NCBI GenBank assembly: GCA_031291795.1
Contig: JARLIJ010000075.1
Coordinates: 1-35,032, forward strand
DNA: 35,032 nt
Reading direction: 5' to 3'
DNA from: Acetobacteraceae bacterium
GTDB taxonomy: Bacteria > Pseudomonadota > Alphaproteobacteria > Acetobacterales > Acetobacteraceae
A program made the translations under genes and the position numbers. Numbering within the stretch: position 1 is the first letter of the stretch; each line of letters starts with the position of its first letter. Positions 1-35,032 of this stretch are shown in pieces. The notes beneath the pieces are model-generated. The model was not told the origin of the DNA. It did not search any database and saw only the letters and a program-made list of their open reading frames with translations.

Positions 1-48
1 CCCCAGCTTCTCGATGCGCTGCAGCAGGATCAGTTCAACGGCGGCCAT
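1..48 (-). CDS. rplI: 50S ribosomal protein L9 (N-terminal fragment)
   Basis: Only the first 16 codons are in the window; the gene continues beyond position 1. Read on the minus strand they give MAAVELILLQRIEKLG, the conserved start of bacterial L9, which binds 23S rRNA domain V in the large subunit. It follows rpsR by 12 bases in the usual rpsF-rpsR-rplI order, so it is the last gene of that operon. A GGAG motif lies a few bases upstream of the ATG. The identification rests on this short start plus gene order. Confidence 0.88.
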   Translation of the reverse strand, partial: MAAVELILLQRIEKLG

Positions 49-60
49 CTGGAGTGCTCC

Positions 61-336
61 TCACGCCACGATGTAGGGGAGCAGGGCCAGGAACCGGGCG
101 CGCTTGATGGCGACCGCCAGTTCCCGCTGCTTCTTCGCCGATACCGCCGTAATCCGGCTCGGCACGATCTTGCCGCGCTCCGACAGGAAGCGGGACAGCA
201 GGCGCACGTCCTTGTAGTCGATCTTCGGCGCATTCGGGCCGGAGAACGGGCAGGACTTGCGGCGGCGGTAGAACGGCCGGCGGGCGCCAACGGCGGCGCG
301 GCGGGCGGCGGGGTTGATTTCAGTGCTATCGGACAT
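61..336 (-). CDS. rpsR: 30S ribosomal protein S18
   Basis: A 91-residue protein of the small ribosomal subunit, where S18 pairs with S6 on the platform and contacts 16S rRNA. The hallmark segments are visible: the basic [15 protein letters not shown] stretch near residues 19-33, the [20 protein letters not shown] block at about 38-57, and the C-terminal [14 protein letters not shown]-type helix ending in a short tail. Length is typical for alphaproteobacteria. It begins only 5 bases after the rpsF stop codon, so the two are translated from one message. Nothing is unusual about it. Confidence 0.98.
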
Positions 337-341
337 GCTGC

Positions 342-815
342 TTACTCCTCAACGCCGCCGCGGAACCCGTCCTCGCGCGGAAGGAATTCGTCGCGCGCAC
401 GGAACTCCTCACGGTCGTCGAAGCCGCGACGGCGGCCACTCTCGAACCGGCCGGCCGGCTTGGGCCCGCGGAACGAACGCTCCCGGTCGTCGGACTTGCG
501 CGACAGGATGGCGGAGGGGGCTTCCTCGATCGCCTCGACCCGGATCGTCATGAAGCGCAGGACATCTTCGTTGAGGCCGAGCAGACGCTCCATCTCGTTG
601 ACGAAGGACGGCTGGGCATCGAGGCCCAGCAGCATGTAGTGGCCCTTGCGGTTCTTGTTGATGCGGTAGGCGAGGCCACGCAGACCCCAGTATTCGCGCT
701 TCTTGACGGTGCCGCCCTCGCTCTCGAGCTGGCTGGCGATGCCGTCGGCGATGCCTTCGACCTGCTGTTGCGTGACGTCGTTCCGCGCGATGAGCACGGT
801 TTCATACAGCGGCAT
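342..815 (-). CDS. rpsF: 30S ribosomal protein S6
   Basis: A 157-residue S6, partner of S18 in the small subunit. The start at 815 gives [20 protein letters not shown], the family N-terminus, preceded by a GAGGGAG ribosome-binding site; a longer upstream frame on this strand is not conserved-looking and is ignored. The core fold ends around residue 100 ([13 protein letters not shown]). Beyond it is a tail of about 55 residues rich in Arg, Asp, Glu and Gly, with repeated RRG/DDRE/RARDE stretches. Such C-terminal tails are common in alphaproteobacterial S6 and are probably disordered. First gene of rpsF-rpsR-rplI. Confidence 0.98.
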
Positions 816-1453
816 TCTGTACTCCCTCTGGCTTGTCTCCGCCCTCGACCGGGTCTGGTCGCGATCCGGGATGGATCGTGGGCATAGCCGGGTGCGATGC
901 CGTCGCTCCCGGCAGGGAAGGGCGGGCGTAAAGCACGGATCGCCAGGCGACGCAACCACGGAAGCGCCAAACGCGGTGACGTATGATCTAATCGAAGGGC
1001 AGCACATGGTTTTCGGCGGGGCTGGCGCTTTTCAGGATCAGCTTTGGCATGGCAGGTCACATGACCGGCGCCATGGTGTTTTTCCGGTCGCCCGTTTGAG
1101 GCCATTGCGACGCCATGGCTGTAATTCAACAACTATAGGCTGTGTCCGGTTCGGGCGGAAGACTGGAGGCGGCGCGTGTCGGCGCTCCTGCTACCTGGGC
1201 ACGCGGAATTTGCAGGTCATCGGGGATTGCGGGTCATGTGGCGCCGGGTGCGAAACCGCGCGGGTGCCGTTTCTCCCCGGCTGCCATTCGGTCATGACGT
1301 TGGCCGCTCCGTCGCGCATTGTATGATGTTCGGTTCGCTCGGCTGGCGCAACTTGCTGAAGCAGCGGGGCCGATGCGATAAATTTGCGTGGAGTTCACTG
1401 GACTCGCGTGGCGGCCCATTGGCAACAGACAATATTCTAAACGGGAATCCATA
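816..1453. other. Gene-free stretch between rpsF and the membrane-protein gene
   Basis: A 638-base divergent intergenic region. It contains the rpsF leader on the left and the upstream region of the gene at 1454 on the right. Open frames on both strands are short and show no recognisable protein. The last 40 bases before 1454 are AT-rich (around 1424-1440), where a promoter for the membrane protein could lie, but no clear -35/-10 pair stands out. No tRNA or strong terminator was seen. Confidence 0.5.
927..955 (-). promoter_or_regulatory. Candidate promoter for rpsF-rpsR-rplI
   Basis: On the minus strand a TTGCGT (950-955) and a TTTACG (927-932) are separated by 17 bases, about 110 bases upstream of the rpsF ATG. 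The fit to a housekeeping sigma-70-type promoter is partial (TTGaca / TAtaaT), so this is a position-based guess. Confidence 0.3.
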
Positions 1454-3049
1454 ATGGATGTGTATCGGGCAGTCGATCGGGCAACGCCGTCGCGCCGACG
1501 ATCGTCGGTCATGCTCGACCACGGCGACTATGTTCTGGTTTGCCTTGTAGGAATAGCGTGTCTGCTCTATCCCGTTTTGGATAATACTATTCCGCCATTG
1601 ATGGACTATCCTGGCCACCTCTCGCGAGTGTATATCCTATATGATCTGCTTCATGACCATATCTTTGGCGAGATGTATCAATATAGATTCGTAATCGTCC
1701 CAAATCTGGCAGTCGATGGTATTTGTCTTGGCCTGATGGAACTGGGGCTCTCCGCCGAGATCTCGGGGCGGGTCTTCGTCGCAATAACGGTTGTTGTTAT
1801 GGCAGGCGGCGTTCTGGCCTGGCATTATGCGATATTTCGCCGATGGTCGTGTTGTCCTATGTTGATATTCCCGTTCATTTATCATGATATCTTCTTCTAC
1901 GGCTTCATAAACTATTTTTTTGGAATAGGCGTCGCATTTCTGGGTGCTGCTATTTGGCGACTTAACGAAGGTCGTCGCCTTCCCGGGCCGTTGCTGATTT
2001 TGCTGCTGTTCTCGATCCTTCTGTTCTTCTCCCACCTGATGGCCCTCCTGATCATGGTTGGTCTGATCGTTGGCCGCGGTCTGGGCTCCCAGGTTTTGCG
2101 GCGACATCGCAGCAAATCAGCAATGCTGCGGCTCCTGGCAGGTGCGGCAGTCGGATTGCTGCCGCTGGGCCTGCTGGCCTTTGCACCGCTTCTCGGCGAG
2201 TCGAGTCCCCTCTCCTTCGCTGCAATAACACGACAACTGAGTCTGGCCGTCCTGGTGTCACGCTTTACCTTGCTGCGGAATGTGACCTGGGGATACGATC
2301 ACGTCACGGACTTGGTTTCCCTCGCTTGTCTGGCCGTTATCGCTGGCTATGTGCTTCTCGTTCGTGCATTGCGCGTCGACCTGGCCAGCGTGGTGCCGTT
2401 TGTCGGTCTCATTGCCGTCTATCTGATAGTGCCGGAGTATATCTTCGGCACCTCCTACGCCGTGGAACGCCTGCCGATCGTGATCTTCATGACGGTCGTT
2501 GGCTCGACCGACATGGTCATGCGCCAACGATGGGAACGGATCGCGTTGCCGGGGCTCCTCGTCGCCTTATCCTTGCTGCGCGGCGCCGCCGTCGAGAGCG
2601 CCTGGGCGAGGGCGAATGCCGCATTCAGCCCTCTGCTGGCAGCGTTGGACAGGGTACCGGCTTACGCCCGCATATATTCAGCGAATGCCGTCAACGGCAC
2701 CATAGCATCGTTGGTGCGGATGCCGTTCGGCTCGCTTCCGGGATACGCGGTGATCCGTCGAAATGCTTATTTTTCCGGAACATTCGCCATTCCGTCACAA
2801 AATCTCGTTGTCCGCCAGCCGCGTTATGCAGCGGGGCCACCGACGCCGGGCTTTTATCACGCCGGCCAGCCGACCACGCTCAATGATCCGCATGATCCAT
2901 ATACGGATGCACAGCTGGCCTTCTACGACTATGCCCTGATCATTAATCCGGAACTCTGGCCTAACCAGCCGCCTGCGAACCTCAAGCCCGTTGTGGCAGG
3001 GCCGGGCTACACGCTTTTTGCGATTGCGCGAACCCATGTTGTACCGTAG
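1454..3049 (+). CDS. Polytopic membrane protein of unknown function, GT-C-like topology
   Basis: A 531-residue integral membrane protein with about ten hydrophobic segments in the first 400 residues and a soluble C-terminal part of about 130 residues. The start at ATG 1454 follows a weak GGGAA; a frame extending to 1388 is also open but adds no plausible sequence. After the first membrane segment there is an MDYPGHLSR motif, an acidic residue in the first large loop. That arrangement recalls GT-C glycosyltransferases, which use an Asp there with polyprenyl-linked sugars; this is inference from topology only. Base composition is odd: hand count gives 18 G+C in the 60 bases 1861-1920, and the first half is clearly more AT-rich than all its neighbours, suggesting acquisition. 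It stands alone, with a pseudogene on the opposite strand after it. Confidence 0.75.
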   Translation: MDVYRAVDRATPSRRRSSVMLDHGDYVLVCLVGIACLLYPVLDNTIPPLMDYPGHLSRVYILYDLLHDHIFGEMYQYRFVIVPNLAVDGICLGLMELGLSAEISGRVFVAITVVVMAGGVLAWHYAIFRRWSCCPMLIFPFIYHDIFFYGFINYFFGIGVAFLGAAIWRLNEGRRLPGPLLILLLFSILLFFSHLMALLIMVGLIVGRGLGSQVLRRHRSKSAMLRLLAGAAVGLLPLGLLAFAPLLGESSPLSFAAITRQLSLAVLVSRFTLLRNVTWGYDHVTDLVSLACLAVIAGYVLLVRALRVDLASVVPFVGLIAVYLIVPEYIFGTSYAVERLPIVIFMTVVGSTDMVMRQRWERIALPGLLVALSLLRGAAVESAWARANAAFSPLLAALDRVPAYARIYSANAVNGTIASLVRMPFGSLPGYAVIRRNAYFSGTFAIPSQNLVVRQPRYAAGPPTPGFYHAGQPTTLNDPHDPYTDAQLAFYDYALIINPELWPNQPPANLKPVVAGPGYTLFAIARTHVVP

Positions 3050-3794
3050 CAACCGATATTGAGGCCGTCACAGCGTCCGCCGAAGTTCGTTCGAACCGCC
3101 GACGTTCCCCCGAATCGTTGCGTATGGTGGCCGGGAACGCGTCGACCTTGGCGCACAGGTCGAGCGCTTCCGCACCGATCGCACCGGCCCCCGGCGTACG
3201 GCCTTGCTCGACGCCCCATCGTCTCCGCCGTGTCGGCAGGTTGGTCTGGCCGGCGATTGCGCTGATCAGGTGCACCACGTCGCCGATCCGCGCAGTTGCA
3301 TCCGACAGACCTCGCAGCGTCACCGATCGTCTGATTGTTGGTTGCGGCGGAGATTACATCGCGGGCCTACTCGATGAGGTTGCGGGCGGTGACGCGTCCC
3401 TTGACGAGCTCGGTCATCCGGGTCACCCGGTCGGTGTAAGTGTGCAGGCCGTCCACCATAGCCTCGTACAACGTTTCCCGTTTCGGATTGAGAGCCGCCG
3501 CGTGCGCGTCGAGCGACAGGCGGAGCGCCTTTGCCCGATGTTCTTCGAGTTCCGTCGGAAAATCCGGACCAAATTCATAATGATAGAAGGTCTGGACGCG
3601 CCGCATGTTCTCGATCTCCGGCTTTGCCTCGAGTACCCGGGTCGGGTTGTCGGTTAGGGTGCCCATGGTCCGGGTGCGGGCGCCGACGGTGGAAAGTGCT
3701 GGATGCCGAAGACGCCGAGGGCGCAGCCAATCAGCACGAGGAGCCCAGGGCCGAGTTAGATTCGGGTCCGGACTTTCATGCGTGTAAAACGCAT
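3050..3794 (-). pseudogene. Degenerate methyl-accepting chemotaxis protein
   Basis: Remains of a chemoreceptor on the minus strand. From ATG 3794 or 3779 the frame reads MKVRTRI, then an in-frame TAA at 3756-3758 where an aromatic residue is expected, then LGPGLLVLIGCALGVFGIQ, a typical first membrane segment. A one-base loss near 3700 shifts the frame; the next frame continues (LSTVGARTRTMGTLTDN) through a ligand-binding region to a stop at 3367-3369. Further downstream, in other frames, come NNQTIGD and LSDATARIGDVVHLISAIAGQTN, the start of the MCP signalling hairpin. After that there is a jump to EALDLCAKVDAF, which resembles the usual MCP C-terminus. The HAMP domain, methylation helices and most of the signalling tip are missing, so stop, frameshifts and deletions have all accumulated. 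Exact ends are approximate. Confidence 0.82.
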
Positions 3795-3984
3795 GGCGAT
3801 GCTCTCCGCGGTTGCCGGGGTATGGGCCGCTACCATCGCAGGCAAACCCTGTAAGGATCGGTTAATCGGTGGCCCGCGTGCTGCGTGCCGACGTTCACGC
3901 TCCGTGCAACATCCCTCACTATAACGTCTGGCTACCGCGTCCGCGTTATCCGCCTGTTTACCGTTTCGCGCCCATCCTCAGGCC

Positions 3985-5847
3985 ATGAGCTTGGATCTGG
4001 CTGAACCAATATCGGAATTGCAAGCGGCCGTGACGGCGCATCGTGCCGGACGGCTGGATGAGGCCGAACAGCTCTATCACGCGGTTCTGGCCGGCAATCC
4101 CAACGAGGCCAACGCCTTGCATCTGCTAGGCGTGGCCCACCGGCAGCGCGGCCGGCCCACGGTTGCTGTCGCGCTCATCACGCAGGCACTCCAGCACGCG
4201 CCGGATCTTGCCGATGCACATGCCAATCTGGGTAATGCCTACAGCGACATGCAACGCTTCGACGCCGCAGCCGATTGTTATGCCACGGCTCGGCGCCTGG
4301 GTGGGGCGGGCATGCAGACGCGGCTGCTGACTGCGCTGCTGGCAGCCGCCGAAGTGCATCGCGACGCCGGCCATCCCGCGGAGGCGCGTACCTGCCTGTT
4401 GCGTGCGTTGAATGAGGCGCCCGACCGGGTGGATGTGATCCAGGCCCTCCTGCCGCTCTGCCTCGACGACGACCTGCTGGGGGCGCTGGCCCTGGCAGAG
4501 CGTGCCTGGCGGCTCGCCCCCGGCGAGGCGAGCTTTGGTACGGTGTGGGACCTGGCCAACCGTGCCGGTCAGGACGTGCCCCACGCGCGCGATTTTCTGG
4601 CCGCCGCGCCGGACGACCCGTTGCGGATGCTCGCCCTCGGCAATGCCCTCCGCCGCGCACGGCAGGGTTGGAAGGCCGAGGCGGTCTACCGAACTGCGAT
4701 CGGGCTGGCGCCCGACCTGCCTTTCCCTGCCTTCCGGCTCGCTTGCCTTATGCTGGAGCAGGGTCGCACGGACGCTGCCGACGCTCTGCTGCGTCAGATC
4801 GAGGCGAGCGATCTCGGCCGCGTGCAGGCCATGCAGTTCGGTAGCCAGTTCTTCCGCCGCCTGCGCCGCCGTGCCCTGCCGCCGGCGCCCGACGGTTTCT
4901 CGCCGCACCCTTGCACCGCCGATCTTGTGGTCTTCGCCGCCTGCGATGGCGTGTATTTCGAGCGTTTCGCGAGTGCATTGCTGAACTCGGTGCAGCGCAA
5001 TGCGGGTGTCGCCTGCCAATTCCATCTGCATGTGGTCAACCCGCCTGACGACCTGGCGGACCGGATCGCCGCCTATCGCAGCATGCTGGGTGGTCCCGTC
5101 ATCGCCGTGTCGATCGAACACATTGACACGGTCGCCTGGAACGCCGACCTCCGTCGGACCTGGTTCGCCTGTGCCCGCTTCCGGCTGTTGCCGCATCTGA
5201 TGGAGGCCTATGCCGCCCCGGTGCTGATGCTCGACACCGACCTGCTGGTGCTGCACGACCTGACCGGACTGCTGGAGGCGATGGCCGAGGGCGACATTTC
5301 CCTGGTCGTCGCCGAACGCCACAAATGCGAGCCATGGAACTGGCTGTCGGCCGACGTGGCGTTCTTCAATGCGACGGCTGCGGCGCTTGCCTGCGCGGAC
5401 CTGGTCGCCCGCTACATCGACTATCACCTGCAGGAGGAGCGGGCGCACTGGTTCCTCGACCAGATCGCGCTGACAGCTTGCATCCTGGCCGGGTTCCGCG
5501 ACCAGGCGGGGCCGCGGCTGGTCGCTTTACCCCCCGACATCCACCGGCTGGCGCTGATCTCCGCCGACGGGTCCGAGGAGGCGCCTGGCGCGGAGGTGCT
5601 GTTCTGGTCGGCCCATGCCAGCACGGTCGATACGGCGCTGACGTTGGATATGCCGCAATATCAGGATTATGTTCTGCCCTGGCCCCCTGCGCCGCTCGAG
5701 GCGGAAGCGGTTCTCGACCCGTCTGCAGCACCCAAGCACCTCGCTGAGGCGGAGGCTGGCGCCGATGCAGAAGCGACGACCGAGATAGAAGCCATGACCG
5801 AGGCAGAAGCGGCGCCCGAGGCGGAGGTGGAACTGGCCGCGGATTGA
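3985..5847 (+). CDS. TPR-repeat / glycosyltransferase fusion with acidic Ala-Glu tail
   Basis: A 620-residue predicted cytoplasmic protein in three parts. Residues about 8-165 are tetratricopeptide repeats (GRLDEAEQLYHAVLAGNP; NALHLLGVAHRQRGR; ADAHANLGNAYSDMQRFDAA), followed by a less regular helical stretch to about 300. Residues about 311-560 look like a GT-A glycosyltransferase of the GT8 sort: LVVFAACDGVYFERF at the start, and APVLMLDTDLLVL with a DTD motif at residues 417-419 that would bind the metal of a nucleotide-sugar. A WFLDQIAL segment near residue 490 resembles the acceptor side of such enzymes. The last ~50 residues are almost only Ala, Glu and Asp in EAEA-type repeats. The substrate cannot be told; in related bacteria TPR-GT fusions act in surface polysaccharide or protein glycosylation. 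It is a single gene upstream of fabD, not part of the fab operon. Confidence 0.8.
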   Translation: MSLDLAEPISELQAAVTAHRAGRLDEAEQLYHAVLAGNPNEANALHLLGVAHRQRGRPTVAVALITQALQHAPDLADAHANLGNAYSDMQRFDAAADCYATARRLGGAGMQTRLLTALLAAAEVHRDAGHPAEARTCLLRALNEAPDRVDVIQALLPLCLDDDLLGALALAERAWRLAPGEASFGTVWDLANRAGQDVPHARDFLAAAPDDPLRMLALGNALRRARQGWKAEAVYRTAIGLAPDLPFPAFRLACLMLEQGRTDAADALLRQIEASDLGRVQAMQFGSQFFRRLRRRALPPAPDGFSPHPCTADLVVFAACDGVYFERFASALLNSVQRNAGVACQFHLHVVNPPDDLADRIAAYRSMLGGPVIAVSIEHIDTVAWNADLRRTWFACARFRLLPHLMEAYAAPVLMLDTDLLVLHDLTGLLEAMAEGDISLVVAERHKCEPWNWLSADVAFFNATAAALACADLVARYIDYHLQEERAHWFLDQIALTACILAGFRDQAGPRLVALPPDIHRLALISADGSEEAPGAEVLFWSAHASTVDTALTLDMPQYQDYVLPWPPAPLEAEAVLDPSAAPKHLAEAEAGADAEATTEIEAMTEAEAAPEAEVELAAD

Positions 5848-6065
5848 CCGAGGACTCCATCAGAGCTCATGCGCCGGCGTGCTCGTGTCGGCACGACTTT
5901 CCTTCGTATGCCGCCGACCGGCTGCTGGTACGCTGCCCCCGAGCCTGCGCATGAGACCGGGGAAGCCCACCGGCGTGCCCTTTGAACCCGTTCGAATTAA
6001 CGCCTCCGACGACTGCACGCCCGGCGATCGCGTCCGACTGTCGCGGAACTGGACATGGCTGCACA

Positions 6066-6094
6066 TTGACAGTCCTGTAACCGGCGGTTACGCC
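6066..6094 (+). promoter_or_regulatory. Candidate fabD promoter
   Basis: A perfect -35 hexamer TTGACA lies at 6066-6071. At a 17-base spacing is TACGCC (6089-6094), a poor -10, so only the -35 is convincing. The site is 29 bases upstream of the fabD ATG, which would give a very short leader. The spacer carries the 15-base palindrome listed next. Confidence 0.4.
6077..6091. promoter_or_regulatory. Palindrome in the fabD promoter spacer (possible operator)
   Basis: GTAACCG-G-CGGTTAC is a perfect 7+7 inverted repeat around one base. It sits between the TTGACA and the expected -10, exactly where a dimeric repressor would block RNA polymerase. No fatty-acid regulator gene is nearby and I do not recognise the site as that of a known one. 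It could also form a small stem in DNA only. Confidence 0.4.
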
Positions 6095-6122
6095 GCCGCG
6101 CCACCCTGTTGGGACTCATTCG

Positions 6123-7091
6123 ATGCCGGTTCATGCCTTCATCTTCCCGGGCCAGGGCAGTCAGGCCGTCGGCATGGGCCGCGACCTCGCTGCCGCGTTC
6201 GCCGTCGCCCGCGAGGTGTTCGAGGAAGTGGACGAGACCCTCCGTCAGAAACTGTCCAAGCTGATGTTCGAGGGGCCCGGCGAGGATCTGATCCTTACCG
6301 AGAACACCCAACCCGCCCTGATGGCCCATTCCATGGCCGTCCTGCGCGTCCTTGAGAAGGAAGGCGGCTTCAGCCTTCGGCAGAAGGCCGTGGTCGTCGC
6401 CGGCCATTCGCTGGGCGAATACACCGCCCTGGCCGCCGCCGGCGCGTTTTCCATCACCGACGCCGCCCGCCTCTTGAAGCTGCGGGGCCAAGCCATGCAA
6501 AAGGCCGTCCCGGCCGGCGAGGGCGGCATGGCGGCCCTGATCGGCGCCGACATGGATCAGGCCCGCGCGATCTGCGAGGCAGCCGCCCCCGTGCCGGACA
6601 GCGAGACCAACGAACGCCAGGTCATCGAGCCGGCCAACGACAATGGTGGCGGCCAGGTGGTCATCTCGGGGCACGCCGCAGCGATCGACCGTGCCATCGA
6701 GATCGCCAAGGAAAAGGGCGTCCGCCGCGCCTTGAAGCTGCCGGTTTCCGCCCCGTTCCACTGCGCCCTGATGGCCCCCGCAGCCGCTGCGATGGCAGAG
6801 GCGCTGGAGCGTACCGCCCCGCGCGCCCCGCTGGTGCCGGTCGTCGCCAACGTCTCAGCCGCCAAGGAGACCGATCCGGCCACGATCCGCGACCTGCTGG
6901 TCCGCCAGGTCACCGCCACCGTCCGTTGGCGCGAATGCGTGCAGGCGATGACGGCCCTCGGAGTCGACAGCTTCGTCGAATTGGGCGCCGGCAAGGTATT
7001 GTCCGGCTTGGTGAAGCGCATTGCCCCCGATGCAGCCGCGATCTCGGCCGCCACCCCGGCCGATGTCGAAGCCGCGCTGAAAACCCTGTGA
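6123..7091 (+). CDS. fabD: Malonyl-CoA:ACP transacylase
   Basis: A 322-residue cytoplasmic enzyme that moves malonyl groups from CoA to acyl carrier protein, the entry step to chain elongation in type II fatty-acid synthesis. It starts [14 protein letters not shown], the family signature. The nucleophilic Ser96 lies in GHSLGEY (94-100), Arg121 that holds the malonyl carboxylate is in LKLRGQAMQ, and the catalytic His213 is in SAPFHC. Length is normal. It heads the operon fabD-fabG-acpP-fabF; its TGA overlaps the AAGGAGG ribosome-binding site of fabG. Confidence 0.98.
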
Positions 7092-7102
7092 AGGAGGCCG
7101 CG

Positions 7103-7840
7103 ATGTTCCGCCTGGACGGCAAGGTCGCGCTGGTCACCGGCGCATCCGGCGGCATCGGGGCCGCGATCGCCCGCGCTCTGCATGCCCAGGGAGCCATCGT
7201 CGTGCTGTCCGGCACCCGCCGCGACGCGCTCGAGGCCATTGCGGCGGAACTGACGGAGCGTGCGCATGTCTGCCCTGCGGACCTGAGGGATGCCTCGGAA
7301 CCCGATGCGCTGATCGCCGCCGCCGAGGCCGCCGCCGGCCCGCTCGCCATCCTGGTGAACAATGCCGGAATGACCCGCGACATGCTCGCGCTGCGGATGC
7401 GCGACGAGGATTGGCAGGCGGTGTTGGATGTCGATCTCAGCGCGCCGTTCCGCCTGACCCGCGCGGCGTTGCGCGGCATGTTGCGCCGCCGGGCCGGCCG
7501 CATCATCAACATTTCGTCCATCGTGGGCGCCACCGGCAACCCGGGCCAAGCCAACTATGCCGCCGCCAAGGCCGGTCTTGTGGGCATGAGCAAAGCGCTT
7601 GCGCAGGAAGTCGCTTCCCGCGGCATCACCGTCAACGTGGTCGCGCCGGGCTTCATCGTCACCCCGATGACAGACAGCCTTTCCGACGCCCAGCGAACCA
7701 AGCTCGCCGACGCCATTCCGCTCGGCCGACTCGGGAAGCCGGAGGATATAGGAGCCGCAGTCACCTATCTTGCCTCCGACGAGGCTGGGTGGGTCACTGG
7801 CGCCACACTTCACGTCAATGGCGGCATGGCGATGCTTTAG
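7103..7840 (+). CDS. fabG: 3-oxoacyl-ACP reductase
   Basis: A 245-residue short-chain dehydrogenase that reduces 3-oxoacyl-ACP with NADPH, the first reduction of each elongation round. The Rossmann motif TGASGGIG is at residues 12-19, NNAG at 86-89, and the catalytic set is complete with Ser139 in NISSI, Tyr152 and Lys156 in the YAAAK motif. The start at ATG 7103 is fixed by AAGGAGG at 7091-7097; an in-frame extension reaching back into fabD is not real. It is followed by a 170-base gap before acpP, where acpP probably has its own promoter. Confidence 0.98.
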
Positions 7841-7950
7841 TGCTGCAACCGACCCGCCCGCCGGCCTTTCTCGGGGTGGGAAACCATGCTAAGCGGCCCG
7901 CTGCTTCGTCCGGAGGCGGGTCCGGCGACACCGACCGGGAACTACCCCGG

Positions 7951-7978
7951 TGGACATTGATCCCGGACGGAATAGTAC
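7951..7978 (+). promoter_or_regulatory. Candidate internal promoter for acpP
   Basis: TGGACA (7951-7956, five of six matches to the -35 consensus) and TAGTAC (7973-7978) are 16 bases apart, and the acpP ATG follows 33 bases later. The 170-base gap between fabG and acpP and the high demand for carrier protein fit a separate promoter; the -10 match is weak. Confidence 0.35.
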
Positions 7979-8010
7979 GTCAGGACCCTAGCGCAGGAGT
8001 TGCGGAGCCG

Positions 8011-8250
8011 ATGAGCGAGATCGCCGACAAGGTCAAGAAGATCGTGGTGGAACACCTCGGCGTCGAGGAGAACAAAGTCACGCCGGAGGCTTCCTTCATC
8101 GACGACCTGGGCGCCGACAGCCTCGATACCGTCGAGCTCGTGATGGCGTTCGAGGAAGCCTTTGGTGTGGAAATCCCCGAGGACGCCGCCGAGAAGATCA
8201 GCACCGTGAAGGACGCAATCGACTATATCGAAAAGCAAAAGGCGGTCTGA
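8011..8250 (+). CDS. acpP: Acyl carrier protein
   Basis: A 79-residue, strongly acidic four-helix carrier that shuttles growing acyl chains between the Fab enzymes. The phosphopantetheine attachment Ser37 is in the canonical GADSLDTVE motif. The start [17 protein letters not shown] at 8011 is standard, with an AGGAG about 12 bases upstream; a longer open frame over fabG is a shadow. It precedes fabF by 28 bases, the usual pairing. Confidence 0.98.
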
Positions 8251-8278
8251 AGCGACCCCGCGGGAGGGAGCGCAACCA

Positions 8279-9538
8279 ATGCGCCGCGTAGTGGTGACGG
8301 GCATGGGCATCGCCTGTCCCCTGGGGGTCGGGGTGGAGCATGTCTGGCGCCGCCTGATCAACGCCGAATCCGGTATCACCGCCATCCAGTCCTTCGATAC
8401 CAAGGACCTGACCTGCAAGGTCGCCGGCCAGGTGCCGGTGGGCAGCATGGCGGAAGGCAAGCTCGACATCGCCGAGTGGATCCCGGTCAAGGACCAGAAG
8501 AAGATGGATCGCTTTATCCATCTGGCGATGGTCGCGGGCGCCCAGGCGGTCGAGGACTCGGGATGGGTGCCGGAAACCGAGGAGGATCGCTGCGCCACCG
8601 GTGTGATGATCGGTTCGGGTATCGGCGGCCTCGAGACCATTTATGAAGCGTCGATCCAGGTCTTCCAGGGCAAGGCACGGCGTCTGTCGCCGTTTTTCAT
8701 CCCCTCGGCGCTGGTCAACCTTGCCTCGGGCCACCTTTCGATCCGGTATGGCTTCAAGGGGCCGAACCATGCGGTGGTGACGGCCTGCGCCACCGGCGTG
8801 CACGCGATCGGCGACGCCTCTCGGTTGATCATGCTGGGCGATGCGGACGTCATGGTTGCCGGCGGCGCTGAAGCGACGGTGTGTGAGATTGGCATCGCCG
8901 GGTTCTGCGCCTCGCGCGCCTTGTCCACCGCGTTCAACGACCGCCCGTCTGAGGCGTCGCGTCCCTGGGACAAGGATCGCGATGGTTTCGTGATGGGTGA
9001 AGGTTCCGGCGTCTTGGTGCTCGAGGAATACGAGCATGCCCGCAAGCGCGGTGCGAAAATCTACGCCGAAGTCGCCGGCTACGGCATGTCCGGCGACGCC
9101 TTCCACATTACCGCCCCGGCCGAGGGCCATGACGGGGCCTTCCGCTCGATGCGTAACGCCATGCGCAACGGCGGGTTCGGCCCAGATGATATCCAGTACG
9201 TGAATGCGCACGGCACCTCCACGCCGCTGGGCGACGATCTGGAACTGGAAGCCGTTGAGCGGTTGTTCGGCAGCTCCGCCAGCAAGATCGCAATGTCCTC
9301 CACCAAGTCGGCGACGGGCCATCTGCTGGGGGCCGCCGGCGCGATTGAAGCTATCTTCTCCATCCTGGCTGTGCGGGACAATGTCGCCCCGCCCACGCTG
9401 AACCTGGACCAACCGTCGCGTGAGAGCGTGATCAACCGGGTGGCCAAGACCGCGCAAGAGCGGCGGATTGACGTGGCGCTTTCCAATAGCTTCGGCTTCG
9501 GTGGCACCAACGCGTCCGTGATCTTCCGCGCTGCCTGA
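8279..9538 (+). CDS. fabF: 3-oxoacyl-ACP synthase II (KAS II)
   Basis: A 419-residue condensing enzyme that extends acyl-ACP by two carbons with malonyl-ACP. The Cys-His-His triad is complete: Cys170 in VVTACATG, His311 in NAHGTSTPLGD, and His348 in KSATGHLLGAAGA. The C-terminal glycine-rich NSFGFGGTNAS is present. A GGGAGGGAG ribosome-binding site stands about 8 bases before ATG 8279. Its stop codon is followed, or overlapped, by the start of mltG. Confidence 0.98.
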   Translation: MRRVVVTGMGIACPLGVGVEHVWRRLINAESGITAIQSFDTKDLTCKVAGQVPVGSMAEGKLDIAEWIPVKDQKKMDRFIHLAMVAGAQAVEDSGWVPETEEDRCATGVMIGSGIGGLETIYEASIQVFQGKARRLSPFFIPSALVNLASGHLSIRYGFKGPNHAVVTACATGVHAIGDASRLIMLGDADVMVAGGAEATVCEIGIAGFCASRALSTAFNDRPSEASRPWDKDRDGFVMGEGSGVLVLEEYEHARKRGAKIYAEVAGYGMSGDAFHITAPAEGHDGAFRSMRNAMRNGGFGPDDIQYVNAHGTSTPLGDDLELEAVERLFGSSASKIAMSSTKSATGHLLGAAGAIEAIFSILAVRDNVAPPTLNLDQPSRESVINRVAKTAQERRIDVALSNSFGFGGTNASVIFRAA

Positions 9539-9593
9539 TCCAGGCGACGTCGGCGTCCAGCACAGCAGGCGCCTGCTGCGCTGGACGCTTGGT

Positions 9594-10556
9594 GTGGCCG
9601 TCGTGCTGGCCGCGGCAGCCACCGGTGGGACCCTCACCCTCCGTACCCTGAGTGTGCGCCCCGGACCGCTGCCGGAGGCACGTGCGATCGTGGTGCCCCA
9701 TGGCGGAATGCCGGACGTGGCTGAGACGCTGGTCCGGTCCGGCGTCATCGACCACCCGGTGGTGTTTCGCATCACTGCCTGGCTGACCCGCCACGATGGC
9801 CCACTGCACGCCGCGGAACTGGAGTTCCCGGCGCATGGCTCAGTGCGCAGCGTGCTGGCCGTGCTGCGCACCGGCCATCCGGTGCAGCATCTCCTGACCA
9901 TCCCCGAGGGGTTGACGTCACGCCAGATCATGGTCCTGCTCGACCGGGCGGAGACTGTGACCGGCACCGCCGACCGGCCGCCGGATGGCAGCCTGCTGCC
10001 GCAGACCTACGCATATGAGTACGGCACCCCCCGCGAAATTTTGCTGGCCCGCGCACAGGCGGCGATGGGCCACGCGCTGGATGTCGCCTGGGCTGATCGC
10101 GCGCCCGGCTCAATATTGGCCTCCCCTCATGATGCGGTGGTTCTCGCCAGTATCGTGGAGCGAGAGACCGCGCGGCCCGAGGAGCGCCCGCACGTGGCAG
10201 CCGTCTACCTCAACCGCCTCCGACTCGGGATGAAGCTGCAGGCCGATCCCACCGTGGTCTATGCGGCGAGCGGTGGCCTCGGCGTTATGGACCGCAAGCT
10301 GAGCCGGGCGGACCTGGAGCGTGACAACCCATACAACACCTACCGGGTCACCGGCCTGCCGCCTGGGCCGATCTGTGCACCCGGCCTCGCCAGCCTGCAG
10401 GCGGTACTGCACCCGACGGCGAGCGACGACCTCTATTTCGTCGCCGATGGCACTGGCGGCCACGCATTCGCCCGCACCGAGGAGGCGCATAGCCGCAACG
10501 TCGCTCAATGGCGCGCCCTGAGCGGCCTCGCGTCAGGTCATGGCAGTCCGGATTGA
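9594..10556 (+). CDS. mltG: Endolytic murein transglycosylase MltG
   Basis: An inner-membrane lytic transglycosylase that cuts nascent glycan strands and so ends their polymerisation. The YceG-family signatures are clear: IPEGLTSRQI near 103-111, LLPQTYAY near 135-141, the catalytic Glu189 in ASIVERE, the KLQADPTVVYA block, and NTYRVTGLPPGPICAPG. The position after fabF is conserved in alphaproteobacteria. The start is uncertain. The frame has no ATG: GTG 9594 removes the basic residues before the membrane segment, while the same frame upstream reads HSRRLLRWTLG, just what an N-terminal anchor needs. It is open to 9522, so a CTG start at 9531 overlapping the fabF stop, or at 9573, is possible. 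Function is certain, start is not. Confidence 0.93.
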   Translation: MAVVLAAAATGGTLTLRTLSVRPGPLPEARAIVVPHGGMPDVAETLVRSGVIDHPVVFRITAWLTRHDGPLHAAELEFPAHGSVRSVLAVLRTGHPVQHLLTIPEGLTSRQIMVLLDRAETVTGTADRPPDGSLLPQTYAYEYGTPREILLARAQAAMGHALDVAWADRAPGSILASPHDAVVLASIVERETARPEERPHVAAVYLNRLRLGMKLQADPTVVYAASGGLGVMDRKLSRADLERDNPYNTYRVTGLPPGPICAPGLASLQAVLHPTASDDLYFVADGTGGHAFARTEEAHSRNVAQWRALSGLASGHGSPD

Positions 10557-10617
10557 GGCTGCAACCCTCCGCCTCCGCCAACGTTCTGGTCGTTCCAGAG
10601 AAATCGGAGGACTCCGC

Positions 10618-11004
10618 ATGGCAACCCTGGATGACACGACCAACCCATCCGGCCGGCTGATCGGTGCAGACCAGGTGCAAGGCACCAGCGTCTACAGCGG
10701 CCGCGGCGAGAAGCTTGGCAGCGTCGAGGACGTAATGCTCGACAAGGTCAGCGGTCGCGTGGCCTATGCCGTGCTGAGCTTCGGGGGCTTCCTTGGCATC
10801 GGCGATCGCTACTATCCCTTGCCGTGGGAGAAGCTGCGCTATGATACCGACCTCTCCGGGTACGTGGTCGACATTGACCGCACGCTGTTGGAGGGCGCGC
10901 CATCCTACGCCGATGATGAGGTTGTGCACTGGGATGATCGCGCCTGGGGCGAGCGTGTCGCCGGTTACTACGGTGCCCGCCCGTTCTGGGACATCATGCC
11001 GTAG
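10618..11004 (+). CDS. PRC-barrel domain protein
   Basis: A 128-residue soluble protein. Residues about 12-80 form a PRC-barrel (LIGADQVQGTSVYSGRGEKLG, then SVEDVMLDKVSGRVAYAVLSFG and FLGIGDRYYPLPWEKL). This fold is found in photosynthetic reaction-centre subunit H and RimM; stand-alone copies in alphaproteobacteria are often stress-induced and of unknown role. The remaining residues are aromatic-rich (WDDRAWGERVAGYYGARPFW). GGAGG at 10606-10610 fixes the start at ATG 10618. It is followed by a strong hairpin, so it is probably its own transcript or the last of the mltG message. Confidence 0.85.
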   Translation: MATLDDTTNPSGRLIGADQVQGTSVYSGRGEKLGSVEDVMLDKVSGRVAYAVLSFGGFLGIGDRYYPLPWEKLRYDTDLSGYVVDIDRTLLEGAPSYADDEVVHWDDRAWGERVAGYYGARPFWDIMP

Positions 11005-11027
11005 GATCGCCCCGCCGGCTTGACCCC

Positions 11028-11057
11028 CGTCGCCGCGCACCTGAGTGCGCGGCGACG
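11028..11057 (+). terminator. Strong hairpin after the PRC-barrel gene
   Basis: A perfect 13-base-pair GC-rich stem (11028-11040 with 11045-11057) around the loop CTGA, starting 24 bases after the stop codon. Only TT follows, so it is a weak match to a classical intrinsic terminator, but the stem itself is exceptionally stable. Confidence 0.7.
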
Positions 11058-11078
11058 TTCGCGTGCGGTGCGGCTGAA

Positions 11079-11477
11079 TTGGCTCGCGGATCCGCATCTG
11101 TCGTGCCCGTTCGCCGCCTGATTCGGGACGGCGGGACGGCATTCCTGGTGGGCCTGCTGTTCGGCGACGTGTCCGGGGCTGGTGCCGCGCTCTACGCTGC
11201 CCGTTCGCTGCTGAGCGCCGCGTATGCGCGCGACATCGAGGCGAATGCAGACGAATTCGCGATCACGGTGATGCATCGCCTCGGGCGTCCGACGGCGCCG
11301 CTTGGCGATCTGCTGCTGCGCATCGCCGGACCGGGCGAGGCGGATTTCTCGCTCCTGGCGACCATCCGCTGACACCGTAGCGTGCCCGACGCCTGGCCGA
11401 GGGGGGGCGCGGTCCCGTCCGGGCCGGCGCTGCTGGACGCGACGGAATGGCAGGCGCTGCGGACGATCTGCAGGTAG
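11079..11477 (+). pseudogene. C-terminal remnant of an M48-type metalloprotease
   Basis: The open frame 11079-11372 reads DGGTAFLVGLLFGDVSGAG, then AAYARDIEANADEFAI and VMHRLGRP. This is the membrane loop and the third zinc-ligand region (E-x-x-A-D) of M48 peptidases. After SLLATIR the frame stops, but in the next frame comes HPLT (the family's SHPLTEDR-like block), then a TAG, and in another frame PALLDATEWQALRTIC ending in TAG at 11475-11477, a plausible original C-terminus. The HExxH catalytic half is absent. So at least two frameshifts and a stop follow loss of the N-terminal domain. It may be read from no promoter of its own, lying just after a hairpin. Confidence 0.7.
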
Positions 11478-11497
11478 GCGCGGCGTCGTCGCTGGTC

Positions 11498-12364
11498 TCA
11501 CTGTGCCTGCATTGCCAGCGCAAACAGGCTGACCGCGAGCAGATTGTTGAACACGTGCAGCACGATCGAGGCTCGTACACTGCCGCAGTAATGGCGTGCG
11601 AGGCTCAGGGCGATCGCGCCGGGGATCAGGAAGATCGGGCGGGCGGGGCCGTCCAGCAAATGGGCGCACAGCCATAGCAGGCTGGTGCAAACCATGACCG
11701 GCACCGGCCCCCAGTATCGCCGCAGGCTGGTCCAGAGCCAGCCACGGAAAAACAGTTCCTCCGTGACGGGTGCACCGCAGACCAGGAGGAACACCAGTGC
11801 CGCTTGCGTCGATGCGTTCATCTCGGTGAAGCGGTGCAACAGCACGCCGGTGCTGCCCCGGAGTTCCGCCCCGACGTAGCGCAGCAGCACCAGAAGCCCC
11901 ACGACATTCAGCACCAGGGCCACTGCCAGTACGACGACCAGCCACCGCCGGCGCACCGCGATCCAACCGAGGCCCGCGCACCGGCTGCCGCCTCCAACGA
12001 TGCGGGCACGCCGCCATGAAGCCCAAAGTAGCACGAGTTGCAGACTCGCCGTGGAGCCCATCAGGAAGCTGCGGTCGTCGATCGGCGCGCGCCCGCCGCC
12101 GGCACCGGAAAACGTCATTGCCAGGCCGGTCAGCATACCACCCACGAGCGATCCGAGTACCGCTGCAAGCAACCACACCAGCGCCCACGCGATGAGCTTC
12201 CAAGGCTGCTCGGGGCGGCGCGTGGGAGTTGCTGCCTGGGTGGGCAGACCGTCAGCCGCTGACTGCGTCACCCGGTGGGTCTCCCGATGCAACACGCGGC
12301 GTAGCAAGGCGAGGGGCCCGGGAACAGTGGCAACGCAAGCGGCGACAATGCGCGCGGCGGACAA
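11498..12364 (-). CDS. CPBP-family intramembrane metalloprotease
   Basis: A multi-pass membrane protein of up to 288 residues of the CAAX-protease and bacteriocin-processing family. The motifs are complete: Glu202-Glu203 with Arg207 in TEELFFRG, His235 in LLWLCAHL, and His270 plus Asn in LHVFNN. About seven hydrophobic segments surround them. Bacterial members are mostly of unknown substrate; some give immunity to bacteriocins or process secreted peptides. The start is uncertain: the long form begins at TTG 12364, while GTG 12271 has GGGAG nine bases upstream and would give 257 residues. It lies downstream of dorA on the same strand but 120 bases away, with no obvious link. Confidence 0.85.
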   Translation of the reverse strand: MSAARIVAACVATVPGPLALLRRVLHRETHRVTQSAADGLPTQAATPTRRPEQPWKLIAWALVWLLAAVLGSLVGGMLTGLAMTFSGAGGGRAPIDDRSFLMGSTASLQLVLLWASWRRARIVGGGSRCAGLGWIAVRRRWLVVVLAVALVLNVVGLLVLLRYVGAELRGSTGVLLHRFTEMNASTQAALVFLLVCGAPVTEELFFRGWLWTSLRRYWGPVPVMVCTSLLWLCAHLLDGPARPIFLIPGAIALSLARHYCGSVRASIVLHVFNNLLAVSLFALAMQAQ

Positions 12365-12484
12365 TGCTCATTGCTCCACGCCCGCGGTTTCGCGGCTGCC
12401 GTTGGATCGGCCTCGGGGATGAAGGCGGCCGCGTCGAAGCGTGGCCGGCCTCTCCATCCACGAGGAGGGAGAGACCGGAAAGCC

Positions 12485-14947
12485 TCAGGCTGAGGCGGTT
12501 GGCGCGGTGAACACCGTGACCGGTGGCGCCACTCCCTTGTATTTTTCGATGTCACCGATCGCGGTGTGCCCGCAGTTCCCTTGCGCCAGTTTCGAGGTCC
12601 CGATGCCGATCGTCAGGACGTTGACATCGCCGTACTTGCACAGCGATCCCGGTGTGGCTGGGTCGACCGGATCATACCAGCCACCCTCGTTCACGCGGAT
12701 CACACCGGGCCGCATGTCCTCGGTGATACGGGCGCCGGCCAGGATCTGGCCGCGGTCGTTGAACACCCGCACCACGTCGCCGTCGGCGATCCCGCGGGAC
12801 GCCGCGTCCTTCGGGTTGATCAGGCACGGCTCACGGTCGGCGACGGTGTACCCCTTGCGCAGCACTGTCCCCGCAAGCTGCGAGTGCAGCCGGCCATGCG
12901 GATGGCTGGTCGCGATGTGCAGCGGGAACTTCGCATCGGGTCCGCCCAGCCGCTCCGCCGGCTCCATCCATGTCGGGTGCGGCGGGCAGTCATCGTATGC
13001 CATTTTCTCAATATTACGAGAATATATCTCAATCTTTCCGGAGGGCGTTCCGAGCGGTTCAAGCAGCGGATCTTCGCGGAACTTGGCGTGACGGACGAAA
13101 TTCATCGCCGCCACGTCGATCGGGAAAGCAACCACGCCGGCTTTCCAGAACGTATCGAAGTCGGGCATGCCGATCTTCTTGGCTTTCGCCTGCAGCAGGG
13201 CGGCTTCGTAGAAGCTACGCAGCCAGTCCATTTCGCTGCGCCCCTCGGTGAACTCGCGGGCCTTGCCGAAGCGGTCGCAGATCGCGGTGAAGATGTCGTA
13301 GTCGCTGCGCGCCTCGAACACCGGGTCGATGACCTGCTTCATCGCCAGAATATGGCTGGAGGAATAGTCGCCGACGACCTCGATATCGTTGCGCTCATAG
13401 GCGCTGGTGGCAGGCAGCACGATGTCGGCGTGCCGCGCCGTGGCGGTCCACTGGAAGTCCTGCACGATGAAGGTTTCCAGTTTGCGCCAGGCCTCCACCA
13501 TGTGGTTGCGATCCTGGTGATGGGCGAACGGATTGCCGCCGACCCAGTAGACCAGCTTAACGTCGGGGTACTGCGCCTTCTTGCCGTTGAAATCGAACGT
13601 CTCGCCGGGGTGCAGCAGCATCTCCGACACCCGGCTGAGCGGGATCGAAGCTGCGCCGGCCGAGGACATCCACGCCGCGCCGCCCGTCTTGCTGCCATCC
13701 GAGATGCCGGTGAGCACCGGGGCCGTCGCGCTGGGCGCGCCACCACTGGCGTAATGGTACGACAGGCCGAAGCCGCCGCCGGGTGAGCCGATCTGTCCCA
13801 GCATGCAGGCGAGCGTGACGAGCATCCAGTGCACCTGCTCGCCATGATGCTGGCGCTGCACCGACCAGCCACTCGCGAGCATGGTGCGATTGGCGGCGAA
13901 GCGGTGCGCCAGGTCGCGGATCGTGTCGGCTGGCACGTCGCAGATCGCGGCCGCCCACTCGGCGGTCTTCGGCGTCTTGTCGTCGGTGCCCAGCAGGTAG
14001 GGCAGGAACTTCTCGAAGCCGGTCGTGTAGTCGGCGAGGAATTTCTCGTCGTGCAGCTTCTCGGTGTACAGCGTGTGGGCGATGCCGAGCATTAGGGCAA
14101 CGTCGGTCTGCGGCCGGGGTGCGATCCACTCGGCGTTCAGCGTGCGGCAGGTCTCGGTGCGCACCGGGTCGATGCAGATGACCTTCTTGCCGCTGTCTTT
14201 CAGCGCCTTCAGCCCCTCATAGGCGCCATGGTCGGCGACGCCCCAGCTGATGTCGTTGGTGGTGTACGGGTCGGCGCCCCAGAACACCACGAGTTGGCTA
14301 TCGCGCACGACCACCGGCCAGACCGTCTGCTGCTCGTAGACCTCCAGCGAGCCGACGACATGCGGCATGATCACCTGCGACGCACCGGTCGAATAGTCGC
14401 CGGTCGCGTTGACGAAGCTGGTGCCGCGGGCATTGAACATCCGGTAGAGCAGGGTGCGGCAGTTATTCAGCTTGCCCGGGCTCTTCCAGCCGTAGCTGCC
14501 GGCGAAGGTGCCGGACGGGCCGTGTGCCGCGTCCACCCGCTTGAGCTCCTTGGCTACCAGATCGAGCGCCTGGTCCCAGCTCACCCGCACGAAGTCGCCG
14601 TCGCCGCGGGTTTCCGGCATCGCACCCGGCCCCTTTTCCAGGAAGGCGCGGCGGACCATCGGGTATTTGATGCGGGTGGGCGAATACACCGAATCCAGGA
14701 TGCCCGGCAGGTTCGGGCTCGGGCGCGGATCTTTCTCCCACGGGCGGATCGCGGTGAAGCGGCCACCTTCGACGCGGCCATAGAAGGCACCCCAGTGGGA
14801 GCCGGTCAGCACTTCCCCGTCCGCACCGGCTGCGCGTGCGCCGCGGACCAGCAGCGACGGACCGAACAGGCCGAGGGCGGCGGCCGTGGCACTGGTGCCG
14901 AGCAACTGGCGACGGGACAGCAGCGCGTGGATGGTGTCGTTCAACAT
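12485..14947 (-). CDS. dorA: Periplasmic DMSO/TMAO reductase, molybdopterin catalytic subunit
   Basis: An 820-residue single-subunit molybdoenzyme that reduces dimethyl sulfoxide or trimethylamine N-oxide as terminal electron acceptor. A Tat signal (SRRQLLG, residues 11-17, then a hydrophobic stretch ending ARAAGAD) sends it folded to the periplasm. The molybdenum ligand is Ser186 in GDYSTGAS, as in the DorA/TorA/BisC family. SYGW at 151-154 contains the tyrosine (152) that Rhodobacter DMSO reductase has and E. coli TorA lacks. This favours a DMSO-type enzyme over a strict TMAO reductase. The GNPFAHHQD and CGHTAIGD blocks of the cofactor domains are present; length is normal. It is the last gene of dorC-dorD-dorA, the Rhodobacter order rather than E. 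coli torCAD, 44 bases after dorD. Confidence 0.93.
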   Translation of the reverse strand: MLNDTIHALLSRRQLLGTSATAAALGLFGPSLLVRGARAAGADGEVLTGSHWGAFYGRVEGGRFTAIRPWEKDPRPSPNLPGILDSVYSPTRIKYPMVRRAFLEKGPGAMPETRGDGDFVRVSWDQALDLVAKELKRVDAAHGPSGTFAGSYGWKSPGKLNNCRTLLYRMFNARGTSFVNATGDYSTGASQVIMPHVVGSLEVYEQQTVWPVVVRDSQLVVFWGADPYTTNDISWGVADHGAYEGLKALKDSGKKVICIDPVRTETCRTLNAEWIAPRPQTDVALMLGIAHTLYTEKLHDEKFLADYTTGFEKFLPYLLGTDDKTPKTAEWAAAICDVPADTIRDLAHRFAANRTMLASGWSVQRQHHGEQVHWMLVTLACMLGQIGSPGGGFGLSYHYASGGAPSATAPVLTGISDGSKTGGAAWMSSAGAASIPLSRVSEMLLHPGETFDFNGKKAQYPDVKLVYWVGGNPFAHHQDRNHMVEAWRKLETFIVQDFQWTATARHADIVLPATSAYERNDIEVVGDYSSSHILAMKQVIDPVFEARSDYDIFTAICDRFGKAREFTEGRSEMDWLRSFYEAALLQAKAKKIGMPDFDTFWKAGVVAFPIDVAAMNFVRHAKFREDPLLEPLGTPSGKIEIYSRNIEKMAYDDCPPHPTWMEPAERLGGPDAKFPLHIATSHPHGRLHSQLAGTVLRKGYTVADREPCLINPKDAASRGIADGDVVRVFNDRGQILAGARITEDMRPGVIRVNEGGWYDPVDPATPGSLCKYGDVNVLTIGIGTSKLAQGNCGHTAIGDIEKYKGVAPPVTVFTAPTASA

Positions 14948-14991
14948 GGCTTGTCATCTCCTTGGCGTATGGGGACAGGCACGTCGATCGG

Positions 14992-15582
14992 TCAGGCCTC
15001 GCATCCGGCAAGTGCTGCAAGCAGCAGCGCGGCGCCGGCGTAGAATCCGGTGGAGTCGCGGGTCGCGCAGCTGCCGCAGAAAGCGGGCAGCCAGGCGAGT
15101 TCGGTGCGCCGGAACGCCTCGGCGGTTTCGGGTGGTTCCCGCCACAGCAGTTCGGCCAGGATGGTGAGCTGGATCGCCACGTGGTCGGGTGGCTCGCGGC
15201 AATCGCCGGCGACCGCCAGGTCCAGGCGGCTGAGTTCGGCCTGCATGCGGGCCGCAGCGGCGCCATACAGCCGGCCCTCCGCATACGCAGAAGCATAGGG
15301 CGGCACGTTGGCCGGTCCACCCGCGCCGCTGAACAGCAGCGTCCAGGCGTTGCTCAGCGCCTCAATGCAGTTGGCGCGCAGTGCCCCCATGAGGCACGTC
15401 GTCCCCGGGGCGAACCGGGGATCGGCTGCACAGTCGGCCAGCAGGCGCGCACCGACGCCGTCGCGGCAGGATTGCAGCAGCTTCGCGTCCGGCGGAGCGA
15501 TGAACAATCGCGCCAGGAACTGGCACAGCGGCAAAGCGGTCGCATCCAGGGGCGTGCGGTCGGTGGCGTGCTGCTCAGCCAT
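14992..15582 (-). CDS. dorD: DMSO/TMAO reductase-specific chaperone (TorD family)
   Basis: A 196-residue all-helical cytoplasmic chaperone of the TorD/DmsD family, which binds the Tat leader and the apo-enzyme until the molybdenum cofactor is inserted. Family features are weak but present: a helical body with LCQFLARLFIAPPDAKLL near the start, YASAYAEGRLYG in the middle (the YxSxY-type motif before the hinge) and PPDHVAIQLTIL (P-D-H-x-x-x-x-L), the best-conserved part. ATG 15582 overlaps the dorC stop by 8 bases, so translation is coupled. Six cysteines, several in the C-terminal 60 residues, are more than usual. Confidence 0.88.
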   Translation of the reverse strand: MAEQHATDRTPLDATALPLCQFLARLFIAPPDAKLLQSCRDGVGARLLADCAADPRFAPGTTCLMGALRANCIEALSNAWTLLFSGAGGPANVPPYASAYAEGRLYGAAAARMQAELSRLDLAVAGDCREPPDHVAIQLTILAELLWREPPETAEAFRRTELAWLPAFCGSCATRDSTGFYAGAALLLAALAGCEA

Positions 15583-16855
15583 GAGGGGGCACCATATCGC
15601 TGGCATGGAGCTGCAGGTATTTCTGCAGAAAGCGGTACTGTTCATCGTCGAGGTTTATGAACCGCTTCATCGCATTCAGCGTACCGATCCACTGGTTGGC
15701 GAGGTACTGGTTCGCCTGCGGTGGCGCGTGGCAGGTGCTGCAGGAATCGGCAAACATCTCCGCGCCGTAGGCCGTGAGCTGTCCCTGGTCAGCGACCAGC
15801 GCGTCGTGGCCGATCCAGGCGGTCAGGCTCGCACGGTTCCACACCTGGTCGGTGTTCTTGTCGGTCGCGCCGGCCTGGCGTTCCACCTTGGTGACAGCGG
15901 CGCCTCCGAGTGCGGCGGTCAGGATGCGTTGACCCATCGCGGCATAGATTGCCCGTTCGGCACCTTCCTGCTGCCAGCCGTCGATGCGCACCTGCAGCCA
16001 GTCGCCGTCACGGGCGATGACCTGCACAGCCGAACCGGGCAGCAATTTGCCATCGCCGGAGGCGTCGGATGCTGCCGCGGCGCGATCGAGGAACAGTGAG
16101 CGCGTTGTCAGGGTGTAGAGCGTGTCGCCGACCTTCGGCCGCAGGTTGGCCGATGCGGCGGTCAGGTCGTTGAACATAGCTTTGTAGCCCTGCGTCATGT
16201 CCGGCAGCTTGTGGGCGATGCCCTTGTGGCAATCGATGCAAGTGCTGCCGTCGTGTGCGGCCTTCGCCATGCCCGTGACGGCTTCCGGCCGTTGCTTGTG
16301 GGGGTCCATCGCATCGAAGCTGTGGCAGTTGCGGCATTCACGGGAATCGGTCGCCTTCATCGAGGCCCAGACCGAACGGGCCAACCTCAGCCGCTGAGCG
16401 TCGAACTTCTCCGGCGTGGAGATCGTGCCACGAATCTCGCTGTAGATTTCCCCTGAAGCCTGGATCTTGCGCAGGATCATCGGCCCCCAGGGCCGGGGTA
16501 CGTGGCAGTCGCTGCAGATCGCGCGTACGCCGGAAGCGTTCTTGTAGTGCACCGATGTCAGATATTCGGGGTACACCGTGTCGCTCATGCTGTGGCAGCT
16601 GGTGCAGAAGCCGAGCGTCTCGGTGAATGCGATGGCGGTGTGAAGGCCACCCCAGCCGAGGATGCCGAGGGCGATGCCGGCGGCGACCAGCACCCCGGCG
16701 CCCAGGCCTGCGCTGGGCAACACCACCCACCGCCAGATGCGCCGCAGGACACCGTATGCTGGCTGCCTGGGTGGTGGCTGCCCCGGTGGAACGTTGGACG
16801 GTTGCTGGCCGGCCGGGGGAGGCTCGGATGGACCGGAAATGGAATCGCCAAGCAT
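15575..16855 (-). CDS. dorC: Membrane-anchored pentahaem cytochrome c (DorC/TorC)
   Basis: A 426-residue NapC/NirT-type quinol dehydrogenase that passes electrons from the quinone pool to DorA. There are five CxxCH haem sites. Four are in the NapC-like domain (CTSCH at 84-88, CSDCH at 114-118, CRNCH at 174-178, CIDCH at 206-210) and the fifth, CSTCH at 372-376, is in the C-terminal domain typical of TorC. One membrane helix (about residues 43-67) anchors it. Before the helix is a proline-rich cytoplasmic segment of about 30 residues (PPPAGQQPSNVPPGQPPP), longer than in the E. coli protein. ATG 16855 is chosen because ACGGGGAACC precedes it; ATG 16870 would add five residues but has no Shine-Dalgarno. 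First gene of the operon, behind an FNR-type box. Confidence 0.94.
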   Translation of the reverse strand: MLGDSISGPSEPPPAGQQPSNVPPGQPPPRQPAYGVLRRIWRWVVLPSAGLGAGVLVAAGIALGILGWGGLHTAIAFTETLGFCTSCHSMSDTVYPEYLTSVHYKNASGVRAICSDCHVPRPWGPMILRKIQASGEIYSEIRGTISTPEKFDAQRLRLARSVWASMKATDSRECRNCHSFDAMDPHKQRPEAVTGMAKAAHDGSTCIDCHKGIAHKLPDMTQGYKAMFNDLTAASANLRPKVGDTLYTLTTRSLFLDRAAAASDASGDGKLLPGSAVQVIARDGDWLQVRIDGWQQEGAERAIYAAMGQRILTAALGGAAVTKVERQAGATDKNTDQVWNRASLTAWIGHDALVADQGQLTAYGAEMFADSCSTCHAPPQANQYLANQWIGTLNAMKRFINLDDEQYRFLQKYLQLHASDMVPPHG

Positions 16856-16897
16856 GGTTCCCCGTCTCATCGACGCAGACCGATGCGTCCAGGGGAA

Positions 16898-16939
16898 ATC
16901 CTAGGCTGGCATGGTAAACTATACCTTGATTCAGATCAT
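16898..16939 (-). promoter_or_regulatory. FNR/FixK-type promoter of dorCDA
   Basis: TTGAT-TCAG-ATCAT at 16926-16939 (written on the plus strand) matches the FNR/Anr/FixK consensus TTGAT-N4-ATCAA in nine of ten positions. Read on the minus strand toward dorC, a TAGGAT hexamer (16898-16903) lies where the -10 should be if the box is centred at -41.5, the class II activator position. It would place the transcription start at about 16891 and leave a leader of about 36 bases before ATG 16855. Activation under low oxygen by an FnrL- or FixK-like protein is inferred; the regulator gene is not in the window. Confidence 0.75.
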
Positions 16940-16988
16940 TGTCCCGGGCGGCACATACCGAGTAGTAACAGCATGAGCCGTCTGGGGC

Positions 16989-17897
16989 TCAGGCGAACGC
17001 GGCGAACACCTCTTCCAACGCCTTGATTTGGTTGCCGGCGGCCGAGGACGGCACGATGATCGGGGTCCGCACGCCGGCCGCCTGCCACGCCTCGACGCCC
17101 TCCCGCACTTGGCTTGCGTTTCCGTACAGTGTGTTGTCTGCCAACCATCGATCGGTGAGATAGGCGGGCACGTCGTCGCGCCGGCCCTCGTCGATGGCAC
17201 GTTCGATCGCGGCCATCTCGTCGCCGTAGCCGGCTTCCTTCCAGTAATTCCGGTAGTTCGGCAGGAACGCATAGCTGGTTAGCGTGCGCCGGTTGATCGC
17301 TTTGGCCGCTTCGACATCGTCGCTGATGCAGGTTGGGATCATGTTCCCGATGAAGAACCCTGGATCGGCGCGCTTCGCCTCGGGGAGTGCGGCGAGCGAC
17401 GTTGCCATGTGGGAGCGGGAGGCGTTGGCAAACACCACGCCCTCGGCGATCTCTCCCGCCAGCGCGACCATCTTCCGGCGTAGCGCCGCGATGATGACCG
17501 GCGGCAGGGGGCCGAGGCCGTCCTGCGCGCGGAACCGTTCCACGAAGCTGCGGATATCGCCCAGTGGCTTGCCGGGGGTGACGCCCATGCGGACATGCGA
17601 CGGGCCGTGAGCGACGCCGATGCCGAGGTGGAAGCGGCCGCCGGACACCTCATGCATCGCGGCGGCACTCTGCGCGAAGTCGGACACGGTGCGCTGGTAG
17701 ATTGGTGCGATGGCGGTGCCGAATCGGATGCGGCTGGTGTTCCAGGCGAGTGCCTCGCACAGCGACATGTTGCCGAACATCGAGGGCGAGAAGATACCAT
17801 CGAAGCCCCGCCGCTCGATCTCCTGCGCGAGTTCGATGGTGCGCCGGCGACGGCCCGGGACGGCGACCAGACTGAGGGCGGGGAGGGGTGCTGGCAT
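16989..17897 (-). CDS. Luciferase-like (LLM class) flavin or F420-dependent oxidoreductase
   Basis: A 302-residue TIM-barrel protein of the bacterial luciferase-like family. Recognisable blocks are AQEIERRGFDGIFSPS near the start, IRFGTAIAPIYQRTVSDFAQSAAAMHE, and the signature SGGRFHLGIGVAHGPSHVRMG. These form the flavin/F420 pocket; which cofactor is used cannot be told. The start MPAPLPALSLV at 17897 is preferred; the same frame is open further upstream without conserved sequence. Its 3' end points at the dorC promoter, with the stop about 50 bases from the FNR-type box, and its 5' end faces the small gene at 17945. No partner reductase or substrate gene is adjacent. Confidence 0.85.
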   Translation of the reverse strand: MPAPLPALSLVAVPGRRRRTIELAQEIERRGFDGIFSPSMFGNMSLCEALAWNTSRIRFGTAIAPIYQRTVSDFAQSAAAMHEVSGGRFHLGIGVAHGPSHVRMGVTPGKPLGDIRSFVERFRAQDGLGPLPPVIIAALRRKMVALAGEIAEGVVFANASRSHMATSLAALPEAKRADPGFFIGNMIPTCISDDVEAAKAINRRTLTSYAFLPNYRNYWKEAGYGDEMAAIERAIDEGRRDDVPAYLTDRWLADNTLYGNASQVREGVEAWQAAGVRTPIIVPSSAAGNQIKALEEVFAAFA

Positions 17898-17944
17898 CGG
17901 GCGGGTCCTTGGACTTTCCGGGACGTGATTGCCGCCAGCGTATC

Positions 17945-18199
17945 GTGCGACTGCGTCCGGCGCCAACTGGGAGCCGGCTGCGCGCGGCCATCGTTGCAAT
18001 GTCAGCGTGGTCGGCGTCGGCTCTTGCCGCGATGATCGACCCTGCCACGGGCGACGACATCCTGCCCGCCTGCAATGGCGACAATCCACTCGTCGTAATC
18101 ACCTGCTGCAAGGGGCCGGCACTCCCTAAACCAGCCGCGATCACCCTCTTCGGCGCCGGCGTCGTGGCGCTCGGGTTGTTCGGCCGCTGTCGCACCTGA
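17945..18199 (+). CDS. Small secreted protein with a PEP-CTERM-like C-terminus (putative)
   Basis: An 84-residue frame from GTG 17945. It starts with basic residues (MRLRPAPTGSRLR) and a hydrophobic stretch ending SASALAAM, a plausible Sec signal with an ALA cleavage site. A short middle with three cysteines follows (PACNGDN, TCCKG), then LPKPAAITLFGAGVVALGLFGRCRT. That end has the layout of the PEP-CTERM sorting signal: a proline motif, a transmembrane stretch with FGAG, and a basic tail. The motif reads P-K-P instead of P-E-P. If real it would be processed by an exosortase, none of which is in the window. A small mature peptide of about 30 residues is odd for the class. It is not in an obvious operon, and the start has no strong ribosome-binding site. 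Confidence 0.45.
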   Translation: MRLRPAPTGSRLRAAIVAMSAWSASALAAMIDPATGDDILPACNGDNPLVVITCCKGPALPKPAAITLFGAGVVALGLFGRCRT

Positions 18200-18291
18200 T
18201 CGCTTCGGACGGGCGAACCCGGATCGCCGCGGCAACCCGGTGTGGTCGCATGAGCCGAGGCCGCAGTCCGACCTGGGGGCAGTCTCCCGCT

Positions 18292-18305
18292 TTGATCCAG
18301 ATCAA
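18292..18305. promoter_or_regulatory. Perfect FNR/FixK-type operator before the Rid-dioxygenase operon
   Basis: TTGAT-CCAG-ATCAA matches the FNR/Anr/FixK consensus at all ten defined positions. Its centre is about 108 bases upstream of the ATG at 18407. At class II spacing the -10 slot (18328-18333) is AATTAC, a poor match, so activation geometry is less clear than for dorC and repression or a different start site is possible. It shares nine of the ten defined bases and the central CAG with the box in front of dorC. Confidence 0.75.
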
Positions 18306-18406
18306 GGACAGCAAAGGGAACTGGCCCAATTACTCCCGGTGCTTGCGCTGCGTGCATCGCGTCGATGTGCCACGCCGGACATGCTGCCCACCGGGAGGCC
18401 CTATCG

Positions 18407-19567
18407 ATGCCCACTGCTGATGCCACGGCGATGAAGACGTTCCGAGGGGGGGCCGGCGGCGCGGAGCACTTCATAACCGTGCAAGCGTCTGCGGGTGGCA
18501 CCTTTGCCGAGCAGGTCGCTCAGGTCGAGCAGCGGTACGCGCGGGCCCAGGCCGCACTGGGACTGCAGCCGGACAGTGCTATATTCCGCCGTATATTTCT
18601 CAGTGACGCGCCGAACCAGGCCGCGCATATCGAGGCCACGCGCCTGTTCGACGACCCGGACAGTGGGCCGGTCGCGGTTTCGATCGTGCAGCAGCCACCT
18701 CTGCCGGACGCGAAGCTGGCCCTGCTCGCCTACCACGTAGACGGCAACGGGCCGGTGACGAAGCAGCGCCTGTCTCCCAATCAGATGATCGTGAGGAAGC
18801 ACGGCAACCGCCATCTGTGGAGCACCGGGCTGTGCACCGGCGCGGTGCGCGAACCGACCTCGACCGTCGGCCAGACACGTGCCGTGTTCGAGGCCCTGAC
18901 GGGCGCTCTGGCGAGTCACCGTGCGACGTTGCGCGACCATTGCGTGCGTACCTGGATCTACGTCAAGGACGTCGACGTGTTCTATCAGGACGTGGTGACC
19001 AGCCGCACCGCGTTCTTCGAGCAGCATGGCCTGACGCGTGACACGCACTACCTGGCCAGCACCGGCATCGAGGGCGCCTGCGCGCACCGCTACGACACGG
19101 TGCTGATGGACGCCTACTCGAACCTCGATCTTGTGCCGGAGCAGGTTTCTTACCTGAACGATTTCAAGCGGCTGTGCGCCACCAAGGATTATGGCGTCAC
19201 GTTCGAGCGCGGCACGCGCATCGGATACGCCGATCGTGCGCAGCACTTCATCTCCGGCACTGCAAGCATCGACGTTGCCGGCCATGTCGTCCACCCCGGC
19301 GACGTGCTCCGCCAGCTCGATCGCGCGCTGGACAACGTTGCGGGGCTCCTGGAGTCGGGTGCTGCTGCCCTGGGGGACATGCAGTACCTGCTGGTGTACT
19401 TGCGCGACCCGTCCGAGCTAACGCGGGTCGAGCCCCGCCTGCGGGAACGCTGCCCCAACGTGCCGCTGGTTTTCCTGCGTGGCGCGGTCTGCCGGCCTGA
19501 CTGGCTGATCGAGGTCGAGGGGGTCGCCGTGACCTCGTCGAACGCGCCGAACCTGCCGAACTTCTAA
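18407..19567 (+). CDS. Tandem Rid (YjgF/YER057c/UK114) domain protein, chorismatase-like layout
   Basis: A 386-residue protein with two Rid-type halves. The N-terminal half runs through LWSTGLCTGAVREP, QTRAVFEALTGALASHRATL and RTWIYVKDVDVFYQ, a diverged Rid fold. The C-terminal half is a clearer Rid domain: GTRIGYADRAQHFISGTASI, GHVVHPGDVLRQL, YLLVYLRDPSE, and CRPDWLIEVEGVAV. Arg363 in that last block is where RidA carries its substrate carboxylate-binding arginine, with Glu369/371 following. The two-domain size and CRPDxLIEVE end recall the FkbO/Hyg5/XanB2 chorismate hydrolases as much as imine deaminases; I cannot decide between them. GGGAGG at 18393-18398 sets ATG 18407. First gene of a three-gene unit with two 2-oxoglutarate oxygenases. 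Confidence 0.75.
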   Translation: MPTADATAMKTFRGGAGGAEHFITVQASAGGTFAEQVAQVEQRYARAQAALGLQPDSAIFRRIFLSDAPNQAAHIEATRLFDDPDSGPVAVSIVQQPPLPDAKLALLAYHVDGNGPVTKQRLSPNQMIVRKHGNRHLWSTGLCTGAVREPTSTVGQTRAVFEALTGALASHRATLRDHCVRTWIYVKDVDVFYQDVVTSRTAFFEQHGLTRDTHYLASTGIEGACAHRYDTVLMDAYSNLDLVPEQVSYLNDFKRLCATKDYGVTFERGTRIGYADRAQHFISGTASIDVAGHVVHPGDVLRQLDRALDNVAGLLESGAAALGDMQYLLVYLRDPSELTRVEPRLRERCPNVPLVFLRGAVCRPDWLIEVEGVAVTSSNAPNLPNF

Positions 19568-19584
19568 CCAAGGAGAGCAATGCC

Positions 19585-20274
19585 ATGTCGGATGCCGCTG
19601 CGCCGCTCGCCATACTCGATGAAGCCGCCATCGCTGCGGCCGAGTTGCGAACCGATCCTTATGACTTCACCTTCGTGGAGCAGGCGCTGCCGCCAGCCCT
19701 GAAGGAAACCGTGCTGGCGGATGCGCCTCGCATCCCGGACCGCGGCAGCTATGGGCTGCCGGACCTGCGCTACGGGCCGTCGTTTGGCACCATCGTGCAG
19801 GACCTGCTCAGCGTGCGCTTCCGCCAGTTGGTGGAGAAGAAGTTCGACATGGATCTGAGCGCCTGCCCGCCAGCCATTGTCATGATGGGCAATACCACCG
19901 GCCACTACAACGAAGGCTATGCCCACCCGGATTCGAAGCACAAGATCATCACGATCCTGCTTGGCTTCACGCGTGAATGGCCCTACGAGCGCGGCAAGCT
20001 GCGCGTGCTGCGCGGCAATGATCGTAACGATTTCGCCTTCGAGTTCGCGCCCGAATATGGCCGAATGCTGATGTTCCGCGTCTGCGACCATTCCTGGCAC
20101 GGCTTCCTGCCGCAGAAGGGCCAGCGGGCGAGCCTGCAGCTCTGCTACGTCGACTCCGAGTGGTACGTGCGCAAGGAGTACCTCCGCCACAGCATCAGCG
20201 CCTACGCCAAGTCCGTGCCGTTGCTCCGCAAGGTCATCGACTATGCGCCGCGGCGTCTGACCGGAGCCGGCTGA
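19585..20274 (+). CDS. 2-oxoglutarate/Fe(II)-dependent oxygenase (first of pair)
   Basis: A 229-residue double-stranded beta-helix oxygenase. The iron-binding triad is visible as His114-x-Asp116 (GYAHPDSKHK) and His172 (DHSWHGF). Arg181 (KGQRASLQL), nine residues after the distal His, is placed to bind the 2-oxoglutarate carboxylate. KLRVLRG then FEFAPEYGRMLMF form the strand-turn region before the distal His, as in prolyl-hydroxylase-like enzymes. A hydroxylation, desaturation or ring-forming oxidation is expected; the substrate is unknown. AGGAGAG at 19571 sets the start at 19585, 17 bases after the Rid gene, and the stop overlaps the next ATG (TGATGA), so the three genes are co-transcribed and the last two translationally coupled. 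Confidence 0.85.
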   Translation: MSDAAAPLAILDEAAIAAAELRTDPYDFTFVEQALPPALKETVLADAPRIPDRGSYGLPDLRYGPSFGTIVQDLLSVRFRQLVEKKFDMDLSACPPAIVMMGNTTGHYNEGYAHPDSKHKIITILLGFTREWPYERGKLRVLRGNDRNDFAFEFAPEYGRMLMFRVCDHSWHGFLPQKGQRASLQLCYVDSEWYVRKEYLRHSISAYAKSVPLLRKVIDYAPRRLTGAG

Positions 20275-20966
20275 TGAACACGCCAGCGGGCAGCTACCCG
20301 CCGGTGCCGGCGGTGGGCGAGATTGCCGACCATTTCATCGCGGCCGTCAAAGGATCGGAGCGGGCCGACTGGCCGTTCCGTCACTGGCGGATGAAGGACG
20401 TGTTTCCCGAGGCGCTGTGCACCGCGCTCCTGGTGCTGCCGATCGCGCCTCCCCTGCTGGGCCGCACCGACGGCACCCGCGGGAGCTACAACGACAAGCG
20501 CACCTTCATCACGCCGGAACTACGCGGCAAGTTCCCGGTCTGCGCGGCGCTGTCGGAGGCGTTGCAGCGCCCCGAGGTCGCGCGGGCGATGGCCGAGACC
20601 TGCAGCATCAATGTCGAGGGTGGCTTCCTGCGGATGGAGTACATGCAGGACCTCGACGGGTCCTGGCTGGAACCGCATCGTGACATCCCCGAGAAGTTGT
20701 TCTCCATGGTGGTGTATCTGTTCACCGGTCCCGATGCGAAGGACTGGGGGACCGATTTGTACGACGCGGATCAGCGCTGGGTCATGCAGTCGCCAGGCAC
20801 GTTTAACAGCGGGGTCATCTTCATCGCCGGCCCGGCAACCTGGCATGGCTTTGATCAGCGCCGGATCGTCGGCGTGCGTCGGCTGATGGAGATCAACTAC
20901 GTCCGCTCCGATTGGCGTGACCGCGAGCAACTGGCCATACCGGATCAGCCGATCCGGCTGACGTAG
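20274..20966 (+). CDS. 2-oxoglutarate/Fe(II)-dependent oxygenase (second of pair)
   Basis: A 230-residue oxygenase distinct from its neighbour: the two share only the fold. Metal ligands appear as His135-x-Asp137 in WLEPHRDIPEKLFSMVVYLF and His191 in ATWHGFDQRR; Arg202/203 (VGVRRLMEINY) fits the 2-oxoglutarate site. The GSYNDKRTFIT segment near 70-80 may form part of a substrate lid. ATG 20274 shares one base with the stop of the preceding gene. It ends 12 bases before a hairpin, so the operon closes here. Substrate unknown; proximity to the Rid protein suggests successive steps on one compound. Confidence 0.83.
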   Translation: MNTPAGSYPPVPAVGEIADHFIAAVKGSERADWPFRHWRMKDVFPEALCTALLVLPIAPPLLGRTDGTRGSYNDKRTFITPELRGKFPVCAALSEALQRPEVARAMAETCSINVEGGFLRMEYMQDLDGSWLEPHRDIPEKLFSMVVYLFTGPDAKDWGTDLYDADQRWVMQSPGTFNSGVIFIAGPATWHGFDQRRIVGVRRLMEINYVRSDWRDREQLAIPDQPIRLT

Positions 20967-20978
20967 AACACGTGGCGT

Positions 20979-21008
20979 CGGTTTGCCCCGCGTCACCGGG
21001 GCGAACCG
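20979..21008. terminator. Hairpin between the convergent oxygenase and acyl-CoA dehydrogenase genes
   Basis: CGGTTTGCCCCG (20979-20990) pairs with CGGGGCGAACCG (20997-21008) over 12 base pairs with one G-U, around a 6-base loop. It lies between two converging stop codons and could serve both directions. No U-tract follows on either side. Confidence 0.65.
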
Positions 21009-21071
21009 GCCGCTGCCATCGACGCGATGATCGGTGGCGGGCAGCTCAGGCAGGTGCCGACACTGCGTCGC

Positions 21072-22250
21072 TCAATAGGACCGTGGCATCCCGAGCACGT
21101 GCTGGCCGACATAGGCTAGGATGAGGTTCGTGGAGATCGGCGCGATCTGGTACAGCCGCACCTCCCGCCATTTCCGCTCGATCTCGTATTCCCGCGCATA
21201 GGAGAAGCCGCCGAAGGTCTGCATCGCGGTGTCGGCCGCCTTCCACGCCGCTTCCGAGGCGAGCAGCTTCGCGATATTGGCGTCCGCCCCGCACTCGCGG
21301 CCATCGTCGAACAAGGCGGCGGCACGGCGGCACATCATGTCGGCCGCCTCCAATTCCGCCCAGGCGCGCGCGATCGGGAACTGGACCGCCTGGTTCTTGC
21401 CGATCGGCGCACCGAACACGACCCGGTCCTTGGCGTATTGCGTGGCCTTCTTCACGAACCAGCGGCCGTCGCCGACTGCCTCGCTCGCCACCAGGATGCG
21501 TTCGGCGTTCATGCCGTCCAGGATGTAGCGGAAGCCGCGCCCTTCCTGGCCGATCAGGTTCTCGGCGGGGATGCGGTAGTTGTCGAAGAACACCTCGGTG
21601 GTGTTGTGGTTGATCATCGCCTTGATCGGGCGGATCTCGAGCCCCTGGCCGGTATTCTTGGCCGTCAGGTCGACCAGGAACACCGACAGCCCGTCGCTGC
21701 GCTTGCTCACCTGGTCCACCGGCGTGGTGCGCGCCAGCAGCAGCATCATGTCGGAGTGCATGGCGCGTGACGTCCACACCTTCTGCCCGCTGATCAGATA
21801 GGAATCCCCGTCGCGCACCGCCCGTGTCTTCAGCTGCGTCGTGTCGGATCCGGTGGTCGGCTCAGTCACCCCGAACGCCTGCAGTCGCAGCCGCCCCGCC
21901 GCGATCTCGGGCAGGTAGCGCCGCTTCTGTTCCTCACTGCCATGCCGCAGCAGGGTGCCCATGATGTACATCTGCGCGTGGCCCTGGCTGGCCACGCAGC
22001 CGGAGGCGTTGATCTCCTCGAGAATCACCGCGGCGGCCCGCACCGGCAGGCCTGACCCACCATATTCCTCCGGGATCAGAGCGCCGAGGAAGCCCGCCTG
22101 CGTCAGTTCCTCGACGAAGGCGGTCGGATACGCCTCCTGGTCCTCCAGCCCGTTCCAATAGCTGCCGGGGTAGCGGGCGCAGATTTTGCGCACTGATTCA
22201 CGCAGTTCCGGATAATCCTCGCCCAACACGACCACAGCTTCATCCGACAC
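21072..22250 (-). CDS. Acyl-CoA dehydrogenase
   Basis: A 392-residue FAD flavoprotein that introduces a 2,3-double bond in an acyl-CoA. The FAD/substrate blocks are clear: FGVTEPTTGSDTTQLKT near 126-142, KVWTSRAMHSDMMLLLART, and AKDRVVFGAPIGKNQAVQFPIAR. The catalytic glutamate is not at the usual C-terminal site (the sequence there is RLYQIAPIST instead of YQIYEGT). However, Glu250 in DGMNAERILVA is where long-chain and isovaleryl-CoA dehydrogenases carry theirs, so the enzyme is likely active on branched or longer acyl groups. GTG 22250 is preferred: GGGGGAG lies 8 bases before it. The longer frame to 22319 adds a low-complexity leader. It is divergent from the GT9 gene. Confidence 0.9.
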   Translation of the reverse strand: MSDEAVVVLGEDYPELRESVRKICARYPGSYWNGLEDQEAYPTAFVEELTQAGFLGALIPEEYGGSGLPVRAAAVILEEINASGCVASQGHAQMYIMGTLLRHGSEEQKRRYLPEIAAGRLRLQAFGVTEPTTGSDTTQLKTRAVRDGDSYLISGQKVWTSRAMHSDMMLLLARTTPVDQVSKRSDGLSVFLVDLTAKNTGQGLEIRPIKAMINHNTTEVFFDNYRIPAENLIGQEGRGFRYILDGMNAERILVASEAVGDGRWFVKKATQYAKDRVVFGAPIGKNQAVQFPIARAWAELEAADMMCRRAAALFDDGRECGADANIAKLLASEAAWKAADTAMQTFGGFSYAREYEIERKWREVRLYQIAPISTNLILAYVGQHVLGMPRSY

Positions 22251-22373
22251 GGCGCGCTCCCCCTGTGCTGTTCCCGTGTTGCCGAAGCTGCCCGCGCACC
22301 GGGGCGCGGTCAAATCCATCGCTTCCGCGCGGCCGCTGGCCTGCCAGGGGCGACGCTGCTAAGCGAACGATTC

Positions 22374-23276
22374 ATGCGCATCCTGTTCGTCACCTCCAAC
22401 CGGCTGGGCGATGCGGTCCTGTCGACCGGCCTGCTCGACTACCTCCTGCGGACCTACCCGGACGCTCGCATTACAGTGGTATGCGGAGCGGTCGCCGAGG
22501 GGGTGTTCGCCCGGATGCCGCACCGCGACCGCACGATCGTGCTGGAGAAGCGTTCCTATGGTCGGCACTGGCCGCCGCTGTGGGCCGCCACGGTCACGAC
22601 GTGCTGGGACCTGGTGGTGGACATCCGGGGGTCCGCCCTCTCCTGGCTGGTTCCGACTCGCCACCGCGCGATCATGCGTCGCCGTCCCGGCCATAAGACG
22701 GCGCAGCTTGCTGCCGTCCTCGGCATTGTGCCGGTGCCGCTGCCGGTCGCATGGACCGCGCCGGAGGACCGTGGCCGGGCCGATGCCTTGCTGCCACCCG
22801 GCCCCCTGGTAGCACTCGCGCCGACCGCCAATTGGAGCCCGAAAGTGTGGCCGTCGGACCGCTTCGCCGCCCTGTTCCGCGCTTTGGCCGAGGACCTTCC
22901 CGGCGCCACACCCATTGTGTTCGGTGGCCCCGGTCCGGTGGAACGGGACATGGCTGCCCCCCTGCTGGCGGCCTTGCCTCAGGCGATTGACCTGGTCGGC
23001 CGCCTTAGCCTGCCCGAGGTGGCTGCCTGCCTGGCCCGTGCCATCTTGTTTGTCGGCAACGACTCCGGCCTGATGCATTTGGCGGCTGCGGCCGGCGCGC
23101 CCACCCTGGGCCTGTTCGGGCCCACCAATGCGGCCGAGTACGGTCCGTCCGGACCGCACGCTGAGGCGGTTGTCGCGGCTTCGATGGCCGATCTTGCTGT
23201 TGCCCAGGTCCTGGCAGCAGCGCGCGCGCTGCGTGCGCGCGTGTCGGCGTGTCCGTCCAGCATCCCGATCCTGTAG
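22374..23276 (+). CDS. Glycosyltransferase family 9 (heptosyltransferase-like)
   Basis: A 300-residue GT-B enzyme of the ADP-heptose:LPS heptosyltransferase family, acting on the inner core of lipopolysaccharide at the cytoplasmic face. Features: MRILFVTSNRLGDAVLSTGLL at the start, VVDIRGSALSWL, the mid-protein LVALAPTANWSPKVWPSDRFA and the donor-site block FVGNDSGLMHLAAAAGAPTLGLFGPTN. It is about 40 residues shorter than WaaC/WaaF, mainly between the two halves, so the sugar and acceptor are open. It stands alone, divergent from the acyl-CoA dehydrogenase, with no other LPS genes in the window. Confidence 0.88.
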   Translation: MRILFVTSNRLGDAVLSTGLLDYLLRTYPDARITVVCGAVAEGVFARMPHRDRTIVLEKRSYGRHWPPLWAATVTTCWDLVVDIRGSALSWLVPTRHRAIMRRRPGHKTAQLAAVLGIVPVPLPVAWTAPEDRGRADALLPPGPLVALAPTANWSPKVWPSDRFAALFRALAEDLPGATPIVFGGPGPVERDMAAPLLAALPQAIDLVGRLSLPEVAACLARAILFVGNDSGLMHLAAAAGAPTLGLFGPTNAAEYGPSGPHAEAVVAASMADLAVAQVLAAARALRARVSACPSSIPIL

Positions 23277-23592
23277 TGTAGCCCCCTGCATCCGTGGCGC
23301 TTGCATCAAGCCCCTGTGGGTAAGCTCCAACTTAGCCGTTGAAATCCATGCGTGGGTGGTCGCTCGCGACAAGCTGGTCACGATGCCGGTCGGCATAAAT
23401 CTCCTGTCAACGCTTCCGGTTTAAGAACGCATCTGCCCAACCGGACCACGGGGCACGCGGAGAAGCGTTGATGGTGTTGACGCAGGGCGGACCGCTGATG
23501 GAGCGAGCGATCGGCCACGTCATCGGCTGCTCCGGCGCACCGAACTGCTGCGCGAGCCATACGCTCAAGCGAGACATCATCCCCGTCTGCCC
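23277..23592. other. Region without a supported gene between the GT9 gene and flhF
   Basis: 316 bases. Short open frames exist on both strands in 23400-23590, but none gives a recognisable protein. A small palindrome (ATGCCG-GT-CGGCAT) is around 23382-23395. An AGGAG-N4-ATG start-like signal at 23396 on the minus strand leads only into an antisense frame over the GT9 gene. No sigma-54 or sigma-28 promoter for flhF was recognised. Confidence 0.5.
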
Positions 23593-24531
23593 ATGCGACT
23601 GAAGCTCTACCGCGCCGCCAGCATGGCCGACGCGATGGCGCTTGTCCGGGCGGAACTCGGGATTGATGCCCTGATTCTGGGCTCGCGCCGGACTGCCGAT
23701 GGGGTGGAAATCACCGCCGCGACGGAGCCCGCCGACCTTGCCACACCGCCCGTCCTCATGCCTGATCTGCCGTCCGTGGTCGATCCCGAGCGGCTGGCTA
23801 TCCTGGATTTTCACGCGGTGCCCGATGGGCTGCATGCGGCACTGAAGGTAGGCTCGTTGGAAACGGCACTTGCCGGCGCGCTGCCATTCGGCGCCCTGCC
23901 GCTCACGCCCGGGGACCGGCCACTGCTGATCGTGGGTCCGCCGGGTGCCGGCAAGACGCTGACAACGGCCCGCCTTGCCACGCGGCTGGTGATGGCCGGC
24001 ATAGCTCCCATGGTGATCACCGCCGACGGCCGCCGCGCCGGCGCCACGGAGCAGCTCGCGGCCTTTACCCGGCTCTTGGGCATCAACCTGATCGTGGCCA
24101 GCCATCCGGTCACCCTCGGCCGCGCCCTTACCCGGCGGCAGGATGCGGCCCCGGTGCTGATCGACGCACCCGGCAGCGACCCGTTCGACATCGCTCAGGC
24201 CGAGGAATTGCGCGCGCTGGCTGCCACCGTGGGGGCGACAATCGCCCTCGTGCTGCCGGCCGGGCTGCACCCCGAGGAGGCTTCGGACCTCGCGCTCGCC
24301 TATGCCGAAGCCGGTGCAACCCTGCTGATCGGCACGCGGCTGGACCTGGCGCGGCGGCTGGGTGGACTGCTGGCCGCTGCCTCCGTCGCCCATCTGGCCC
24401 TCGCCGAGGCCGGGATTGGGCCGGGCGCCGCCGATGGGCTGGTGAAGCTGACGCCCGCCGAACTCGCTGCCCGCCTGCTGCACATGCCGACGCGAACGGG
24501 GACGCCAAAACATGGACGCCATGCCGCCTAG
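23593..24531 (+). CDS. flhF: Flagellar biosynthesis GTPase FlhF
   Basis: A 312-residue member of the SRP-type GTPases that marks the pole or site where the flagellum is built and recruits FliF. It starts MRLKLYRAASMADAMALVRAELG, the typical FlhF N-terminus, followed by a short B domain. The P-loop GPPGAGKT is at 115-122 with TTARLA; G2-like ADGRRAGATEQLAAF; the DTAGR motif is reduced to DAPGSDPF at 191; the TKLD motif is TRLDLARRLGG near 253. It is shorter than the Bacillus or Vibrio proteins and the G3/G4 motifs are altered, so GTP hydrolysis may be weak. It overlaps flhG by 20 bases, so the two are coupled; FlhG is the protein that activates its GTPase. Confidence 0.87.
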   Translation: MRLKLYRAASMADAMALVRAELGIDALILGSRRTADGVEITAATEPADLATPPVLMPDLPSVVDPERLAILDFHAVPDGLHAALKVGSLETALAGALPFGALPLTPGDRPLLIVGPPGAGKTLTTARLATRLVMAGIAPMVITADGRRAGATEQLAAFTRLLGINLIVASHPVTLGRALTRRQDAAPVLIDAPGSDPFDIAQAEELRALAATVGATIALVLPAGLHPEEASDLALAYAEAGATLLIGTRLDLARRLGGLLAAASVAHLALAEAGIGPGAADGLVKLTPAELAARLLHMPTRTGTPKHGRHAA

Positions 24532-25312
24532 ACCCCCCTTGATGCCGCCGCGCTCAATTGCTCCTCGGCTGATCGCGATCGCCTCCGGCAAAGGCGGTGT
24601 CGGCAAGACGTGGTTCGCCATCACGCTCGCGCATGCCATGGCGCGTGAGGGCCATGCGGTGCTGCTGTTCGACGGCGACATCGGCCTCGCCAACGTCGAT
24701 GTCCAGCTCGGTCTTACCCCGCTGCACGACCTGGGTGCGGTGGTGACTGGCCGAGTGAGCCTGGCGCAGGCCGTAATGCGGCATCCGGAGGGTGGGTTCG
24801 ATATCCTCGCCGGCAGTTCCGGATCTGGCGCCCTCTCGGCACTCGACCCTGTGCACCTGGAGCGCACGCTGACCGCGTTGCGCCAGACCGCCGGGCGCTA
24901 CGACACGGTGCTGCTGGATCTCGGCGCCGGGCTGGAGCGCGCGGTGCGCCGCATGGCCGCCGCAGCCGACACGTTGCTGGTATTGGCGACCGAGGAGCCG
25001 ACCAGTCTGACCGATGCCTATGCCGTGCTGAAGCTGTACGGCCTCGACCGGCTGAATGGCGACGCGCGGGTGGTCGTCAACCAGGCTGCCAGCCTCGCCG
25101 CGGGGGAACGCACCTACGCCACCCTGCGGCGCGCCTGTGCCACGTTCCTCGGCCACGAGCCGCCGCTGGCCGGCGTGGTCCGTCGCGACGAGAAGGTCCG
25201 CGACGCGATCCGCCGCCAGACGCTGCTGTTGACCCGTCATCCCGGCAGCCAGGCTGCGGCGGACATGGAAAGCGCGGCCCGTGCGGTCGCCGTGCAGCCC
25301 AAGGCCGCCTGA
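24512..25312 (+). CDS. flhG: Flagellar number regulator FlhG (MinD/ParA-like ATPase)
   Basis: A 266-residue deviant Walker A ATPase that limits flagellar number and controls FlhF. The signature GKGGVGKT is at residues 26-33, followed by FDGDIGLANVDVQLGL (residues 53-68) with the switch and Walker B residues, LDLGAG near 135, and ALVVLATEEPTSLTDAYAV-like strand-turn (LVLATEEPTSLTDAYAVLK in this copy). The N-terminus (MDAMPPRPPLMPPRSIAPRL) is proline-rich and shows no DQAxxLR motif, the helix by which other FlhG proteins stimulate FlhF; the C-terminal membrane-targeting helix is also not obvious. The start overlaps flhF. Confidence 0.9.
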   Translation: MDAMPPRPPLMPPRSIAPRLIAIASGKGGVGKTWFAITLAHAMAREGHAVLLFDGDIGLANVDVQLGLTPLHDLGAVVTGRVSLAQAVMRHPEGGFDILAGSSGSGALSALDPVHLERTLTALRQTAGRYDTVLLDLGAGLERAVRRMAAAADTLLVLATEEPTSLTDAYAVLKLYGLDRLNGDARVVVNQAASLAAGERTYATLRRACATFLGHEPPLAGVVRRDEKVRDAIRRQTLLLTRHPGSQAAADMESAARAVAVQPKAA

Positions 25313-25431
25313 TCTGACGCCATGCATCTCTACATCATTGCGTTGCAACGAATTGTATCATGCCCGGAGTTGGCGTGACCGTGGGTTCACCGCCGTCTCC
25401 GCCACCCCACATTGCGTGCAGGAGGGTAAGC

Positions 25432-26592
25432 ATGGCTTTGATCCGCGGCGGCGCTGCACGCGACCTGCGCGTCGATTTCTGCCGGGGCCTCGCCCTGTGG
25501 TGGATTTTCGCCGATCACGTCCCGGGCGACATCCTGGCCGACTACAGCCTGCGCAACTTCACGATGTGCGACGCCACCGAGGTGTTCGTGCTGCTCGCAG
25601 GCTATGGTGCGGGTCTGGCTTACGGCGGGGTGATGAACCGGCAAGGTTACCTCTATGCGGCGGCCGACACGCTGCGCCGGGCCTGGACGCTGTACGTCGC
25701 GCATATCTTCCTGTTCGTCGTGTTCACCGCGCAGGTGGCATATTCGGCGCAGGCGTTGGATCGCGGGTCCTATCTTGAGGAGACCCGTCTCGACGTCCTG
25801 GCCGACGATCCGTACCGAGCGCTGCTCCAGGCGCTGCTGTTGAGCTACCAGCCCAGTCTGCTGAATATCCTGCCGCTCTACGTCATGCTGCTGCTGTTCC
25901 TGGCCCTCGCCCTGCCGTTCCTGCGCTGGCCGGCGGCGCTGCTGGGCGCCTCCTTCGGGCTGTACATGGTGGCGCGCATCGCCGACCTGAACCTGACCGC
26001 GTGGACCGGCGAGGGGTGGTTCTTCGATCCGTTCGCCTGGCAGTTCCTGTTCATGATTGGGGCGGTGCTGTCCTACACGCCGCCCGACCGGCAGAAATGG
26101 CCGCAGCGCCTGCTGGATGTGCTGGCCGGCATCGTGCTGCTGGCAGGGCTGGCGGTGATCTGGGTGGTGGATACCCATCCGCGCATCCTGGCCCACCTGC
26201 CGGTCTCCGTGATCCGCTTCGTGATCACCGACGACAAGACCACGCTGCACCCGTTCCGCCTGCTGTCGATCCTCGCCCTGAGCTGGTTCGTCGTGCGCCT
26301 GGTGCCACCGCACGCCGATTGGCTGCGCAGCCGCTTCGCCGCGCCGCTGGTACTGATCGGGCAAAACTCGCTGCCGGTGTTCTGCGCCGGCATCTTCTTC
26401 GGTTTCATCGCCCGCCTCGGCCTGGAATTCGACGATCGCAGCTCGATGCAGGTGGCGGTGAACCTGTTCGGTGCGGGCGGCATGGCTGCGGTCGGCGCCC
26501 TGGCGGCCTGGTATCGCGGAAAAGGCCGCGTGATTGTGCCTCGACCGCAGGTTGGCGCCTTGCCGGTCGTTGCGCGGACTGATACCGGTTGA
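25432..26592 (+). CDS. opgC: OpgC-type membrane protein (possible acyl/succinyl transferase)
   Basis: A 386-residue polytopic inner-membrane protein with about ten hydrophobic segments, matching the OpgC family, whose best known member succinylates osmoregulated periplasmic glucans. Recognisable: RDLRVDFCRGLALWWIFADH at the N-terminus, ATEVFVLLAGYGAGLAYGG, then NILPLYVMLLLFLALALP and a late QNSLPVFCAGIFFGF. GGAGG at 25421-25425 sets ATG 25432. No glucan synthase (opgGH/ndvB) is nearby, so the acceptor is unknown. A 10-base palindrome, CGTTGCAACG at 25341-25350, lies upstream. The next gene starts at 26598, right after this stop. Confidence 0.82.
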   Translation: MALIRGGAARDLRVDFCRGLALWWIFADHVPGDILADYSLRNFTMCDATEVFVLLAGYGAGLAYGGVMNRQGYLYAAADTLRRAWTLYVAHIFLFVVFTAQVAYSAQALDRGSYLEETRLDVLADDPYRALLQALLLSYQPSLLNILPLYVMLLLFLALALPFLRWPAALLGASFGLYMVARIADLNLTAWTGEGWFFDPFAWQFLFMIGAVLSYTPPDRQKWPQRLLDVLAGIVLLAGLAVIWVVDTHPRILAHLPVSVIRFVITDDKTTLHPFRLLSILALSWFVVRLVPPHADWLRSRFAAPLVLIGQNSLPVFCAGIFFGFIARLGLEFDDRSSMQVAVNLFGAGGMAAVGALAAWYRGKGRVIVPRPQVGALPVVARTDTG

Positions 26593-26597
26593 GGCGG

Positions 26598-27356
26598 ATG
26601 CGCCGCCTGTTCCTCCTTCTCCCGCTTTTGCTCGTTGCCGCGCCGGCTCGGTTGCTTGCGCAGCACGTGATGGCCGCGCCGGAGGCCTGTGAGGCCGCAC
26701 CGGAATTCGCGCAGCCGGACGTCGCCTTGCCGCATCTGCAGGCGGCCCTCACCTCGGGTGGGATCGTGCATGTGCTCGCAGTCGGTTCCGGCACCACGGT
26801 TGGCGAGGTGAACGGCACGCCCGGCACCTCTTTCCCCTACAAGATGGTCGATGCATTGCAGGCAGCACGCCCTGGTGTGGTCATCGATCTCACGGTGCGT
26901 GGCGGCCGCAACATGACCGCCGAGACAATGCTTGGGCTGCTCAAGGGAGAGCTGGCCGGCCAGCACTACCCGCTGGTGCTGTGGCAGACCGGCACGGTGG
27001 AGGCGGTGCGTGGCCTCCGCCCCGACGCGATGCAAGCGGTCCTGCAAGATGGCATCGATGCCGTGCAGGCCGCCGGCGGCGATCTCGTGCTCGTCGATTC
27101 CCAGTTCAGCCGGTTCCTGCGCGCCAATACCGACCTCGATCCATACCAGTCGGTGATGCAGCAGGTTGCGAGGATGCCGGGTGTCGCGCTGTTCCATCGC
27201 TTCGACCTGATGCGCGAATGGGCGAGCGACGGACGCATCGACCTCGAACGGGTGCGCAAGTCGGACCGCGAGAAGGCAGTGGAATTGCTGAACACTTGCC
27301 TGGGTGAGGTCCTGGGACACTTCCTGCTCGCCGGCGCGGAGCAGGCGGCGCACTAA
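26598..27356 (+). CDS. Secreted SGNH/GDSL-hydrolase-like protein
   Basis: A 252-residue protein with a Sec signal (MRRLFLLLPLLLVAAPARLLAQ) and a single extracytoplasmic domain of alpha/beta hydrolase-like SGNH type. Strand-1 reads VHVLAVGSGTTVGEVN, so the GDS motif is GSG; block II appears as GGRNM and block III as WQTGTVEAV, without the usual Asn. A DPYQSVMQQVARMPGV helix precedes ALFHRFDLMREW. The classical D-x-x-H near the C-terminus is not seen, so activity is uncertain. It begins 5 bases after the OpgC stop (or at TTG 26589, overlapping it), so it is translated with OpgC. Such pairs suggest a secreted esterase or acyl carrier acting with the membrane acyltransferase. Confidence 0.75.
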   Translation: MRRLFLLLPLLLVAAPARLLAQHVMAAPEACEAAPEFAQPDVALPHLQAALTSGGIVHVLAVGSGTTVGEVNGTPGTSFPYKMVDALQAARPGVVIDLTVRGGRNMTAETMLGLLKGELAGQHYPLVLWQTGTVEAVRGLRPDAMQAVLQDGIDAVQAAGGDLVLVDSQFSRFLRANTDLDPYQSVMQQVARMPGVALFHRFDLMREWASDGRIDLERVRKSDREKAVELLNTCLGEVLGHFLLAGAEQAAH

Positions 27357-27420
27357 AGGTGGCGGCGAGCGGTCCTGTGCCACGGCGTGGGATGACCGTG
27401 ATCGGCCGACGTGCCGGCAG

Positions 27421-28443
27421 TCACCCTTCCATCAGCGTTGCCCCCAGCCGTGCCTGCCGCATCTGGCGAGGCAAGCTGGCGATGGACAGCGTGGCCTCCA
27501 GATCGTCGAGCATCACGTCGATCGCCGTATTCTCGCCGGGGACGTGCCGGATGCGGAGGCTACGGGCCCGCACGAGCATATCGGCGGCCAGGATGCGCAA
27601 GCCGATCAGCGCGGGTGCCGCGCTGGCCAGGCGGCCGGCATCGAGGGCTGCGACGACCGATTCGGCCCCAGCTGCGAATACGGCCGTCAGCGCTGCCATG
27701 CCGCCGAGCGCAAGGATGGCGTCGTCGGCGTGAGCCTGGAGCGCGCCGAAGCGGGCCACCAGCCAGCGGAAGGCGCCGAGATGGCCGAAGGTGCCGACCG
27801 CATCCTCGGCGTCACGAAACGGCAGCGCCATTCGTTCGTAGGCGGTGCCAAGCGCCCCGAGCAGCGCGGCGCGGGGTACGCGGCAGCCATCCAGGGTGAC
27901 CGTGCAGTGACGGGACGGGCGTAGCGCATGGAAGCCCGGCATGTCCCTCAGGGTCAGGCCGGGCGTGACGCGCGGAACCAGGAAGGCGCTATAGTGCTTG
28001 CGGCCGTCGGCGTCCTCGGCGGTGATGGCGAAGACGATGATCACCTCGGCCGAGAGGCCGTTGCTGACCCAGGCCTTCTCGCCGGTGATGCGATAGGCGT
28101 CGCCGTCCAATTCCGCGCGGGTACGCAGGTGCTTCGGGTGGGCGCCCACGCCGGGTTCGGAGATTGCGACCGACGCGGCGCTCCCCAGCCAGGCGGCGCG
28201 CTGTGCGTCATTGGCATAGGCCGCGATGAAATAGCGCCCGACCACCTGCCGCCCGCCCCACGCGGCTCCGATGCCGATCAGACCGGTACGTTCGGTGAGC
28301 GCCGCCTTGGTACGGGCGATCGCGATGTAGCGGTCGAGTGGAGCGAACAGGCCCGCTTCCGCCATACCTTGGCATGGATTCGTGGCCGGATCTGTGCAGC
28401 GGGCGAGCCAGGCGTCGATGCGGCGGGCGGTCTCGTCGGGCAT
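27421..28443 (-). CDS. Acyl-CoA dehydrogenase-like protein, short form
   Basis: A 340-residue relative of acyl-CoA dehydrogenases. FAD-binding blocks are present but modified: SVAISEPGVGAHPKHLRTRA (91-110) replaces TEPxxGSDxxxxxTxA, and GEKAWVSNGLSAEVIIVFA is normal. The C-terminal helical bundle is short, and the substrate-binding and second FAD-binding loops of the typical 380-residue enzymes are hard to find. It may act on non-CoA substrates, like the nitro/alkyl or acyl-ACP members. GGGAG before ATG 28443 sets the start. It is divergent from the LLM monooxygenase at 28697, 253 bases away, which suggests shared regulation in a degradation pathway; that is inference. Confidence 0.72.
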   Translation of the reverse strand: MPDETARRIDAWLARCTDPATNPCQGMAEAGLFAPLDRYIAIARTKAALTERTGLIGIGAAWGGRQVVGRYFIAAYANDAQRAAWLGSAASVAISEPGVGAHPKHLRTRAELDGDAYRITGEKAWVSNGLSAEVIIVFAITAEDADGRKHYSAFLVPRVTPGLTLRDMPGFHALRPSRHCTVTLDGCRVPRAALLGALGTAYERMALPFRDAEDAVGTFGHLGAFRWLVARFGALQAHADDAILALGGMAALTAVFAAGAESVVAALDAGRLASAAPALIGLRILAADMLVRARSLRIRHVPGENTAIDVMLDDLEATLSIASLPRQMRQARLGATLMEG

Positions 28444-28696
28444 CGGCTGCTCCCTCTCATGCGCTCCCCACGACTGCCCGTTCGGCAGTGCATTCGTGCT
28501 ATGGCGCCTGATCCGGCGTGATGTCGAGAGGCGCCCTGGGAGCGCTGGCCGCACGAGGCTGCCCTGTTGCCGGAAGGCTATTCTGTTCTGTACGTTGGGA
28601 CACGGGTGTCGCATTGGCGTGATGGCAGTGCGCTATCCTGTGGGTGTAGCGTGGCTGCCTCGACGCCCGCCAAGGGCGCAAATCAGGAGGACGCCC

Positions 28697-29782
28697 ATGC
28701 AGCTCGGCTATTTCGCCATGCCGTCGCATCCGCCCGAGCGCGGCCTGAAGGCCGGCCATGACTGGGACCTGCAGGCACTTCGCTGGCTCGACGAGCTGGG
28801 CTACGCCGAGGCCTGGATCGGCGAGCACCACACCGCGCCGTGGGAGCCGCATCCCGCGCCCGACCTGTTGATTGCCCAGGCGCTGCTGCAGACCAAGCGG
28901 CTGCGCATCGGGCCGGGTGGCTTTTTGCTGCCGTACCATCATCCGGCAGAACTGGCGAACCGCGTCGCGATGCTCGACCATCTGTCGGAGGGGCGGCTGA
29001 ATTTCGGCGTCGCCGCGTCCGGTCTGCCAAGCGACTGGGCGATGTTCCAGGTGGATGGGATGTCGGGGCAGAACCGCGAGATGACGCGGGAGGCGCTGGA
29101 CATCATCCTGCGGCTATGGAGCGACGAACCGTCGTTCGAATTCAAGGGCAAGTACTGGAACGTCGCCAAGCCGGAGACGATGTACGGCTTCCTCAAGCCG
29201 CATATCCGGCCGCTGCAGCTGCCGCATCCCCCGATTGGCGTAGCCGGCCTGTCGAAGAACTCCGACACGCTGAAGATGGCCGGCGAGCATGGGTTCCTGC
29301 CGCTCAGCCTGAACCTCAACCCGGCCTATGTGGCGACCCATTGGGAGGCGGTGGAGGAGGGTGCGAGGCGCACCGGCCGTACCCCGCATCGTCGTGACTG
29401 GCGCATGGTGCGGGAAGTGTTCGTGGCGGAGACCGATGAGGAGGCGTGGCGTCTGTCGGTCGGCGGCATGATGGGGCGGATGATGCGGGAGTATTTCCTG
29501 CCGCTGCTCGGGAATTTCGGCTTCCTGGACTACCTGAAGCACGATCCCTCGGTGCCGGACTCGGACGTCACGCCGGAATATTGCGCGCGGCACAACTGGC
29601 TGATCGGTTCGCCGGCGACGGTGGCGGAGAAGCTGGAGCGGGTCTATCGCGATGTCGGCGGTTTCGGGAACCTGCTGGTCTTTGGCTTTGACTATTCCGA
29701 GAACCCGCAGGCCTGGCACACGTCGCTGCGCCTGCTGGCGGAGGAAGTGGCGCCCCGTATCAGGCATCTGACGCCGACGTAG
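28697..29782 (+). CDS. LLM class flavin-dependent monooxygenase
   Basis: A 361-residue bacterial luciferase-like flavoenzyme. Key blocks: MQLGYFAMPSHPPERGLK, GYAEAWIGEHHTAPWEPHPAPD (the EHH of the active site), LRIGPGGFLLPYHHPAELANRVAMLDHLS, and RLNFGVAASGLPSDWAMF, followed by ENPQAWHTSLRLLAEEVAP at the end. The EHH and H-P-A motifs match the FMNH2-dependent branch (limonene, dimethyl sulfide and alkanesulfonate types) rather than F420 enzymes. It would need a flavin reductase, not present here. AGGAGG at 28685-28690 sets ATG 28697. The neighbour on the other strand is an acyl-CoA dehydrogenase-like gene. Confidence 0.88.
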   Translation: MQLGYFAMPSHPPERGLKAGHDWDLQALRWLDELGYAEAWIGEHHTAPWEPHPAPDLLIAQALLQTKRLRIGPGGFLLPYHHPAELANRVAMLDHLSEGRLNFGVAASGLPSDWAMFQVDGMSGQNREMTREALDIILRLWSDEPSFEFKGKYWNVAKPETMYGFLKPHIRPLQLPHPPIGVAGLSKNSDTLKMAGEHGFLPLSLNLNPAYVATHWEAVEEGARRTGRTPHRRDWRMVREVFVAETDEEAWRLSVGGMMGRMMREYFLPLLGNFGFLDYLKHDPSVPDSDVTPEYCARHNWLIGSPATVAEKLERVYRDVGGFGNLLVFGFDYSENPQAWHTSLRLLAEEVAPRIRHLTPT

Positions 29783-29987
29783 CGAACCGCATTGTCAAGG
29801 CAAAGTGTTGCCGCGTTGGAACTTTCTGGGACATCGTTTGCATAAGGTCGGTGCCAGATTTCGCAATTCCGTTCCATGCGCGTTGCATCGGGTGTCTCCG
29901 TCCCGTTGCGCGCCTTGGGGGAATTGGCTCCGGTTACGCCATTCGATACATGATGATGCAGTGCATGATCGAAGAAGGACGGACGGG

Positions 29988-31337
29988 ATGAGTGCCAACA
30001 AAACGAGCCGGGTTCTGCACCGGTCCGGTGCCATTCCGCCAGTCGCGGTCCGTGGCGAAGGTGTCTACCTCTACACCGCCGATGGTCGGCAGGTGATCGA
30101 CGCGTCAGGGGGCGCTGCCGTCGCCGCCCTGGGCCATGGCAACCGCCGCATTGCCGAGGCGATCGGGCGCCAGGCCGCCACGATGGCCTATTCTCACACC
30201 GGCACCTTCTCCAACCAGCCGGCCGAGGACCTCGCCGAGATCCTGCTGGGCGACGAGCCGGGCGGGCTGACGCGGGCGTGGTTCTGCTCCTCGGGGTCTG
30301 AGGGCAATGAGGCGGCGTTGAAACTGGCGCGCCAGTATTTCGTGGAAATCGGCCAGCCGCAGCGCATCCGCACCATCGCGCGGCGGCAGAGCTATCACGG
30401 CACCACTCTGGGGGCACTGGCGGCCGGCGGCAACATGATGCGCCGCGCGCTCTACGAGCCGATCCTGAGCCCTGTGCACAGCCTGGTCTCGCCGTGCTTC
30501 CCATACCGGTTCAAGCCGGACGGCCAGACCGACGCGCAATACCTGGACGCGCTGGCCGACGAGCTGGAAGCGGAGTTCCAGCGGGTCGGCCCCGACACGG
30601 TGACGGCCTTCCTGGCCGAACCGGTGGTGGGTGCCACAACCGGCTGTGTGGCCGCCTTGCCAGGCTACTTCAAGCGGGTGCGGGAAATCTGCGACCGCCA
30701 CGGAGCGCTGTTGATCCTGGACGAGGTAATGTGCGGCATGGGTCGCACGGGCACCATGCACGCCTGGGAGCAGGAGGGCGTCACCCCGGACATCCAGATC
30801 ATCGCCAAGGGTCTCGGAGGCGGCTACCAGCCGATCGGCGGCGTGCTGATCGCTGACCGGATCGTGCAGGCGCTGGCCAACGGGTCGGGCGGCTTCCTGC
30901 ACGGGCAGACCTACCAGGCGCACCCGGTCGCCTGCGCCGCGGCCCTGGAAGTCCAGCGCATCATCCGCGAGGACCGGCTGCTGGAGAATGTCCAGGCGAT
31001 GGGGCGGCGGCTGGAAACCGCACTGGTCGAGCGCTTCGGCAATCATCGGCACGTCGGTGACATCCGCGGACGGGGCCTGTTCTGGGCGATTGAGTTCGTT
31101 ACCGATCGCGCGAGCAAAGGCGTCTTCGATCCGGCGCTGAAGCTGAACGAGCGCGTCAAGGCCGAGGCGTTTGCCCGCGGCGTTGCCGGCTATCCCATGG
31201 GCGGCACGATCGACGGCAGGCAGGGCGACCACTACATCGTCGCACCGCCCTACATCGTGAGCGCGGCCGAGGTCGACGCGATCGTCGAGCGGCTCGGCGA
31301 CGCGGTGGATGCGGCACTGAGCGGGATTGCGGCATAA
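29988..31337 (+). CDS. Class III aminotransferase (PLP-dependent)
   Basis: A 449-residue fold-type I aminotransferase of the omega-amino-acid group. The PLP lysine is Lys274 in IIAKGLGGGYQPIG, with Asp245 of LILDEVMCGMGRTG stacking on the pyridine ring and SSGSEGNEAALKLAR (101-115) binding phosphate. The start MSANKTSRVL at 29988 follows GAAGGA; a 61-codon upstream extension is not conserved-looking. Likely acts on beta-alanine, putrescine-type or pyruvate/taurine-like amines; the true substrate is open. It heads a locus with a converging LysR gene, an RraA-family aldolase and an MFS transporter, suggesting a catabolic role. Confidence 0.9.
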   Translation: MSANKTSRVLHRSGAIPPVAVRGEGVYLYTADGRQVIDASGGAAVAALGHGNRRIAEAIGRQAATMAYSHTGTFSNQPAEDLAEILLGDEPGGLTRAWFCSSGSEGNEAALKLARQYFVEIGQPQRIRTIARRQSYHGTTLGALAAGGNMMRRALYEPILSPVHSLVSPCFPYRFKPDGQTDAQYLDALADELEAEFQRVGPDTVTAFLAEPVVGATTGCVAALPGYFKRVREICDRHGALLILDEVMCGMGRTGTMHAWEQEGVTPDIQIIAKGLGGGYQPIGGVLIADRIVQALANGSGGFLHGQTYQAHPVACAAALEVQRIIREDRLLENVQAMGRRLETALVERFGNHRHVGDIRGRGLFWAIEFVTDRASKGVFDPALKLNERVKAEAFARGVAGYPMGGTIDGRQGDHYIVAPPYIVSAAEVDAIVERLGDAVDAALSGIAA

Positions 31338-31419
31338 AGCGGGGGGAGACCCGGCACTGCCTGGGGGCACGGCGCAAAGCGGGAGACGCGGCGCTGCGCG
31401 CGGTCGTGGCATAAAGCGG
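31331..31419. repeat. Degenerate tandem repeat overlapping the aminotransferase stop codon
   Basis: GGCATAAAGCGG occurs at 31331-31342, where its TAA is the aminotransferase stop, and again exactly at 31408-31419. A 10/12 match (GGCGCAAAGCGG) lies between them at 31371-31382. Units are 40 and 37 bases long and stay similar beyond the 12-mer (GAGACcCGGC then CTGC), so this is a short tandem array of about 2.3 copies. Confidence 0.75.
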
Positions 31420-31475
31420 ACAACGGCCCCCCCGGGTGAAGGCTGGCAGGTTCGGTGGCCTCGCGGATCCTTCGC

Positions 31476-32375
31476 TCACCCCTGCAATTGGCGGGAGAAG
31501 TCACATACCTCGCGCGCCAGCGTCGCCACCGACGATATGAAGGCGCTGGGACGATCGGTGCGGAACATCGCCGCATAGGGGATAGGCGGTAGCGCGGGCG
31601 TCGCCGGAATGACGGCAAGCTTGCCCTCAGCCACCAACGGCTGGAAGCATTGCTGCGGAAGATAGCTGATACCCAGCCCGGCAACGGTCAGTCCGACCAG
31701 CGCCATTAGGCTGTCAGTGGACAGGATGCGCTCGAACGCCAGCCCTTCGGACTTGAGCCACTTGTTGAAGAAGAGGCCGGAGCCGGACCGCCGCCCCTGG
31801 GTCAGAATCGGGTACTTCGCGAGCTCCTGCATCGACAATGGACCGGAAGACTGCACGAGATCCGGCCGCGCCATCCACGCATTGACGACCTCCGCCAACC
31901 GGATCGAGGTGATATCGGGGTCGGTCAGCACCTCCGGAATGACGATCAGGTCGATCCCACCTTCCAGCAGCCGCTCATGCAGGTTGCGGCTGAGGTCCAC
32001 GTCGGGCTCGATCTCCACCGTCGGGTGGGTTCGCCGTAGCGCCGTCACCAGGCGTGGCAGCCATGTCAGGGCCGCCAGTTCGGTTACGCCGAGGCGAAGA
32101 CGCCGCGCCGGTATCGGGCCGCCGTCCTTCAGCTCCAGCATCCGCTGCTGCAACGCGAGCATCTCGCGGCCGAGGACGAGGAGTTGCTCGCTCTCCTCCG
32201 TCAGGCGTGCGCCGCGCTGGCTGCGGTCGAACAGCGGCTGACCCACCGATTCCTCAAGCTGCTGGATGCGTTTGGACACGCTGGATTGCGTTGTGTTGAG
32301 CTGCGCGGCGGCCCGCTCGAATGTGCCGAGCTCGGCGATCCAATGCAGCGCCTCGAGCTGTTTGAGGGTGATCAT
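31476..32375 (-). CDS. LysR-type transcriptional regulator
   Basis: A 299-residue activator/repressor with an N-terminal winged helix-turn-helix (ITLKQLEALHWIAELGTFER, AAAQLNTTQSSVSKRIQQLE) and a C-terminal effector domain (RLRLGVTELAALTWLP; ERILSTDSLMALVGLTVAGLGISYLP). LysR proteins bind near their own promoter, and here that is the 180-base gap to the divergently read RraA gene. The effector is unknown but is probably the substrate of that pathway. Its 3' end converges on the aminotransferase gene. Confidence 0.93.
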   Translation of the reverse strand: MITLKQLEALHWIAELGTFERAAAQLNTTQSSVSKRIQQLEESVGQPLFDRSQRGARLTEESEQLLVLGREMLALQQRMLELKDGGPIPARRLRLGVTELAALTWLPRLVTALRRTHPTVEIEPDVDLSRNLHERLLEGGIDLIVIPEVLTDPDITSIRLAEVVNAWMARPDLVQSSGPLSMQELAKYPILTQGRRSGSGLFFNKWLKSEGLAFERILSTDSLMALVGLTVAGLGISYLPQQCFQPLVAEGKLAVIPATPALPPIPYAAMFRTDRPSAFISSVATLAREVCDFSRQLQG

Positions 32376-32555
32376 GCCGGTAGCAGGATGCCAGGACTCA
32401 GTCGAAAAAGCGATGAATCGATGTGAATTTTAATCTGTTTTCCTTGCTAGTCCGAAGCGATACCCATTGGTCAGGAAGACTGCAGGACACGGCCTGATCC
32501 GATCCGACCGTTGCCTCTCGCGGCCTGCGAAATCGCCGGACAGGACACCCCCACC
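32376..32555. promoter_or_regulatory. LysR / RraA divergent control region
   Basis: An AT-rich patch at about 32400-32450 lies between two divergent genes, the normal site for LysR binding. On the minus strand a TTCGGA and a TTAAAA sit 17 bases apart and may be the LysR promoter. I see no single convincing T-N11-A motif with long dyad symmetry. Confidence 0.4.
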
Positions 32556-33191
32556 ATGGCCCAATTCCCGCACAACCCCTGCGCACCGCTTGCCGACCCC
32601 ACGCTGGTCGAGGCGTATCGCAGCACGGCAACGCCGATCATCAGCGACAACCTCCGCCGGCTCCCTGGAGCGGTGGGCCTGCGGCCGTTCCATCGGGGCG
32701 GCACGATGGCCGGCACGGCCCTGACGGTGCGCACCAGCGCGGGCGACAACCTGGCGATCCATCAGGCGCTCGATCTCGTACAGCCTGGCTATGTCCTCGT
32801 CGTGGACGGCGGCGGCGACACCAGTCGTGCCCTGTTCGGGGAGATCATGACGACGATCGCCCAGTTCCGTGGCGCGGTCGGCCTGGTCCTCGATGGCGCG
32901 GTGCGCGACGCGGCGGCCCTGCGGCAATCGGACTTTCCGTGCTTTGCCCGGGCCGCGATCCATCGCGGGCCGTTCAAGAACGGGCCCGGCGAGATCAACG
33001 TGCCGGTCACGGTGGGCGGCATGATCGTCGCGCCGGGTGATATCGTGGTGGGCGACGATGACGGCGTGGTCGCCTTCCCGCAGGCGATCGCAGCCGAACT
33101 GCTGCGCGCCGTGCAAGCGCAGGAGGTGCGAGAGGCGGAGATCCTCAGGAGCATCCGCGAGGGCCGCTATGTCGGCGCCTATGCGAAATAG
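32556..33191 (+). CDS. RraA-family aldolase/decarboxylase
   Basis: A 211-residue protein of the RraA / 4-hydroxy-4-methyl-2-oxoglutarate aldolase superfamily. The metal and pyruvate-site motifs are intact: DGGGDTSRALFGE at 84-96 and VLDGAVRDAAAL at 111-122, with Arg117 and Asp118 of the catalytic R-D pair. Enzymatic members cleave pyruvate or decarboxylate oxaloacetate in aromatic-compound breakdown. ATG 32556 is preferred; a TTG at 32511 would add 15 residues. It lies divergent from LysR and 115 bases upstream of the MFS gene, so it is probably the regulated pathway enzyme. Confidence 0.87.
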   Translation: MAQFPHNPCAPLADPTLVEAYRSTATPIISDNLRRLPGAVGLRPFHRGGTMAGTALTVRTSAGDNLAIHQALDLVQPGYVLVVDGGGDTSRALFGEIMTTIAQFRGAVGLVLDGAVRDAAALRQSDFPCFARAAIHRGPFKNGPGEINVPVTVGGMIVAPGDIVVGDDDGVVAFPQAIAAELLRAVQAQEVREAEILRSIREGRYVGAYAK

Positions 33192-33306
33192 CCAGCGTCA
33201 CTGAGATCCGGCCGGCCAGGGAAATCCAGCTGATCAGACGGATTTAGCACGATACCGCGGTACCACGGCTCACGCGCGCCTCACAGGAAGAAGGCAAAAC
33301 CAGGCA

Positions 33307-34665
33307 ATGGACAGCATGACGTCGGCGACTGAGTCGCGCGTCGCGGTCAAGACCAGCAATTTTCGTTGGGTGGTCGCTGCGCTGATTTTCGTCATCTACA
33401 CCATCGCATCGGCGGACCGAGCGAATATCGGCTTTGCGCTGCCGTTCATCCGCAAGGAATTCGCGATGACCAACCTGGAGGCGGGCGCGCTGCTCAGCCT
33501 GTTCCTCTGGGGGTATGCGTTGATGCAAATCCCGTCCGGGTTCGCCACTGGCAGGATGGGCGTGCGCCTGCTGTTCCCGGCGGCAATGGTCCTGACATCC
33601 CTCTTCACCGGGCTGGTGGGAACCGCCGGGTCGGCCTTGATGCTCAAACTCTATCGCTTCGGGTTGGGCATCGCCGAGGGACCGATGCCGATCGCGATCA
33701 CGACGACGATCAACAACTGGTTCCCACCGAGGGAGAAGGGGACGGCGAGCGGGATATTCCTCTCGGCCGTCAAGTTCGGCCCGGTGATCGTGCCGCCTGT
33801 CTGTGCAGTCATCGTGTCGGTCTGGGGCTGGCGGGAGATATTCTACATTTGCGCGGTCCCAGGGTTGCTCCTGGCCGTCATCTGGTACTGCCTGGTCCCC
33901 AACTCGCCGTCCGCAAGCCGCTTCTGCTCCGCATCGGAAATCGCCCATATCGCGGACAGGGACGTGGCCGTTGCGACTTCCGGCAAGCCGCGGAAGCAGC
34001 GCAGCTTCGGCATGCTCGACACGCTGATCCGCGCCCGTACCGTGCCATCCCTGGAAAGCACCCGCGACGTGTTCCGCTCATGGGACGTCTGGGGCTGCGC
34101 GCTTGGCTACAGCTTCCAGCTCGGCATCTCGAACGTCCTGCTCGCCTGGATCCCAACCTATCTTCTCACCGTGAAGAAGTTCTCCGTCATGGGCACGGGC
34201 ATGGTCGCGGCCGCGCCTTGGGTCGGTGCCGTGGTCGGCAACATCGTGGGCGGCTGGGTCTCGGATCGCCTGCTGAACGGGCGCCGGAAGCCGGGCATGC
34301 TGTTCTCGGCGGTGGCGACAACCTGCATGATGTATGCACTGATCGACTCTCCGGCCAACCCGGTGCTCTACGGGCTGCTGCTGTTTGCGACGGGCGTGCT
34401 GCTGAGCATCGGCTTCTCCGCCTACATGGCCTATCCGATGGCGCTTGCCTCGAAGCCGACCTTTCCGATTGCCAGCGCGCTGGTGAACACCGGCGGCCAG
34501 ATTGGTGGGGCCTGCGCGCCCCTGATGGTCGGCTTCCTGCTCGACGGGTACGGCTGGAACTCCGTGTTCCTGGCCATGGCGGCGGGCTCGTTGCTGAGCT
34601 TCGCGGCGGTCGCGACGATCGTCGAGCCGCTTGCGCATCAGCCACGAGGTTCGGTGACGACCTGA
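33307..34665 (+). CDS. MFS transporter, ACS (anion:cation symporter) family
   Basis: A 452-residue, 12-helix carrier. The ACS branch is indicated by ASADRANIGFALPFIRKEF in the first loop, GYALMQIPSGFATGRMG (motif A region), RFGLGIAEGPMPIAITTTINNWFPPREKGTASG and the second-half WVSDRLLNGRRKPG. Members import organic anions such as galactarate, phthalate, hydroxyphenylacetate or tartrate with protons. Next to the RraA aldolase, uptake of a dicarboxylate or aromatic acid is plausible. It ends 134 bases before a nested hairpin. Confidence 0.93.
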   Translation: MDSMTSATESRVAVKTSNFRWVVAALIFVIYTIASADRANIGFALPFIRKEFAMTNLEAGALLSLFLWGYALMQIPSGFATGRMGVRLLFPAAMVLTSLFTGLVGTAGSALMLKLYRFGLGIAEGPMPIAITTTINNWFPPREKGTASGIFLSAVKFGPVIVPPVCAVIVSVWGWREIFYICAVPGLLLAVIWYCLVPNSPSASRFCSASEIAHIADRDVAVATSGKPRKQRSFGMLDTLIRARTVPSLESTRDVFRSWDVWGCALGYSFQLGISNVLLAWIPTYLLTVKKFSVMGTGMVAAAPWVGAVVGNIVGGWVSDRLLNGRRKPGMLFSAVATTCMMYALIDSPANPVLYGLLLFATGVLLSIGFSAYMAYPMALASKPTFPIASALVNTGGQIGGACAPLMVGFLLDGYGWNSVFLAMAAGSLLSFAAVATIVEPLAHQPRGSVTT

Positions 34666-34798
34666 CGCAACCCCTGGTGCGGGCACGGGCGGCGGGATTC
34701 CTTCTGTCGCGCCGCCCGGCGGTTCGTATGGGCGAGCCAAGAGCCGTGAGCCAGCCGGAAACCGGTGTGGGTTGTCGGCTGGCAGCGTGAACGGATGC

Positions 34799-34862
34799 AG
34801 GACCGGCCCCGATCGGGAAGCGTTTCCGTTTCCCGATGTACGAGGCGAGAGAGGCCGGTCTT
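34799..34862. terminator. Nested double hairpin between convergent genes
   Basis: An outer stem pairs AGGACCGGCC (34799-34808) with GGCCGGTCTT (34853-34862), 10 pairs with one G-U. An inner stem pairs ATCGGGAAGCG (34812-34822) with CGTTTCCCGAT (34827-34837), 11 pairs with one G-U, around TTTC. It lies after the MFS stop and before the stop of the minus-strand gene at 34875, fitting a bidirectional terminator. Confidence 0.6.
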
Positions 34863-34874
34863 GCCTTCCCCCTG

Positions 34875-35032
34875 CTACCGCATTGCCGCTCTGCGCGCTC
34901 GTTGCTTCGGCCGCGCCGCGCCGCTGGCCTCGTAGCCCAGCATGAGAGCCTGACACGCCAGCCGCCCGCGGACGCGGTCGAGCTGCCCGTCGCCGGCGAA
35001 CGGCGCATAGCCGAAACACTGCCACACCATGC
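34875..35032 (-). CDS. C-terminal end of an unidentified protein
   Basis: The last 52 codons of a minus-strand gene that starts outside the window. The segment ends in TAG at 34875-34877 and reads VWQCFGYAPFAGDGQLDRVR, then GRLACQALMLGYEASGA and a basic tail ARPKQRARRAAMR. It is open to the window edge; the aromatic and glycine pattern and the basic tail look like protein, while the other two minus frames are arginine-rich noise. I do not recognise the family. Confidence 0.5.
   Translation of the reverse strand, partial: MVWQCFGYAPFAGDGQLDRVRGRLACQALMLGYEASGAARPKQRARRAAMR

Follow-up and report, generated by a model that had tools for sequence, protein, structure and literature searches.

Three tightly packed genes in a 35,032-nucleotide stretch of Acetobacteraceae DNA (the window) lie behind a conserved FNR-type box, and the explanation that we favor, tentatively, is that they form an operon for micro-oxic or anoxic life, with activation by an FNR-type protein, a chorismatase-like gene 1 that feeds hydroxybenzoate to ubiquinone, and two oxygenases with a micro-oxic job. 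The box (TTGATCCAGATCAA, 18292-18305, no strand assigned) is a perfect palindrome and the sole perfect match in the window. Gene 1 (rid; 18407-19567, plus strand) encodes 386 amino acids and opens with an ATG at 18407, with a further ATG upstream at 18365 that is in open frame too. Gene 2 (ox1; 19585-20274, plus strand) encodes a predicted 2OG-Fe(II) oxygenase of family PF13640, and gene 3 (ox2; 20274-20966, plus strand) a 2OG-Fe(II) oxygenase-like protein. The ATG of ox2 overlaps the TGA of ox1; the frame from 20274 is free of stops, whereas the frame from 20275 has stops. The perfect palindrome, the three packed genes and the oxygenase motifs reported in a first-pass annotation of this DNA are all present, as is the CRPDxLIEVE end that it gave the Rid protein, here CRPDWLIEVE. 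Literature titles and abstract openings gave no description of the rid-ox1-ox2 gene set, in agreement with its remark that no pathway with this combination was described.

What is presented below was all computed: conservation of the box and of the gene order, the spacing in the promoters, the fold, the motifs of the active sites and the association between genes. In the mechanism that we infer, falling oxygen would cause an FNR of the [4Fe-4S] type, or a related protein that recognizes this site, to bind 18292-18305 and activate transcription with class II geometry. Gene 1 would then split chorismate, without using oxygen, into a hydroxybenzoate and pyruvate. The product may be 4-hydroxybenzoate (4-HB) for low-oxygen ubiquinone synthesis in the Acetobacteraceae, which mostly lack UbiC, with gene 1 working beside UbiTUV wherever UbiTUV is present, and ox1 and ox2, expressed from the same mRNA, would carry out some micro-oxic job.

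Within the window, a looser box pattern (up to two mismatches) is found 7 times against a mean of 4.75 expected, and 16 of 100 shuffles reach 7; this count is not above chance. Support for the perfect site comes from the genome-wide count and from conservation in front of orthologues. Perfect sites number 32 in the 4.87 Mb genome compared with 0 for the reversed control pattern, and a perfect box is found at 11 of 11 same-genus loci. Moreover, the box tracks whichever marker gene leads the unit. Across 37 genomes it precedes rid at 24 of the 26 loci where rid comes first (L074 and L086 are rid-first with no box found), ox1 at 7/7 where ox1 comes first and ubiT at 8/8 where ubiT comes first, and it is found before ox1 in 0/20 cases where ox1 lies behind rid. 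The first-pass annotation had proposed looking for the gene order and the box in other genomes, and its refuting condition joined a box not conserved there to expression that does not change with oxygen; gene order and box are both conserved, which clears the box half of that condition.

A candidate -10 element, AATTAC (18328-18333, plus strand), is weak in the window itself, and CTAGAA-like hexamers occupy that spacing in many orthologues. Of 23 rid promoters with a perfect box, many of them from close relatives, 14 have TA at offset 23 or 24 past the box, compared with 9 TAs in total at all other offsets up to 35. The class II layout of FNR promoters, in which the palindrome is followed about 22 bp behind by the -10 and then by the first gene, is seen across the group, with a weak -10 in the window itself, and the TA at this spacing argues for activation of the operon at low oxygen. 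The genome also encodes a cysteine-type FNR candidate (C20, C23, C31 and a later Cys). Published passages place ubiTUV under FNR control (PMC10470549, PMC11707229), with ubiT-type genes being Fnr-activated in E. coli (PMC10470549). Taken on its sequence features, 18292-18305 looks like a genuine FNR-type operator of a low-oxygen operon. That the box instead represses the operon when anoxic, a suggestion of the first-pass annotation, or is unused, would suit two genes that look like oxygen-consuming enzymes and the weak -10 of the window. However, we consider this very improbable, because the spacing to the conserved -10-like element is that of a class II activator, because the box goes with whichever marker gene leads, and because ubiT is preceded by boxes of the same type.

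For most of the other 31 perfect boxes in the genome, nearby ORFs were scanned (29 in all); some of these boxes lie inside ORFs or before transporters or CstA, with no plain low-oxygen role. Outside the operon, a second FNR-type box with one mismatch (16926-16939, no strand assigned) is located 55 bp before the start of a torC-like gene (15575-16870, minus strand), and beyond an intervening ORF lies a torA-type TMAO reductase gene (12485-14947, minus strand), a context for low-oxygen life. A small ORF before the operon's box gave only weak matches in a PEP-CTERM test (E 0.06).

The structure model of gene 1 (pLDDT 93.4) contains, by our own reading of its secondary structure, three Rid-like units and not the two of the "tandem" Rid protein originally described. 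Foldseek ranks 1-7 are all FkbO and Hyg5 chains (4bps, 5ag3, 5a3k), with TM scores of 0.60-0.63 (query length) and 0.68-0.73 (target length), and the chorismatase fold covers the whole chain. Residue E369 corresponds to the catalytic Glu of Hyg5, E334, named together with the subfamily residues in the published passages of PMC7170507, and is invariant in 28 sequences. Two of the three CH-II residues (Gly, Gly, Cys), namely the second Gly and the Cys, can be placed by alignment and spacing at G284 and C362, both also invariant in the 28. Gene 1 scores 60.8 bits with the FkbO/Hyg5 model TIGR04444, compared with a cut-off of 325, and 28/28 of its relatives match that model with E values of 0.001 or below, the best being 1e-17. 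Chorismate, one of the substrates first guessed for this protein, is a sensible candidate. The Hyg5-like residues favor 3-hydroxybenzoate at least as much as 4-hydroxybenzoate.

An alternative for gene 1 is a RidA-type imine or enamine deaminase that shields PLP enzymes at low oxygen. The Rid model TIGR00004 is matched by all 28 aligned relatives with E values of 0.001 or below, and pdxST adjoin gene 1 in Acidiphilium loci. Nevertheless, gene 1 itself scores only 25.6 bits with TIGR00004 (cut-off 106.25), the PAR-motif Arg, which has a role in RidA, falls opposite a gap when gene 1 is aligned to 2dyy, and chorismatases give the top matches in whole-chain fold and in residues. Judged from the model, gene 1 differs from an ordinary Rid protein, and on fold and residues we set the deaminase aside as quite unlikely.

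Gene 1 is present in 28 of 299 family genomes, 27 of which have a close ox1 (Fisher 1.6e-31) and 25 of which have UbiUV-type U32 genes (PF01136; 2.1e-20), both values ignoring kinship, and PF01136 includes other hydroxylases, with UbiU confirmed for L076 and assigned by annotation for L036 and L040. Counted by genus, the association of gene 1 with U32 is 12/14 versus 12/88 (1.4e-7). In its own genus, gene 1 occurs in 8/8 genomes with U32 matches, and U32 matches occur in 0/22 genomes without gene 1. Gene 1 lies directly 3' of ubiV in 8 of the 37 genomes, and some ubiTUV gene is within the fetched stretch in 11. UbiC had no match in the 28 gene-1 genomes and is above its cut-off in 7 of the 299. 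The window's own assembly (68.81% complete) has 0 PF01136 matches, and G013 (98% complete) and G070 (96%) have gene 1 and no U32 match. Conversely, UbiUV can do without gene 1, since both gene 1 and a close ox1 are absent from 18 family genomes that have U32 genes. As a general source of 4-HB for the whole family gene 1 was rejected, with gene 1 in 28/299 genomes and UbiC in 7/299. Relatives of gene 1 elsewhere adjoin porin/imelysin/di-haem oxidoreductase or PSD1/DUF1501 genes, and are common in phyla that, to our knowledge, are not known to make ubiquinone; therefore, the original role of gene 1 was probably not in ubiquinone synthesis.

The HxD...H...R motif is invariant in 26 aligned ox1-type proteins (H114, D116, H172, R181) and in 26 aligned ox2-type proteins (H135, D137, H191, R202). 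Membership of ox1 in PF13640 is borderline by score (27 bits, equal to the cut-off) and is supported by motif and fold, whereas ox2 matches no family in Pfam or NCBIfam and has a weak sequence match to PasI (E 0.08). In the fold search, ox1 matched PasI and PolD chains best, followed by Tpa1, PHD2 and a Pseudomonas putida P4H. PasI was solved with a nucleoside phosphate. It is possible, albeit somewhat unlikely, that the target of the tandem oxygenases is a macromolecule, such as a ribosomal protein, an elongation factor or tRNA, or else a nucleotide or nucleoside, modified in an oxygen-gated, micro-oxic step independent of gene 1. Distant ox pairs preceded by perfect boxes in G010 and G277, neither with a gene 1 match, fit this proposal as do the fold matches; on the other hand, fold similarity does not fix a substrate, and close ox1 and gene 1 co-occur near-constantly in the family. 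The distant ox1 homologue has AFG1 and 2-oxoglutarate dehydrogenase as neighbors, which give no substrate hint, and a fatty-acid gene set adjoins the operon in two Hyphomicrobiales loci, L146 and L161 (scanned for L161).

A linear pathway, with the gene 1 product (from chorismate or an imine) oxidized in turn by both 2OG enzymes into a new micro-oxic metabolite, is the arrangement originally envisaged. It is consistent with a tight single operon, with the near-universal ox1 of gene-1 family genomes, and with a tree of 28 gene 1 proteins in which the seven with ox partners form one group. Yet of 80 loci fetched for relatives of gene 1, 55 gave no match to the window's ox1 or ox2 in the fetched stretch, queries that distant oxygenases could escape, and 6 of 33 family genomes with a close ox1, some of them incomplete, have no gene 1. 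Furthermore, five genomes (L089, L091, L092, L094, L095) carry gene 1 behind ubiTUV with ox1-ox2 in the opposite direction, and in a genome without gene 1 a distant ox1-ox2 pair has cbb3-oxidase genes on one side and hemN on the other, and the gap to hemN contains a perfect box. Successive oxidation is therefore doubtful, and we regard the linear pathway as unlikely. The paradox of oxygen-consuming enzymes behind an FNR-type box would ease, as this distant pair suggests, if the genes serve micro-oxic life.

Two predicted oxygen-using enzyme genes sit, by their conserved operators, in a regulon that is very probably on when oxygen is scarce, a placement that points to micro-oxic chemistry for which we found no description. 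E. coli makes its anaerobic ubiquinone from 4-HB (PMC6747719). In Hyphomicrobium denitrificans, which lacks UbiC and XanB2, the published passages leave the origin of 4-HB unexplained and doubt that it is a mandatory precursor (PMC12423496); gene 1 is one candidate for the low-oxygen case of this puzzle. A bolder version of our favored reading, which we consider rather doubtful, would make gene 1 the missing oxygen-independent 4-HB synthase of Alphaproteobacteria that lack UbiC, and a new subfamily of chorismatases FNR-switched with oxygen-independent ubiquinone, PLP and dNTP routes, and the tandem 2OG oxygenases a new micro-oxic class in that regulon.

Among known systems, gene 1 resembles FkbO and Hyg5 in its whole-chain fold, catalytic Glu, Hyg5-type Gly and Cys, and the RxW/TGI/FxRxT/YxR motifs in the alignment, but differs in having 17-20% identity, a score far below the TIGR04444 cut-off, and a separate, widespread group outside antibiotic or pigment clusters at the loci examined. 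Within the FkbO/Hyg5/XanB2 class, the comparison was made with FkbO and Hyg5. With RidA/YjgF gene 1 shares Rid domain matches at its C-terminal end, but it has three units per chain, does not keep the PAR-motif Arg and carries chorismatase residues. Similarly, ox1 shares its fold and Fe/2OG motif with the PolD, PasI and prolyl-4-hydroxylase-like oxygenases, but at about 20% identity and in another gene context. The UbiTUV pathway has the same FNR-type boxes and has genes near those of the operon in 11 of the 37 genomes; however, the published passages on it are silent on gene 1 and on both oxygenases, and some gene-1 genomes show no ubiUV.

A perfect TTGATCCAGATCAA palindrome of the FNR type lies at positions 18292-18305 of the window, 101 bp upstream of the ATG of rid (18407-19567), which is followed after a gap of 17 bp by ox1 (19585-20274) and then by ox2 (20274-20966), whose start overlaps the ox1 stop; all three genes are on the forward strand, and ox1 and ox2 encode predicted 2-oxoglutarate/Fe(II) oxygenases. 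Perfect sites occur 32 times in the assembly holding the window (4.87 Mb in 417 contigs, 68.81% complete) vs 0 for a reversed control pattern, and a looser box pattern gave a count not above chance in the window. Just upstream of the box is a small forward-strand ORF (17888-18199) ending in PAAITLFGAGVVALGLFGRCRT, which resembles a PEP-CTERM sorting tail; its matches to family models were weak at best (E 0.06).

The first-pass annotation had singled out this box before two O2-dependent oxygenases and a tandem Rid protein, and asked if the box and gene order were conserved. Both are. Of the 33 genomes searched in the genus, a number that includes our own, 11 gave strong rid matches (E < 1e-150), and in all 11 a perfect box lies upstream of rid and ox1 and ox2 adjoin it. 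We also compared one locus from each of 37 genomes (our own, 10 others of the genus and 26 others of the family), 27 of which have both ox1 and ox2 within the fetched stretch. Here, the box tracks the first gene of the unit, where "first" means that no marker gene lies directly upstream on the same strand and boxes are counted with up to one mismatch. When rid is first, the box is perfect in 20/26 and has one mismatch in 4/26, with none found at that threshold in loci L074 and L086; when rid lies behind ubiV, ox2 or nrdG, a box is present in 2/11. Likewise, the box is perfect (6/7) or has one mismatch (1/7) when ox1 is first, and is found in 0/20 when ox1 lies behind rid. The ubiT gene of the O2-independent ubiquinone set ubiTUV has a perfect box in 8/8 loci with a placeable start. 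Among 23 distinct perfect-box rid promoters (identical copies dropped, many from close relatives), 14 have a TA at offset 23 or 24 after the box, compared with 9 TAs at all other offsets up to 35 together; the window's own promoter is outside the 14. An activator centred at -41.5 would have its -10 element at this spacing.

Nine HTH_Crp_2 matches are present in the own genome, five of them above the cut-off. One is a 245-amino acid protein (L243) with cysteines at 20, 23 and 31 and a later one in YCRFS, an arrangement that matches FNR proteins of Alphaproteobacteria. The site could alternatively be read by L244, a second protein of the Crp family, which lacks these cysteines. FNR-type activation of the operon, as predicted from sequence, is the firm part of our interpretation. 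The 29 ORFs scanned near the 31 other perfect boxes include those for a 4Fe-4S ferredoxin, a molybdopterin oxidoreductase, cytochrome oxidase subunit II and HemN (L242, above the equivalog cut-off), as well as CBS and Host_attach proteins, transporters and others. Within the window, the torA-type and torC-like genes of a TMAO reductase set (12485-16939) have their own one-mismatch box, 55 bp before the torC-like gene. A further perfect box of the own genome (L228), close to a contig start, lies either before or within the first part of an ORF for a fatty acid hydroxylase, which would be one more O2-using enzyme with an FNR-type site.

Across 299 genomes of the family, rid was found in 28, a close ox1 orthologue (at least 63% identity, distant homologues set aside) in 33, and UbiUV-type U32 matches (PF01136) in 47, of which four have one match only; this count excludes seven of the 54 genomes found, each with a single long TrhP-like match. 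Rid and ox1 coincide in 27 genomes, rid and U32 in 25, and ox1 and U32 in 28. By genus, U32 matches occur in 12/14 rid-bearing genera vs 12/88 others in this sample, and in our own genus in 8/33 genomes, all eight with rid. Furthermore, rid lies directly behind ubiV in 8/37 genomes, and pdxST or nrdDG are nearby in Acidiphilium and some others. A plasmid of Acidiphilium multivorum carries a whole rid in a ubiTUV-rid-pdxST unit, and also a broken second one that precedes ox1-ox2 and has a perfect box (L040:13139-14190 and L096). UbiC, the family model for the enzyme making 4-hydroxybenzoate (4-HB), matched above its cut-off in 7/299 genomes and in none of the 28 with rid. The single explanation that best accounts for both the ubiTUV link and the lack of UbiC would be that rid supplies 4-HB for ubiquinone at low O2. 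The accessible text of PMC12423496 states the 4-HB source of Hyphomicrobium denitrificans as unexplained, which fits this supply role, and its authors leave undecided there if the organism requires 4-HB at all. However, some rid genomes have no U32 matches, some U32 genomes have no rid, and the rid family extends beyond ubiquinone makers. Titles and abstract openings of the open-licence literature searched, a scope outside which most subscription papers fall, contained no description of the rid-ox1-ox2 set.

From a scan of named genomes, 80 rid relatives out of at least 570 confirmed ones were kept for comparison of their loci. Among the matches listed, the fetched stretch includes ox1 or ox2 for 25 of the 27 closest (L135-L161), of which L139 is cut by a contig end; neither gene was found in the stretches of L148 and L153. 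For the 53 more distant relatives listed, 0/53 fetched stretches contain ox1 or ox2. These relatives come from Bacteroidota, Verrucomicrobiota, Planctomycetota, Elusimicrobiota, Chromatiaceae and further groups, and two settings recur among them. One, in Bacteroidota and a few others, groups porin, imelysin, di-haem oxidoreductase, the rid relative, a second porin and an uncharacterised 240-amino acid protein, with hemerythrin genes also part of this setting (at least 22 loci among L169, L171-L212, with L037 and L039). The other places PSCyt2/PSD1, DUF1501 and PPC-domain genes before the relative in Planctomycetota, Verrucomicrobiota, Armatimonadota and others (at least 11 loci within L165-L185). 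In a tree of 28 sequences, the seven whose loci contain ox partners cluster together (97/95), adjoined by two Elusimicrobiota sequences (nine together, 100/99). Neighbours of the operon in two Hyphomicrobiales MAGs (L146, L161) are a fatty-acid gene set (ACP, FabA-like, two ketoacyl synthases and a lipid A acyltransferase) and a Crp/Fnr-type regulator, identities that come from the scan of L161.

The HxD...H...R residues are kept in 26/26 aligned ox1-type and 26/26 aligned ox2-type sequences. In genome G010, a distant tandem oxygenase pair (36% and 39% identity; L223:5247-8127) lies between ccoP-ccoG-P-type ATPase genes of the cbb3 set and hemN; a perfect box stands in the space separating it from hemN, and the own-genus search found no rid match. 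A comparable pair occurs in G277 (34% and 42%), where a perfect box precedes the ORF as called by 67 bp and the 299-genome search gave no rid match. Because of these pairs and the 6/33 close-ox1 genomes without rid, the oxygenase pair appears to be a member of low-oxygen regulons independently of rid. The closest folds to the ox1 model (pLDDT 86.9) are PasI and PolD, followed by Tpa1, PHD2 and a Pseudomonas putida P4H.

In Pfam and NCBIfam, the rid product has a C-terminal Rid domain and a sub-threshold chorismatase match. We read three consecutive Rid-like units from the secondary structure of its AlphaFold2 model (pLDDT 93.4, 28 sequences). This protein probably catalyses a chorismatase-like reaction. 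Chains of FkbO and Hyg5 take Foldseek ranks 1-7, ahead of single Rid domains, and in profile alignment to chorismatases, shared residues begin near residue 180 and extend over the C-terminal half. Hyg5 E334, a residue named in the accessible text of PMC7170507, aligns with E369, while by alignment and spacing the Hyg5-subfamily cysteine corresponds to C362 and one of its two glycines to G284, all three being invariant in 28 sequences.
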